From Candidatus Nitrosopumilus sp. (GTDB lineage: Archaea; Thermoproteota; Nitrososphaeria; Nitrososphaerales; Nitrosopumilaceae): a DNA stretch of 64,000 nt. The DNA lies in the NCBI RefSeq assembly GCF_028278985.1, contig NZ_JANQTA010000004.1:32334-96333 (forward strand), read 5' to 3'. Both the position numbers and the translations under genes were made by a program. The notes under the pieces were generated by a model. It had not been told where the DNA came from and made no database searches. It saw only the letters and a program-made list of their open reading frames with translations. Shown in pieces: positions 1 to 64,000 of the stretch. Numbering within the stretch: the stretch's first letter is position 1; each line of letters begins with the position of its first letter.

Positions 1-1
1 A

Positions 2-310
2 AAATTTGATTTTAAACTTGGAGAAGAAATCAATATTAGAATTATAAATTCAGGAACTATCCCAATAAAATTTTCTGATATGTCATATGGTCTAAGAATT
101 ACTGGATTATCTGGAATTCTAATGTATTCTCCTGTTGCAGCTCAAGCAGAATCCACATTAGTTCCTGGTGATGAAGTTGAATTTTCATGGGATCAAATAA
201 AGAATGATGGTGATGTTGCACTAGAAGGCCTTTACAAAATCTCTGCAAAGGGTTTTGATGAACAGGGCAACACTATTGAAAAATCTACAACTATAACACT
301 TTGGAAATAA
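2..310 (+). CDS. C-terminal part of a secreted/extracellular hypothetical protein (5'-truncated by window edge)
   Basis: Open frame continues upstream of the listed ATG at 80 (KFDFKLGEEINIRIINSGTIPIKFSD...) to a TAA at 310; beta-rich pattern. Confidence 0.6.
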   Translation, partial: KFDFKLGEEINIRIINSGTIPIKFSDMSYGLRITGLSGILMYSPVAAQAESTLVPGDEVEFSWDQIKNDGDVALEGLYKISAKGFDEQGNTIEKSTTITLWK

Positions 311-375
311 ATCCAATATTCCAAATAACACAATATATATCGAAATCTTTCCGAATAATTTTGTCGTAAGACAGT

Positions 376-476
376 GCCGGGGTCGCCTAGCCTGGTAGGG
401 CGCGCGCCTGGAAATAATTTACCATAAAGCGCGTTCTCGCAAGGGAACGGGAGTTCAAATCTCCCTCCCGGCGCCA
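376..476 (+). tRNA. tRNA-Ser(GGA) with 14-nt intron (about 414-427) at canonical position 37/38; type II long variable arm; CCA encoded
   Basis: Acceptor GCCGGGG/TCCCGGC, anticodon stem CGCGC/GCGCG with loop CTGGAA^intron^A, variable arm GTTCTC-GCAA-GGGAAC, T-arm GGGAG-TTCAAAT-CTCCC, discriminator G + CCA. Confidence 0.92.
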
Positions 477-1787
477 TTATTCTTTTAATTTTTCAATAAT
501 CTCAGAAAATTTCCATGGACCACAATCTGCATTCAAATCTTCACTTTTGAATAATCCTGATTGATGTAGATTATCCACAACATGTGCAGAGAATGCCAGT
601 GCTCCTGTTGCTCCAGGAGAATTATAATTTAGAATGTGATACGACGATTCATTATTCAATAAAATTACATCAGGTTCAAACTTCCCATTTTCATTAATTA
701 CTGAAGATCTAATACCAGCTGTTCCTTTTTCTGTAAATTTTTCAGGTTCGATTTTTGGTAAGAATCTCCGTACTCTTTCTACCATTGATGATTTAGACAT
801 TGATGATTGTATCTCATTCATTGCAAGTTCTTGAAATTGTTTGTCAAAAATTGCCTTGCGTGCACCAGAGCCTAGCATTTCTAACATTTTAGGTAAAAAT
901 TCTTTGAAATTTTCTGTTTTATCGTATCCATATGGACTAAAAACAGGAACTGCATTAGGACCAATCTCGCAACTATCGTCAACTCTAATTATCCAGTGAG
1001 GATCTAAAAATGGATAATCTGGAAATTCTGGAACAGAATAGATACTTGTTTTGGTTAATGAATTGTATTCTGTTGGAGCTTTCCAATACTCTCCTCTAAA
1101 ATGGACATCCGTTAATTTTTCACCCAATCCTACATCGTGAGCAATATCCATAGCCTCTCCACCTGCTGCATTTATCAAAAATTTTGTAAACACTTCTTTT
1201 TCATAATTTAGAACAATTTTCCATCCTTGTTCTTCTTTTTTAATTTCTGTAACTTTGGAATTCAATAATACTTGAGTACCACTATTCTTACTATCATCCA
1301 TTAAAGATTCTGTAAATTTTGAGTAATCTGCAGAACCATCTCTATGTACATTCAAGGCAGACTCACATTGAATTTCTGGTTCAATCTTTTTAATTTCATT
1401 TTTATCCATTAGTTCTATATCTGAATCTTCAAGTCCATTTTGTTTTGCCCATTTTAGATATTTTTCAAGTACTTTGATTCCTTTCTGATCTAACGCAACT
1501 TCAATCACTCCATCTTTTTTAAACGGCAAATTTTTTAGCTTAGCATACTGTTCCCACATTTCATATCCATGAAATGCTGCCTTGGCAAACAATTTCTTCT
1601 TCTCAGGATTGTATAGATAGGGAGCATGAACTTTTCCCGTATTTCTCCCACTAGTGTGTACGGCTACATTTTCAGATTGTTCTATCACTCCAATTGATTT
1701 TGATTTGTTTAGTGAGGAAAGAAAATAAGAAATTGATGTTCCTAATATTCCGCCACCAATAATCAAAATATCAAAATTTTTTGTCAT
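477..1787 (-). CDS. FAD-dependent oxidoreductase, DAO family (L-2-hydroxyglutarate oxidase/LhgO-like)
   Basis: N-terminal GGGILGTS dinucleotide-binding motif, DAO-type layout; stop abuts tRNA-Ser CCA. Confidence 0.8.
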   Translation of the reverse strand: MTKNFDILIIGGGILGTSISYFLSSLNKSKSIGVIEQSENVAVHTSGRNTGKVHAPYLYNPEKKKLFAKAAFHGYEMWEQYAKLKNLPFKKDGVIEVALDQKGIKVLEKYLKWAKQNGLEDSDIELMDKNEIKKIEPEIQCESALNVHRDGSADYSKFTESLMDDSKNSGTQVLLNSKVTEIKKEEQGWKIVLNYEKEVFTKFLINAAGGEAMDIAHDVGLGEKLTDVHFRGEYWKAPTEYNSLTKTSIYSVPEFPDYPFLDPHWIIRVDDSCEIGPNAVPVFSPYGYDKTENFKEFLPKMLEMLGSGARKAIFDKQFQELAMNEIQSSMSKSSMVERVRRFLPKIEPEKFTEKGTAGIRSSVINENGKFEPDVILLNNESSYHILNYNSPGATGALAFSAHVVDNLHQSGLFKSEDLNADCGPWKFSEIIEKLKE

Positions 1788-1873
1788 CTTGTTTGTATCT
1801 TGTACGTGTTAGTTGATATTAAATTGAATACGTGCCAATCAAGGTTAATATCGTGTAAATGTAAACCCAAATT

Positions 1874-2155
1874 ATGTTACCTGACAAATGTTCTGTTATG
1901 GAAGAAGGCAAACAATGCGTAAATCCTCCTGAATTCATTGTATCGATAATTGACAATAAGGATGAATACATGGTAGGAGTTACATGCACAAAACATAAAG
2001 AAATTGTTTCAGGCAAAATTGGAATTCTTCAAAATGAAGGTAAAATCCATGAAGGAAAAATCAGTTTTGCTCCTGTTAAAGCTGTAGGGACTGATTGTAT
2101 TCATGGTGATGAGGAAGATTTTGTTCAAATTGACATGAAAAATCCTAAAATTTAA
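1874..2155 (+). CDS. hypothetical protein with CxxxxxxCxxP and CTKH motifs
   Basis: ORF 93 aa with good upstream spacing. Confidence 0.6.
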   Translation: MLPDKCSVMEEGKQCVNPPEFIVSIIDNKDEYMVGVTCTKHKEIVSGKIGILQNEGKIHEGKISFAPVKAVGTDCIHGDEEDFVQIDMKNPKI

Positions 2156-2181
2156 AATATTTTCAGAGATTACCATTTGTA

Positions 2182-2556
2182 TTGCTTTATGATTTATTGT
2201 CTGATATTGTAAAAGTTGATGATGTCTTACTAATTGTAAAAAGTTCAAGTGCAGTCAGTGAAGTAAGGAGTAATTCTATTAGCATTCATCAAAAGGAAAA
2301 ATGGATTACTATTGGTGAAAATGATGGTCCAGCCCATATGCATGTTAATTCAGAATTAATCAAATCCGCAAAATTTGTTGAAGAAGAAAAACCTGAAAAA
2401 ACAAGTTTTAGTGTACGTTTTTTTGATGAGCACAATGAACGTGTTTTAGCTGCATTCTTTACAAAAATGTATGATGAATCAAAATCTCTAAAATTAAATC
2501 GAAAAAAAATTTATGATACACTCAAAGAGAAATATACTTCAGAAATTAAATTTTAA
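2182..2556 (+). CDS. hypothetical protein (resembles heme-utilisation ChuX/HutX-like fold segments)
   Basis: ORF 124 aa; family guess from GPAHMHVNSELIKSAKFVEEEKP-type pattern only; start uncertain. Confidence 0.5.
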   Translation: MLYDLLSDIVKVDDVLLIVKSSSAVSEVRSNSISIHQKEKWITIGENDGPAHMHVNSELIKSAKFVEEEKPEKTSFSVRFFDEHNERVLAAFFTKMYDESKSLKLNRKKIYDTLKEKYTSEIKF

Positions 2557-2562
2557 AAAAAA

Positions 2563-2583
2563 CCTTGTCTGAAAAAGACAAGG
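2563..2583 (-). terminator. stem-loop CCTTGTCT-GAAAA-AGACAAGG followed on the minus strand by T8
   Basis: 8-bp perfect inverted repeat plus T-run on minus strand; also at the 3' end of the plus-strand gene at 2182. Confidence 0.55.
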
Positions 2584-2593
2584 AGAAAAAATA

Positions 2594-2683
2594 TTATTGT
2601 TCAGATTCTTTCTTCTTCTTTTCTTTTTCAGATTGTAGTTTAGCTAATTCTAATTCTTCGTTAGTATGTTTGAATTTTTTCAA
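2594..2683 (-). CDS. possible 29-aa charged micro-protein (MKKFKHTNEELELAKLQSEKEKKKKESEQ)
   Basis: TTG start downstream of a TATA-like TTTTATATCTAA, terminator-like stem-loop just after stop. Confidence 0.3.
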   Translation of the reverse strand: MKKFKHTNEELELAKLQSEKEKKKKESEQ

Positions 2684-2751
2684 TCTACCAATAGTTCACA
2701 ATTTAGATATAAAAACTGCACATTGTTCTTGTTGTAAACTTAGGCATAAAA

Positions 2752-3735
2752 TCAATAACCGACTGAAAAAAATGGTTTTTTACCATTAATCCCTAAATTG
2801 AGATTTTTGACAGTTATCTGAGCCATTTTCTCTCTGGTTTCCTTTGTAGAGCTGCCTATATGTGGTGCTAGAACGACATTTTCTAGTTTCGATAATATGT
2901 GCTTGCTGGAAATTGGTTCCATTTCAAATACATCTAATCCTGCTCCTGCAATTATTTTCTTTTTTAATGCTTTTGCAAGATCTTTTTCTTTTACAACTTT
3001 TCCTCTTGATGTATTAATCAAAAATGATGTTTTCTTCATTTTTTCAAAAATTTTCATGTCAAACAAATGATTTGTTTCAGTTGTGTGGGGCACATGGATA
3101 GAAATTATATCACTACTTTTGATTAATTCGCTAAATGAAACATATTTTATTCCTAATTTCTTTTCCAAACTCTTAGAAATTTTATTTCTATTATGATACA
3201 CCAATTTCATATCAAACGCTTTTGCTCTTTTTGCAAGAGTTTTTCCAATTCTTCCCAGACCCAAAATTCCAAGAGTTTTACCTTGCAAATCATATCCTAC
3301 ATAATCATGAGCACCGTAAATTATCTTCCATTCCCCTTTTCGTATAATTCGATCTCCTTCAGAAACTCTTCTCATAACATCTATCATTAAACTAAATGCC
3401 AAATCTGCAGTTGCATCTGTTAATACTTCTGGAGTATATCCTACTCTGATTTTTTTTGATTTTGCATACTCGATATCAATATGATCAAATCCAACACTAT
3501 ACGTACTAATCACTTTGAGATTTTTTGCAATGTCTATTGTTTCTTGATTGATTTTGTCATATGGAAAACATATCAATCCATCAATATCTTTAATTTTTGA
3601 TCGCAATGTCTTTTCTGGAATAGGAATTTTTCCCGAATGAACTTCTAAATTGTATTTTCGTTTCAATTCTTTTAATGCAAATTCATGTAATGTTCTTGTT
3701 AGGAAGATTTTCTTTTTCATAGTTATGAAATTCAT
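2752..3735 (-). CDS. D-isomer-specific 2-hydroxyacid dehydrogenase (glyoxylate/hydroxypyruvate reductase type)
   Basis: GKTLGILGLGRIGKTLAKRAKAF Rossmann motif, NTSRGKVV, APHIGSSTKETR. Confidence 0.9.
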   Translation of the reverse strand: MNFITMKKKIFLTRTLHEFALKELKRKYNLEVHSGKIPIPEKTLRSKIKDIDGLICFPYDKINQETIDIAKNLKVISTYSVGFDHIDIEYAKSKKIRVGYTPEVLTDATADLAFSLMIDVMRRVSEGDRIIRKGEWKIIYGAHDYVGYDLQGKTLGILGLGRIGKTLAKRAKAFDMKLVYHNRNKISKSLEKKLGIKYVSFSELIKSSDIISIHVPHTTETNHLFDMKIFEKMKKTSFLINTSRGKVVKEKDLAKALKKKIIAGAGLDVFEMEPISSKHILSKLENVVLAPHIGSSTKETREKMAQITVKNLNLGINGKKPFFSVGY

Positions 3736-3771
3736 CTCAAACCATTTATACGATTTCTTTGTAATTTCATT

Positions 3772-3915
3772 ATGTCTTCTGAAGTTGAAGAAGAGGAATT
3801 TGCTATTTGTGTAGAGTGTGGAAATTCAATTGAGAAATGCGTATGTGTTTGTCCTTATTGTGGTGAGCGTGATAAATGTGAATGTGCTTTATTTGACGCC
3901 GCTACAGGTGGATAG
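3772..3915 (+). CDS. 47-aa zinc-ribbon-like micro-protein (MSSEVEEEEFAICVECGNSIEKCVCVCPYCGERDKCECALFDAATGG)
   Basis: ATG..TAG ORF below track cutoff; repeated CxxC pairs; directly upstream of OFOR. Confidence 0.6.
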   Translation: MSSEVEEEEFAICVECGNSIEKCVCVCPYCGERDKCECALFDAATGG

Positions 3916-3930
3916 GAGCTACTCTTCTAG

Positions 3931-5850
3931 GTGATTTTAATGGGATCAGTCGATTTTTCATGGTTAATTGGAGGTCCACAAGGAAGTGGGGTTGAATCTG
4001 GAGCAAATATCTTTTCAAAGGTATGTGCTGAAATGGGATATCAGATTTTTGGAAAACGAGAATTTTACTCCAACATTAAAGGAGAGCATAGTTATTTCAT
4101 AGTAAGAGTTTCTGATGAAAAAATTCATTCAAATGTTAATGATGTTTCATTAATGGTTTCATTTGATGCAGAAACAATCTTCAGACATTTTGATGAAGTT
4201 TCAAAAAATGGGGCAATCATTTATGATTCTGAACTTGAAGATGTAGATACTGACAAAGTTCGTACTCTTGATCCTCCATTTAAAGAAAGACTGCATAATT
4301 TTTTGGAATCAAAAAATAAACCCTTTACCATATCTGGAGTCTTAGAAATTGCAAAAGAAAAAGGCGTAAAACTATTTCCTGTTTCTTTCAAATCTCTTTT
4401 AGAGTCTCTTTCTGAAGAAGTTGATAACCCAAAACTTCGTGGTCTTGTTAGAATGTATAATGTGATTGGTGTTTCTTTGTCATTAGGATTAATCAAAATG
4501 CCCTCTGAATCACTTCTTCACTCAATTGATTCAATTTTTTCAAAAAAACCTCAAATTGCTGAAATCAATAAACAAGCTGCAACTTATTCATACAATTACG
4601 CAACAGCAAAATTCAATGGATTTGAACAAACACTTACTGGGACATCTAAAGAACCCAATACAATTATTGTTCAAGGACATTATGGCACGTCTATTGGGAA
4701 AATGGTTTCTGGTTGTAGATTCCAATCATACTATCCAATCACACCAGCCTCTGATGAAAGTGTCTATTTGGAATCAAATGAAATATTGAATGTTCAAAAC
4801 AGTAGACCTGGTTCTACTACAGTTATTCAATCTGAAGACGAGATTTCTGCAATGGGAATGATGATTGGTGCAGCATTGACTGGAACAAGATCTTCCACCT
4901 CAACATCTGGACCTGGATTTGCTTTGATGACAGAGGCTCTAGGTTGGGCTGGAATTAATGAGGTACCAGTAGTAATTACATTGTATCAAAGAAGTGGTCC
5001 TTCTACAGGACTCCCTACGCGACATGGACAAGATGATTTACTTTTTACAGTTTTTGCAGGTCATGGAGATTTTCCAAAATTAGTATATGCTTCTGGTGAT
5101 ATTGAAGAAAGCTTCTATGATACCGGAAGATGCTTTAACTATGCTGACATTTATCAACTTCCAGTAATTCACATGATGGACAAATTTTTATCAAGTTCAG
5201 TTGTAACTTGTAAAAAATTTGATCCTGCAAAAATCACTATAAACCGTGGAAAACTTTTAGAAAAAATTGATGGTGAATACAAAAGATTTGCATTTACTGA
5301 TGATGGGATTTCCCCTCGTTCAAGATTAGGATTGGATAATGGAATATTTTGGAATACAGGTGATGAATCTGATGAATATGGTCACATTACTGAAGATCCT
5401 CAAATTAGAATCAAAATGATGGATAAACGAATGTCAAGATTAGAGCTAGCTCTTGAAGAAATCCCTGATGATGAACAAGTAGTATCATTTGGTGTTCGTG
5501 AATTTACTATAGTTTCATGGGGTTCCACAAAGGGTCCAATCCTTGATGCGTTATCTATGCTAAAGAAAGATGGAATTGATATTGGATTTTTGCAAATCAA
5601 ATTACTGCATCCATTTCCAGGAGAATATGTTAAATCCCTTCTCTCCGAAGCTAAAATCCTAATTGATGTTGAAGCAAATCATTCTGGTCAACTAGGGAAA
5701 ATATTTCAGCAAAATATTTCAAGAGATATTGATTATTATATTTTGAAATATACTGGAAGAGGAATGACTAGCACTGAAATATATGATTCATTAAAGAAAA
5801 TTGTTGAAAACAAGGCTGAAAAAAGGGAGATTCTAAGCCATGGCGCTTAA
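3931..5850 (+). CDS. 2-oxoacid:ferredoxin oxidoreductase, fused gamma-alpha subunit
   Basis: N-terminal gamma domain ([15 protein letters not shown]) followed by alpha domain ([30 protein letters not shown]); start may be ATG 3940. Confidence 0.92.
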
Positions 5851-6802
5851 ACTTGCAGACTATAAGACAACCGTCCATAATGATTGGTGTCCAGGGTGCG
5901 GTGATTTTGGAATTGTAAATGCATTACAAATGGCATTAGCTGAAATGGGAATTGAGCGTGATAAGGCCACAATTTTTTCAGGAATTGGTTGTTCTGGAAA
6001 AACATCTCATTATATCAACACTTATGGTGTTCACACACTTCATGGACGTGTTTTAACATTTGCACAAGGTGGCAAATTAGCTAACCCGGAGATGACAGTT
6101 GTAGCTGTTGGAGGAGATGGAGATGGTTTAGGAATCGGTGCAGGTCATTTTGTTGCAGCAGGACGACGAAATGTCGATATGACTTACATTATTTTTGATA
6201 ATGGAGTTTATGGTTTAACCAAAGGGCAAGCTTCTCCTACTTTGAAATTAGGTGAAAAAACAAAATCTCTACCATCACCAAATACAAATTATAATGTTAA
6301 TCCAATTGGATTGGCTGTAGCTAGTGGATTCACATTTGTGGCACGTGGTTATTCATATGATGTAAGGCACTTGAAAGATTTGATTGTAAAAGCAGTTAAT
6401 CATAAGGGACTTTCATTCTTAGATGTTTTACAACCATGTCCAACTTACAATGATATCAATACTAGAGATTGGTACGCTGGTGTTGATTTAGCAACTGATT
6501 CTATGGTACGACATTCAAGAATCTATAAACTTGAAGATACTCACTATGATCCTGTTGTCCATTATGCTCAAGAAGCAGAAGTAAATGAGAAACTTTCTCA
6601 AGCCCTGATAAAATCGCTAGAATGGGATACAAAAATTCCAACTGGTGTATTTTATCAAAATGAATTAGTTTCTCCATATACTGCCAGACTGACTGATAAA
6701 ATTCCTAATTATTTAGAGAATCCTCCAGCAAAACAAAAAATTTCTGAAAATGGTTCACCGACAACTGATGTTTCTGAAATCCTTGATTCTCTTGAGGTTT
6801 AG
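5840..6802 (+). CDS. 2-oxoacid:ferredoxin oxidoreductase, beta subunit (TPP-binding)
   Basis: [24 protein letters not shown] motif; overlaps alpha gene by 11 nt. Confidence 0.93.
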
Positions 6803-6848
6803 AAAATTACCTAACAAGTTATAGACTAGTTTGTAGATTATTATCCTG

Positions 6849-7283
6849 TTGAATATCAACGAGGCTAATACAATTTTTCGAAAATCTATCATAAAGGGTT
6901 TTTTTGAGCCTAAGTTACTTAATTTGGATTTCAAAAAATCCAGTGTAAAGCACCCTGCTATCAATGATGATGGTTTGATGCAATCAGATCTTTTACATGT
7001 GTTTTTTGATGTTGACACTGGTTCTGATTATCCTGATGGTGATGAATGGTTTATTGTTGAAATGTTATTTCCACATGATGTAAAACTTCCTGATAATCTA
7101 AAAGGGACTGATTACTTTACAACATTGTCTGCTGGCGAGGATAAAACATTTTGGCATCATCGAGAATTAATTCGTTACAAATATGGTAAATCTAAAAAAT
7201 TAGATGATGCTTTAGAGTTTTTAGAATCAAAATACAAAGAATTACATGAATTACTTGAACCATTACAAAAAGATCTCAAGTAA
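6849..7283 (+). CDS. hypothetical conserved-type protein
   Basis: 144-aa ORF, TTG/ATG start region. Confidence 0.55.
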   Translation: MNINEANTIFRKSIIKGFFEPKLLNLDFKKSSVKHPAINDDGLMQSDLLHVFFDVDTGSDYPDGDEWFIVEMLFPHDVKLPDNLKGTDYFTTLSAGEDKTFWHHRELIRYKYGKSKKLDDALEFLESKYKELHELLEPLQKDLK

Positions 7284-7809
7284 CTTCTTTCCAGATATCT
7301 CCTCGGAAAATATACTTTTTACTTTCTGAATTTGCTGTATAAAGTCTCCAACGAATTGATTCTGAATCAAATTTGTATGCAATCTCTGAAACTTCGTTAG
7401 GAAGTTTTTGTGGATCTAAATGATATGGTAATAATTCTAACACAAAATCCATTTTCTCAATTGCATTGTCAAACCATTGTTTATCTTCTATATCTATAGA
7501 AAAAATGATTTTTGGTTTTCCTGAAAAATTAATCCTAACCTTTAATGCATTTCCACTCCCTCTTCTACGCTTCATTTCTTTAAAAACAGCTTTCACTTTT
7601 TCCCAACGTTTGAATTCAAACCATTGGAAAAATGCCTCATTAAATGTAAGTGGAATATTTACATCCAAAAAACTAACAAAATCTTCATCATTCTGCTCAA
7701 TTTCCTCTTGAACAATTTTGAAATGAGAATTCAAATATCCATACAATACTTCAATCTCCCATGGTGAAATTCCATAATACGTTAGCGTGGTTGTTAACTC
7801 CTGTGACAT
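7276..7809 (-). CDS. hypothetical protein
   Basis: 177-aa ORF convergent with previous gene. Confidence 0.55.
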   Translation of the reverse strand: MSQELTTTLTYYGISPWEIEVLYGYLNSHFKIVQEEIEQNDEDFVSFLDVNIPLTFNEAFFQWFEFKRWEKVKAVFKEMKRRRGSGNALKVRINFSGKPKIIFSIDIEDKQWFDNAIEKMDFVLELLPYHLDPQKLPNEVSEIAYKFDSESIRWRLYTANSESKKYIFRGDIWKEVT

Positions 7810-7913
7810 TACTTTGAATTCTCAAAATTTGTAATTAAAGCTTCAAAACTAGTGAATTTAGGTCAAATTATGCTTAAAATTAAAATTATATGGATATCTA
7901 ATCAACAATCACT

Positions 7914-8246
7914 ATGAAGAAAGAATTTGTTGTTAGAAGTATAGATGCTGCTCCTGATGGTGCACCATACGTAGTTGTATCTCTATCCTCAATTAAAGAT
8001 CTCAAAGAGGGTGGAACACAAAATCCACAATCTCCATTTGGCAGTCCTAAAGTAATGGGATTTACCAACATGAATGACATGATGAAAGATCTTAACAAAA
8101 TGCTCTCTGGAATGGGCGGAGGAATGGGAATGCAAGGAAATGTAACTCAATTAAAACTGGAGATGCATGAATACAAAGAAATGGGATTGTCAGTAGGTGA
8201 TAAAGTCTTTCTAGATATAACTAAGGCTGAATCTCTAGGTGTATAA
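7914..8246 (+). CDS. hypothetical archaeal protein with Gly/Met-rich central segment
   Basis: 110-aa ORF, good upstream region. Confidence 0.6.
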   Translation: MKKEFVVRSIDAAPDGAPYVVVSLSSIKDLKEGGTQNPQSPFGSPKVMGFTNMNDMMKDLNKMLSGMGGGMGMQGNVTQLKLEMHEYKEMGLSVGDKVFLDITKAESLGV

Positions 8247-8247
8247 T

Positions 8248-8802
8248 TTACCAAATTGTGTTGAAATATTTCCAACCATAGAATGCACCAATTGTTCCAA
8301 TTACAAATAACATTGGCTTCCATGCAAATACCGGCAAACTTGGAGTTGCTAATTTCACTTTGTAATTATCAACAATAGCATTAACATTTTTCTTAATTTT
8401 ATCATGCCAAATACTATATTCCACTTGATATTTTTTGAGAATCTCTTCAACTTCGTATACTACAGGTGTTCTTTGAGAAAACAAATGTTGTAAATAATCA
8501 CGAGAAACTTCAACTTCTGCATGAATTCCAATGAGACCTTTTTTGAGGTCTACCATTCTTACATGCATTTCCCATGGTTTTTTTAATTTTAGATTTAATC
8601 CATTTCCGATTTGATCAGGTTGTTTGTGTTCAAATTTCACTTTGGTAAATCCTTCCTCTGTGAAAATTTTCATTAATTCCTCAAAACTCTTCTTTACTAC
8701 AATGTGAAGTTGCTCAACACCTTCTTTACTATCTACATCAATTTTGTGTTTAATTCCATCAAAAAATGAAACTGTCTTTGGATATGTTGTGAGGTACTCC
8801 AT
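8248..8802 (-). CDS. hypothetical protein with C-terminal transmembrane helix
   Basis: 184-aa ORF; C-terminal hydrophobic PMLFVIGTIGAFYGW. Confidence 0.6.
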   Translation of the reverse strand: MEYLTTYPKTVSFFDGIKHKIDVDSKEGVEQLHIVVKKSFEELMKIFTEEGFTKVKFEHKQPDQIGNGLNLKLKKPWEMHVRMVDLKKGLIGIHAEVEVSRDYLQHLFSQRTPVVYEVEEILKKYQVEYSIWHDKIKKNVNAIVDNYKVKLATPSLPVFAWKPMLFVIGTIGAFYGWKYFNTIW

Positions 8803-8855
8803 ATTTTGCCACCAAAATACCTCTATTTAAAGCAGAACCACTTGTTATTCCTGTT

Positions 8856-9626
8856 TTATGGGGGATTTGACAAACCTCTTACATACACACATTGATCCGG
8901 TGAGATGGCCATTTCTGAAGGATTGATTTTTCTATCAGTTAGATTTGTCCCTGAATTTTTGATGATTGCAAAAGGTTTTGATTCAGCTCCTTCTCCCATT
9001 TTGTAATTTGCAATTGTTGCAAGGTTATCTGCAACAGCTTGAAATGTTACTTTTAATGGATTTCCATCCAAATCTTTTTGGGCTCTCATATCTAAAACTG
9101 GTTCTAATCCTGCACAAGAAATTGCAACACCTGTAGTTCCAATTCTAGCTGGCATTAACCTACTATCTACCAGAATAATTCCAACATGAATAGAGAACTT
9201 TAGAAAGATTTTTCTACGAATTTCTTCAGCAGTTTTGAATGGGTTTTTAGGGTATAGAATTATTTTTCCTTTTTTTGCATTTGATTTGTCAATTCCTGCA
9301 TTTGGTGCCATAATGTCATCTGATGATGTAATTACAAATCCTGAAATGCCCCCAAAAATTTTATCTGATTCTCTAATAACAACTTCTGCAATTTCAGGTT
9401 TTAATTGAAATTTTCTAGAAATTTGCTCTCCTTCATCTGATGTCTTAATTTTGTTTAATTCGATAATTCTGCCTTGAGCATTAGAAATGTATTTTGTAGA
9501 AATAACAACAATATCCCCTTCCTCTAGTTTTGCATTATTTTTTGTTAAGGCATCCATCAATGCTTCAAATACGTCAAACTTTTCCTCTTTCCTTTCTGTC
9601 AAAAGTGGTAAAACTGTCAGTTCCAC
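8856..9626 (-). CDS. cofE: coenzyme F420-0:L-glutamate ligase
   Basis: GISGFVITSSDDIMAPNAGIDKSNA and DSRLMPARIGTTGVAISCAGLEP motifs typical of CofE. Confidence 0.9.
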   Translation of the reverse strand: MELTVLPLLTERKEEKFDVFEALMDALTKNNAKLEEGDIVVISTKYISNAQGRIIELNKIKTSDEGEQISRKFQLKPEIAEVVIRESDKIFGGISGFVITSSDDIMAPNAGIDKSNAKKGKIILYPKNPFKTAEEIRRKIFLKFSIHVGIILVDSRLMPARIGTTGVAISCAGLEPVLDMRAQKDLDGNPLKVTFQAVADNLATIANYKMGEGAESKPFAIIKNSGTNLTDRKINPSEMAISPDQCVYVRGLSNPP

Positions 9627-9692
9627 GAATACTGATAATCTTTTTTCTTTTTTATTGTTCTGAAAAGCTTTTAATCTGTAGAATTAGCTTTT

Positions 9693-10967
9693 TTGATTAT
9701 GAATATTGTTGAGAAAATCCTTGCTAGAGCCTCAGGCAAGTCATCTTTAGCCCCTGATGATGTAGTTTTTGCAAATGTGGACAAGGTTATGGTACACGAT
9801 GTGTCTGGACCTGGAGTTCTCAAAGTGTTTGATAAATTGAAAAAACAAGGTATTTCTGTTGACAAATTATGGGATCCTACCAAAGTTTGGGTAGCAGAAG
9901 ATCATTTTGTTCCATCAGCAGAAAAAATGTCTGCTGAAAATATTGTAAAACTATCTAATTTCACTAAAAACTATGGAATTGAGAAACATTTCAAATATGG
10001 AATGGGTCAATATGGAATTTGTCATACATTATCTCATGAAGAAGCAATGGTAATGCCGGGTGATGTTTATGTTGGTGGTGATTCTCACACAAATACAACT
10101 GGTGCATTGGGCGCTTTTGCTTGTGGCTTAGGACATACTGACATTGCATATGTTTTACTTCATGGAAAAATTTGGTTTAAAGTTCCTGAAACTGATTTCT
10201 TCAAACTAAATGGAAAACTTCCAGATCATGTAATGGCAAAAGATTTGATTTTGAAAATTATTGGTGATATTGGAACTGATGGTGGAAATTATAGAACTAT
10301 GCAATTTGGCGGAACTGGAATTGAAGAAATGTCCGTTGAAAGTAGATTAACATTATGTAATATGACAACTGAAGCAGGTGCAAAAAATGGAATTGTTGAA
10401 GCTGATCAAAAAGTAGTTGATTATCTTACAAGTCGCGGAGCAACAAATGCTAGACTCTTCAAGGGAGATGATGATGCAGAATATGCAAACATGTATGAAT
10501 ATGAGGCATCTGAAATGGAACCAATTGTTGCAAAGCCATTTTCTCCTGAAAATGTAGCAGTTGTTAGAGAAGCTCCTTCTGTAGAATTAGACAAATCCTA
10601 CATTGGTTCTTGTACTGGTGCAAAATATGAAGATCTAGAAGCTGCAGCAAAAGTTCTCAAAGGTAGACAAGTAAAAATCAGAACAGAAATTTTACCTGCT
10701 TCAATCTCAATTTACAAACGTGCTATGGAGAATGGATTACTCTCAATTTTCCTTGATTCTGGTGTAACTGTTGGACCTCCAACATGTGGTGCCTGCTGTG
10801 GGGCACATATGGGAGTTTTAGCAAAAGATGAAATCTGTATCAGTACTACAAATAGAAACTTCCCTGGAAGAATGGGGCATGTGGAATCACAAACATATCT
10901 TTCATCTCCAATGGTAGCAGCTGCATCAGCTGTCACTGGAAAAATTACTGACCCGAGGGATTTGTAA
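9693..10967 (+). CDS. leuC: 3-isopropylmalate dehydratase/homoaconitase-type large subunit (archaeal ~420-aa type)
   Basis: GDSHTNTTGALGAFACGLG, SCTGAKYEDL, GPPTCGACCGAHMG cluster ligands; possible upstream ATG/in-frame start 9699. Confidence 0.88.
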   Translation: MIMNIVEKILARASGKSSLAPDDVVFANVDKVMVHDVSGPGVLKVFDKLKKQGISVDKLWDPTKVWVAEDHFVPSAEKMSAENIVKLSNFTKNYGIEKHFKYGMGQYGICHTLSHEEAMVMPGDVYVGGDSHTNTTGALGAFACGLGHTDIAYVLLHGKIWFKVPETDFFKLNGKLPDHVMAKDLILKIIGDIGTDGGNYRTMQFGGTGIEEMSVESRLTLCNMTTEAGAKNGIVEADQKVVDYLTSRGATNARLFKGDDDAEYANMYEYEASEMEPIVAKPFSPENVAVVREAPSVELDKSYIGSCTGAKYEDLEAAAKVLKGRQVKIRTEILPASISIYKRAMENGLLSIFLDSGVTVGPPTCGACCGAHMGVLAKDEICISTTNRNFPGRMGHVESQTYLSSPMVAAASAVTGKITDPRDL

Positions 10968-11458
10968 TGAAAGGCAATGTCATAAAATATGAAAGAGACA
11001 ATATTGACACCGACGTGATCATTCCAGGACAATATCTAAAAGTTCATGATTATGCTGAACTTGCAACACACGCAATGGAAGGATTAGATCCTGATTTTCA
11101 CTCAAAAGTAAATGAAGGTGACTTTATTCTTGCTGGAAAGAATTTTGGATGTGGCTCATCACGTGAACATGCTCCTATTGCATTGTCTCACTCTGGAGTA
11201 AAGGCTGTACTTGCATTGTCTTTTGCTAGAATCTTTTATCGTAATTCTGTAGATGGTGCATTCTTACTTCCAATTGAAATTGAAGAAGATGCTTACAAAT
11301 CAATCTCAGAAGGAGATGAACTTGATATTGATATTTCATCAAATGAAATAAAAAATAATACAAAAAATCAAACCTACAAAATGAAACCCTTTTCTGAAAT
11401 AATTGGAAAAATTATTGCAGCAGGTGGTCTCTTCAAGTATAAACCTGAACAGGATTAA
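10967..11458 (+). CDS. leuD: 3-isopropylmalate dehydratase/homoaconitase-type small subunit
   Basis: [15 protein letters not shown] swivel motif; overlapping start with leuC stop. Confidence 0.9.
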
Positions 11459-11459
11459 A

Positions 11460-12875
11460 ATGGGAAAAACACTTTTTGAAAAAATTTGGGACTCACATAC
11501 CGTTGTTGAAAAATCAACTGGACCTTCATTAATCTACATTGATAGACATCTTGTTCATGAAGTAACTTCTCCTCAAGCTTTTGATGGATTGAGAATGAAT
11601 AACCGCAAAGTTAGACGTCCAGATCTCACAATTGCAACTATGGATCATAATGTTCCTACAAATGATAGATCTTTACCAATACTTGATCAAACTTCTGCTG
11701 TACAAATTCAAACCTTGGAAAAAAATTGTAATGATTTTGGAATAAAATTATTTGACATCAATAGCCCAAATCAAGGAATTGTTCATGTAATTGGACCCCA
11801 ATTAGGCATAACCTTACCTGGAACCACAATTGTTTGTGGTGATAGTCATACCTCTACCCATGGGGCTTTTGGGGCTTTGGCATTAGGAATTGGAACTAGT
11901 GAAGTTGAACATGTTTTAGCATCTCAAACTCTCTGGTTAGAAAAACCAAAACCTTTTGAAATAAGAATTGAGGGTAAACGAAAGAATCCTTATGCAGTTA
12001 CTGCCAAAGATATTGTTCTATCTATAATCAAGAATATTGGAACTGGAGGTGGAACTGGCACAGTTGTTGAATATCGTGGTCAAGGAATCACTGATCTTTC
12101 AATGGAGCAAAGAATGACAATTTGTAACATGTCCATTGAAGCAGGAGCTAGAGCCGGATTAATTGCACCTGATGAAAAAACCTTTGATTATCTTAGAGAT
12201 AGACAATACACTCCAAAAAATTTTGATTCTTTAGTAGAATACTGGAAAGAAAATCTAAAAACTGATAATGATGCAAAATTTGAAAAACAATTTACATTAC
12301 AAATTGATGACATTGCCCCTCAAGTAAGTTGGGGAACTAATCCTGGAATGACTTGTGATGTAACTGATTCGGTTCCATCCCCCGATGATTTTGCAAAAGG
12401 TGATGTAAATCAAAAGAAAGGAGCAGAAAAAGCTCTGGATTACATGGATTTAAAATCTGGAACTCCAATCACTGATATCAAAATTGATCGTGTGTTCATT
12501 GGTTCTTGTACTAATGCTAGATTAGAAGATCTTATTGAAGCATCTAAAGTAGTCAAAGACCAAAAAATTTCTCCAAATGTTCGTGCTATGGTTGTACCTG
12601 GTTCACAAATGGTAAAACAACAAGCTGAAGAAATGGGATTAGATAAAATTTTCACTGATGCCAATTTTGAATGGAGAGAAGCTGGATGCAGTATGTGCCT
12701 TGGAATGAATCCTGACATTCTAGCCCCAGGAGAAAGATGTGCTAGCACTTCAAATAGAAATTTCGAAGGGAGACAAGGTACTGGTGGCAGAACTCATCTT
12801 GTTAGTCCTGTAATGGCCGCTGCTGCTGCTATTGAAGGTCACTTTGTTGATGTAAGAGAGTTGGATTTGAGTTAG
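11460..12875 (+). CDS. leuC: 3-isopropylmalate dehydratase large subunit (bacterial ~470-aa type)
   Basis: [15 protein letters not shown]..., [42 protein letters not shown] track start (11403) is too early. Confidence 0.92.
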
Positions 12876-13460
12876 ATGGAACCATTCAAGCCTGTTGAAA
12901 GTATTGTAACTCCATTAGATAAGGTCAATGTTGATACTGATCAAATTGTTCCTAAACAATTTTTAAAATTAGTTCAAAAGACTGGATTTGGAAAATTTTT
13001 GTTTTATAATTGGAGATATGATGAAAATGAAAACGAAAAAGATGATTTTGTTCTAAATGATTCAAAATTTGATGGTTCTCAAATTCTTGTTGCTGGTGAT
13101 AATTTTGGATGTGGCTCATCACGTGAACATGCAGTATGGGCCTTACAAGATTATGGTTTTGCAGTAATTATTGCACCCTCATTTGCAGATATCTTCTTTA
13201 GCAACTGTTTCAAAAATGGAATTTTACCAATTTCTCTTGAACAAAAAATTGTTGAAAAATTACAATTAGATGTCAATTCTATGAAGATAGATCTTGAAAA
13301 CCAAAATATCATTACCTCTTCAGAAACAATTCCTTTTGAAATTGATCCTCATAAAAAAAGAATTCTTTTAGAGGGATTAGATGATATTGCACAAACTTTA
13401 CAGTTTGAGAAAAAAATTTCTGAATTTGAAAAAAATTCTAAAGTCCCATCTGTTTTATGA
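12876..13460 (+). CDS. leuD: 3-isopropylmalate dehydratase small subunit (bacterial type)
   Basis: [30 protein letters not shown]. Confidence 0.92.
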   Translation: MEPFKPVESIVTPLDKVNVDTDQIVPKQFLKLVQKTGFGKFLFYNWRYDENENEKDDFVLNDSKFDGSQILVAGDNFGCGSSREHAVWALQDYGFAVIIAPSFADIFFSNCFKNGILPISLEQKIVEKLQLDVNSMKIDLENQNIITSSETIPFEIDPHKKRILLEGLDDIAQTLQFEKKISEFEKNSKVPSVL

Positions 13461-14154
13461 TTTTATTTACTGTTTTTTGATTTCTTTCTAAAATTGTAGG
13501 GGATTCAGCATCTACCCATTCACTATTTCCAATATCAAATGCACTAATTTTATCTTCCTTGGATAATTGTTGTAAAATATCATATGAGAGATTGATTTCT
13601 TTTTGTTTTTTTGATTTGATTCGTTTTAGAACTTCTTTTCCTAACATGTAGATACCTAAACATTCTGATAACTGTAATTTCATTATTGGTTTTTCTTTGA
13701 ATTCCTTGATTATTCCATTCTCAACTACTGCAAAACCCGTTTCTTCTTTTCGTTTTGTTCTTGTGGCAATACATGCATCGCTTTTTTTAGATTTGAAATG
13801 TTTTTTCATATTCACAAGATCTACTGCACATAGATTGTCTACAAACCACAAAATGAACTCTGATTCATTTTTCAAGTGTTTTTCAATATGCAGTAAATCA
13901 CCTCCAGTCCCACTTTGAGAATCCTGAACAAAGACAATTTTTTTCTGATTTCCAAAATAATTTTTTATTTGACCGCCTAATCCTTCAAAATCTGAAATTA
14001 TGATTATTTCATTTACAAATTTGAATGATTTCAAATATTGTACGACATAATCTATCAATGGTTTTCCATTGATAGGTGTCATTGCTTTTGGAAAATAATC
14101 TGTATATGGCTTGCCTCGAGTTCCTTTGCCGCCTGCTAAGATTACAGCTTTCAC
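13438..14154 (-). CDS. sugar-phosphate nucleotidyltransferase
   Basis: MKAVILAGGKGTRGKPYTDYFPKAMTPINGKPLIDY. Confidence 0.88.
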   Translation of the reverse strand: MKAVILAGGKGTRGKPYTDYFPKAMTPINGKPLIDYVVQYLKSFKFVNEIIIISDFEGLGGQIKNYFGNQKKIVFVQDSQSGTGGDLLHIEKHLKNESEFILWFVDNLCAVDLVNMKKHFKSKKSDACIATRTKRKEETGFAVVENGIIKEFKEKPIMKLQLSECLGIYMLGKEVLKRIKSKKQKEINLSYDILQQLSKEDKISAFDIGNSEWVDAESPTILERNQKTVNKIIKQMGL

Positions 14155-14157
14155 AGT

Positions 14158-14607
14158 CTAACGGTATGATTTTTGTTTTCTTCTTCTTGCACCAGGGCCG
14201 CCAAATTTCTTTGGTTCTTTTCTTCTGGCATCTCCGCTAATCAAATATTTGTCAAAATCTGTGATTCTTTTTCTAAGATCTTCTCTAGTAGATTTTGGGA
14301 ATGGATGATCTTTAGGATCTTTCTTTGATTTAGTCCAGCCTGTTAATGCTCTTGAAATTCCAGTTGCAACTGCACTAGCTTGACCCATAAATCCGCCACC
14401 TCTAACTCTTACAGAAATATTGATTTTCTCTCTCAAATCCCCTGTAATTTCTAATGGTGCTAAAATTACTTCACGAGCTGTCTCTTGTGGAATCATTTCT
14501 ACTGGAATATTGTTAATTCTAACTTTACCTTGTCCTTTTGTAATGTAAACATGTGCGCTAGCTGTTTTTCTTGTTGCAAAATAGATTTCAGTTTTTGGAG
14601 TTGTCAT
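14158..14607 (-). CDS. rpsI: 30S ribosomal protein S9 (uS9)
   Basis: C-terminal DARRKEPKKFGGPGARRRKQKSYR. Confidence 0.95.
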   Translation of the reverse strand: MTTPKTEIYFATRKTASAHVYITKGQGKVRINNIPVEMIPQETAREVILAPLEITGDLREKINISVRVRGGGFMGQASAVATGISRALTGWTKSKKDPKDHPFPKSTREDLRKRITDFDKYLISGDARRKEPKKFGGPGARRRKQKSYR

Positions 14608-15101
14608 TCAGTCCACCCTATTACTCTGCCTAGTTCTCCCATTGTTGTATAGTTAGAAGCAGATTTTTTAATTTTTGCCTTTTCAAATTGAACTTTTTCT
14701 AATGATTTTAACTCTTTAGGAGAACCAATGTATGCTCTTAGTCTTTTGTGTGCTTCAATCCCTGATGGTTTCTTTCCATGTGGTAACATTCCTCTGATCA
14801 TTTTTGTAATGATTGTATCTGGTCTTCTTGGATGGAATGGTCCATGTTTAGGATTCAAAATACTGGAAATTTCTAAAAAGTCTCTGTATTCTTTAATGAT
14901 GTTTGAACGAGTTCCACTTAACATAATTTTTTCACAATTAACAATTGATACTCTGTTACCTTGAAGAAGTAATTTTGCTACGTTTGATGATAATCGTCCA
15001 GCAATATGATCAGTTGCATCCACAACAATTGGTCTGTCAGTTCTTACAACTGTTTCTTGTTTGGTTGCTCCTTTTGGCTTGTTTAATCTACCATTAGCCA
15101 A
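14604..15101 (-). CDS. rplM: 50S ribosomal protein L13 (uL13)
   Basis: DATDHIAGRLSSNVAKLLLQG, GPFHPRRPDTIITKMIRGMLPHGKKPSG. Confidence 0.95.
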   Translation of the reverse strand: MANGRLNKPKGATKQETVVRTDRPIVVDATDHIAGRLSSNVAKLLLQGNRVSIVNCEKIMLSGTRSNIIKEYRDFLEISSILNPKHGPFHPRRPDTIITKMIRGMLPHGKKPSGIEAHKRLRAYIGSPKELKSLEKVQFEKAKIKKSASNYTTMGELGRVIGWTE

Positions 15102-15441
15102 GTAGTACCACTCCTTTACCAGTTGGATTTTGTTCTATCAAATCAGAATAACTGATGATTTTTCCCCCGTTTTCAATGATTTTTGCAGCAGCAGAATTTG
15201 AAATTGAAAATGAACAAAGTGTAATTTTATGAGGTACGTTTCCAGTTCCTAGAACTTTACCTGGGAAAACAACAGTATCGTTTTCTTTAGTTAATTGACC
15301 GATTCTTTTCAAGTTGATATCTCTTCTTGCAATTGATGGCTTGAGTGCATATTCTGCTAATTTTCCCCAAATTGGAGCATCATTCTTTGTAGATGCCTTT
15401 TTGAGATCTCTTGCCATGCGTACAACAACTTGATTAGTCAT
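15094..15441 (-). CDS. rpl18e: 50S ribosomal protein L18e
   Basis: Position in rpl18e-rplM-rpsI cluster; VVFPGKVLGTGNVPHKITLCSFSIS. Confidence 0.93.
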   Translation of the reverse strand: MTNQVVVRMARDLKKASTKNDAPIWGKLAEYALKPSIARRDINLKRIGQLTKENDTVVFPGKVLGTGNVPHKITLCSFSISNSAAAKIIENGGKIISYSDLIEQNPTGKGVVLLG

Positions 15442-15486
15442 GTGAATAATGCGGTTTAAAACCCAAATATAATGTGTATGCTTACT

Positions 15487-16152
15487 TTATTCCTGAATTT
15501 GGCTTACCATTTCTTTGAATTCGCCAAGCTTGTTGCTGACTTCATCTACTCCGGCAAGGATTATTTGTTCAGGACTAAGTGCTCCTGTTGATTCGACTGT
15601 AAGAACTCTTTCATCATCTTTGTCAGTCTCAGTTAGTGTTGAAATAGTTGCAGAGTTCCATTTTGCATGCTCTGTTCCTCTTCCTAATCTTGCATAGCAT
15701 TCTACCTTGATTTTTTGTCCAGGTGCAAGTTGTACAATTGGAATCTTTTCAGAAATTGGCTTGATTGAATCATCTTCAGAAGACAATTCATTTGAAAGAA
15801 CAGTTCGAGTAACATCTGAATCTCCAGAATCAAGAACTAACATAACTTTACAATTTGAACATCCTGCTTCACTTTGACATTCACATTTAGAAGGTTCATT
15901 AAATCTGGATAAATCTGTCTTTAATGGAACTAGTCCTAATCTGTGTGCAAGTCCTTCGTCTGCCAATACTGATGTATTTTCAATAATGTCAACAGTATCA
16001 ACTGCAAATACTGGAACACCATTTAGACAAACTCGTCTAAGTGCATTTGCATATTGTAATGGTACGCCCTTTAGCTTTACAGCCATTTTTTGATTATCTT
16101 TGCTAATTACTTCTAAGGATGACAAATCTTGAACAAAATCTTCAAAGTCCAC
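15487..16152 (-). CDS. rpoD: DNA-directed RNA polymerase subunit D
   Basis: Rpb3/alpha-like: ALRRVCLNGVPVFAVDTVDIIENTSVLADEGLAHRLGLVPL; Cys-rich insert. Confidence 0.95.
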   Translation of the reverse strand: MDFEDFVQDLSSLEVISKDNQKMAVKLKGVPLQYANALRRVCLNGVPVFAVDTVDIIENTSVLADEGLAHRLGLVPLKTDLSRFNEPSKCECQSEAGCSNCKVMLVLDSGDSDVTRTVLSNELSSEDDSIKPISEKIPIVQLAPGQKIKVECYARLGRGTEHAKWNSATISTLTETDKDDERVLTVESTGALSPEQIILAGVDEVSNKLGEFKEMVSQIQE

Positions 16153-16212
16153 ATAAAAATCTAGCTAGTTTTACGTATAGATAAATACCAAATTATCATA
16201 GGTATCTCAGAA

Positions 16213-16899
16213 ATGGCCGATGTTACAGTGGTAAGATATTCCTATGAAGGCGAGAAATTTGAGATATTGGTGAAGCCTGATCCTGCTTTGGATTACAAAT
16301 TAGGAAAGAAAAAAGAAATTTCATCTATTTTGATTTCAGATGATATTTACACTGATTCTGGTAAAGGCACAAAGCCTTCGACTGAAAAATTGCTCAAGGC
16401 ATTCAAAACTGAAGACGAAACTGAAATTGCAACAATTATTCTTCAGAAAGGTGACCTAAATCTTACAACTGATCAAAGACGAAAAATGATTGAAGAAAAG
16501 AAAAAGCAGATTGTTGAATATATTGCAAAAACGTATGTGGATCCAAAAACACACCTGCCTCATCCTCCATTGAGAATTGAACAAGCAATGAAAGACGGTA
16601 GAGTTTCTGTGGATTCTCAAAAAAGTGTAGATGAACAAGTAAAGGATATTGTAGATAAACTACGTTCCATCATTGCTTTAAAATCAGAAAATTTGCAACT
16701 AGAAATAACAATCCCAGCACAATATGCTTCTCAATCATATGCTGTTCTAAAATCAGTTGGTTCACTGAAAAAAGAAGAATGGCAAAATAATGGTTCACTA
16801 AAAGCAATACTTGAAATACCCGCTGCAGCAAGGCCAAACGTGATAGATAGATTAGGTTCTATAACTAAAGGATCTGCTTCAGTTGAGGTAATGCAATAA
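16213..16899 (+). CDS. ribosome maturation protein SBDS
   Basis: SBDS-family sequence, immediately upstream of exosome genes. Confidence 0.92.
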   Translation: MADVTVVRYSYEGEKFEILVKPDPALDYKLGKKKEISSILISDDIYTDSGKGTKPSTEKLLKAFKTEDETEIATIILQKGDLNLTTDQRRKMIEEKKKQIVEYIAKTYVDPKTHLPHPPLRIEQAMKDGRVSVDSQKSVDEQVKDIVDKLRSIIALKSENLQLEITIPAQYASQSYAVLKSVGSLKKEEWQNNGSLKAILEIPAAARPNVIDRLGSITKGSASVEVMQ

Positions 16900-17579
16900 T
16901 GGAAAATAAGAGAAAATACGTTATTCCCGGTGATGTTGTAACTTCTGGTCCATTTAGACCTGAACAAAATGTTGTACTTGAAGGAAATAAGATTATTTCC
17001 ACTACAATTGGAATCTCAGAAATCTATGATGATTCTGTACGTGTTATTCCTTTAACAGGAAAATATATTCCAAAAATTAATGATTTAGTTATTGGCAAAG
17101 TAATTTCTCATACCTCACTTTCATGGGAATTAGATATCAATTCATGTTATGTGGGATTTTTGCCAGCTCAAGATGTATTTGGTCGTGATTTCTCTGCTCA
17201 TGCTGATGAACTTACATCAAAATTGGCTTCTGGAGATCTTGTTGCAGCAAGAATTGCAAATTTTGATAGAACTAGAGATCCTCTTGTAACAATTTCTGAT
17301 AGAGATCTGGGAAAAATTGATTCTGGTGACTTAGTAAAAATATCTCCTAGTAAAGTTCCACGCCTAATTGGAAAACGAGGAACCATGATACAGACAATTG
17401 AAATGGCTACCAATGCCGCAATTACCATTGGTCAAAATGGTTGGGTTGTAGTTTCTTGCGAGTCTCCCGAGGGATTATTAAAGGCCAAAAAGGCAATCCA
17501 AATGGTCGATGAGAAAGCACATGTTGCTAATTTGACTGATCAAGTGAAAGAAATGTTAGAATCAAAAGGTGAATCATAA
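16899..17579 (+). CDS. rrp4: exosome RNA-binding subunit Rrp4
   Basis: S1 and KH (VPRLIGKRGTMIQTI) domains. Confidence 0.93.
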   Translation: MENKRKYVIPGDVVTSGPFRPEQNVVLEGNKIISTTIGISEIYDDSVRVIPLTGKYIPKINDLVIGKVISHTSLSWELDINSCYVGFLPAQDVFGRDFSAHADELTSKLASGDLVAARIANFDRTRDPLVTISDRDLGKIDSGDLVKISPSKVPRLIGKRGTMIQTIEMATNAAITIGQNGWVVVSCESPEGLLKAKKAIQMVDEKAHVANLTDQVKEMLESKGES

Positions 17580-18313
17580 TGGGTGGAAGAGAAGCAACAA
17601 TGGTCCTATTGGACGAAAATGGAATTCGTTGCGATGGACGTAAAGTAGACGAACCACGACGAATCATGATTAGAGCTGGTGGATTAAAAAATGCAGATGG
17701 CTCAGCTTACATTGAATTTGGTGATAATAAAATTCTAGTTGGAGTATTTGGTCCACGTGATGTTCATCCAAAACATATGTCTGATACTGACACTGGTATA
17801 CTGAGAGTTAGATATCATATGGAACCATTTTCTGTTGGTGAAAGAAAAAATCCTGCACCTTCAAGAAGAGAAATTGAAATTTCTAAAGTTATCAAAGAGG
17901 CATTAGAGCCTGCAGTCATGTTAGAAAAATTTCCAAGAACTGCAGTTGATGTATTTATTGAAGTATTACAAGCAGATGGTGGAACTAGATGTGCTGCTTT
18001 AACAGCTGCTTCAGTTGCTTTAGCCGATGCAGGAATTCCAATGAGAGATATGGTGGCTGCAATTGCCGCAGGTAAAGTTGCTGACACTGTAATTCTTGAT
18101 GTTAATAATGAAGAAGACCAAGCAGGTCAAGCTGATATGCCAATAGGTTACATGCCAAGTCTAGAAAAAGTTACACTCATGCAACTGGACGGAGTTCTAA
18201 CTCCTGAAGAATACAAAAAATGTGTTGAAGTAGGAATCGAAGGTTGCAAATTAGTTTATGATTTACAAAAGAAGGCACTTAATGACAAATATTTTGGAAA
18301 TGGAGATAATTAG
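17579..18313 (+). CDS. rrp41: exosome catalytic subunit Rrp41
   Basis: RNase PH family; DGRKVDEPRRI, ADGGTRCAAL. Confidence 0.95.
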   Translation: MGGREATMVLLDENGIRCDGRKVDEPRRIMIRAGGLKNADGSAYIEFGDNKILVGVFGPRDVHPKHMSDTDTGILRVRYHMEPFSVGERKNPAPSRREIEISKVIKEALEPAVMLEKFPRTAVDVFIEVLQADGGTRCAALTAASVALADAGIPMRDMVAAIAAGKVADTVILDVNNEEDQAGQADMPIGYMPSLEKVTLMQLDGVLTPEEYKKCVEVGIEGCKLVYDLQKKALNDKYFGNGDN

Positions 18314-18315
18314 AA

Positions 18316-19134
18316 ATGGGTTCTCATTCAGTTGTTGATCAGTTAAAGAAAAATCAAATTCTTGAATTGTTAGAACAAGGTAAACGTGTTGACGGAAGAG
18401 GACTTGATGAAGCACGTGATGTTTCAATTGAAATTAATGCAATTCCAAAAGCAAATGGCTCTGCTAGAGTAAGACTTGGTGATACTGAAGTTGTCTGTGG
18501 AGTAAAAATTCAACCCGATAGACCTTTCCCAGATATGGGAGACAAAGGAATTTTCATTTGTACTGCTGAATTATTACCACTATCTCACCCAACAGTTGAG
18601 ACTGGTCCTCCAGGTCCTGACGTAATTGAATTAGCTAGAGTTGTTGATAGAGGAATCAGAGAAAGTCACATGGTTGATTTATCTCAATTAGTTATTGAAC
18701 AAGACAAATCAGTTGTTGGTGTATTTGCTGATAATGTTGTTGTAGATTATGATGGTAATCTTTTTGATGCATGTTCCTATGCAGCAACAGGAGCATTACT
18801 TTCTTCTCAAACACCAAAATGGAATATGGTAGATGACGTTCCAACCTTAGTTGAAGGTGAAGAATCACCAATACCAATAACAACAATTCCTGTTTCAGTT
18901 ACTATGGGTAAAATTGGAAATCACATAATTGTTGATCCTAATGGTGATGAATGGGGTTGTATGGATGCTAGAATTACTATTACTACTGATTCTGATGGAA
19001 ATATCTGTGCCTTGCAAAAAGGTGGATATGATGGTTTTACCTTAGAAGAAATTGTCAAATGTGGTGAAACCTCAGTAAAAGTAGGCTCACAAATTAGAGA
19101 AAAATTAAAAGCAGTTCAATCTGGAGGTCAATAA
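18316..19134 (+). CDS. rrp42: exosome subunit Rrp42
   Basis: RNase PH family non-catalytic partner; KRVDGRGLDEARDV. Confidence 0.94.
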   Translation: MGSHSVVDQLKKNQILELLEQGKRVDGRGLDEARDVSIEINAIPKANGSARVRLGDTEVVCGVKIQPDRPFPDMGDKGIFICTAELLPLSHPTVETGPPGPDVIELARVVDRGIRESHMVDLSQLVIEQDKSVVGVFADNVVVDYDGNLFDACSYAATGALLSSQTPKWNMVDDVPTLVEGEESPIPITTIPVSVTMGKIGNHIIVDPNGDEWGCMDARITITTDSDGNICALQKGGYDGFTLEEIVKCGETSVKVGSQIREKLKAVQSGGQ

Positions 19135-19135
19135 A

Positions 19136-19348
19136 TTGGCAAAAGGTAAAAAATCCCTAAAAGGATTAGGTGCAAGATACGGAATTAAGATAAGAAAACA
19201 ATATACCAAAATTCATTTACAACTAAAAGAAAAACGAGCATGTCCTGAATGCGGCTCTAAAACACTTACCAGAGATGCAGTTGGAATTTGGTCTTGTAAG
19301 AAATGCAGCTATAAGGTAGCTGGTACTGCATATGACATTAAATTATAA
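19136..19348 (+). CDS. rpl37ae: 50S ribosomal protein L37Ae
   Basis: CPECGSKTLTRDAVGIWSCKKCSYKVAGTAY; TTG start. Confidence 0.95.
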   Translation: MAKGKKSLKGLGARYGIKIRKQYTKIHLQLKEKRACPECGSKTLTRDAVGIWSCKKCSYKVAGTAYDIKL

Positions 19349-19577
19349 AGCAAAAATTATTGTTGATGCAAAAGACAAAACACAAGCAATTTTTGATTCA
19401 GTAAATACTGATAATGAATTTTATCCAGAAAACCCAGTAAAAACAAAAATTGAGTTTGATAAGATGCTAACTATCTCAGTTGAATCGAATCATTTACCCC
19501 ATTTACGTGCAAATCTAAATTCAACTTTGAGACTGATTCAGGCAAGTCATGAAACAATTGAATCGGTAAAGATATAA
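19332..19577 (+). CDS. pcc1: KEOPS complex subunit Pcc1
   Basis: 81 aa, Pcc1-like; conserved position after L37Ae. Confidence 0.8.
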   Translation: MTLNYKAKIIVDAKDKTQAIFDSVNTDNEFYPENPVKTKIEFDKMLTISVESNHLPHLRANLNSTLRLIQASHETIESVKI

Positions 19578-19600
19578 TGAAACAAATTTTTTGATAAATT

Positions 19601-19993
19601 ATGTCATCTGGACAAATGCCACCTTGGCTTCAAGAGCAATTAATGAAGATGCAGCAAACACAACAGAATCTGCAATCAATTATGACTCAGAAACAACATC
19701 TGGAAATTGAAAAAGCTGAAACCGAAAAGGCGTTAGAGGAACTCAAAAAAGCAGGTGAAAATGATGCTGTGTTTAAGCATGCAGGAACTGTCTTGATTAA
19801 ATCAACTAAACAAGAAATGATTGACGAACTTGAAGAAAAACAAGAGATGGCAAAAACTAGAGCAACTGTGCTAGAAAAACAAGAAGATCGTGTTAAAGAA
19901 ACTCTAAAAGAGCAAGAAGCAAAAATTACTGAATTAATGAAAGGCGGAGCAGCAGGTGCACCTCCTCCAGCAGAAGAAAATCCTAGAAAATAA
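19601..19993 (+). CDS. pfdB: prefoldin beta subunit
   Basis: Coiled-coil PPWLQEQLMKMQQTQQNLQSIMTQKQHLEIEKAETEKALEEL. Confidence 0.9.
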   Translation: MSSGQMPPWLQEQLMKMQQTQQNLQSIMTQKQHLEIEKAETEKALEELKKAGENDAVFKHAGTVLIKSTKQEMIDELEEKQEMAKTRATVLEKQEDRVKETLKEQEAKITELMKGGAAGAPPPAEENPRK

Positions 19994-20035
19994 TTTTATT
20001 CAAAAAGATATTAACAAATCCTGTAGATGTAATTT

Positions 20036-20722
20036 GTGAAAATTGAAAATCTCCGAATCATAGTTGATGAAAGAGAACGTAAAAGTGGAATTCCTGAACT
20101 TCTAAAATCTGTTGGACTCAATCTAGAAATGAAAACTCTCCCAATAGGTGATTATATTGTTGCACCTGAAACAGTGGTAGAAAGAAAGAGTATTCGAGAT
20201 TTAATGTCCTCTGTTTTTGATGGGCGATTATTTGATCAATGTTCTAGATTGAAAGAACATTTTCAGCATCCAGTTGTACTAATGGAAGGAAATGTAGATG
20301 AAATTGAAGAGATTACTGAAAACCCTCTGATATTCTATGGTGCAATTTCAACTGTTGTTCTTGATTTTAAAATTCCTGTTATACCGACACCAAGTGCAAC
20401 TCATACTGCAAAATTACTTGTTTCAATGTGTTCTCAAAAAGATACTCCAAAAGGCCCTTACTTGAAAAAAATTAAAAAATCATCTGATTTGGAAAGACAG
20501 CAACTATCTGTCTTATGTAGTCTTCCTGGCATTGGAGAAAAATTTGCTGTTCGAATGTTGGAAAAATTTGGAACTCCTTTGAAAGTTTTCACAGCTACAA
20601 CTTCTGAATTGGCTAAAGTAGAAGGATTAGGAGATGCACGTGCTAAAAAAATTAAGAAAATGCTAGACTCTAAAAGTAAATTCCAAAAAGAAGTTAATCA
20701 AAAAACTCTTCATGATTCCTAG
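20036..20722 (+). CDS. ERCC4/XPF-family nuclease (Hef-like nuclease domain + HhH2)
   Basis: IVDERERKSGIPELL, VERKSIRDLMSSVFDGRLFDQ, helix-hairpin-helix LPGIGEKFAVRMLEKFG; GTG start. Confidence 0.92.
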   Translation: MKIENLRIIVDERERKSGIPELLKSVGLNLEMKTLPIGDYIVAPETVVERKSIRDLMSSVFDGRLFDQCSRLKEHFQHPVVLMEGNVDEIEEITENPLIFYGAISTVVLDFKIPVIPTPSATHTAKLLVSMCSQKDTPKGPYLKKIKKSSDLERQQLSVLCSLPGIGEKFAVRMLEKFGTPLKVFTATTSELAKVEGLGDARAKKIKKMLDSKSKFQKEVNQKTLHDS

Positions 20723-21198
20723 TATTTGAGTAATTTTCTTTTTAATGGGGTACCACACATGGGACACTCTTTTCCTGAAGAATAATTTGTTCTACATCCT
20801 GGGCAATAATGGACCCATTTTCCAACATCTTTTATTCCTGTAGTCATTATTGGAGAAATTTTCAGACCTAGATTTTTTGCAACATTCGAGATAGCAAAAT
20901 CATCTGAAATAATTTCCCCATTCATTTCAATACACAATGCTATGATGGAGATATCTTGTTTTGATAATTGCTGAAAATCACCTGTATCTTTAGCTGCTTT
21001 AGTTGCAGTGGATGTAGACTGATTATCGGGTTCTCTAATTTTTAGTCTATTTGTCTCAAGTAATGTTCCTAATGCATCGTGATTTTTTTTGATATGTTTT
21101 ATCTCGTCATACACTAATGATGTTGTATAACAATCACTAGATGATCTAAATGGAACTCCTGCATAAAATGCACTAGCATCTAAAATTTTAGAATCCAA
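20719..21198 (-). CDS. nob1: PIN-domain rRNA endonuclease with zinc ribbon (Nob1-like)
   Basis: LDASAFYAG, DDFAISNVAKNLG, CPGCRTNYSSGKECPMCG. Confidence 0.88.
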   Translation of the reverse strand: MDSKILDASAFYAGVPFRSSSDCYTTSLVYDEIKHIKKNHDALGTLLETNRLKIREPDNQSTSTATKAAKDTGDFQQLSKQDISIIALCIEMNGEIISDDFAISNVAKNLGLKISPIMTTGIKDVGKWVHYCPGCRTNYSSGKECPMCGTPLKRKLLKY

Positions 21199-22003
21199 GT
21201 TTACTCATTTGTCGCAATCCTCTTTTCTTTAATCGAATGAAGACTGCAGGTTTTTTGTATTTCTTAATAATAATTGGTTCTTCAAAATCTGCTGTTTTGA
21301 TTACTTGAGCATCCATTACAATGTTACAATCATGTGAACAAATCACTTCAATCTTTTCATCAGGAACAACAATTGATTCTAATCTGTATACTGGAGCTAC
21401 TGGTGTAATTATCAATACGTCTAAACTCTCATGCAATATTGGTCCTCCTAATGAAAATGAATGTCCTGTTGAACCACTAGGTGTTGCAATAATTACTCCA
21501 TCCATTTTTTGTTTCACTGTATCATTTTGAAATTTAATTTCAATTTCAGCAGTTTTTGTCAAGTTTGTTCTGCTAATGTAAATTTCATTTAAGGCTGGTG
21601 GGAATTCTTTTCCTCCACATGAAGCTACTACTCTTGTTCTCTTATCTAAGAAAAATTTGTCTTTTTGAATTTGATTAATGGCCTCATCAATTTCATCAAT
21701 TGTTATTTCAGCTAATATTCCTCTATTTCCTCCAACATTGATTGTTAAAATCGGTGTTTCATTTTCTAAATTTCTAAAAACTCGTAATGTTGTTCCATCT
21801 CCTCCCAATGTAACTACAAGATCCAATTTTACTTTCTTTAATTCTTCAAGAGTCTCCATCTTTTTTGCTCCTTGAACTTCAATTGGAGAAATGGTGTAGA
21901 CAGTTGATTTTTTTGAAAGGAATTTCTTAGCGACATCCTTGGCTGCTTGTTCAGAATCTTTAGAACCTACCTTACTTACAACTGCAACTTTTTGGAGTTT
22001 CAA
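21188..22003 (-). CDS. nadK: NAD(+)/NADH kinase
   Basis: TLGGDGTTLRVFR, GVIIATPSGSTGHSFSLGGP; likely TTG start at 22003, ORF track start 22108 probably too early. Confidence 0.9.
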   Translation of the reverse strand: MKLQKVAVVSKVGSKDSEQAAKDVAKKFLSKKSTVYTISPIEVQGAKKMETLEELKKVKLDLVVTLGGDGTTLRVFRNLENETPILTINVGGNRGILAEITIDEIDEAINQIQKDKFFLDKRTRVVASCGGKEFPPALNEIYISRTNLTKTAEIEIKFQNDTVKQKMDGVIIATPSGSTGHSFSLGGPILHESLDVLIITPVAPVYRLESIVVPDEKIEVICSHDCNIVMDAQVIKTADFEEPIIIKKYKKPAVFIRLKKRGLRQMSKLGF

Positions 22004-22093
22004 GCAGTTCTTCTGATTCTTATTTACATAAAAATGATATTTTTGAAAAATTTTGGAAAAACAATTAAGTATGCAAACGGATTCGTAAAAAAC

Positions 22094-22939
22094 ATGAGTT
22101 ACGCACATCCTGAAGTGTTAGTAGATACAGAGTGGGTTTCACAAAATCCTCCAAATGAAAATAGAAAATTAGTTGAAGTAGATTATGATCCTGTTAATGG
22201 ATATCAAAAAGGTCACATAAATGGTGCCAGTTTAATCTGGTGGAAACGTGACATCAATGATGCTGTTACAAGAGACATCATTAACAAAAAACAATTTGAA
22301 GAACTAATGTCAAAAAATGGAATTACTCCTGAAAGCGAAGTAATTCTTTATGGTGATTTTAACAATTGGTTTGCAGCATTTGTTTTTTGGGTTTTCAAAT
22401 ACTATGGACATGAGAATCTCAAAATTATGAATGGTGGCAGAAAGAAATGGGAATTAGAAAATAGAGATTATACAACAGATGAACCACAAATTGCATCAAC
22501 ATCTTACAAAGCACTACCTCCTGATGAAGGATTACGTGCATACTTGTTTGATGTAAGTAGAACTCTTGATAGAGAAGATACTGTTATGGTTGATGTTCGC
22601 TCACCTGCAGAATTTTCTGGACAAATAACAGCTCCTCCTGAATATCCAATGGAGCATGCACAAAGAGGTGGTCACATTCCTGGTGCAAACAATATTCCAT
22701 GGGCAACTGCAGTTAACGATGCTGATGGAACTTTCAAAGCTGTTGAGGAATTAAAACAAAATTATGAACCAAAAGGTGTTACTGCAGACAAAGATGTAAT
22801 TTGTTATTGTAGAATTGGAGAACGTTCTTCACACAGTTGGTTTGTTCTAAAATATCTACTTGGATATCCCAAAGTTCGAAACTATGATGGTTCTTGGACT
22901 GAATGGGGTAACATGATAGGAAACCCTGTGGAAAAATAA
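22094..22939 (+). CDS. thiosulfate sulfurtransferase, tandem rhodanese domains
   Basis: MSYAHPEVLVDTEWV..., C-terminal active-site CYCRIGERSSHSWFVLKYLLGY; ORF track start too early. Confidence 0.9.
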   Translation: MSYAHPEVLVDTEWVSQNPPNENRKLVEVDYDPVNGYQKGHINGASLIWWKRDINDAVTRDIINKKQFEELMSKNGITPESEVILYGDFNNWFAAFVFWVFKYYGHENLKIMNGGRKKWELENRDYTTDEPQIASTSYKALPPDEGLRAYLFDVSRTLDREDTVMVDVRSPAEFSGQITAPPEYPMEHAQRGGHIPGANNIPWATAVNDADGTFKAVEELKQNYEPKGVTADKDVICYCRIGERSSHSWFVLKYLLGYPKVRNYDGSWTEWGNMIGNPVEK

Positions 22940-22940
22940 A

Positions 22941-23252
22941 TTGCTACTAGACCTTCCTGTCCTTGAGAAAGGTTCTTTCTATTTTATCAAAGATGGAGAT
23001 GCCGATCTGATTATGGAAGACAAGACCAAACGAGGTCTTACCGTAAAAGAGACTTCTATTGATGAGAAACTCAGAGTTAAGGCTGACAAAGGTATGATTC
23101 ATGATATGGATGGAATTGGTCATTGGGTTCCAATTAGGTGGTATTTTTCAAAGGATTCTTTTGATCTCAAACAAGTGTTGATTCATGCTGAAGCAATGGA
23201 AAAAAAATACACAGAGTTAAGAGAACTAACCTGTCCTGATGATGACGACTGA
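22941..23252 (+). CDS. hypothetical protein
   Basis: 103-aa ORF abutting rhodanese gene; likely co-transcribed (TTG start). Confidence 0.6.
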   Translation: MLLDLPVLEKGSFYFIKDGDADLIMEDKTKRGLTVKETSIDEKLRVKADKGMIHDMDGIGHWVPIRWYFSKDSFDLKQVLIHAEAMEKKYTELRELTCPDDDD

Positions 23253-23288
23253 TAACCTTTTTAAATAAAATAATTTTACCAGAATTAA

Positions 23289-24236
23289 ATGTCCTTACTT
23301 CTCAAAGATCGAGTTTGGTCTATGGAAGCACCAACTGCTAAACGTGGAGTTTATCCATTACATGGATTCAAGCTAGGACTTTACAGACTACCAATCAAAT
23401 TTGAAGATCCTAATGAAATCAAATCTGTTCATGATGGTTTGAAAAAAGCATTTGAGATGGACATGTATGCAGACAGAATTTTTGCAACATACAGATGGAC
23501 TGAACAAAATATGGATGATCCTGATGCAAAAGGATACCAAGAAGTTGAACTATCTGTAACAGTTGAAATTGTTACTGGTGAAGTTGTTGATATTATTTAT
23601 CAGATATTCCCAATTGAAAAATTTGGTGATCCAAACTGGGTCAAAGATTACAGAAAGAAAGCAGACCATTTTGCAAAAATGGTAATTGATACTATTTTAC
23701 GAAATACTATTTTGGCTGACAAAATGGTTTCGTATTTTGCAAAATCAGAAAAGATTTCTGAAATTGCAGCAATTCAAAAATTAGAAGAATTAACTCCTCT
23801 TGCAAAGATTGTTCTGGGTGCTAAAGTCAAACCAGTTGAAGCTACTGAAGATGATGCAGAAGAGGATGAAGGTGAAATTGAAGTTCCAGATGGTGCAAAA
23901 CCAGGTCCAATAGATGTTGAATTCAAATCAAAGATGAAATCTTCTGCAGCATATGATGCTCCTGAGCATACCATCAAAACTTGGGGTAGAAAAGGAACCA
24001 GTAATGGCATCATGGGTGTTTGGGGAGAATTTGTTTCAGTTGATTATGATATTTGTGTAGCTGATGGTGGTTGTATTGAAGCATGTCCAGTAGGTGTTTA
24101 CGAATGGTTTGATACTCCGGGAAATCCTGCATCAGAGAAAAAACCATTGATGTCAAAAGAACCTGATTGTATCTTTTGTCTTGCTTGTGAAGGTGTGTGT
24201 CCTCCTCAGGCAATTAAGATCTTTGAACAAAAGTAG
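23289..24236 (+). CDS. zinc/di-cluster-type ferredoxin domain fused to ~220-aa N-terminal domain
   Basis: Two 4Fe-4S motifs CVADGGCIEACPVGVYEW and CIFCLACEGVCPPQAI at C-terminus. Confidence 0.85.
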   Translation: MSLLLKDRVWSMEAPTAKRGVYPLHGFKLGLYRLPIKFEDPNEIKSVHDGLKKAFEMDMYADRIFATYRWTEQNMDDPDAKGYQEVELSVTVEIVTGEVVDIIYQIFPIEKFGDPNWVKDYRKKADHFAKMVIDTILRNTILADKMVSYFAKSEKISEIAAIQKLEELTPLAKIVLGAKVKPVEATEDDAEEDEGEIEVPDGAKPGPIDVEFKSKMKSSAAYDAPEHTIKTWGRKGTSNGIMGVWGEFVSVDYDICVADGGCIEACPVGVYEWFDTPGNPASEKKPLMSKEPDCIFCLACEGVCPPQAIKIFEQK

Positions 24237-24288
24237 TAATTTTCTCGCAAGTATAAATAGCGAATAGTAGTTCTCCAAAATTAGGGAT

Positions 24289-26352
24289 ATGGCAGTCAAC
24301 CCTTTCATGCAATTAGTATTTGATTTGTTTATCATATCTGCAATTGTAATTACAGCCTATACTTGCAATTTCTATTATCTTGCATATCTTTCAAGAAAAA
24401 GAAAAAATGTTCAATCTACTGCTGATTTGGGAACTCCATCAGTTACAATCCAATTACCAATTTACAATGAAAAATATGTAGCAAAACGATTGGTTGATGC
24501 TGTTTGTGAATTAGATTATCCAAAAGACAAAATGCGGATTATGGTATTGGATGATTCTGATGATGATACTGTAGAATTATTGGGAAACGCCGTTGATGAT
24601 TACAAGAAAAAAGGATTCCAAATTGAACATGTACGTAGAGGTACTAGGAAAGGATACAAAGCTGGTGCTCTGAAATATGCAATGAAAACAACTGATACTG
24701 AACTTGTAGCAATATTTGATGCTGATTTTATCCCTCCAAAATGGTTCCTAAAAAGAGCTATTCCAAATTTTTCAAAATCTAATATCGGCCTTGTTCAATG
24801 TAGGTGGGGGCATGTCAATGAAAATTATTCTGCAATCACTCAAGCTCAAGCTCTTAGTTTAGACTTTCATTTTTTAATTGAACAAAAAGCAAAAAGTAAT
24901 TCTCATTTGTTTATGAATTTTAATGGTACCGCTGGAATTTGGAAACGTGATTGTATTGAGGATGCTGGTGGATGGCATACTGCAACTTTAGTTGAAGATC
25001 TTGATCTTAGTTATCGTGCACAAATGAAAGGCTGGAAATGTGTTTTTCTTCCAGATATTGTTGTCGATGCAGAATTGCCTGTACAAATGAATGCAGCAAA
25101 AAGACAACAATTCCGTTGGGCAAAAGGCTCCATTCAATGCGCCTTAAAATTACTTTCAGATATTGTTGTAAAGCGTAAAGTTGCAATTGAAGCAAAGATT
25201 CAAGCCTTTATTCAATTAACTCGTCATATTGTTTACCCATTAATGCTAATACAATTTTTGGCATTACCAATATTGTTAGCAGGTCAAGTTAATCTATATG
25301 TCATAAGCTTTCTTCCTGCATTAACTATTGCAACATATCTTGCTATGGGTCCTGGTGCATACATTATGATCATACAAAGTATGTATCATAAATCGTGGAA
25401 ATCTAAAGCGAAAATTCTTCCAGCTTTACTTGTCTACAATGCTGGAATGTCTGTAAACAATACTGTTGCAGTATTTGATGCAGTACTAGGAAAGAAAAAC
25501 GAATTCTTACGAACTCCAAAATATGGTGTTTTAAAGAAAAAGGATGATTGGAAAGATAATGCATACAATTTACCATTTTCACAAGTAACTTTACTTGAAC
25601 TGTTCTTTGGTATTTACGGAATCTTAGGAATCTTTATTGCAATATTTTCTAACAATCCTGTATTTGTACCCATAATTGCCCTTCAAGCAATTGGATTCTT
25701 TTACATTGCTTACCTGAGTCTTTCTCATACAAGATTTAAAAGAAATAAATCAAGTACATCTCGTCAAGTTACCAAGAAAGAGAAGATGGCAAACACAGTT
25801 TACAAATTATCTATGTTAGGAATTTTTGCAATTATTGTATTTGGTGTAGGTATGGCTTTGTATGGGTATAATACCGATATTTACCCCCTAGATAGAATTC
25901 GAGGAAATCTTGATGGCATTATCGGCTCATCAGATCCTGTCATTATCTCAGCACATTTAGCAGCAATTCAAACTGATATGGATTACATTCTTGAAAAACT
26001 TCCAGAAACAACTAATGCTAGAGGGGAACCATCAAAAAACCCTGTTTGGATATTTCCAATTGAAACTACAAACTTTATTCGAATTCAACAAGATGTGAAT
26101 ACTTTGGCAGCAAGTGTTGAGAAGATTTCTACTGTTCCTAAAGATAGTTCTGCTTATCACACCGGAATGATGGATATCAGTGATAGATCACTTTTGATTA
26201 AAACTAACATCATGGATGCAACTCCTTACATGTATGTTAGTATTGGAAATATTTTATTTAGTGTAGTTTGGATTGCCGCAATCATTGGTATCTTTGCAGC
26301 TTTGAAGAAGAAGAGAGAACAATTCAAAGAAACAGATGAATCAGGTGTTTAA
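24289..26352 (+). CDS. membrane family-2 glycosyltransferase (cellulose-synthase-like)
   Basis: PIYNEKYVAKRLVDAV, DADFIPP, VEDLDLSYRAQMKGWK, QQFRWAKGS (QxxRW), multiple TM helices. Confidence 0.93.
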   Translation: MAVNPFMQLVFDLFIISAIVITAYTCNFYYLAYLSRKRKNVQSTADLGTPSVTIQLPIYNEKYVAKRLVDAVCELDYPKDKMRIMVLDDSDDDTVELLGNAVDDYKKKGFQIEHVRRGTRKGYKAGALKYAMKTTDTELVAIFDADFIPPKWFLKRAIPNFSKSNIGLVQCRWGHVNENYSAITQAQALSLDFHFLIEQKAKSNSHLFMNFNGTAGIWKRDCIEDAGGWHTATLVEDLDLSYRAQMKGWKCVFLPDIVVDAELPVQMNAAKRQQFRWAKGSIQCALKLLSDIVVKRKVAIEAKIQAFIQLTRHIVYPLMLIQFLALPILLAGQVNLYVISFLPALTIATYLAMGPGAYIMIIQSMYHKSWKSKAKILPALLVYNAGMSVNNTVAVFDAVLGKKNEFLRTPKYGVLKKKDDWKDNAYNLPFSQVTLLELFFGIYGILGIFIAIFSNNPVFVPIIALQAIGFFYIAYLSLSHTRFKRNKSSTSRQVTKKEKMANTVYKLSMLGIFAIIVFGVGMALYGYNTDIYPLDRIRGNLDGIIGSSDPVIISAHLAAIQTDMDYILEKLPETTNARGEPSKNPVWIFPIETTNFIRIQQDVNTLAASVEKISTVPKDSSAYHTGMMDISDRSLLIKTNIMDATPYMYVSIGNILFSVVWIAAIIGIFAALKKKREQFKETDESGV

Positions 26353-27872
26353 GAAATATTCAAATCTTTTCTAATTTCATCTACAGCTCTAATTCCGTAA
26401 ATATCTCTAACTTGTTGAATTCTAACTGCTTCTTTAAGCATGTCTCTTCCAATTGCATTTGATAAAATTGAATAAACATCACTAAATCTAATTTCCCACT
26501 TGTCTGCACAATCAAAAATTTTACCCACTGCCCATTGTCTTACTTCATGAGGTAATGGTATCTTTTCACCGGCATCTTGTGAAACCTTGTCAAACAATTT
26601 TACAATCTCTGAAGTTTGTGTTGCCATTTTTTCTAAATCTTTAGCTTCTCCATATTTTGATTCAGCATTCATTCTGATATTTGACTGATATTCTGATAGT
26701 TTCAATAATGCCATCATTTCTTTTGAAGAATCACTTGAAGCTTTGTTGGCTGCATTTTTGACAGACTGGATTTCTTCAATTAATTTATCAGATTTTTTAC
26801 TTACTTCGGCAGTTGATTCGTCTTGTTTTTTGAGAGTTTCTGAAACTGTGGAAATTTTTTGCTCAATACTATTTGTTTTATCAAAAACATTCTTCTTGAA
26901 ATCGCTGAAATCTGCTTGAACTGATTTTAGGCCTTCTCCAACAAATGCTGTAGAATCTGCTCTATGAGACAGGGAACTAATCTCAGTCTCAATTTTGTCA
27001 ATTTTACCTGCTAATTCTTTCATTGATTCAAGGCTAGAACTGTCTACAGAACTAGCTTTTTCAGAAATTGTCTCAAATTGTTGCTTTAGTCCATCAATAA
27101 CTCCTCCAAGTGAATCTATCTTTGATGCTTTAGAAGAGATGGCATCAATGGTCACCTTAATTGCTTCTAATTCTGAACTCAAATTAGATGATGAAGATAC
27201 ACCTTCTGTAATCTTTCCAAATTCTTGTCTGAGACTTTCAACAATTTGAGTGCCTGATTCTAATTGAGATGTTTTTCCAGAAATTTCATCAATTGATTTT
27301 TTTAGATTTTCAATATCTGTTCCTACATCAACAAATGAATCTGTTTTTCCAGAAACTTTTCTAAGATCATCTCTAACTTCATCAATTCTTTGAGCAATTT
27401 TAATAATCATTTGAGAATTGTTTTTGATAGAATTCATACTATCTTCTACTTGCTGAGTTAATTCTTGAGATTTTGATGATTTTTGCAATTCAGAAATTCT
27501 ATTAATTTCATCTTGCAATTTGGCAGTTTGATCATTGATTTTAGTAACTAGATTTGATTGTGTTCTAACTTGATTAAGGCCTGAATACAATTTTTGAGTA
27601 TCTTCTTCAATTATGTTGATCTGCTTTGATTGTTTTTGGATATGCTCTAGGGTAGATGTTAAAGTGTCAATCATTCCTTTCATTGAAACTAGAACTTTTT
27701 GATTTTCACCAAAAATCTTTGACATGGCTTTAATTTCTTTTTGGAGTACTTTGTTTGAATCAGAAACTGCTGCAACTTTTTTTAACACTGCAGAGGGGGT
27801 TGGTTCTCTTTTTACAGTTTTTTTAGCTGTTGTTTTAGTTGTAGGTTTTACTGTTTTTTTCTTTGCAGCCAT
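26349..27872 (-). CDS. long coiled-coil protein with Lys/Thr-rich basic N-terminal tail
   Basis: 507 aa; heptad-rich; N-term MAAKKKTVKPTTKTTAKKTVKR. Confidence 0.8.
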   Translation of the reverse strand: MAAKKKTVKPTTKTTAKKTVKREPTPSAVLKKVAAVSDSNKVLQKEIKAMSKIFGENQKVLVSMKGMIDTLTSTLEHIQKQSKQINIIEEDTQKLYSGLNQVRTQSNLVTKINDQTAKLQDEINRISELQKSSKSQELTQQVEDSMNSIKNNSQMIIKIAQRIDEVRDDLRKVSGKTDSFVDVGTDIENLKKSIDEISGKTSQLESGTQIVESLRQEFGKITEGVSSSSNLSSELEAIKVTIDAISSKASKIDSLGGVIDGLKQQFETISEKASSVDSSSLESMKELAGKIDKIETEISSLSHRADSTAFVGEGLKSVQADFSDFKKNVFDKTNSIEQKISTVSETLKKQDESTAEVSKKSDKLIEEIQSVKNAANKASSDSSKEMMALLKLSEYQSNIRMNAESKYGEAKDLEKMATQTSEIVKLFDKVSQDAGEKIPLPHEVRQWAVGKIFDCADKWEIRFSDVYSILSNAIGRDMLKEAVRIQQVRDIYGIRAVDEIRKDLNIS

Positions 27873-27931
27873 AAAATGAATTAAAAATTTGATGATAAAA
27901 AAGTTAGGTCTAAAATAAAAAATGTAAAGAG

Positions 27932-28039
27932 CTACTTGTTTACAACTTCTGGTTCGTGTAGCAATTCATGGAAGGTCTTTTCAGCCAATCCGTTTGGAGT
28001 TTCTAGGAAACCTCTTGTACAAAATTCACATTGTATCAT
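27932..28039 (-). CDS. 35-aa micro-protein MIQCEFCTRGFLETPNGLAEKTFHELLHEPEVVNK (CxxC)
   Basis: ATG..TAG ORF below track cutoff; leaderless-type start 3 nt after operator-like repeat and TATA-like TTATTAATA. Confidence 0.55.
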   Translation of the reverse strand: MIQCEFCTRGFLETPNGLAEKTFHELLHEPEVVNK

Positions 28040-28041
28040 AT

Positions 28042-28062
28042 AGTACGGTATGGTACGGTACT
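28042..28062. promoter_or_regulatory. operator-like AGTACGGTATGGTACGGTACT (tandem TACGGTA, outer AGTAC/GTACT palindrome)
   Basis: Sits between TATA-like box and start codon of the 35-aa ORF on minus strand. Confidence 0.5.
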
Positions 28063-28278
28063 ATTAATAATCAGGTAATTCCAATGTAACCAATTTTGCA
28101 GTCAGATACCCCAGGTCATATCTCTACATAGAATTCAGTTGACCTAATCATCACTCTGCAACACCATTAAGATAATTGAGCATAAAGAGGTTAAACAGTA
28201 AGATGAGCCTGGATTCATTTTTTATTTTGAGGGAAAAAACTTTTCAAATTTTTGATTCGGAATCGTTTTTAAACAAAT

Positions 28279-29622
28279 TTGTTAAATTATAACATGCAAA
28301 ATTATCTGCAGCAGATTGATTCAGGTGGAATTCAAAGTTCTCTAAATAATACTGTTAGTAGTTTAATTGAGCAAATCACTCCCGAATTACCTCACACTAG
28401 CTTTGTAACTGATTTAGCTTTTATCATGATTATTGGAGCTGTCGTTACCCTTGCATTTTTCAAAATTCGACAACCTCTGATCATAGGATATCTATTTGCA
28501 GGAATGTTGATTGGACCTTTATCTCCATTTTGGTCTTGGGTGTTACCTGAGGGCGGGCCTCCAGGTGATGTATTAGAAGGAGTTGGAATTTTATCTGATA
28601 TTACTGCATTGCATCTCTTTGCAGAAATTGGAGTAATTTTGTTATTGTTTGTTATCGGTATTGAATTTCCTTATGCCAAAATTAGAAGTATTGGAAAGGT
28701 TGCCGTAGGTGTAGGAACTATTGGATTATTTTCAACTTTAGGAGTTGTATTCTATACTGCTACTGCGCTTGGATTGCAATTTATGGATGCATTGTTTATT
28801 GCAGCTGCATTATCAATTTCAAGTACTGCAATTATTGTGAAAATTTTAGAAGAAATGGGTAGAATCAAAAAAGAATCATCCATTTTGGTTTTGGGTATTC
28901 TAATTGTGGAAGATGTTATTGCAGTAATCTTGATTTCATCTTTACAATCTGTTGCTTTAGTTGGAACAGTTTCAATCGAATCCATTGTAGTAGTTGTCCT
29001 TGTTGCAACTGCACTAATTGTTGGAACCTTTACTGTAGGAACTAGAGTAATTCCTCCACTAATTGATAAAGTGGCAGCTGCCGAACATCGTGAAATTCTT
29101 TTGTTAAGTGTTCTTGGTGTTTGCTTTGGTTATGCCCTGTTTGCAAACATTGTAGGATTATCTGTGGCAATTGGAGCCTTTTTGGCAGGTGTTTTGGTAG
29201 CAGAATCCAAATCTGCTGAAGTTGCAAAATTATTGTCTAGTCCAATTAAGGACATGTTTGTAGCAATTTTCTTTATTTCAGTAGGAGCACTCATGGATAT
29301 TTCGCAACTTGAAAATTACATCTTTGTAGCTATTGCTCTAATTGCAGTTGCAACAGGAATGAAGTTTGGTGGAAATATGATAGGTAATTTCATCTTTAGA
29401 CAAAGGCGTGGAAAGGCAATGCGTTCTGCATTTACTTTAGCTGCTCCAAGAGGTGAGTTCTCTATTGTTATTGTAAAAGCTGGTGTTGATATTGGTGCAG
29501 TAAGCGCTTTCTTGTTCCCATTAATTGGTATTATTTCGATTATCACAGCATTTTTGTCTCCATTTTTGGTAAAAGCTGGCGATAAAATAATTCCTAGATT
29601 GGAGGAAAAAGACGATGTCTGA
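28279..29622 (+). CDS. CPA2-family cation:proton antiporter (Kef/NapA-like)
   Basis: 13-TM-like hydrophobic pattern; ISSTAIIVKILEE, GVLVAES. Confidence 0.9.
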   Translation: MLNYNMQNYLQQIDSGGIQSSLNNTVSSLIEQITPELPHTSFVTDLAFIMIIGAVVTLAFFKIRQPLIIGYLFAGMLIGPLSPFWSWVLPEGGPPGDVLEGVGILSDITALHLFAEIGVILLLFVIGIEFPYAKIRSIGKVAVGVGTIGLFSTLGVVFYTATALGLQFMDALFIAAALSISSTAIIVKILEEMGRIKKESSILVLGILIVEDVIAVILISSLQSVALVGTVSIESIVVVVLVATALIVGTFTVGTRVIPPLIDKVAAAEHREILLLSVLGVCFGYALFANIVGLSVAIGAFLAGVLVAESKSAEVAKLLSSPIKDMFVAIFFISVGALMDISQLENYIFVAIALIAVATGMKFGGNMIGNFIFRQRRGKAMRSAFTLAAPRGEFSIVIVKAGVDIGAVSAFLFPLIGIISIITAFLSPFLVKAGDKIIPRLEEKDDV

Positions 29623-30046
29623 TGAACTAAACAAGTTTCTTGAACAAGTTCATGATGGAATCACTACATTTGATTTTGATGGAAAAGAAACTCCGTGTAT
29701 TGTTATTGAGGACAAAAAATATGATGAAATGCTATCAAAAGTTGCTGGACAAACGTTCTCTGTAAATACTGATTTGAATATTCTTCAGGATGGTTTAGGC
29801 AATGTTTTTGTAGAAATTGTACTGACATTTTCTAAAGGAAATATTGTTGAAAAATTTCTTGTTAATGCAAAAACTGATTTGAAATTTTTTGAATGTTTAG
29901 CTCAAACAACAATGCTTGCCTTGACTTCTCCAAAATCAAATTATGGAAAAGATAATGTGTTTATGGTTCAGTTGCCCAGACCTGAAAAAGCCCAAGATGC
30001 TCTTGAGATAATTCGAACTGGATTAATTCCTAAAAATCAGAAATAA
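29615..30046 (+). CDS. hypothetical protein, coupled to antiporter
   Basis: 143-aa ORF overlapping the antiporter 3' end by 8 nt. Confidence 0.65.
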   Translation: MSDELNKFLEQVHDGITTFDFDGKETPCIVIEDKKYDEMLSKVAGQTFSVNTDLNILQDGLGNVFVEIVLTFSKGNIVEKFLVNAKTDLKFFECLAQTTMLALTSPKSNYGKDNVFMVQLPRPEKAQDALEIIRTGLIPKNQK

Positions 30047-30123
30047 TGGTGCAGTTACCGGGATTTGAACCCGGGTCACGAACTTGGCAAGCTCGAATAT
30101 TAACCAAACTGTACTATAACTGC
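30047..30123 (-). tRNA. tRNA-Gly(GCC), no intron; CCA encoded
   Basis: Minus strand GCAGTTA...CGAGC-TTGCCAA-GTTCG...CCGGGTTCAAATCCCGG-TAACTGC-A-CCA. Confidence 0.95.
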
Positions 30124-30186
30124 AACAATCCTAGAGGCTGAATTTGGATATTAAACTGTTTTTAACTATTTGAGATTATACAAACT

Positions 30187-30450
30187 GTGGATGAAAAACT
30201 TCTCAAGAAAATAGAACAAAAAATTCAGGATATGGTCTCAGATAAAGAACATATGCAAAATCTTTCAAGTTTGATTTCATCTAGTAGTGATTCTCAATCT
30301 TTTGTATTTGGAATTGTTGTTGGTCGATTATACAATTCATTTTTTTATCAATCAAAGAGAATTCTCAATCGTGAACCTACTGAACAAGAAATTCAAGAAT
30401 TTTTAAAATTTGTAGAATCTAAAAAATCAGTTTTAGAGAGTTTAAGGTGA
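30187..30450 (+). CDS. hypothetical protein
   Basis: 87-aa ORF, GTG start. Confidence 0.55.
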   Translation: MDEKLLKKIEQKIQDMVSDKEHMQNLSSLISSSSDSQSFVFGIVVGRLYNSFFYQSKRILNREPTEQEIQEFLKFVESKKSVLESLR

Positions 30451-30951
30451 TGGTTTGTTCCATTCAATAACTTTGATTTTTGGTGTTCCTGGCATTTTAA
30501 CACATGCTCCTTTGAGTGCTTTTTTAGCTGCTTCTAAATGAGCTTCACCATTTACGTATAATTCCATAATGCATTGTCCTTGAACAATTCTTGCCCCTAA
30601 ACTGACAGCTTTGCCCCATGATCTTCTCATTCCTTCAGAAATTCTATCTGCACCTGCAGTTGCAATCTGTTTATTTTCTCTAAGCAAATTATGTGGATAT
30701 ACTCTTAATCTAGAATAGTAACCTGATTCACCAGTAGTTTTCTCTAAAGTCTTATTTGCTGCTAATCTTGTTGATTCAATTGCCATGTGTCTAATCTGAA
30801 TTTTTTCATTAAGACATAATTGAACACAATATTCGTAAGTGCCTCTTTTGCCACCTTGAAATTTTGCAATCTTGATGTTTGGTTTGCCCTTGATGTACTC
30901 TTTTCTGGTAAACACTTGTCCGTTGCCTTCTCTGTAATTAGCGCCATGCAT
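30442..30951 (-). CDS. rpl10e: 50S ribosomal protein L10e/L16 (uL16)
   Basis: MHGANYREGNGQVFTRKEYIKG...; ORF track start 31014 likely too early. Confidence 0.93.
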   Translation of the reverse strand: MHGANYREGNGQVFTRKEYIKGKPNIKIAKFQGGKRGTYEYCVQLCLNEKIQIRHMAIESTRLAANKTLEKTTGESGYYSRLRVYPHNLLRENKQIATAGADRISEGMRRSWGKAVSLGARIVQGQCIMELYVNGEAHLEAAKKALKGACVKMPGTPKIKVIEWNKPSP

Positions 30952-31013
30952 GATATCCTCAAACCAAAATGCCCATATTTTAACGGTTAGCCAGAGACCA
31001 CTCATATTTTCCA

Positions 31014-31598
31014 ATGCTTATATGGAAAACCTTTGATTTTCACTTCAGAATGGATGATATTCTCTCAGTAAAGGGGCAAATGATATCAGATCAAGTGTTC
31101 ATTTCTGATAAAAAAATGATTCATGACTTGGAACTCAAAGGTTTTGGTGAGACTGAAGACTCTAAATTAATTTTAAAATCCTTTGAAACTCTGTACTTGC
31201 TTTATACAAAAAAACTTGTTTTGAAAAAAGGCAAAAAGCAAATTGACTTTGACACTTACATGAGTATTTGCCAAAAAAATGATTCTGAAATTTTAACAAA
31301 ATTTCTGATTTATCGAGATTTGAGAAATCGGGGTTATGTAGTCAAAGATGGTTTTGGATTTGGTTCAGACTTTCGTGTTTATGAACGTGGTCACTTTGGT
31401 GAAAAAGGAGCAAAATTCCTGATTTTTGGTCTTAATGAAGGACAACAGGAGAAAATGGGGCAAATGCAAAAAAAGATTGAAGAAATTACTCAAATGGGTA
31501 AAGAACCAATTATTGCAGTTATTGAACGAAGAGGAGAGGTAATCTATTACAAAATTAATAGAATGAATTTTTATGAAAATAAAACTAAATTCGAGTAA
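31014..31598 (+). CDS. endA: tRNA-splicing endonuclease EndA
   Basis: YRDLRNRGYVVKDGFGFGSDFRVYERG catalytic region; start may be ATG 31050. Confidence 0.92.
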   Translation: MLIWKTFDFHFRMDDILSVKGQMISDQVFISDKKMIHDLELKGFGETEDSKLILKSFETLYLLYTKKLVLKKGKKQIDFDTYMSICQKNDSEILTKFLIYRDLRNRGYVVKDGFGFGSDFRVYERGHFGEKGAKFLIFGLNEGQQEKMGQMQKKIEEITQMGKEPIIAVIERRGEVIYYKINRMNFYENKTKFE

Positions 31599-32258
31599 CT
31601 ATTCCTGCAAAACCCACTCTGATGAATATTTTAGAAGATTGTTTTTTTCTGCATACATGAAATCATAAACTTCAAGATACTTTGTTTTGTTATCCCACAA
31701 ATCTTCAAAGTCTTTCATTTTTCTTTCTACCCTTGATTTGTCATTCCATGACGTGAAAACATCTACTGATTCAAAATCTCTTGTTTGAGTTGAAAATGAT
31801 TCTCTTGAAGTTCCTGTAAATGCAACAGCTTGATCCTGATCATCTCTGAAAATACCTATTCTTTCTGAAAAAGAATCTGCTACTTGTTCTGAATTGGGTA
31901 TTGCTATCTTCAATTCAATTTGACCGTTATCTACAATATTTTGCAATTTCTGAATCTTTGTATCTTTGATGAACTTACCATCAAATGATTTTGTGTATTT
32001 TTCTGAAAATAATTTTGTAAATAAATTGAGGTCTGTTGTTCGAAATCTGTGACCTGTAATCATTCTTAATTTTGCTTTTCCTTCAGCAAAATTCTCAAAT
32101 GCCATGGCAATCGTGGCTAGAGTTTGAATTGAGAGAAAATCCACACATCTGTCGTATTCAATACATTGACCTAAACATGGAAAGAAAAATTCTGCAACTA
32201 TGTCATTTCTATCTGAACGATATTCTTCTTTCAAATCAATTTCACGTAAGCCCAACAC
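31599..32258 (-). CDS. phospholipase-D-like (PLDc) domain protein, stand-alone
   Basis: Layout like PLDc N-terminal modules of SNF2/type III helicases (FLSIQTLATIAMAFENFAEGKAKLRMITGH...AFTGTSRESFSTQTRDFESVDVFTSW). Confidence 0.65.
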   Translation of the reverse strand: MLGLREIDLKEEYRSDRNDIVAEFFFPCLGQCIEYDRCVDFLSIQTLATIAMAFENFAEGKAKLRMITGHRFRTTDLNLFTKLFSEKYTKSFDGKFIKDTKIQKLQNIVDNGQIELKIAIPNSEQVADSFSERIGIFRDDQDQAVAFTGTSRESFSTQTRDFESVDVFTSWNDKSRVERKMKDFEDLWDNKTKYLEVYDFMYAEKNNLLKYSSEWVLQE

Positions 32259-32368
32259 TAGACAAAAACAAAATTGTTATTTAAAGAAACATTTTGAATG
32301 TCTCTTTTGAATTCTATAGAATTTTTCAAATTAAAGACTGAAATTATCTAATTTCTGATATTTCAATC

Positions 32369-33106
32369 ATGTTTGGAGAAGCATGGGATGACATGTCATC
32401 AGAATACGATGGGAGTGTTGAAAATAACCCTGATCATGTAATTTCAAATTTTATTGAACAAGAAATTCAAATCACCTCTGAAATATGTAAAAAAATTATT
32501 GGTCCTGAAAAAAAATTTACTATAATTGATCTTGGTTCTGGAACTGGTAGAGTTCTATTTGCCTTACAAAAGATTCTTGGTGACTCTGTATCTTATTGTG
32601 GTCTAGATGCTTCAAAACCTATGGTTGAGTTATCTAATATGAAAAAATCTCAATTAGATTTAGATTCAATCTCATTTTTCCATTATGATGTAACTAATCC
32701 TAAAATCGATGAATTGTTTGATGATTCTATTAAAATTGTAATGTGTATGTACAATACTATTGGTGTAATTCCAGCTGAAAAAAGAAAACAATTTTTTGAA
32801 AACATAATGAATCTTGCTGGCAAAGATGGACTTGGCTTAATCTCTGCCTTTAATGGAAATGATTTCTCATTTGTAGCACCAAAAATCTATCATCCTATGA
32901 AAAAAATGGTAAAAAGAATCGATGATGATTCTTTTGACGAAAAAAAAGTTGCATTTAGAAATAGTCTTGGATATTATAGTCAGTGGTTTACTAAAAGCCA
33001 AATCAATGAATTTCTTGGTTCAACTGTTGAGCCCATTCCAATAACTGTGGATGTTGACGGAAATTCAAAGACTATGGGCCATGTTTTTACAAATCGTCAG
33101 CCCTAA
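32369..33106 (+). CDS. class I SAM-dependent methyltransferase
   Basis: IIDLGSGTGRVLFALQK, YCGLDASKPMVELS. Confidence 0.85.
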   Translation: MFGEAWDDMSSEYDGSVENNPDHVISNFIEQEIQITSEICKKIIGPEKKFTIIDLGSGTGRVLFALQKILGDSVSYCGLDASKPMVELSNMKKSQLDLDSISFFHYDVTNPKIDELFDDSIKIVMCMYNTIGVIPAEKRKQFFENIMNLAGKDGLGLISAFNGNDFSFVAPKIYHPMKKMVKRIDDDSFDEKKVAFRNSLGYYSQWFTKSQINEFLGSTVEPIPITVDVDGNSKTMGHVFTNRQP

Positions 33107-33231
33107 TGAAAATAAATTATTACATGCTCCCATCGAGTTTTGTCTAATTGGTTAAACACTCCCTACTTTTCTTTATAAAGAAATTATTGATTTCTACTTT
33201 TTTAATTATTCTAAAGTTTGAACTCTGGACG

Positions 33232-33345
33232 TTATTTTCTAAAGTATTCTTGACCAATATACACAAAACAGAAGTTGGTCTGTGAATCAACAATTTTGTC
33301 CAAAACTGGTTCATGCCTTGCTAGATTTGATTCTACAAATTCTTG
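33232..33345. repeat. dispersed repeat copy 1 (~110 bp)
   Basis: Near-identical to 43511-43620 (CACAAAACAGAAGTTGGTCTGTGAATCAACAATTTTGTCCAAAACTGGTTCAxGCCTTGCTAGAxTTGATTC). Confidence 0.9.
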
Positions 33346-33601
33346 ATATTGGTTTAATCCTTTAAGATTGAAATCCGATATTAGCAAAAAATGATTTTCT
33401 TTTGGTGTGTCGAGCAGCAGTCGTGTTTTGAAAGTGTTTTTGTGTCACATTTAAGGCAAATTTTCTGAACATTAATTCTGCATTCAGGGCATTTGGCAAA
33501 ACTGCATAATTTATTTCCACAACATCTACAAGATTCATCCTTTTATCTAAAATATGACAATGGGTGAATTTTTTTATATCGTTTTATTATCTGATTAAAA
33601 T

Positions 33602-33754
33602 ATGATTTGCACAATTTGTAAAAATAAAATGAGCATATCTGATGGTATGTCTGAATTTGAAGGCAAAAGATGCCACAAGTCATGTAAAGAAAGTTTTGAA
33701 AAAGAGTGGAGAAAAACAAAAGGCTTGGACAGAAATAATCCTTCTAGTATGTAG
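33602..33754 (+). CDS. 50-aa zinc-finger-like micro-protein (MICTICKNKMSISDGMSEFEGKRCHKSCKESFEKEWRKTKGLDRNNPSSM)
   Basis: ATG..TAG below cutoff; CxxC...CHxxC. Confidence 0.6.
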   Translation: MICTICKNKMSISDGMSEFEGKRCHKSCKESFEKEWRKTKGLDRNNPSSM

Positions 33755-33838
33755 ATAAAAAAATGTGAATGCTTTGGAAAAACCTGTGGATTGTAAAGAA
33801 CTTTTGGTCATTTTGAAGTAATTTTTAATCTGTCTGAA

Positions 33839-33956
33839 AACAATAGCTTACGAACAAAGATTCGGACTTCAAAGTCAAGATACAGACATTGGTGTCAGCG
33901 TGTTACTGGATGGCAGAACTGGACAATACCTTCTAAAGTGCTCTCAGAAAGAATAA
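33839..33956 (+). pseudogene. coding remnant ...TIAYEQRFGLQSQDTDIGVSVLLDGRTGQYLLKCSQKE*
   Basis: Protein-like composition without plausible start codon. Confidence 0.35.
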
Positions 33957-34196
33957 TTCTGAATTATTTCCTGAAATCTAAAGTCTGAAGGATTTGCATG
34001 TCCTTTTGTTTAATGCAGGGTCATTTTGTCTACAAAACTAGTTAGAATCTATGACCTGTGACAGTTTTAGAATGTATGTAGTGTCGTTTTTTACGGTCAA
34101 GTCAAAGGTTCTCAAACAATTCAGAATTTATAAACACTGTACAACCCACATTGATGTAATAACAGAATAGGATTTCTAAAACGCAGTGATGATTTT

Positions 34197-34583
34197 TTAC
34201 ATTTCGTTCAACATTTTGTACAGCCGTTCGCTGAGTAACTTTGCATTGTTGTTTACATGTTCAATTTTTTTTAACTGCTCTGGTTCCAAATTTCCAAATT
34301 TTCCTGAAATCAACATATCGGTATATCCTATTATTGGAACTAGTGGGTTTCTGAGCTTATCATTCATATCTGAAATCTCATCTTTTGAAAAGGTTACTTT
34401 TGTCTCGAGTTTTTTTAAAAGCTCTTCTGATATTTCACCTGCAGACTCTAGTTCTTTTATCCTGCTTTCTATTGGATTTTGACTAGTTGAATTCAAATGT
34501 TTTTCCTTTTTCATCATATCTTTTAAAATCATATTGATCTGCTCTAATTCTCGAATCTTGTGGTTTGTATCCTCTGTAGTCAT
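34197..34583 (-). CDS. stand-alone DHp (HisKA-like) domain lacking phospho-His and lacking HATPase domain
   Basis: MNDKLRNPLVPIIGYTDML aligns to ITHELRTPLTPILGNVDYL of upstream kinase; start overlaps kinase stop by 4 nt. Confidence 0.8.
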   Translation of the reverse strand: MTTEDTNHKIRELEQINMILKDMMKKEKHLNSTSQNPIESRIKELESAGEISEELLKKLETKVTFSKDEISDMNDKLRNPLVPIIGYTDMLISGKFGNLEPEQLKKIEHVNNNAKLLSERLYKMLNEM

Positions 34584-36181
34584 CTTGCATCTTCTAGTTT
34601 TTGCGGAATCTGAACATAAAATGTTGCGCCGTGGCCTTTTTGGCTTTCTACCCAAATATTGCCTTTCAACCCGTCTGTGATTGCTTTGCAAATTGATAAT
34701 CCTAATCCGTTTCCGCCGTGTTTTCTTTTGTATGATGTGTCAATTTGATAAAATTTCCTAAACAGGTTTTTTTGGGCTTCTTCGGATATGCCTATCCCAT
34801 TGTCTCTGACTGAAAATATTATGTTTGAGCCTATTTTTTCTGAATCAAGAATAATTTTTCCCTTGTTTTTTTCTACAAAATCACATGCATTTCTTACAAG
34901 ATTTTCAAGTATCTGTTGAACTCGTTGTTTGTCTGACGCGATATCTATGGACTCTGATTTGATCTCAATTGTGATATTCTTATCTGTCATAACGTACTCA
35001 AAGTTTTCCCTTATTTTCTCAAGAATCTTTTTTGCATCAAACTGTGATGTTTTGAATTCTACTTTGTTCATAGAAAGCTTTTCAACATCCAAGAAATCTG
35101 AAATGAGTTTGTTTAGATGCACGGCATTATTTTTGATTGATAATATTGCATTTTTTTGCTCATCAGTGAGATTCTCTGATGCCTTTTTGTTTTGAAGATA
35201 ATCCACGTTTCCTAAGATTGGAGTAAGTGGAGTTCTTAATTCATGTGTAATCATCGCAGAAAATTCGTCTTTCATCTTTTCTACTTTTTTGAGATTCACC
35301 AATTCTTCTTCAGTCTTTATCTTGTCTTCCAATTTAGAATGTGCTGTAATGAGCTTCTCGTAGAGGATATGTCTCTTACTGTACTGTTCACTAATTGATG
35401 TGTATTGTGTGAGAATCAAAACCAAGTAGCCTGTATTTTTTAACATGTGTGCAACCGTGAATGCTGTGTCAAATACATGTGCTGAGTATGATATAGTCAG
35501 CGTTACAAACGTTTCAATCACCAGCAACAACAATATTCCGTTGTAAAATTTGTTGTCTAGCAAATTCAATTTTTTTCTATAAAATAATGCTATTGCGGCT
35601 AGGGATATTCCTGTGGCAATAATCTCATACGGTCTATGAATTGGCAAGTCAATTACAATAAACGGAAATGGCTTTGCAATGGAGATTAAAATTATCACTA
35701 CAGCCAGCAGTGAAACAATAGCTGAATACACTGTTGCCGATTTCTTCAATTCTTTGTCATTATCTGCCAAGTTTCTGGTAAATTTCATGATGCCTATGAA
35801 TAGTATGAGCGCCGTCAGAATTCTTCCTGCAACCCAGGTTTGAGGTATAAAGTATTCCATGACTGAATCCGTAATTGGTCCGTAAATTGTCAAAAAACCG
35901 TGCAGCAAATCAATTGATGCACTTGCCACAAATCCCAGTCCTACAAACATGCTGAATTTGTCTTTGAACGTAACTGCTCTTACAAGACAATAATATGCCA
36001 AGATTACAGCAAGAGTTACTGAAACCATCTCGAAGTAAAAATGATCTGTCTCTGAAACCACCCAAAGATCAGGAATCGATGCAATGTATGCAATTACCAA
36101 CAATACCACTGTGGGAAGTATGGTGTATCTAAAAAAATATGAAAAATTGAATTTCTGTTCAGCAGATTTTGCTTTAGTCAT
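34580..36181 (-). CDS. membrane histidine kinase: MASE3-like N-terminal sensor + HisKA + HATPase_c
   Basis: THELRTPLTPILGN H-box; NLVRNACDFVEKN N-box; DNGIGIS G1; GGNGLGLSI G2. Confidence 0.9.
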   Translation of the reverse strand: MTKAKSAEQKFNFSYFFRYTILPTVVLLVIAYIASIPDLWVVSETDHFYFEMVSVTLAVILAYYCLVRAVTFKDKFSMFVGLGFVASASIDLLHGFLTIYGPITDSVMEYFIPQTWVAGRILTALILFIGIMKFTRNLADNDKELKKSATVYSAIVSLLAVVIILISIAKPFPFIVIDLPIHRPYEIIATGISLAAIALFYRKKLNLLDNKFYNGILLLLVIETFVTLTISYSAHVFDTAFTVAHMLKNTGYLVLILTQYTSISEQYSKRHILYEKLITAHSKLEDKIKTEEELVNLKKVEKMKDEFSAMITHELRTPLTPILGNVDYLQNKKASENLTDEQKNAILSIKNNAVHLNKLISDFLDVEKLSMNKVEFKTSQFDAKKILEKIRENFEYVMTDKNITIEIKSESIDIASDKQRVQQILENLVRNACDFVEKNKGKIILDSEKIGSNIIFSVRDNGIGISEEAQKNLFRKFYQIDTSYKRKHGGNGLGLSICKAITDGLKGNIWVESQKGHGATFYVQIPQKLEDAR

Positions 36182-37269
36182 TTTTCACATATGACCTCGC
36201 TTTTCTTCCTGCCATCGTACAGGGAATGCACGGCATCAACCACACATGGCGAAATGTATGGATATGGGGTAATGATTTCTGGATGCATTAGGTCTTCTGG
36301 TGCAGATGAATGTGCCAATCCAAACACATGGCCTAATTCATGTCTTGAAATTACTTCAAGTTCCTTCAGGCTTATCCTGTCAACATCGTATATTGTAACT
36401 TCTGCTTTGAGAATCTGATTCTTGCTTGTATCTGCAATTACCTTTGTAAATCCTGAAATGCCGTCACCGTGAGCTAAGTTAGTTAGGCGTATGTTGATGT
36501 CACCTGCAATGTAGTTTTTCTCTGATATTATCTCCATGTTGGTGGGTATTGGAAATTTTGTAGGCTCCTTTGATGCCTCTTTTAGTGCCCCCATCCACCC
36601 AATATAGTATTTTGATACATTTCCTTTTGGACCCTTTCGTAATTCACTGTCATCTATCTCGTGAAATTCTTCTGAAAAGATTGTCTCACGAATCACCTCA
36701 AATCGTTCTGGGGTTAGGTGCTGATCATCAATGATGTTGACATAGAGAATTTTTTCATCTGGAATCTGCCATGATATTGCTGTTTCAACAGTGTCTCCTC
36801 TTAGGTTCTCAATCACAAAACTGGATTTTATCATACCTTCGTAGTTGGCAACTTGTTGATCATTTATTGCCAATGTTGTACTTGAAACGATGATTGCAAT
36901 AACAGCCATTGCCACAATTCCCACTGTCTTTTTATGTTGATGGCTTTTCTTGGTATCGATTTCTAAGAGAATTTCTTTTTGTTGTTCCAGTTCCCTTCTA
37001 CTGTGGTTTTTCGATGTTATCTGTTCAAACTTTGTTCTTGTACCGTTGATCTTTTTTATGTTGTATCTGATCTTTTCATTAATTTGCTTTAGAACTATGT
37101 TTTTTTGTTCAGATTCTGCAAGATCATGCACTACTTTGCTAACCTTGCCTCTTAGAATTTCATTTTCCTTTTCTAGTTTCTTTGTCTTTTTTACCAGAAC
37201 TCTCTCTATTTCCTGCAGTATCTCGTTTTTCTGGCAAGTATCACGTTCATTAGGTGTGCTTGTTATCAA
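36178..37269 (-). CDS. membrane-anchored metzincin (matrixin-like) metalloprotease with N-terminal coiled coil
   Basis: HELGHVFGLAH (HExxHxxGxxH) + Met-turn DLMHP; TM VGIVAMAVIAIIVSSTTLAI. Confidence 0.87.
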   Translation of the reverse strand: MITSTPNERDTCQKNEILQEIERVLVKKTKKLEKENEILRGKVSKVVHDLAESEQKNIVLKQINEKIRYNIKKINGTRTKFEQITSKNHSRRELEQQKEILLEIDTKKSHQHKKTVGIVAMAVIAIIVSSTTLAINDQQVANYEGMIKSSFVIENLRGDTVETAISWQIPDEKILYVNIIDDQHLTPERFEVIRETIFSEEFHEIDDSELRKGPKGNVSKYYIGWMGALKEASKEPTKFPIPTNMEIISEKNYIAGDINIRLTNLAHGDGISGFTKVIADTSKNQILKAEVTIYDVDRISLKELEVISRHELGHVFGLAHSSAPEDLMHPEIITPYPYISPCVVDAVHSLYDGRKKSEVICEK

Positions 37270-37288
37270 AAAGTATCCCCCAGATCTA

Positions 37289-37651
37289 TTATCTTAAGAC
37301 CTGTAGCAATTCATTCATCTTGGCAGGTTTTTTTAAACATGCTTTTGTACCTAATGCAAGCATTCTGTCTGTTTCCTCTTGGGAAATTGATGATGCTGTA
37401 AACAAAATTATCTTGTTTGGTTCGACGATTCTTTCATTACATATTGTTTCTAATACTTCCATTCCGGAAAATTCTGGCATTGCCAAATCTAAAATTATTC
37501 TGTCAAAATTTGAATTCCGAACTAATACTAGACCATTTCTGCCATCATTTGAGACTGTAACTCCAATATTCTCCAGTTTAAGATACCTGGAAAGCATATC
37601 TGTTATCTCTGAATTATCATCTATTACTAACACTCTCATTCCCGCAGTCAC
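37289..37651 (-). CDS. CheY-like response regulator (receiver only)
   Basis: VLVIDDN, RIILDLAMPEFSG, ILFTASS, CLKKPAK. Confidence 0.93.
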   Translation of the reverse strand: MTAGMRVLVIDDNSEITDMLSRYLKLENIGVTVSNDGRNGLVLVRNSNFDRIILDLAMPEFSGMEVLETICNERIVEPNKIILFTASSISQEETDRMLALGTKACLKKPAKMNELLQVLR

Positions 37652-37806
37652 CTATTATGAAGATCTTAGTATTTATGATTCTCATACTGCTTTTTCTGAC
37701 AATCTGTATAATAAGATGAACATGTAATAATACGTAATTACATTAATGCACATCCTATTACGGTCATGCTGCCAAGAATACTGCACATTTTGTGATACAT
37801 TTGGGT

Positions 37807-38307
37807 TCACGGATTTGTATCTGTTAGGTTCAAACCTAGCAGAATGTTTGTTCTAGCTTTTTTCAAGTGTTCGATTTGTTTTGGAGGCAATGCTGGAGTT
37901 TCTAAAAGAATTTCAACATGAGTGAGCAAATCTACTATTTGTGCAAATGTCTTTCTTTCCGTGATTTCTTCCTTAGTTGAAATTTTCCTCTCGATTTCAT
38001 TCAGAATTATCATTTTCTGAATTGCCTCTTTTTTCTTAAAGATCTCATCTTTCTTGATGTTCTTGAGATTGAAACTGATTTTTCTGTTAACTTCTTCAAC
38101 AATGTGGCTTATCTGAGATATCTCTTTTCTTTCAAATTTCTTTTTTTCATACATCATATTTTCAAACCTTTCTCTAGGTTTCTTACTCATGCTGGATTGA
38201 AATTGTTTTTTCCTAATTTGGTTCAAATTCATTTGTTTTATTGCCATGTATCTTTGAAAATCATTACTGATGTCTTCAATATCTTGGAAATCTTCCTCCA
38301 TCTTCAC
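37807..38307 (-). CDS. coiled-coil hypothetical protein
   Basis: 166-aa ORF, highly charged, helical. Confidence 0.6.
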   Translation of the reverse strand: MKMEEDFQDIEDISNDFQRYMAIKQMNLNQIRKKQFQSSMSKKPRERFENMMYEKKKFERKEISQISHIVEEVNRKISFNLKNIKKDEIFKKKEAIQKMIILNEIERKISTKEEITERKTFAQIVDLLTHVEILLETPALPPKQIEHLKKARTNILLGLNLTDTNP

Positions 38308-38871
38308 TATTAGTATATTACTAGAAATATTTATTCTTGAATTCCTAAACGAGATACGTCTATTAAAAAATATGTCATAGATGACATGCTGGATATGGAT
38401 ACATCAAAATTGAATATGCAAATGACTGCACAATTCTTCCTTGGATTGCTGAATATTCTTAAATGGAAAAAACTTTGTAACCAAATTTGGTTTGAACCAA
38501 GATTATTATGCATACTTGAGATCTACAGTAGGTGAATCATCTAAATTAGAAAAAATCTTGAATTTGCAGTTACATAAAATTTGTTTTGAGACATCAGAAT
38601 CCCTATGTGAAAACTAATTTTGCACAATTAAGTTAAAAATACTATTCATGATTTGGACAATATTTTCTGACTAATTCTAAATCCCTATTTGTTAAATCAT
38701 GATTGGTTCAAGTCTCTGAGGAATCATTCTGAAAAATTATTTGTATTTTCATTCCAAGTTTTTAGAATGTGATCGGATTTTTTACTTTTGACTAAATACA
38801 GTGTTCATAATCTTGTATGTGTCATATTGATCGCTAACATCTGATCATCTTTAATTATCATAATCAATGCG

Positions 38872-41800
38872 ATGATCCTAGGTATGCATGGTCGTGGATT
38901 ATTGTTAGGGGTGTTGTTTAGTCTTTTGTTAACTGGATTTTCATTTTCACAACAGGCATTTGCTGTTGATAGCGATGCAGATGGACTAGATGATTCTGAT
39001 GAAACTTCAATTTATGCCACTGATCCTTTTGATGATGACACTGATGATGATGGAATACTTGATGGCACAGAAGTTAACATTCATGGCACTGATCCACTAA
39101 ATTCTGATTCAGATGGGGATGGGTTGACTGATGGTGTAGAAGTTGGTCTTGCATCTCCACAAGGTGCTGATTCTGACCCTGGCGTGTTTGTGCCAGATGC
39201 TGACGCTGGTGCAACAACAACTAATCCTCTTTCTACAGACACTGATGGTGGAGGATTGCCTGATGGCGATGAGGATCTAAATGCTAATGGTATTGTAGAT
39301 GCAGGAGAGACTGATCCAAATAACCCTGTAGATGATGTACCTTCAAACATTGCCCCTGTTGTTGATGCAGGTTCTGGAGATACAATTGACGAAGGCGATA
39401 CATTTTCTTACTCAGGTTCATTTGCAGATCCTGATGCAGATTCTTGGACTGCAACTGTAGATTATGGCGATGGTTCTGGAATACAACCGCTTGTCTTAAT
39501 TGGAAAAACATTTGAACTTGATCATGTCTATTCTCAAGACAACAATTCTCTTAATGCAGGGCTTCCATTCGAGGTAAAAGTTTCAGTTGATGATGGATCT
39601 GATATTGTTGTTGAAACAGCTCTTGTAACTGTAAACAATGTGCTTCCTGTAGTAGAACCGATTCCAAATCTTACTATAGATGAAGGCGATTCTATTTCAA
39701 TTCCTGATGTTTCTTTTATTGATCCTGGAAGCGATGTTTGGACTGCAAGTGTGATTTGGGGCGATTCTGATTTTGAAGACCTCGTAATTGATTCTGTTAA
39801 CAAGGAATTTGATCTTAATCATACATTTCTAAGTGATGGCCACTTTATCGTAACAATTACCATTACTGATGGTCCTGGAGTTGACACTGATGGGGATGGA
39901 ATTCCTGATAGCACTACAACCAGTGCAGAGTTTGTTGTTACTGTCAACAATGTCACGCCTACACTTACTCCTGGTACCGATGGCACCATCAATGAGGGAG
40001 ACTTGTTTTCAACTACTGGCTCATTTGTTGATCCTGGAGAAGATCCTTGGGTGGTTTCAGTAGATTTTGGTGACGGAACTGGAACATCAAACGTCGGGTT
40101 TGAATCTGACAAAACGTTCTTGCTTGAACATGTCTATGACAATGATGGGGTCTATGATGTTACTGTAACAGTTGATGATGGCGCCGATTCTGTTTTTGGC
40201 AAATTTAGTGTAACAGTAGACAATGTTGCACCAACAGTTGATGCAGGGAATGATGTGACAATTGACGAAGGTGACTTGTTTTCATCCTTGGGATCTTTTT
40301 CAGATCCTGGAAGTGAAATTCCAACAATAACTGTAGATTATGGAGATGGATCTGGACCACAAGTTGTAGTTCCAAATCCTGACGGCTCAATTGATCTTAG
40401 TCATGTCTATTCTAATGATGGAGTGTATACTGTAATGGTTTCTGCTAATGATGGTTTATCTTCAAGTTCTGATACTGGAACTGTAACTGTTGAAAATGTT
40501 CTTCCAATAGTTGGTGTTGATGACAAAACAGTAGGTGATAATAAGGACTTTACAGCAACCGGTTCCTTTTCAGATCCTGGTAATGACTCTTGGAGTGCAA
40601 CAGTTGATTACGGTGACGGAACAGGAGTGCAACCACTTGCATTAAATCCTGACATGACATTCTCTTTGGCAAATAATTATCTCTCAAATGGTGCATACTC
40701 TGTAACTGTTGCCGTTAGCGATGATGACGGCAGTGGCGTTTCATCATTTGATGTTGGCGTCTTTGTAAGTACATCTGGTCCGGGAAGTGGTCTGGTGTCT
40801 CCACCTGATGTCTTTGCCTCATTTAGTGGTGATGCCACATTTACTACAACTGATCAGGACATCTGGAGTCCTTCAAATGACGGTTCTGCAAGTTGGGACT
40901 TGTTTACTCCTCAGTCATGGGATGAAAGTGATGGTGCAAGTGACTATGTGACTCTGGCCAAAAAGAAATTGGGTGGAGGAATTAGTGCAGGAACAAGCGG
41001 ACACTTGAGCATGTCTGCAGGTACTGAAAACCTTGAGGGAACAGTAGATGTGTATTATCCAGGTGATGTTGAAATTGAACATCTAGATGCAAATACATTC
41101 TTGGCAGGTGAAAGTGTTCCAATTAGTTCTCAATGGACTTTAGATTCTGCAAATGCAAACATTGATTCTTCATCAAAAGGCGACCTTACAATGTTCTTTG
41201 ATATGGGATTGAAGGAATTCATTGATACCGATGTGTGTCTGTTGTTTGGATGTGCTGACTTGTTTGCAATTCCAGACATTGATTTTGACACAGGAAAGAC
41301 TACCATGTTTAGTTTTGATGCTGCTGGAACAACAAATGTTGTTCCAGACTTTGTATCAAACGCATTGATTGGGACTGCCGCAACTTTTGGTCCTGTGTCA
41401 GTAGAGGTTGAGGATGTATCAGTAAAACCTTCAGGAGAAGTTGTTGGGTTTGGTTCCAATACGTTCTCTTCAATGGTAATTGATATTGACAAAGTTTACA
41501 CAAATCTGAAATGTCTAGCAGCTGGAATTCCTCCACTTCCAATAGTCTGTCCATCATTTGGAGCATCTGTTCCAGTTCCAGGAGCAAAATTATCTTATGA
41601 CTTCTTTGATGCAAAGTCTGACATTGACTTTATTGCAAACCAAGAACTTAGATTCAACACTGGAATTCTAACAAAATTAGATTTCAGCAGTCCTGTTGAG
41701 GGAGTGACTGGTTCTGTAGTTGACGTTGACGTTGATGGTTCTGGCCAAGTAACTTCAGTGATTTTCAGCGAAAACAGTGAAATCAACGTTGTGTTTCCAC

Positions 41801-43368
41801 AAGGAAGAACAGAGCCAATTGTTGTTACTCCGACAATCTTGCTTGATTCAGACAAGACTACTCTTTCACAGTTTACTGAAGTCAGCACTGAAAGTGATGT
41901 CACTATGAAATCACTTGAGGCATTTTTGGAAGTTCCTGGATTTACTGTCGTGCCTCCAATTCCTGTCTACAATCCTGTTCCACATTATTCTGACTGTCAC
42001 TGTCATGGATTCCTCTGCTCAGGATTCCATTGCCATCACGGTCCACACTTCCACAAGATCAGCGAAACTCCTGCAGTGGTGTTTGATGGCAAATTCATTA
42101 CCCTCCCAGCAGTATGGAACAGCGGTCCACAGGGAGAGCAAGAAAGAAACGATGTAATCTCTGATGACACGTTTGCCCTTGGAGGATTCAATACAGTGCA
42201 ACTTGCAAGCTTTGAGTTAGACCCAGAAGTTCCACCAACTGCAGTATTTGGAGGCCCATATGTTGTCCATGAGGGCTCTACAATCATGCTTGATGGTTCT
42301 GCCTCATTTGATGTTGATCTTCCTGTTCAGCCACTGACCTATTCCTGGGATTTGGATGATGATGGTACTTTTGAGACTCCTGGTGAGACAGTTGAATTTA
42401 CAGATACAGCAGATGGACCTGCAACACCTACTGTTTCATTACAAGTATGTGACGAACATAATTGTACAGTTGATTCAGGAATAGTTCAAGTTCAAAACGT
42501 TGCTCCAACTGTTGAAGCTGGAAATGATCAAGAGGCTGTAATTCATGATTTGGTCAAGCTTGATCCTTCTACATTTACAGATCCTGGATTTGACTGTGCA
42601 GTGTGCTCTACATATGAAGACTTTGTTGGAACTGCCAATTGGGGCGAAGGAAGTGACACATCACTAATCATTGATGAAACCCCTGGAAGTCTTGGAGTGT
42701 TGACTGAAGGCGCTGCATCTGAAAGTCATATCTATCGTTTACCTGGCAAATATGCCGTAACTGTAACTATTGATGATGATGACGCAGGAACAAGCAGTGA
42801 CACATTTATCGCAACAGTCCTTGGCGCTCAAGACCTAAAGAACAGAGTTCTAACAACGCTTGAACCATTTGAATCAGAATCAAAAGACGTTAGAGATACA
42901 ATCAAAAAGATTGAGAAGAGTCTTGAGATAAAACTATGGGAGGATGAGGTGAATCTAAATGATAAGAAAGGAGATAAAGTCTTTGATGAGGAAAAGAGTG
43001 CTGTAAAGAAACTTCTCAAAATTATAAATCCTGACGAGGATGACGATGACGATGATGATGACAACAAGAAGACACCAAGTCCTGAACTAAAGACAGCAGC
43101 TCATTTTGGTATTGATACTCTGGTAAATGCTGACAGGGTATTGACCATTACTGCAATGTTGGAGGCTGAAAACACACCGGTAACAAATCCAAAAGACCAA
43201 AAGAAAGTAGACAAAGAAATTACAAAATCTGCTGAAGACTTTGCAAAGGGTGATTCATTTCGTGATACAGGAAAGCCTGACAAGGCAATAGATAGTTACA
43301 AGAAAGCATGGGAACATGCAATGAAAGCCATCAAACATGCACTAGACAAGCCTGATGATGACGACTAG
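38872..43368 (+). CDS. giant secreted surface protein: signal peptide, thrombospondin type 3-like Ca repeats, ~5 tandem PKD-like domains, Cys/His-rich loop, 2 further PKD-like domains, Asp-rich linker, helical C-terminus
   Basis: 1498 aa; [12 protein letters not shown]..., repeated (V)[43 protein letters not shown]. Confidence 0.92.
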
Positions 43369-43510
43369 TCATCAAAACTAATTTTCAAGCCTTTTTTACC
43401 AATTTTTGTTCTCAAAACATAGCTGATCCCCCTGGAGTTGAATCCTTACAGACCCAAATCGAAATAGAAGCAAACTTAGATTAAATCTAAATCAAGTGGA
43501 AAACCAAGAC

Positions 43511-43620
43511 ATTATTTTCTAAAAAATTCTTAGCCAATATGCACAAAACAGAAGTTGGTCTGTGAATCAACAATTTTGTCCAAAACTGGTTCAAGCCTTG
43601 CTAGACTTGATTCCAAATTT
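43511..43620. repeat. dispersed repeat copy 2
   Basis: See 33232-33345. Confidence 0.9.
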
Positions 43621-43852
43621 TCGGTTTGAGAAAAGAATTGGGTGAGAAACTAGATGAATAAGCAAATAATTTGGTTTCTCACCCATGGACGTTAGATGAT
43701 TTTGATACACACATAGAGATTAAAACAAAATTGGTACATTTGAAGATAGTACTAGTATAAATTAAAAACAAAAAATTATTTTTTAGAACTTTGAATTTGT
43801 GATATTCAAACCCAATCAATTGTTTGAAATTTCTAAAAAAACGGTCTAAAAA

Positions 43853-43969
43853 TTATAGACCTGATTCGTAAATGCATAACCAGCGTTTATGCTCTCTGAA
43901 TTGAAAGTCTGTCTTAAACATACTTCCACAAACACATCTGTATTTTTTTTCTATTTGGAGGACTTCCAT
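43853..43969 (-). CDS. 38-aa C2HC zinc-finger micro-protein (MEVLQIEKKYRCVCGSMFKTDFQFREHKRWLCIYESGL)
   Basis: ATG..TAA; CxC-x11-H-x4-C; downstream of regulatory element at 44003. Confidence 0.55.
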   Translation of the reverse strand: MEVLQIEKKYRCVCGSMFKTDFQFREHKRWLCIYESGL

Positions 43970-44002
43970 GAATCTATTTTGTGAAAATAGTATTTCATAA
44001 TG

Positions 44003-44043
44003 GTGTATTCATTGTGTTGCATTGTGTTGCTACCTGTATATCT
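44003..44043. promoter_or_regulatory. tandem element GTGTATTCATTGTGTTGCATTGTGTTGCTACCTGTATATC
   Basis: Recurring motif in this region. Confidence 0.75.
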
Positions 44044-44143
44044 ATCAGAAAGAGAAATTTTTATGATATTAGATGATGATCAAGAAAGTTCCAACTAGAA
44101 CTGGTTGAAAAAGCAACATCTAGTTCTAAGGAGCAAATAGAAA

Positions 44144-44338
44144 ATGGGATACATGTGTAAAGGTGTCTGTCACCTAAACAAAGCAAGACCTCTTCGCAAT
44201 TCTTTGCGATATCTCAACAATCATCGTTTTTGTTCATTCTGTTCTAATTATTTTGAATCCGAATACATCCGTTGTCCTTGTTGCCATACTCTTCTAAGAA
44301 CAACCCCTAAACGCAAAAAACCAAGACAGTTTTTTTAA
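44144..44338 (+). CDS. small double zinc-ribbon protein (paralog of 49239-49424)
   Basis: MCKGVC...NSLRYLN..RFCSFCSNYF..CPCCHTLLR. Confidence 0.75.
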   Translation: MGYMCKGVCHLNKARPLRNSLRYLNNHRFCSFCSNYFESEYIRCPCCHTLLRTTPKRKKPRQFF

Positions 44339-44469
44339 AACAACTTAGAATGAATATGTTTATGATCTAATGTGTGGAAGTGTGATAATTCCAAATTCAT
44401 CATGTTGAATCCGATATCTAAGCCAATACTTGCACAATAGTATTTGGCGTAAAGCAAATGAAAATTTAG

Positions 44470-44570
44470 ACAATATTTTCTAAAAAATTCTTAATTGATA
44501 GATTTTGGTTCAATCTGATGAGATTCAAACCCAGAAATGGTCCAAGTCTTCTAGATTAGGCTCAAATTTT
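44470..44570. repeat. diverged dispersed repeat copy
   Basis: GACAATATTTTCTAAAAAATTCTTA...GGTCCAAGTCTTCTAGATTAGGCTCAAATTTT. Confidence 0.5.
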
Positions 44571-44591
44571 AAAAAATAAAGAGAGATTTTC

Positions 44592-45074
44592 TCATTTTAC
44601 AATCATTACAGAACAGTGTGATTTTTGACTGACCCCTTGCGAGATGCTTCCAAGTAATATTTTTTCCAAACCTGTTTTTCCATGTGCACCCATGACGACA
44701 AGATCCATTTTGTGTGATTTTGCAAAAGATGAGATTTCATTTGTTGCTGAAATTACTGGAATAATTTTATGCTTTATTGATAGATCTGTTTTCTTTTTTA
44801 CAGGTTCTATCATTTTGGAAATTTTTTCTTCAGCTGCTTTTTCTTCTTTTTTCATTTTTGGAGACGATGCACTTGCATCATGATACCATGTTCCGCGATA
44901 GGCTGGCTTTGTAATGCATGTCAATACAGTAATGTTTGAATTATATTTTTTTGCAATGTCCACTGCTACATCAAAAGCACGAAATGCATTTTTTGAACCG
45001 TCATAGGGAACTAAAATATCTTTAAAAATTGTAGATGCCAATCTATTTTTCACTCCTAAGATATTCGTACACAT
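44592..45074 (-). CDS. universal stress protein (UspA family)
   Basis: DILVPYDGSKNAFRA...DLVVMGAHGKTGLEKILLGSISQGVSQKSHCSVMIVK. Confidence 0.92.
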   Translation of the reverse strand: MCTNILGVKNRLASTIFKDILVPYDGSKNAFRAFDVAVDIAKKYNSNITVLTCITKPAYRGTWYHDASASSPKMKKEEKAAEEKISKMIEPVKKKTDLSIKHKIIPVISATNEISSFAKSHKMDLVVMGAHGKTGLEKILLGSISQGVSQKSHCSVMIVK

Positions 45075-45309
45075 TTTTATTATAAATTATTTCTGAACAT
45101 TTTTCAATATTGTTCTGGTTTATTCTTTTCATAAAAGAAATATTGATTTTTTCATATTAAAAAAAAACATTATTGTAAACCTAGTGGTAATTTTTAAAAC
45201 ATTTACATTAATTTGGCATCATGTAACATAGTTATTCAGACTCTTCAGTTTATCAAAACTTCTGAAAATATTTTCTGTTTAAACAAAAAACAGGATATGT
45301 TACAAAAGA

Positions 45310-45852
45310 TCAAATCTTTCGTGACATTTCTGATGCTAGTTGGACCTCTTCAGTTACTTCAAATGCTGTTAGTAGTTCTAACTCCAAATCAGGATGAGAC
45401 ATGATGATCTTGTTTATGCCAATCTCAAATCCCCCTGCTGGAGGGTGTAGCAGCCATTTGAATTGTCCTTTTTCATCCAATTCAGTAGGTATGGCATAGA
45501 TGATCTCTCCTTGAGGTCCAATCAAAGACATGGTTGCAGGTTTGTGGTCTGCACGAACATCCATTGCACCACTGACAAACACTGTCTCGTATGATTTTAT
45601 GCTAGTATCATATGTATGGACATAGTCAGTTTGTGCGTATGCAGGACTAATCATTTGCAAAATACTGAGTTCTGAAGCGGATTCTTCAGAATTTACTCTA
45701 ATTTGCGGTCTGTCTACTGGTGATTTGCTATTTTCCTCAACCATTGCAATCAACATGCTTGCTATCATCAGAATTAACGATGCAATAAAGACTATTTTGA
45801 AATAATCTCCTACACTTGTTTGTTTGCTGAATCGTGTGTTTCTATGTTTCAT
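45310..45852 (-). CDS. secreted/membrane-anchored hypothetical with beta-sandwich-like domain
   Basis: N-terminal TM YFKIVFIASLILMIASMLIAM then extracellular domain. Confidence 0.7.
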   Translation of the reverse strand: MKHRNTRFSKQTSVGDYFKIVFIASLILMIASMLIAMVEENSKSPVDRPQIRVNSEESASELSILQMISPAYAQTDYVHTYDTSIKSYETVFVSGAMDVRADHKPATMSLIGPQGEIIYAIPTELDEKGQFKWLLHPPAGGFEIGINKIIMSHPDLELELLTAFEVTEEVQLASEMSRKI

Positions 45853-45889
45853 GACAGTATTACGTCATAATTTTATTTTAATTCATGGA

Positions 45890-45922
45890 AAACAATGTCA
45901 CACAATGTGTTGCTGTTGTATT
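45890..45922. promoter_or_regulatory. variant regulatory element AAAACAATGTCACACAATGTGTTGCTGTTGTATT
   Basis: ~40 bp upstream of minus gene 45310-45852; matches 48041-48071. Confidence 0.55.
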
Positions 45923-45965
45923 CGAAGATGTCTCATCTAACAAAGGCCAAATTTGAGATTTGTTC

Positions 45966-46112
45966 CTAATTTATTGTCCTGTCTCTTGTAACTTCAGTAC
46001 ATTGCTTAGTAGGATCTAATGCACGTCTTGAACATTCTGTACTGCAATAATCACTTGCACGGTTATCAAATTTAGTCCCACAACATTTGCATTGAGAAAT
46101 TCTTTTTTCCAA
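45966..46112 (-). CDS. 48-aa zinc-finger micro-protein (MEKRISQCKCCGTKFDNRASDYCSTECSRRALDPTKQCTEVTRDRTIN)
   Basis: TTG start; CKCC...CxxxC. Confidence 0.55.
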   Translation of the reverse strand: MEKRISQCKCCGTKFDNRASDYCSTECSRRALDPTKQCTEVTRDRTIN

Positions 46113-46157
46113 ATTCTACCTCGCAGTTAGTTTTTCAATTTCACAGAATAAATTATG

Positions 46158-46310
46158 CTAATCTCCACCTGCATCGCATGCACACGACTGAAATTCATCA
46201 ATTCTGGAACCACAAAGTGGACATTTTTCATTGTATTCTATTTCCCAAGATTCTTTTCCATAAATTAACAAATGATCATTGATTTCGATTGGGATGTCTG
46301 GTCTTTTCAT
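46158..46310 (-). CDS. 50-aa zinc-ribbon micro-protein (MKRPDIPIEINDHLLIYGKESWEIEYNEKCPLCGSRIDEFQSCACDAGGD)
   Basis: ATG..TAG; CPLC...CAC. Confidence 0.6.
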   Translation of the reverse strand: MKRPDIPIEINDHLLIYGKESWEIEYNEKCPLCGSRIDEFQSCACDAGGD

Positions 46311-46333
46311 GAGTATTTTTTTCAATAATTACA

Positions 46334-46363
46334 GATATACTAGTAGCAACACAATGTAATACT
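46334..46363. promoter_or_regulatory. tandem element GATATACTAGTAGCAACACAATGTAATACT
   Basis: Immediately upstream of ATG 46372. Confidence 0.75.
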
Positions 46364-46371
46364 ACTCATTT

Positions 46372-46560
46372 ATGAGCGATCTTCCCTTTACTTTCCTTGA
46401 GGTGAAAAAAATGAAATCTCTAATAATGTACAAACCAAAACACACAAGATACGTTAGTCTTAGAAACACAATAATTTTTGCTGCATATACTTCTGCATTG
46501 GGCATAATGGTAGGAATGGTATATGCAGGTCTCTACCTACATAAAATTTCATGTAGGTAA
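46372..46560 (+). CDS. small membrane protein
   Basis: 62 aa with one TM helix; leaderless-type promoter. Confidence 0.55.
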   Translation: MSDLPFTFLEVKKMKSLIMYKPKHTRYVSLRNTIIFAAYTSALGIMVGMVYAGLYLHKISCR

Positions 46561-46728
46561 ACCCTTTTTCCCCTTTGCCCATTTTTCTAAATTCAAAATC
46601 ATTGAATAATTTGCTATTGCAATTAAAATAGAAACTAGCTTCTAAATCTGTCACAATTTATGCCTAAATCACTTACAAAACTATGGTTTGTTGGAATAAT
46701 GCATGTTAAATAAAAAACAAGAAAGATG

Positions 46729-46878
46729 CTAACTTATTGTTCCGCTAGCAACAAGAAAAGCACCTATTCCTATTCCCATCACAGCTCCAATTCCCATGCA
46801 TAATAGATCAAATTTCACTACTTTCTTGAATGGAGCGTGAACCATTTTGTCCCATGTTGAAATTTGTTGTGTTTTCAT
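46729..46878 (-). CDS. small membrane protein (MKTQQISTWDKMVHAPFKKVVKFDLLCMGIGAVMGIGIGAFLVASGTIS)
   Basis: Start placed after element 46921-46953 (minus-strand TATACTAGTAGCAACACAATGCAACACAAA). Confidence 0.6.
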   Translation of the reverse strand: MKTQQISTWDKMVHAPFKKVVKFDLLCMGIGAVMGIGIGAFLVASGTIS

Positions 46879-46920
46879 AATAGTAGATATTTCAAAATGA
46901 CATAAATTAACTGCGAATTC

Positions 46921-46953
46921 TTTGTGTTGCATTGTGTTGCTACTAGTATATCT
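46921..46953. promoter_or_regulatory. tandem element TTTGTGTTGCATTGTGTTGCTACTAGTATATCT
   Basis: Recurring motif. Confidence 0.75.
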
Positions 46954-47125
46954 GTAATGATGACCATAATCAATTATGAAAAAATTGGAGGTGACCATGG
47001 AATATTAAATACTAAAGCCTAGTTTTTATTTTTTATATTAATAATACCACCATACACCATTTAATAATGGAACAATTTATTCTCAAAAACATTCCATTTT
47101 ATTTTATTCATAGATTTGAAAAATT

Positions 47126-47555
47126 TTATTTTACTAGTATGATGGGAAGTTTAGTGTTTTGAATAACTCCATACGCAACACTTCCTAGAACTAGTTTTTG
47201 AAGACCTGTTATTCCATAGGAACCAATTACAATAAGATCAATTTTGTTCGGATTAGCAATATCTCAATATTCCATTTGGAATTGAAGAATCAAATTCTAC
47301 ATCAAAATCCAATTGAACTTTTTTGTCTTGTGCAATTTGCATTAACCTGTTGATGGTTTTCGTTGAAAAATCATCCTCGTTTAGAATCTCTTGAATTATT
47401 TTTTTATCAAGAGAGAGATTTTTTGGTTTTTTATGTAATATCGTAAGAAGCATAATTTGAGAATTGAATTTTGGTGCCATCTCGATTGCCTTTTTGAATG
47501 CTTTTCCTGACTGCAGAGATCCGTCAAATGGAACAAGAATTTTCTTAAAAGTCAT
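47126..47555 (-). pseudogene. universal stress protein with frameshift near 47262
   Basis: Frame 1 MTFKKILVPFDGS...SSIPNGILRYC*, then a different frame ANPNKIDLIVIGSYGITGLQKLVLGSVAYGVIQNTKLPIILVK*. Confidence 0.85.
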
Positions 47556-47580
47556 TAAATTCTACCTTAACATACTCAAG

Positions 47581-48003
47581 TCATTTAACCAACAAAACAG
47601 GCATTTTTGCCTTGTTCAGTACATAGTCTGATGCACTTCCAACAAAAATTTTCTTTAGCTTACTGGTTCCACGAGCTCCTATTACTAACATGTAAAACGA
47701 ATAGGAATTGGCAAATTTCACAATATCATAACCTGGATCAGATCCATAGACTAGCTTATACTCAAGAGGAATGTCTTTTTTCTTACATTTTTCAACGGCC
47801 GGATCAATAATGTTCTTTTTAATACCTTTCATAATTTTTTCATTAACCACTTTTTTTGAGGCGCCAATAACGATTGAAGGAGAGGCAGTCACAACATGAA
47901 AAAGGAAAAGTGAAACATTTTCATGTTTTGCAATCTCAACTGCTTTGGAGAGCCCCCTAAAGGAATTTGGGGATCCATCTATTGGTACCCGAATTTTTTT
48001 CAT
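47581..48003 (-). CDS. universal stress protein
   Basis: MKKIRVPIDGSPNSFRG...YMLVIGARGTSKLKKIFVGSASDYVLNKAKMPVLLVK; ORF track start too early. Confidence 0.9.
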   Translation of the reverse strand: MKKIRVPIDGSPNSFRGLSKAVEIAKHENVSLFLFHVVTASPSIVIGASKKVVNEKIMKGIKKNIIDPAVEKCKKKDIPLEYKLVYGSDPGYDIVKFANSYSFYMLVIGARGTSKLKKIFVGSASDYVLNKAKMPVLLVK

Positions 48004-48040
48004 ACTGTCTATTGGTTCTTTTGAAATATTAAACTGATGA

Positions 48041-48071
48041 AAACAATGTCCCACAATGTATTGCTAGTGTT
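48041..48071. promoter_or_regulatory. variant regulatory element AAACAATGTCCCACAATGTATTGCTAGTGTT
   Basis: Upstream of USP at 48003. Confidence 0.55.
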
Positions 48072-48531
48072 TTATCAATCATGCATGCATACTAATTTTG
48101 AGGTGAAAAATTGAAACTAAATGAACAACCAAGAGAAAGAAAAAAATCAGAGCAGTTTGATTTCAAATGTGTTCACTATGATTTGAACAGAACACGGTAG
48201 TTAAAAATTTGTAGATATAATCATAGAAAGATATTCTTCTATGGTTAATTTCAACAAAAGGTATTTGAATTGGTTATGAAATCGTCCTGTACTCTTTATC
48301 TAGAATTCATGTAGGTTTGATGAATTTAATAAATCTCACTAGATGTATTCTTGATCATCAAATACTGGTTGTCAATAACCATGCGTAGGATTTTGAGAAC
48401 ACCAAAAAATAACAATTTGCAACTTATCTATTTTGCTGAAATTGTATGAATTTTGAATCTAAAATTTTTGCAACTGAATATATTCAAAAATTATCAAAAG
48501 GTTTAACATCTATTAAACTTGATATTTTTTT

Positions 48532-49059
48532 GTGAAAAAAAAGCAGAGTCAAACAATAACATTCCGATTAGATCCTGAGCTTATTGAAGAAATTAAAAAA
48601 GACGCAGAATTAGAAAAGATTAACGTAAATTCACTAGTCACAAAAATCCTTGCCAATCATATCTTGTGGGAAAGATACGAGCGTAAATTGGGATTACTGC
48701 CAATGACCAAGCCTTTTGTTCAATACTCTATTAACAAAATGAGTGATGAAGAAATTATCCAACTTGCAGAAGAAGTAGAAAAAGACACGTTTTCAGATAT
48801 ATTGAATTTTATGAAAGGTGAATACTCTATAGAGGAATTTATCGAAATTATAAGATCTTGGCTATATGTGGCATGGATGCAACACGATGTAAATTCTGAC
48901 AAATCATGGTACATTTTGAAGATCAACCATGATCTGGGAGAAAAATGGTCATTGTATGTCAAGACACTCATCACTGAGTTGTTTCATGACATTGTTCAAA
49001 AAAGCTTGGATGTACAATCTACAAAAAATAGAATCACATTCAAATTTCCAAAAGATTAG
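48532..49059 (+). CDS. ribbon-helix-helix DNA-binding protein with ~120-aa C-terminal effector domain
   Basis: QTITFRLDPELIEEIKKDAELEKINVNSLVTKILANHILW. Confidence 0.75.
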   Translation: MKKKQSQTITFRLDPELIEEIKKDAELEKINVNSLVTKILANHILWERYERKLGLLPMTKPFVQYSINKMSDEEIIQLAEEVEKDTFSDILNFMKGEYSIEEFIEIIRSWLYVAWMQHDVNSDKSWYILKINHDLGEKWSLYVKTLITELFHDIVQKSLDVQSTKNRITFKFPKD

Positions 49060-49145
49060 TAATTAAGAATACTATACATTAAACAATCTTACAGATAATC
49101 AAAAATTTGCTGAAAATAACTAAAAGATAGATTTTATTCTTTTGT

Positions 49146-49171
49146 TTACATTGTGTTGCTACCAGTATAAT
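49146..49171. promoter_or_regulatory. element TACATTGTGTTGCTACCAGTATAATC
   Basis: Recurring motif upstream of 49239. Confidence 0.65.
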
Positions 49172-49238
49172 CATTATGTTGTGCAAGTAATGCCATGAGA
49201 AGAAAAAAAGAATTTGAAAAATGGAGGTGGGATTAATG

Positions 49239-49424
49239 GCTCAGATGTGCAAAGGACTATGCCAAACTCTAAAATCCATTCCAATTCCAAATAGTCTTCG
49301 ATATAAAATCGGACAAAAATGGTGTTCATTATGTGCGGTATTTCTGTTTTCAGAGGAAGTAAAATGCCCTTGTTGCAAAACCCGGATGAGATCAAAACCG
49401 CGTAAAAAGAAAATCACTCTTTGA
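49239..49424 (+). CDS. small double zinc-ribbon protein (paralog of 44144-44338)
   Basis: MCKGLC...NSLRYKI..KWCSLCAVFLF..CPCCKTRMRSKPRKKK; start within ORF 49221. Confidence 0.75.
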   Translation, partial: AQMCKGLCQTLKSIPIPNSLRYKIGQKWCSLCAVFLFSEEVKCPCCKTRMRSKPRKKKITL

Positions 49425-49468
49425 TTTTTTTAAAAATTTTTTAATAGAAAATGATACTAGATGGCAAC

Positions 49469-49663
49469 CTAGTATCGAGATTTGTTAATAGTGGCAATCT
49501 TTTTTTGTGATCTGGGTTCTTTGAATTTTGTAGCCTGTTTGGCTACCTTGCCTGCAATTTTGAGTATTTTGCCACTTTTCATTGCTACAGTGGAAAGTAC
49601 AGCCCGCATTTTCTGTTCTTTCCTTTGTGCCTCAATTTCTGTCTGGCTTAGCTTTCGTCTCAT
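49469..49663 (-). CDS. small basic protein
   Basis: 64 aa, K/R/Q-rich; element at 49697 upstream. Confidence 0.5.
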   Translation of the reverse strand: MRRKLSQTEIEAQRKEQKMRAVLSTVAMKSGKILKIAGKVAKQATKFKEPRSQKKIATINKSRY

Positions 49664-49696
49664 GGGATAAAATAGTCAAAAAAGCTATTTGATATT

Positions 49697-49737
49697 CGTG
49701 TATTCATTGTGTTGCATTGTGTTGCTATCTGTATATT
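49697..49737. promoter_or_regulatory. tandem element GTGTATTCATTGTGTTGCATTGTGTTGCTATCTGTATATTT
   Basis: Recurring motif; >50 bp nearly identical to 52788-52845 in inverse orientation. Confidence 0.8.
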
Positions 49738-49854
49738 TGGAATAATTTTCTTTTTGAATCATGAAAGTAAGATTGTTTGATAGTACTAGATCTGGAATTC
49801 TTTTACGACATTTCACATACTATTTTAATTGCGAAATTAGAGGAGTCATTATCA

Positions 49855-50322
49855 ATGTATGAAAAAATCTTAGTACCACATGCAGGCTCTCCTGCAGGGG
49901 ACAAAGCCCTTGAGCATGCTGGTCAAATTGCAAGTACAAATAATTCGGCACTTACTATTTTACACGTAGTTGAACATATTCCAATCCCTCCATCATTATC
50001 TCTGAGTGGAGAAAAAAAACAATTTGCCCAAGATTTAAAGAAAGCACGAGGAGAGATGAAAACACAAATGCACATATTGTTAGAATCAAAAGCAGTAAAA
50101 CTTCGCAAAAAAGGAATTCCTACCAGCATCAAAGTTGTTCATGGTTATCCAGATGAGGAGATTATTCGTATTGCAAATGAAGGAAAATATGACATGGTAA
50201 TAATGGCAAAAAGAAAGAAACTATCTGGAGTAAAAGGCATCTTGAAACTTGGCAGTATTTCAAGAAAAGTACTTGAGAAAATCTTTTGTCCTGTATTGTT
50301 GATAGACGGAGAAAAAAAATAA
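49855..50322 (+). CDS. universal stress protein
   Basis: MYEKILVPHAGSPAGDKALEHAGQIA...YDMVIMAKRKKLSGVKGILKLGSISRKVLEKIFCPVLLID. Confidence 0.92.
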   Translation: MYEKILVPHAGSPAGDKALEHAGQIASTNNSALTILHVVEHIPIPPSLSLSGEKKQFAQDLKKARGEMKTQMHILLESKAVKLRKKGIPTSIKVVHGYPDEEIIRIANEGKYDMVIMAKRKKLSGVKGILKLGSISRKVLEKIFCPVLLIDGEKK

Positions 50323-50324
50323 TC

Positions 50325-50525
50325 ATGTATCAAAGATTGATAGAAAGAGTTGGTTCTACTGGTAAGGTAATTGAGGATTATGGCGGATACGAGATAATTG
50401 TAACAGATAACAAAGAGTTTCCATGGTTTGATGTTTTTAATTTATTAGTTGAAAATGGATTCCAAATCTGGATAGTAAAAGAGAATGATCATTTACAGAT
50501 AATGTCAAAGCCTGAGGTTAATTGA
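50325..50525 (+). CDS. hypothetical 66-aa protein
   Basis: MYQRLIERVGSTGKVIEDYGGYEIIV; between USP and permease, operon-like. Confidence 0.65.
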   Translation: MYQRLIERVGSTGKVIEDYGGYEIIVTDNKEFPWFDVFNLLVENGFQIWIVKENDHLQIMSKPEVN

Positions 50526-51940
50526 TGATAAAAAATCAGTACCTGTATCCAATCATCCTAGCTGCCATTGCAATTACTGTTAGTTTTGCTGGATTAAACA
50601 CTGCACAGATTGCTTCTGTAACTGTTTTTGCATCTTTAATTGTAGGAACTCTACTATTTTGGAGATTTAGGCTTGCATTTGCTCTAGTTGGAATAGCTGT
50701 CATGTTGGGATTAGGACTACTTGATACAGATACCATGATTGAGTTTGCAGGATTTGATATGATCTTATTTTTGGTAGGAATGATGATAGTTGTTGGTTTT
50801 CTAGAAGAGAAAAAATTCTTTGAGCATCTTCTAGGAAAAATCATGAAAGGGGTTGGAAAGAATCCAATCAAATTAGTTGTTGTTTTGATGTTAATGTCTG
50901 CACTATTTGCTGCACTTGTAGATGAAGTTACATCAATTTTGTTTATGACTGCTACTGTCTTGCATCTTACAGGAAAGCTCAGAATCAGTGCTATTCCATT
51001 AGTTATGATGACAGTATTTGCAACAAACATTGGAAGCAGTGCTACCGTAGTTGGTAATCCTGTTGGTGTCTTGATTGCAATGAGGGCAGATCTTACATTC
51101 ATGGAATTTCTTAGATGGGCCACTCCTGTCTCAATTGCCGGTCTGGCTGTGGCAGTACCACTAAGCTTGCTTTACTTTAGAAAATACATTCATCAGATGG
51201 GAGTTGCATTAAAAGGACAATCTGATGGAAAGGCTACTGACGAATCTGAATCTCTTCTCTTGGAGGAAACCTCAGATGACTCCAAAGAAAAACAGGACTT
51301 TAGAATTCCTTGGATAATATTCATAGGAACAATTGCAGCCCTTGTTGCACACAGTCCAATGGAGGAGGCACTTGGATTAGAGAAAAATGTGCTTCTTCCC
51401 GGAGTAGCTTTTGCAGCTGCAGGAATTGTACTATTCCTTAATCACAACAAGGCACGAGAGCTAGTAGAACGAAGAGTTGACTGGTGGACGCTGGCATTCT
51501 TCATCTTCTTGTTTGCATCAGTTGGAACAATGAAAATGTTGGGTGTCACAACAGTTCTGGCACAGGGAATGTATGACATTAGCGGAAATGATGAATCCGT
51601 ATTGTATTTCATTTTTGTTCCCATAACAAGCATCTTAAGTGCGTTAATGGATAACGTCTTGGCAGTGGCTACATTCATTCCGGTAGTTCATGAATTTGGA
51701 GAAATGGGTGTACACAACTACCCGTTCTGGTGGGGAATGCTGTTTAGTGGAACATTTTTTGGCAATCTCACTCTAATTGGCAGTACTGCAAATATTGTCG
51801 CAATAGGAATGCTTGAAAGACGCAAACGTGGTCACATTACACTCAAAGAATGGATTAAACCGGGTGCAGTAATCTCAGTACCAACCATGATTCTTGCAGG
51901 AATTCTGGTATATCTTCAAATTCCTCTGATGCCCGTATGA
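50522..51940 (+). CDS. ArsB/NhaD/SLC13-type ion transporter
   Basis: Multi-TM; DEVTSILFMTATVLHL, TNIGSSATVVGNPVGVLI, DNVLAVATFIPV, NLTLIGSTANIVAIG. Confidence 0.88.
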   Translation: MMIKNQYLYPIILAAIAITVSFAGLNTAQIASVTVFASLIVGTLLFWRFRLAFALVGIAVMLGLGLLDTDTMIEFAGFDMILFLVGMMIVVGFLEEKKFFEHLLGKIMKGVGKNPIKLVVVLMLMSALFAALVDEVTSILFMTATVLHLTGKLRISAIPLVMMTVFATNIGSSATVVGNPVGVLIAMRADLTFMEFLRWATPVSIAGLAVAVPLSLLYFRKYIHQMGVALKGQSDGKATDESESLLLEETSDDSKEKQDFRIPWIIFIGTIAALVAHSPMEEALGLEKNVLLPGVAFAAAGIVLFLNHNKARELVERRVDWWTLAFFIFLFASVGTMKMLGVTTVLAQGMYDISGNDESVLYFIFVPITSILSALMDNVLAVATFIPVVHEFGEMGVHNYPFWWGMLFSGTFFGNLTLIGSTANIVAIGMLERRKRGHITLKEWIKPGAVISVPTMILAGILVYLQIPLMPV

Positions 51941-52260
51941 AAATATTGGTTATCGTATTATTTGGAATTTTATTTTTAGCATTATCTAATACAAGTTTTG
52001 CTGAAATCTTTGAAGTAAAACATCTTAAGACAATCAAAATGGAATATTCTCCAAATTGGTACAGTTATAACTTTGCAATATGTGCAAACCAAACTAACAT
52101 TCCTCCATTTGAAATAAGAGTTGTATCTGATTTTGAACAAATAACAATTGTATATGATAAAACGATCTCTAACGGTAATTGTGTATCTTTTGGTGCTATG
52201 ATTCATTCAAACAATGCTGATTCAATTTATACAGAAATAGTGACCTCACCTACAAATTAA
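51937..52260 (+). CDS. small secreted protein with signal peptide
   Basis: MKILVIVLFGILFLALSNTSFAE; overlaps transporter stop by 4 nt. Confidence 0.7.
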   Translation: MKILVIVLFGILFLALSNTSFAEIFEVKHLKTIKMEYSPNWYSYNFAICANQTNIPPFEIRVVSDFEQITIVYDKTISNGNCVSFGAMIHSNNADSIYTEIVTSPTN

Positions 52261-52309
52261 TTCCTAAATGTAACTCAAAGGTTTTTAGTCAAAACAAACC
52301 AATGTACGC

Positions 52310-52726
52310 ATGGCTGAATCAAAGACCAAACCTGATAAAATTTCTTTATGTGACATTATGAAAAATAACACCTCAGACATAATTCAAAGCATGGAGTGCC
52401 AAATGCCCGTAATTGTACAAAAATACTCTGATCTTTATACTCAATACCTGCACATGCTTGATGATGCTAGTAGTGCATGTTATGTTGCAGAAAAAGAATT
52501 TTTTGATAAGTTAAATATTGATCAAGGAGTTTTAAGACAGATCCAAGAATTTTCTGAAACCATGAAAAAAAACCATATACAGAACGTAGAAATGTCCACT
52601 AAAATGTTTGATGCGTATGTCAAAATGCGAATTTCTACGATAAAGTCTTTTGACACTTATTTGCATATTTTAGGCAATATTTACGCACAAAATTATGCAA
52701 CTTACAGAAAATTCCTTCAGAACTAA
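52310..52726 (+). CDS. hypothetical helical protein (phasin-like composition)
   Basis: 138-aa ORF. Confidence 0.6.
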   Translation: MAESKTKPDKISLCDIMKNNTSDIIQSMECQMPVIVQKYSDLYTQYLHMLDDASSACYVAEKEFFDKLNIDQGVLRQIQEFSETMKKNHIQNVEMSTKMFDAYVKMRISTIKSFDTYLHILGNIYAQNYATYRKFLQN

Positions 52727-52787
52727 CCTCTGCTTGCATTTTGATAAATCTAATGATTTGTTTGCTGAGACTTGTCGCTTAGGAACA

Positions 52788-52820
52788 AATAGCAACACAA
52801 TGTAACACAATGAATACACG
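52788..52820. promoter_or_regulatory. tandem element ATAGCAACACAATGTAACACAATGAATACACG
   Basis: Recurring motif. Confidence 0.75.
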
Positions 52821-53006
52821 AATATCAAATAGTTTTTTTGACTACAGTACTGTATGCAAGTCGTTCAGAAACAAAGAATACACAAATGTGTATGCGGAAA
52901 CGCGTTTGATTCAGACGTGGAATTACGAGAACATAAAAGATGGTTGTGCATCTATGACAGCTCCATCTAATTTCTTTTTTTCTAACGTCTTATTTTTTTG
53001 AATTTT

Positions 53007-53036
53007 GCAACACATTGCAACACAAATAATACATTC
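53007..53036. promoter_or_regulatory. tandem element GCAACACATTGCAACACAAATAATACATTC
   Basis: Recurring motif upstream of micro-ORF at 53068. Confidence 0.65.
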
Positions 53037-53067
53037 ATTATTTATTTCACAAAATGTAATCTATTAT

Positions 53068-53178
53068 ATGAATAAAGAAGTACAAATAACAAAAAAAAAT
53101 CATGACATTAAATTTTTAGTTATTATTGGTGGTTTGATAGTTGTTAAAGGAATTGCATCTCTTATGTTGGTTGGATGA
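53068..53178 (+). CDS. 36-aa single-TM micro-protein (MNKEVQITKKNHDIKFLVIIGGLIVVKGIASLMLVG)
   Basis: ATG..TGA; downstream of element 53007-53036. Confidence 0.5.
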   Translation: MNKEVQITKKNHDIKFLVIIGGLIVVKGIASLMLVG

Positions 53179-53237
53179 CAATTAGCTCACTCTAATTTCC
53201 ACGTTGTATAAATTTACCAAGTGTATATGGATATCAA

Positions 53238-54125
53238 ATGTTAACACAAATACATCAAACTTGCAATCATAAAATTTTGATATCTGACGAAAATGCAGGT
53301 GAAAAAATTTGCAAAACCTGTGGACAAGTTGTGGTTCAAAATATGGTGGATTATTCCACTGATGGATTTACAGATAATTCACAAAATGTTAGAGTGGGGC
53401 CAAAATCAACTTTAACTATTCATGATGGTGGCCTATCTACTATTATCGCTAAATCTAATTTTGACTCTAGCGGGAAACCCATTTCGCACAAATTCAAAGG
53501 TCAGTTAAACAGAATGCGCATATGGGATTCTAGGAGCAGGACTGGGTCCACTTCCAACCGAAGTTTGATGGTTGCACTATCTGAGATTGGAAAACTAAAA
53601 GAAAAAATGTCCTTATCTGATGCCATAGTAGAGCGATCTGGGTATTTTTATCGAAAAGCAGTAGAGAAAAAATTGATTCGTGGCAGAACAGTAAAAGCAG
53701 TTGCAGGAGCATGTGTATATGCAGCCTGCAGAGATCTGGGGACTAGCAGAACCATCAAAGAAATTGCTAAGCAGATTCATGAACGACAAAATACCATAGC
53801 TAAGGCATATCGTCTTCTTTTTCAGAAACTATGCCTTGAAGTTCAAATATCTGATCCTACATCTAGCATTGTGCGTTATTGCAACAATCTAAAAACACCT
53901 GAAACTATCAAACGTGATGCATTATTAATTTTGGACAAATTAAAAGCAACGGGAGTTGTTGCAGGCAAGAAACCTAATTCTGTAGCCGCCACTGTAATTT
54001 ACATGGCATGCATCAAAAACAACAAAAACATATCTCAATCTAAAATCTCAAAGACGTCAGGAATTACAGAAATTACAATTAGAACTAGACTCAAAGAGTT
54101 TACCCAATACGTATCATTAAATTAG
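53238..54125 (+). CDS. tfb: transcription initiation factor TFB
   Basis: Zn ribbon CNHK..CKTCGQVV, B-linker, two cyclin folds (AGACVYAACRDLGTSRTIKEIAK; AATVIYMACIKNNKNISQSKISKTSGITEITIRTRLKE). Confidence 0.94.
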   Translation: MLTQIHQTCNHKILISDENAGEKICKTCGQVVVQNMVDYSTDGFTDNSQNVRVGPKSTLTIHDGGLSTIIAKSNFDSSGKPISHKFKGQLNRMRIWDSRSRTGSTSNRSLMVALSEIGKLKEKMSLSDAIVERSGYFYRKAVEKKLIRGRTVKAVAGACVYAACRDLGTSRTIKEIAKQIHERQNTIAKAYRLLFQKLCLEVQISDPTSSIVRYCNNLKTPETIKRDALLILDKLKATGVVAGKKPNSVAATVIYMACIKNNKNISQSKISKTSGITEITIRTRLKEFTQYVSLN

Positions 54126-54137
54126 TAATGCATACTT

Positions 54138-54248
54138 TTATCCCACAATTTTTCTTGCAATTTTATCGTGGCAAATACATTTACAAAAATTGTAAAAATG
54201 ACCATCATGCATTTCCGTACAATTTGCACAATCTAAGCCTTCAGCCAA
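54138..54248 (-). CDS. 36-aa zinc-binding-like micro-protein (MAEGLDCANCTEMHDGHFYNFCKCICHDKIARKIVG)
   Basis: TTG start; CxxC...CxCxCH. Confidence 0.5.
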   Translation of the reverse strand: MAEGLDCANCTEMHDGHFYNFCKCICHDKIARKIVG

Positions 54249-54329
54249 TACGAACAATAGCCTTTTTCAATATTCCTATTTTTACCCTGTAAATAAAATG
54301 GGCTTATTAAGATCATTATCTCTAGAGAT

Positions 54330-55304
54330 ATGGAAATGAAATCAATAATGGAAATAATTAAACAAAAATGGCTGTTAATAGTTGCAACAACAATAGTTTT
54401 CTATGTTGCATTAATCTTAATTTCTGACGTTAGTGAAATTTTTGAATCTTTTTCAAAAATCAGAGTTGAGTTGTTATTGGCAATCTTCTTTATAGGATTT
54501 GCATCTCATATAGTCAAAAGTTTACGCCAAAAGCAATTTTTGATTATGCTAGAGGAAAAAATCCCTTTTTACAAAAACTTGCTTGTCTATTTAGCCGGCC
54601 TATCTTTGGTGGCAACCCCTGGAGGCATAGGAGTTTTTCTTAAATCCGTATATCTCAAAAAAGGATTCCAAATTTCTGCAGAAAAATCGTTTTCTGTGAT
54701 TTTTTTAGAACGCTATCATGATTTGCTTGCTGGAACCTCAATAATTTTTGTTGGGATATTATTTTATTTTGAATGGATATCTGCACTTTTGGTATTTTTT
54801 TGTTCTCTGTTGCTTGCAGTACTTTATGTTGTACTGAAAAATAAGAGATTTTTTAGCTTCATAAATGCCCAAGTATCTAAAATTAAATTTCTATCTGAAG
54901 GCCTATCAAATATTGAGCCTGGTAGATCTTTTGCAATTCTAACAAAACCAAAAAACATGGCAACAGGTTGGATGCTAAGTGTAGCTGGTTGGAGTTTGGA
55001 TGCATTGGCAGTATACATCGTTTTTCTGTCCCTAAATGTAGATCTGGGATATTTGTTGACATCTCAAATTCATTTTACTGCTTTAGGATATGGTGTATTG
55101 TCAATGCTTCCTGCAGGAATAGGCGTTAATGAAGGAATGGCTGACTTTTTACTTGTTAGGCAAGGTCTTGAACTTGCAGTTGCTTCATCAGTTGTAATCA
55201 TGATGAGACTATCCACAGTTTGGTTTGCAACAATTATCGGACTGGTTTGTACGCGTATAGTCTTAAAACAAAATATTGGTACAAGCCACCCACAACCAAC
55301 ATGA
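54330..55304 (+). CDS. flippase-like/UPF0104 (lysylphosphatidylglycerol synthase TM region) membrane protein
   Basis: 8-TM-like; FLERYHDLLAG, GVLSMLPAGIGVNEG. Confidence 0.85.
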   Translation: MEMKSIMEIIKQKWLLIVATTIVFYVALILISDVSEIFESFSKIRVELLLAIFFIGFASHIVKSLRQKQFLIMLEEKIPFYKNLLVYLAGLSLVATPGGIGVFLKSVYLKKGFQISAEKSFSVIFLERYHDLLAGTSIIFVGILFYFEWISALLVFFCSLLLAVLYVVLKNKRFFSFINAQVSKIKFLSEGLSNIEPGRSFAILTKPKNMATGWMLSVAGWSLDALAVYIVFLSLNVDLGYLLTSQIHFTALGYGVLSMLPAGIGVNEGMADFLLVRQGLELAVASSVVIMMRLSTVWFATIIGLVCTRIVLKQNIGTSHPQPT

Positions 55305-55373
55305 GCAACTTATGCTGAGTCCAAAAAACAAACCACAGCAAATGTAATTAATCAAAAACATTCAATATCTTGC

Positions 55374-56030
55374 ATGTATGGTATTCTTTCATTTGTCTTC
55401 ATGCTGTTATCTGTTGGAATACTATTTGGTTTTTCTGTAAATGCTGAAGTAAATGAAATAACAAAAATTCAGTTTGGTGCTGAATCAAAAAATAATATTT
55501 CTCACATTCCTTACAATAACATATGTGCCCCAGGATTTGTTGCGCTTGAAAACATTTGTGTATTAAATGACCGCTGCGGTCCAGGAATTTATCCAGGAAA
55601 AATATGTGAGGTTAATGGAGTCCCGGAGCCATATTTGAGGCCACTGCAACAAAAGCATGCTGGAATCTCTGTAGATGGTATCATCTGTGCTGAGAATAGA
55701 GCTCTGCTGTTTAGAGAATATAGCACTGCCCCATATTGTGTTTTTCCAGAATCAGTTGGCAAATTAAGAGATAGGGGATGGCAAGAAGATATTCCGGTAA
55801 TTGCTTGCACTCTTGAATTTTCCCCTGTATGTGGACTAGATGGTTTAACATACAACAATCAATGCAAATTAAAAAATGCCCAAATGATTCAGGCATATTC
55901 TGGCCAATGTAGTAATTCAAAAATTACAAATTTTGAAGAATGCGTTTCTGCGGGAAATCTTGTCAAAAAAACATTTCCACGACAATGTGCGACCGATGAC
56001 GGCAAGAACTTTGTAGAGTCCATTAACTAA
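55374..56030 (+). CDS. secreted protein with Kazal-type serine protease inhibitor domain
   Basis: Signal peptide; CTLEFSPVCGLDGLTYNNQCKLKNAQMIQAYSGQC. Confidence 0.85.
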   Translation: MYGILSFVFMLLSVGILFGFSVNAEVNEITKIQFGAESKNNISHIPYNNICAPGFVALENICVLNDRCGPGIYPGKICEVNGVPEPYLRPLQQKHAGISVDGIICAENRALLFREYSTAPYCVFPESVGKLRDRGWQEDIPVIACTLEFSPVCGLDGLTYNNQCKLKNAQMIQAYSGQCSNSKITNFEECVSAGNLVKKTFPRQCATDDGKNFVESIN

Positions 56031-56075
56031 AACCATTCATTTCAAATGGATGCTAAAAAGTGAATTGTATTTATT

Positions 56076-56477
56076 TTGCAACGTTTAATGCTATTTGTGT
56101 CTTCTGAAATTGAAAACTTGGAAACTGCATGTCAAAAAGTTCTCTCTATGCCTCAGATTAGATTTGCTGGCGTATTAAATAAAATGGGAAGAAAGATTGC
56201 AGGCGGCTTTAGAGACGGCGTTGAATCTCTTTTGCCTGACAAGGAAAATCAGACAATGTATGTACAACTAATGCTGGACTATATGATGAGAAAAGACTTT
56301 GATGAAAAATTAGGCACTATTGACTATATTGTTTCTAGACGTACCAATCTTACAATGATAAGCATTCCTACAAAAGACTATCTTGTTCTAATCTCTGCTC
56401 ACAGAGATTCCAATGCTCAAGATATTGTCAGAGAAGTAAATTCTGCCTTCATCACATTACCTGATATCAAACCATGA
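56076..56477 (+). CDS. hypothetical protein of a roadblock/profilin-like small family
   Basis: 133 aa; paralogous remnant at 56545-56730. Confidence 0.6.
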   Translation: MQRLMLFVSSEIENLETACQKVLSMPQIRFAGVLNKMGRKIAGGFRDGVESLLPDKENQTMYVQLMLDYMMRKDFDEKLGTIDYIVSRRTNLTMISIPTKDYLVLISAHRDSNAQDIVREVNSAFITLPDIKP

Positions 56478-56544
56478 GATTTTTAAAAATTTATTTTGGA
56501 AAATGAGTCTGAAATAAATAAAGAAGAATTAAAGGACTATGGAG

Positions 56545-56730
56545 AAAACGCTCAAAGATATTAGAAGATCCTGAAATTCTTTTTGCAGGTTTGTTTGATG
56601 GATTAGACTCTCTTTTGGCTGGAGGATACAAATCTGGTGCTTGTTCTAGACTAACTGATGAGCAGCATCAAAGTGTGTGCTCTGAGCTAGCATCTCGTGT
56701 TACCAAAAGAAAAAATTTAATTCTGAATTA
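56545..56730 (+). pseudogene. truncated/frameshifted paralog of 56076-56477 (KILEDPEILFAGLFDGLDSLLAGGYKSGACSRLTDEQHQSVCSELASRVTKRKN)
   Basis: Aligns with KVLSMPQIRFAGVLNKMGRKIAGGFRDGVESLLPDKENQTMYVQLMLDYMMRKD; no in-frame start. Confidence 0.7.
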
Positions 56731-56854
56731 GGATTGGCTAAATGTTCTGCATCAAGACCAGATCGTGTTGTAATTATGATACTTCTAACTCTTTTAAATC
56801 CTAATCCTGAAAAGAATTTTCATCTCTCATTCCATCAATTCCCATTTATCATGA

Positions 56855-56995
56855 CTAAAGTGACTTTCGCAAAAGATCATTTATCATCTTTGAGAAACTT
56901 ATGTTGTTTTTCGAATTCTTTATCATCTTTGCTTGAAGATCTCTAAGTTTCTTGTATGTGGAATAATCAATTACAAAAGTTACACGTCTTGCCAT
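56855..56995 (-). CDS. 46-aa ribbon-helix-helix-like micro-protein (MARRVTFVIDYSTYKKLRDLQAKMIKNSKNNISFSKMINDLLRKSL)
   Basis: ATG..TAG, CopG-like beta-helix-helix pattern. Confidence 0.6.
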   Translation of the reverse strand: MARRVTFVIDYSTYKKLRDLQAKMIKNSKNNISFSKMINDLLRKSL

Positions 56996-57284
56996 GTTTC
57001 AATCAAGTATTTTTGCTGATGGATAAAACCAAATTCCTGTGTAGTTGTCGAGAGTTTTTCTCAATCAGGACGTATTCTTGTTTTAATTTCTGCACATCTT
57101 TTTGAAGAAAATAAATTTCTTCACAGAATCTTTCAAAGATCTCTGCCTTGGACATTAATGCATAAGTAGATGGCTGGGTTGATGTAAAACCTCCTTTTTG
57201 AAATATTTCTAATTCAGTAGACGTGTAATGGCACCTCTCTGATGAATCTACCTGTTTTCATACTTTACTATAGCAAAAGTAACT

Positions 57285-57322
57285 GATATACTAGTAGCAA
57301 CACAATGCAACACAAATAATTC
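57285..57322. promoter_or_regulatory. tandem element GATATACTAGTAGCAACACAATGCAACACAAATAATTC
   Basis: Recurring motif. Confidence 0.75.
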
Positions 57323-57384
57323 TCAACACACCCATGAATTTTTTAACCAATCAAGCTTGATAAATTAATTCAAATGAATGGCAT

Positions 57385-57451
57385 GAGGAAATAAATTTGT
57401 TGAAAATCAATGCTAAGAACAAAACCACGTCGTAAAACAAAGAAGATATAA
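57385..57451 (+). pseudogene. 3' remnant of the small zinc-ribbon family (MLRTKPRRKTKKI*)
   Basis: Matches C-termini LLRTTPKRKKPRQFF and RMRSKPRKKKITL of 44144 and 49239; preceded by same element. Confidence 0.5.
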
Positions 57452-58078
57452 TTTGACATGTGTTATTGAAGTATTATTCAAATGTGACAAATTATTCTGA
57501 TTAAAACAATCCGTTGAAATTCAAGTAATGCCCAGATAATTGGGCAAATATGATTGCAACATGCTCTAGATGTAAGAGTCATTTACGCTCTCTCATAGTG
57601 TATCATATCTACTTCAAATGGGACTTTTACCTTTTAAGGGGGAATTGCTATGTGTTAATTGCAGCAAATCTTCATGAGCTGTTCTTGGATTCATTATAGA
57701 CAAACATACCAAGCTCGTTTAGTTTGTCTACACTACTTGTTAGATATGTGATACCTCAATTTCTTGTATGCAAGTCAGCAAGAGTTAGGCCTATTTTTTA
57801 GATGTCTAATGCTGATTTGTATGATACTTTTTCTGATCTTGCCAAATTGATCTCACCAAATAGTGTTGCAAATTCAACGATCCATTTTAGAACTTTTTAC
57901 AACCATTAATGATCAAACCGTACAACTGCGTCGTGCTTTCCCCAGACTGTATGTGCTCTTGTTACGGTTTTTTCATCTCAATTTCTCTTAAGGGGGATTT
58001 TTTGATTGGCTGAACTCTCATTTTGGAATGAAAACCTAAGTTTTTCTCAAATTTTTTATTTCCAATAAAGGTTTAACA

Positions 58079-58648
58079 CTATACAGATTTGCTTAATACC
58101 ACATAGATGGAATCCTCTTTTTCCATCTCAGTGTATACTTTCATTTCCAAAATATCAAAACTATCTCCGATAATTTGCTTCAACTCATCAATCTGATATC
58201 TTGTAAATAACATCCCATCGAAGTTTTCATCTTCGTCTCCTTTCCAAAATGAATGAAAAATTATGCCATTTGGATTGAGAATTTTTGCTTGTCTCTGAAT
58301 AGACTTTTTCAACTCTTCTCTTGGCAAATGATGTAACACTTTGTTAGAATAAATACAATCAAAAGTCCTTTCAGTATCAAGAGTTGCTGCATCAAGTTTT
58401 AGGAGATCCGATTCAGGATTTTCCTTTTTGTATCTGTCTAAGAACACTTGAGAATAATCCGAACCTGTAACAGTGAAAGTTTTGCTTAGAATGTCTAAAT
58501 CCTTCCCAGGCCCCATCCCTAATTCCAAAACTGTGGATTTTTTAGGCAAATATTCTTGTAAAATCTTGATTAATTCTGTGCCGTCATAGCCTTCAGCGAT
58601 TTTGATGTATTCGTCTACGCCTTTTTCTGTATCAAAAAATCCCATCAA
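58079..58648 (-). CDS. class I SAM-dependent methyltransferase
   Basis: VLELGMGPGKDLDIL, SNKVLHHLPREEL. Confidence 0.85.
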   Translation of the reverse strand: MMGFFDTEKGVDEYIKIAEGYDGTELIKILQEYLPKKSTVLELGMGPGKDLDILSKTFTVTGSDYSQVFLDRYKKENPESDLLKLDAATLDTERTFDCIYSNKVLHHLPREELKKSIQRQAKILNPNGIIFHSFWKGDEDENFDGMLFTRYQIDELKQIIGDSFDILEMKVYTEMEKEDSIYVVLSKSV

Positions 58649-59196
58649 ATTGAATTTGTTGCTTATGCGTTTATCTTTATCTCCAGAAGTGGTTCGAGCC
58701 CTTAAAGATTAGAATCTAAAATCTATTTTTTAGACCTTTTTTCTGGTTCTCCCCATTCGTATTGGGTATGTCCAGAATGCTTGTCGTCAACTCTTGACCA
58801 ATCAAATTTTGAAATTTTTGCAGTTTTCATGCAAACAAGAAGTCCTTATCGCATTTAATATGCTAGTAAGCATTGTCTTGCAATGCACCCACATTCTGTA
58901 TGATTGTGCCTAAATCCATCCGTTTTGAACTCCAAAGGAATATCTGAATCCCTGTGGAATTGAACCGTTAATGTTCTTATGGACATACTTCTTTTCAGTT
59001 CAAATCTCATTCATACTCTGTTATTGAGAAATAGTATTGTTCTGCGAATCTACAATTTTTCCAAAACTGATCCAAGCCTATTTATTCTAAAATTCCCGTA
59101 TTTGTTAATTTTCATGCATGGCTTTTGTGAGTGGTTTGTAATTATAATTTGTGACTTGGATCTCTTTAATAACAACTTTTCATATAATATGGGGGT

Positions 59197-59571
59197 ATGA
59201 ACATAGTTGTGTTTGACAGAGATGACACGCTGTCAAAGTCATTTGGGATCTTTCTTGAATCATACGGATATCATGTGATGGTATCTGACAAGTTCCAAAC
59301 AGCTATTTCGCTTGCATGCTCTTTTAAAACAGACATATTCATTTCAGAATACCTAGAAGATGATCCTGAGTTTCTTAACCATCTGAAAACAATAAAGCAA
59401 GACAAACCGGACCTTGATATAATAATCTTAACTTGTTCTAAAGTCAGTCCAAAACAGATACATGACCTAGGTATACCCATGATCTTTGAGAAACCCATAA
59501 CGCCAACATTGCTACTGGACATAATCAGTAAGAAAAAGCACAAGAATAGTGTGCAAGAAATTTTTCAATAG
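59197..59571 (+). CDS. receiver-like domain protein with phospho-Asp replaced by Glu
   Basis: MNIVVFDRDDTLSKSF...DIFISEYLEDDPEFLNHLKTI...IILTCSK...IFEKPI. Confidence 0.82.
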   Translation: MNIVVFDRDDTLSKSFGIFLESYGYHVMVSDKFQTAISLACSFKTDIFISEYLEDDPEFLNHLKTIKQDKPDLDIIILTCSKVSPKQIHDLGIPMIFEKPITPTLLLDIISKKKHKNSVQEIFQ

Positions 59572-59583
59572 GGGACCATCTTT

Positions 59584-60444
59584 TTGAGTGATAACAAAGA
59601 CTCTAGGCAAAACGTAAATGAAAAACAAAAAGAACTATTGCAAAATGCAACATTAAGGCATTTAATAAAACATAATCTCAAAAAGGGTCAGAATACAAAG
59701 CTAATCATAGTTTGTCTAGCTATAGTGGGTTCGTTAGGAACTGTCGGATTCTTTACATTTTCAAACAATGATGTAGTCCAAAATGAGCCAGAGCATATGA
59801 AAACAATGTTACGAGTACAAAACCTTAGGGGTGACACAGTATCAACTTGGGCTGCATGGAAGATTCTTGAGGAAGATCTGTTCCATGTGCATGTTGTTGA
59901 TTCTGCTTATGCAACCAAAGAAAGACAGGATGCAATTCTTGATACGATCATGTCCTTAGAGAAAATTGAGATAGACGATTCCCTGTTGCACAAGGGTCCT
60001 AAAGGTACGACATCAACATATTACATGGGATGGTATGGCGCATTAAACAGCATCAACAATACAACATTACACCCTATCCCCAAGAATCTGCATTTTCATG
60101 TTACAGACAAAGGGGAAGGCGACATTCTGATAGAACTCAACAATATGCCGCATCCTGAGGGAATTTCAGGCTATACAACCACTGTAATTGATGAAAACTC
60201 ACATCAGATACTAAAGGCTCACATCACAATATACAACGTAGAGAAACTGAGCATGCCTCAGCTAAAAACTATAGTGCGGCACGAACTGGGCCACGGTTTT
60301 GGATTGGGGCATTCTACTGCACCTGAGGATTTGATGGCCCCGCAAATAACTACTGCATACCCATACATATCCGAATGTGCTCTGGATACGATAGAGGCAT
60401 TGTACAACGACCTTGGAACGGACGAGGTAATGTGCAAAAAATGA
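59584..60444 (+). CDS. membrane-anchored metzincin metalloprotease (paralog of 36178-37269)
   Basis: HELGHGFGLGH + DLMAP Met-turn; TM LIIVCLAIVGSLGTVGFFTF; TTG start. Confidence 0.87.
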   Translation: MSDNKDSRQNVNEKQKELLQNATLRHLIKHNLKKGQNTKLIIVCLAIVGSLGTVGFFTFSNNDVVQNEPEHMKTMLRVQNLRGDTVSTWAAWKILEEDLFHVHVVDSAYATKERQDAILDTIMSLEKIEIDDSLLHKGPKGTTSTYYMGWYGALNSINNTTLHPIPKNLHFHVTDKGEGDILIELNNMPHPEGISGYTTTVIDENSHQILKAHITIYNVEKLSMPQLKTIVRHELGHGFGLGHSTAPEDLMAPQITTAYPYISECALDTIEALYNDLGTDEVMCKK

Positions 60445-60574
60445 CATACGAATTTTCAGAACGTAGAAGAGAGAATAGGGCAACAAACTAGTTTACAAAT
60501 TTTACTCAAGGGACTATCTTGGTAGATGTATCTATTGCTGAATTAGTTTGGGATTTTTTTTAAAAAAAATAAAA

Positions 60575-60763
60575 TTAGTTGCGGCGTATTTGTGCTTCCA
60601 GAACCATGTTATTCATGTCTATTATCATGCATGCAGGATGCATAATTTTTTCAGCCATTATTCCGCACGTATGACAAAACAGTCTTGTTGGCTCGTTGCA
60701 AAACTTGCATCTGTGTTCAACTTCTAATTTTGAATCGCATACATTGCAATGTTTGTTGTTCAT
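60575..60763 (-). CDS. small zinc-binding protein with three CxxC/CHxC pairs
   Basis: MNNKHCNVCDSKLEVEHRCKFCNEPTRLFCHTCGIM. Confidence 0.65.
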   Translation of the reverse strand: MNNKHCNVCDSKLEVEHRCKFCNEPTRLFCHTCGIMAEKIMHPACMIIDMNNMVLEAQIRRN

Positions 60764-61111
60764 TACACAGTCAAAACAAATTATACTAAAAAACAATTCT
60801 AAAATTAGAAACAGCTAATTAGTCCAAACTATTTTTTCTGGATTCATGAAATAAAAACAGAAAACAGTTAGCTTCCTCTAATTAGACCAGTCTAATTTTC
60901 ATGTTGCTTAAATCTTTGAACAACGATATAGATGCAATGATGGTTGATTCGTGCATAAAGTACGGAACAGGAATGGAAGTTGAAAAAAACTGTAGCGTCT
61001 GTCTAAATCATATTCCGTTTTTTTACACTAGCTATGGGCACATAAACATGAGCACACACATTGCCAATGCAGTATGTCTGTACTTTCAGTAGATACTCAC
61101 GGAGATGCAAA

Positions 61112-62008
61112 ATGACCTCTTCCTGTTCCCAAAAACCGTTTGGCTGCATGCACGTTTCGTCAGTATTTGATGATGTTAAAGGGGAGATGGTTTGCAAAAA
61201 TTGCGGGCAAGTACTCGAACAAAATACAATTGATCTATCACATGATGGATTTTCTGAGAACGTACCAAATTCCAGAACAGGGCCTAGAATAACCAATAGA
61301 ATCCATGATGGTGGACTATCTACGGTCATGGGAAGTTCAAATTATGATGCCAGTGGCAATCCAGTTCCCTTGAAACTCAGAAAATCATACAGTCGAATGA
61401 GAACATGGGACTCAAGAAGCAAGACAGGCTCATCTGGCAACAAGAATCTGATTGTTGCATTAAATGAGATGGAAAAACTGAGAAATAAGATGGCTTTGTC
61501 GGATGCCATCGTTGAGCGAGCCTCATACTTGTACAGGAAGGCTCTTGAGCACAACCTTGTACAGGGCAGATCAGTTAGGAGTATGACTGGGGCGTGTATT
61601 TATGCATCATGCAGAGAACTTGAAACGGTTAGGACTCTAACAGATATTTCAAAGCATCTCCAGGAAAAAAAGAGTTCTGTTTCAAGAAGTTACAGGATTC
61701 TGTCCAGAAGCATGGACCTTGATATGCCCGTTGCCGATCCTGTCAACAGCATTATAAAATTCTCAAACAATTTGGAACTCCCTGAAAAAATAAAGAGAGA
61801 TGCAATAGAAATATTCAATTCTTTGAAGAAGAAGAAGATCATAGCAGGAAAAAAGCCTGATTCAGTTGCAGCTGTAACCATATACATGGCATGTCTTCTT
61901 AACAACAAAGAGATCTCTCAATTAAGAATATCCAGAATCTCTGGAATCAGTAATGTAACCATTCGAAATAGATTAAAGGAATTCAAAAAGCATGTTCCTT
62001 TGATTTAG
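61112..62008 (+). CDS. tfb: transcription initiation factor TFB (second copy)
   Basis: CKNCGQVLEQN..., two cyclin folds; ORF track start 61061 likely too early. Confidence 0.94.
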   Translation: MTSSCSQKPFGCMHVSSVFDDVKGEMVCKNCGQVLEQNTIDLSHDGFSENVPNSRTGPRITNRIHDGGLSTVMGSSNYDASGNPVPLKLRKSYSRMRTWDSRSKTGSSGNKNLIVALNEMEKLRNKMALSDAIVERASYLYRKALEHNLVQGRSVRSMTGACIYASCRELETVRTLTDISKHLQEKKSSVSRSYRILSRSMDLDMPVADPVNSIIKFSNNLELPEKIKRDAIEIFNSLKKKKIIAGKKPDSVAAVTIYMACLLNNKEISQLRISRISGISNVTIRNRLKEFKKHVPLI

Positions 62009-62119
62009 ATTAGATAGCCTGGATTTTGTTCTTGGGATGTTGATGTAAACAAGTCGGCTTGCACAAATAATTTCTTGTTTGCAGCTATGGGACGTTGGAT
62101 TCAAATAAAAAAATAATGA

Positions 62120-62671
<552 letters not shown>

Positions 62672-62759
62672 TTATTATTTAAAATGCTGTGAAATTAGTT
62701 TCAACTAACAAAAACAATCTGTTCAAATCAAGTCAACTGTTCTTCTGTTGGAAAATATC

Positions 62760-62978
62760 TTATTCTGTAAATCTGAATGTGTTGTCTTTTTCTTTTTTGT
62801 ATTTGAGGTTTTTTGTTTCAAGAAAACTTTCAATTGTACCGTTCCATTTCCTTATGCTTTGGTACTTTGGTCTTTTTTCACTTTTGATTACTTCGCAATC
62901 AATATAGTCTACATACCAATACTCAAAATCAGATTCCGTTTTTGTTTGTATCCAAAGACTAGTCATTATGTTTGTCAT
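62760..62978 (-). CDS. hypothetical protein
   Basis: 72-aa ORF overlapping next gene by 4 nt. Confidence 0.5.
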   Translation of the reverse strand: MTNIMTSLWIQTKTESDFEYWYVDYIDCEVIKSEKRPKYQSIRKWNGTIESFLETKNLKYKKEKDNTFRFTE

Positions 62979-63289
62979 CTGGAATTTTCTTTTGTCAGCA
63001 AGACAGTGTCACCAACAATTTTTACATCTGTGATCTTCTGATTGCATTCCACTACCTGTTGGATAAAGTCTGCAAACTTTTCTGTCTGAGTTACGTCTCT
63101 TAGCATTATGCAGTGTGCAGATCTGTCAAGTAAAGATACTACTACTTCGTTTTCATAAACGCTTAGTATGTCTTTGATGAACACCTGCCTGTCTTTGTTT
63201 TGAAAAATCATGCTAGACATCTTTTGTGCTTCGTATTTGTCAAGACAACATACTTGTATGTTTGTCAGAGTCTTTTGACCGTCCGTCAT
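62975..63289 (-). CDS. hypothetical protein
   Basis: 104-aa ORF. Confidence 0.55.
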   Translation of the reverse strand: MTDGQKTLTNIQVCCLDKYEAQKMSSMIFQNKDRQVFIKDILSVYENEVVVSLLDRSAHCIMLRDVTQTEKFADFIQQVVECNQKITDVKIVGDTVLLTKENSR

Positions 63290-63306
63290 TTCAACTCAAA
63301 GGAAAA

Positions 63307-64000
63307 CTAACCTACAGAGTCATCCATCTCTAGTTTGATGAGTCTGTTTAGTTCGACTGCATATTCCATTGGTAATTCTTTTGTGAATGGCTCCATGAAA
63401 CCATTGACAATTAAGGACAAGGCTTCTTCTTCAGAAAATCCCCTGCTCATAAGATAGAATATTTGCTCATCTCCAATTTTACCAACTGTTGCTTCGTGAG
63501 TAATTGTTGCATCTTCCTGGTTGATTTCCATGTATGGATAGGTATCAGTTTTTGATGTATCATCCAATAGCAGAGCGTCACACCGTACTGTTGCTTTGAC
63601 ATTTGTTGCACCTTTGCCCACCTTTAAGAGTCCGCGATATGTAGAACGTCCATCTAATCTGCTAACAGATTTTGATGTAATTTTGGATGTAGTATTTGGT
63701 GCCAAGTGAACCATTTTAGCGCCAGTGTCTTGATGTTGTCCTTTTCCTGCAAATGCAATAGAAAGAGTTTCACCATATGCACGTTCGCCCATTAGGTAAA
63801 TACCTGGGTACTTCATTGTTAGTTTACTTCCAATGTTTCCATCAATCCATTCAACAGTTGCACCTTCGTATGCGTAGGCGCGTTTGGTAACTAAGTTATA
63901 GACATCATTACTCCAATTTTGAATTGTAGTGTATCTTAGATGTGCATCTTTGTGTGCAACAAGTTCTACAACTGCAGAGTGAAGAGATTCAGATGAATAA
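63307..64000 (-). CDS. sufB: Fe-S cluster assembly protein SufB (C-terminal part; 5' end beyond window)
   Basis: [55 protein letters not shown]; frame stays open to window end. Confidence 0.93.

Follow-up and report, generated by a model that had tools for sequence, protein, structure and literature searches.

A candidate archaeal two-component system with a matrixin-type protease outside the cell as its proposed output

Results

Organization of the cassette

The analysed stretch of DNA, hereafter the window, comprises 64,000 nucleotides of a Candidatus Nitrosopumilus genome. Four open reading frames are present on its minus strand at 34197-37651, in the order REC, metzincin, MASE3 kinase, and DHp-only protein. 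The first (37289..37651) encodes a REC-only response regulator of 120 aa with a GTG start, an ATG at 37639 being a possible alternative, and the second (36178..37269) a membrane-anchored matrixin-type metzincin of 363 aa, which starts with TTG and matches PF00413 above the cut-off. They are followed by a MASE3-HisKA-HATPase_c membrane histidine kinase (34580..36181, 533 aa, ATG start, domains by Pfam) and by the DHp-only protein (34197..34583, 128 aa, ATG start at 34583). The earlier note on this DNA described four co-directional and tightly packed genes, and this was borne out: the REC/metzincin junction measures 19 nt, and the metzincin/kinase and kinase/DHp junctions are 4-nt ATGA overlaps, the latter given the ATG at 34583 as the DHp start. 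A scan for sigma-70-type promoters and terminators yielded sites not above those in shuffled sequences, sigma-70 being the wrong promoter type for archaea. Divergent from the cassette, at 38872-43368 on the plus strand, lies a gene for a probably secreted protein of 1498 aa with Asp-rich and PKD-like repeats recognized by eye, which is a possible candidate for a surface substrate of the metzincin.

The REC protein matches Response_reg (PF00072, E 9.3e-20), lacks an output domain of its own, and retains the complete catalytic set, i.e., the Asp pair DD, the phospho-acceptor Asp within LDLAMP, TAS, and KKP. In the REC tree it is grouped with RECs located upstream of metzincins. The kinase matches MASE3 (8e-13), HisKA (2.5e-15), and HATPase_c (2.7e-29), all above the cut-off, and its boxes are intact (H-box THELRTPL, DNGIGI, and GGNGLGL), so that the H, N, G1, and G2 boxes of a two-component kinase stand beside a receiver with its phospho-acceptor Asp and catalytic residues. 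The MASE3 kinase itself was rejected as a conserved part of the cassette, as its nearest homologue (44% identity) adjoins a REC without a metzincin. Kinase sensors are swapped between operons, with MASE3 in the window and dCache in L040 and L048.

The metzincin and its predicted topology

The metzincin matches Peptidase_M10 in Pfam above the cut-off (1.8e-7). Its N-terminal part is a coiled coil (aa 7-107, 36949..37251, minus strand) with the motif ELEQQKEIL at aa 93-101, followed by a single TM helix at aa about 117-135 (36865..36921, minus strand). Four K/R residues flank this helix before and one after, and by the positive-inside rule the bias predicts an N-in, protease-out topology, which would place the coil in the cytoplasm. 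The catalytic motif HELGHVFGLAH was located at aa 310-320 (36310..36342, minus strand) and the Met-turn DLM at aa 326-328, so the anatomy claimed earlier, with a cytoplasmic coiled coil, one TM helix, and an external HExxHxxGxxH domain, agrees with these features. In the family alignments, the H, E, H, G, and H of the zinc motif and the Met-turn are invariant, as is characteristic of M10, and the ectodomain of about 215 aa contains two invariant Cys and conserved blocks of its own. A pro-domain cysteine switch was not apparent from the metzincin sequence.

The AF2 model of the protein (mean pLDDT 87) consists of the helix 7-107, the TM segment, and a metzincin domain with an MMP-like fold, pLDDT exceeding 90 over most of the catalytic part. 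The best matches of this domain found by Foldseek in the PDB were MMP-7, MMP-11, and karilysin, with a target TM-score of about 0.6, and the matches overall included MMP-7, MMP-9, karilysin, and profragilysin. With the model of a fused relative described below (L112), the search returned MMPs only, a result that concerns the protease part.

Separate and fused DHp modules

The DHp-only protein scores just below the HisKA cut-off (25.3 bits against 26.9; E 1.6e-5). Its H-box is degenerate (NDKLRNP, 34344..34364, minus strand; in full NDKLRNPL), with Asp at the position of the phospho-acceptor His found in proteins of the Spo0B/ChpT type, and the protein has no ATPase domain. When it was used as the query against 200 genomes, 18 other matches passed 1e-12, all of them metzincin-fused or stand-alone DHps, and every stand-alone match but one lies directly ahead of a metzincin, the exception (G021) being about 2 kb away. 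Separate DHp genes beside metzincins are maintained in several genera. The earlier label of a DHp pseudo-kinase is thus correct as to degeneracy (His to Asp), but the protein is not a random pseudo-kinase; it represents, as a gene of its own, the DHp module that belongs to the metzincin family.

The fused form was found in 17 proteins of 420-473 aa, in which a DHp module at the N-terminus is continued by a coiled coil, a TM helix, and the metzincin, and all 17 match both HisKA (E <0.001) and Peptidase_M10 in Pfam. Without any ATPase domain, 16 of the 17 keep the phospho-acceptor His in the form H-E-[LI]-[RK]-[TS]-P, and the His is also kept in 5/7 separate DHps. The H-E-x-x-T motif of HisKA phosphatase activity is preserved in most fused DHps, and Asn is retained at the T/N position of the Asp variants. 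The AF2 model of L112 shows the H-box helix at 64-89 and a single helix at 98-227 that joins the second DHp helix, the coil, and the TM segment; the pLDDT of this long helix is about 65-94 and drops at its outer end (<50 at residues 223-242), beyond which the metzincin domain is confident. At L065:3501-7871, a fused DHp-metzincin carries Asp in place of His (NDELRNP), and a separate DHp gene with an intact His lies beyond the kinase. At L050:5866-7250 (G014), the normally fused DHp-metzincin gene is broken into halves by frame disruptions.

In the DHp tree, all 24 metzincin-linked DHps fall into one clade (98% SH-aLRT) apart from all 42 kinase DHps. Their nearest relatives are three second kinases (HK2) of REC-metzincin-HK1-HK2 operons (85%; 74 columns), an arrangement that occurs at L048, L068, L088, L122, L134, L136 (Ca. 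Nitrosotalea devanaterra, LN890280.1), and L163, and in which HK2 occupies the position of the window's DHp-only gene. The metzincin-linked DHps thus probably derive from HK2 of such operons. This suggests a series, whose order we infer, from HK2 to a DHp-only protein that lost its ATPase domain, as in the window, then to a DHp gene ahead of the metzincin (L037, L039, and L064), and finally to the fusion; the window looks like an intermediate stage with the DHp unfused at the place of HK2 and the phospho-His lost. Metzincin linkers and separate DHps also have a short coiled-coil motif in common, E-L-E-Q-x-x-x-x-L, which is present in 22/68 metzincins and 3/7 separate DHps and in only 1/44 kinases, this being the HK2 of a metzincin operon, and 1/734 other genes. 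The window has it twice, at aa 93 of the metzincin and near the N-terminus of the DHp protein (ELEQINMIL).

Association of metzincins with receiver genes

In 60 regions and the window, a same-strand REC lies within 200 bp of 41/68 metzincins (31 upstream and 10 downstream). At 79 GTDB loci, this applies to 34/82 metzincins compared with 2/56 control genes of the same loci, and a convergent REC lies within 200 bp of 13 further metzincins; the two sets share some contigs and are not independent. Of the 12 metzincin copies in four closed genomes, 8 have a REC at a distance of at most 300 bp, compared with 1.9% expected for genes placed at random (P 9e-12, a value that is too small owing to related copies, which leaves the effect itself unaffected), and in the window's genome all three metzincins have an adjacent same-strand REC. 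A chance neighbourhood was rejected on the basis of the GTDB controls and the closed genomes. The neighbourhood thus recurs in relatives from many genera far above chance, a co-occurrence that the earlier note had proposed to search for and whose absence it would have counted against its reading. Two-component control does not extend to the whole family, however, since about 40% or more of its copies lack a neighbouring same-strand REC.

Most of the metzincin-adjacent RECs are bare receivers. They are distributed over several groups of the REC tree (120 columns, weak deep support): two upstream lineages, the main one with 37/44 rows metzincin-linked and the window REC among its members, a convergent lineage, and downstream partners, some of them REC-NitrOD5 proteins. 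The linked RECs therefore do not represent one inherited pair, and that RECs were recruited repeatedly speaks for a functional requirement. These proteases are wired in a different manner at L090:5839-7496 and at L091, L072, L070, L074, and L135, where the metzincin is followed by a REC joined to the thaumarchaeal output domain NitrOD5; the Pfam matches to NitrOD5 are weak in L090 and L072, and the other loci encode homologous proteins of 216-222 aa. At L159, L160, L164, L165, L167, L175, and L177-L182, many of them in Nitrosotalea-type genomes, the metzincin converges with a REC of 168-172 aa at a distance of 30-55 bp.

Distribution and other architectures of the family

At a loose threshold, metzincin matches occur in 136/200 genomes of the window's family, and closer members are present in several copies per genome. 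All stringent matches in a phylum sample of 398 genomes fall inside this family, i.e., the Nitrosopumilaceae-type ammonia-oxidizing archaea, and when 85,462 species were scanned, the 80 best matches were records named Thaumarchaeota, Nitrosopumilaceae-type genera, or 'archaeon'. The window's genome encodes 3 metzincins and 32 RECs. One paralogous membrane metzincin (59584..60444, plus strand, 286 aa) begins 12 nt past a gene for a paralogous REC-like response regulator (59197..59571, plus strand) with a weak Pfam score (26.9 bits, cut-off 30.2). This second cassette (59197-60444) has no kinase nearby, and its divergent REC groups solely with the REC of L061.

Two proteins of 592-593 aa (L080:4805-6583 and L083:5281-7062) combine an extracellular dCache domain, a TM helix, a short cytoplasmic segment, a second TM helix, and the metzincin in one chain, and are apparently one-component sensor-proteases. 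Three metzincins of 625-646 aa (L069:14002-15942, L152:4945-6822, and L183:4954-6858) have a long N-terminal part and no Pfam match besides M10; TM segments were counted for the L069 protein, which has about ten of them ahead of the metzincin domain. As sensors are joined to the metzincin in more than one way and the kinase sensors vary, the metzincin fits the role of an output better than that of an input. No conserved substrate gene was found beside the metzincins, and the recurring non-signalling neighbours resemble shared synteny.

Discussion

We propose that the cassette encodes an archaeal two-component system with proteolysis outside the cell as its output, a reading to which we assign a probability of about 0.6. 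The MASE3 kinase would sense a signal and phosphorylate the REC-only regulator, and the phosphorylated REC would dock on the kinase-derived four-helix DHp module. In many relatives, the metzincin itself carries this docking module as its N-terminal cytoplasmic part, and in the window a separate DHp protein would pair with the metzincin coiled coil via the common ELEQxxxxL motif. The docking event, or a phosphotransfer in proteins that retain the His, would alter the continuous helix that links the DHp hairpin with the coiled coil and crosses the membrane, and the altered helix would switch the matrixin domain outside. The elements on which this proposal builds, namely gene linkage, domain fusion, conservation of catalytic residues, the common origin of the metzincin-linked DHps, and the topology predicted by sequence rules, were established from sequence, and they support the earlier view of an envelope metalloprotease coupled to a two-component system, with a neighbourhood kept across many genera and fusions of DHp and metzincin in relatives. 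From them we infer the phosphoryl flow, the docking, the direction of signalling, and the enzymatic activity of the metzincin. Whether ammonia-oxidizing archaea thus possess a novel type of signalling receptor, in effect a kinase receptor working in reverse, in which the DHp module is the input domain and drives an extracellular enzyme across the membrane while REC-only regulators directly switch proteolysis at the surface, appears to us evenly balanced.

The same anatomy could run outside-in, and this direction is the main rival. The metzincin ectodomain would then sense by binding or cutting an external peptide, the DHp would serve as a phosphatase or sink for phosphorylated REC, and the protease would tune the kinase-REC pair. 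The domains are indeed those of a kinase receptor, arranged in the opposite order, and the phosphatase motif retained in most fused DHps, together with the Asn of the Asp variants, suits such a role. We nevertheless consider it unlikely, because it leaves the REC without an output in the operon, because the catalytic residues are invariant, and because the dCache and many-TM metzincins have sensor-like parts with neither DHp nor kinase, which makes best sense if the metzincin is the effector. It can also be held against our proposal that metzincin and DHp are apart in the window operon, that this DHp lacks the His, and that operon partners may merely be co-expressed. Tight operons are common, REC-only proteins can have many partners, and a DHp with neither His nor ATPase domain could be a decaying kinase fragment, the kinase and REC controlling protease expression or an unlinked process. 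Co-expression alone would not lead one to expect 17 DHp-metzincin fusions with the His kept in all but one. Most receivers next to metzincins are bare, separate DHp genes are retained beside metzincins in several genera, and such a simple regulatory neighbourhood seems to us improbable, still more so than outside-in signalling.

For the fused relatives, as distinct from the window, a version of the proposed inside-out system is conceivable in which phosphorylation of the metzincin's own His gates the protease, the DHp acting either like Spo0B or ChpT, in a flow from kinase to REC to metzincin, or as a target phosphorylated in trans by the ATPase domain of the kinase. The conserved H-box in nearly all fused and most separate DHps that lack an ATPase domain speaks for it, and a phosphorelay in relatives is possible. 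The forms without His in the window, L065, and L095 still adjoin a metzincin, which makes phosphotransfer dispensable in these cases at least, and we hold His gating to be doubtful. The Asp of the window DHp excludes a phosphotransferase role and leaves docking as its sole mode. By analogy, we predict that it most likely docks as in the DivK-DivL pair of Caulobacter, in which a DHp module of kinase origin, devoid of kinase and phosphatase activity, reads a REC-only regulator, and information runs from the regulator to the kinase-like protein (PMC4211667). DivL works in a cytoplasmic kinase network, whereas the DHp modules described here are either fused to an extracellular protease or its proposed partner.

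Other known systems share parts of this design. LapD-LapG likewise controls, from inside out across the membrane, a protease located beyond the cytoplasm, but there the signal is c-di-GMP, the periplasmic protease is separate, and no kinase, REC, DHp, or metzincin takes part (PMC3032553); no c-di-GMP-binding EAL/GGDEF receptor domain was found by Pfam in the cassette proteins. In GacS-RetS, presented as the first precedent of its kind among kinase systems, what happens at the DHp domain alters the conformation of an extracellular domain on the other side of the membrane (PMC12148439), although that domain is sensory rather than enzymatic, and the partner is another kinase. Spo0B, acting with Spo0F, and ChpT are likewise kinase-like DHp proteins without kinase activity that work with receiver domains (PMC3433190); they differ in being soluble phosphotransferases that feed transcription factors, and the window protein lacks their His. 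With the matrixins (M10; MMP-7, MMP-9, and karilysin) the protease has in common the HExxHxxGxxH motif, the Met-turn, and the MMP fold, and is set apart by its ectodomain of about 215 aa with two invariant Cys and own conserved blocks, and by an N-terminal signalling helix as the membrane anchor. From its annotation, it would belong to arCOG04994, annotated as matrixin in sponge symbionts (PMC6697440).

The window REC is a member of the REC-only regulators of Thaumarchaeota. According to a census of archaeal two-component systems, REC-only proteins account for about 75% of the thaumarchaeal regulators, and most have no conserved neighbourhood; their functions were not inferable, and proteases are unmentioned (PMC5847659). 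Inside-out signalling via kinase modules has been proposed only recently (PMC12148439). Our literature search, which had most subscription papers outside its reach so that a prior mention is possible, found no description of the architecture and no paper that treats an M10 peptidase together with a histidine kinase in thaumarchaea, and met the family solely as an annotated matrixin (arCOG04994). The present data offer one lineage of the orphan REC-only regulators of thaumarchaea a concrete candidate output, and the natural fusions point to a candidate post-translational route from two-component signalling to the cell surface. The repeated link of the protease's inner end to two-component parts, as neighbours or by fusion, suggests that proteolysis outside is switched on by a phosphate signal from within the cell. 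It also suggests that ammonia-oxidizing archaea may control cutting on their own surface in response to signals.
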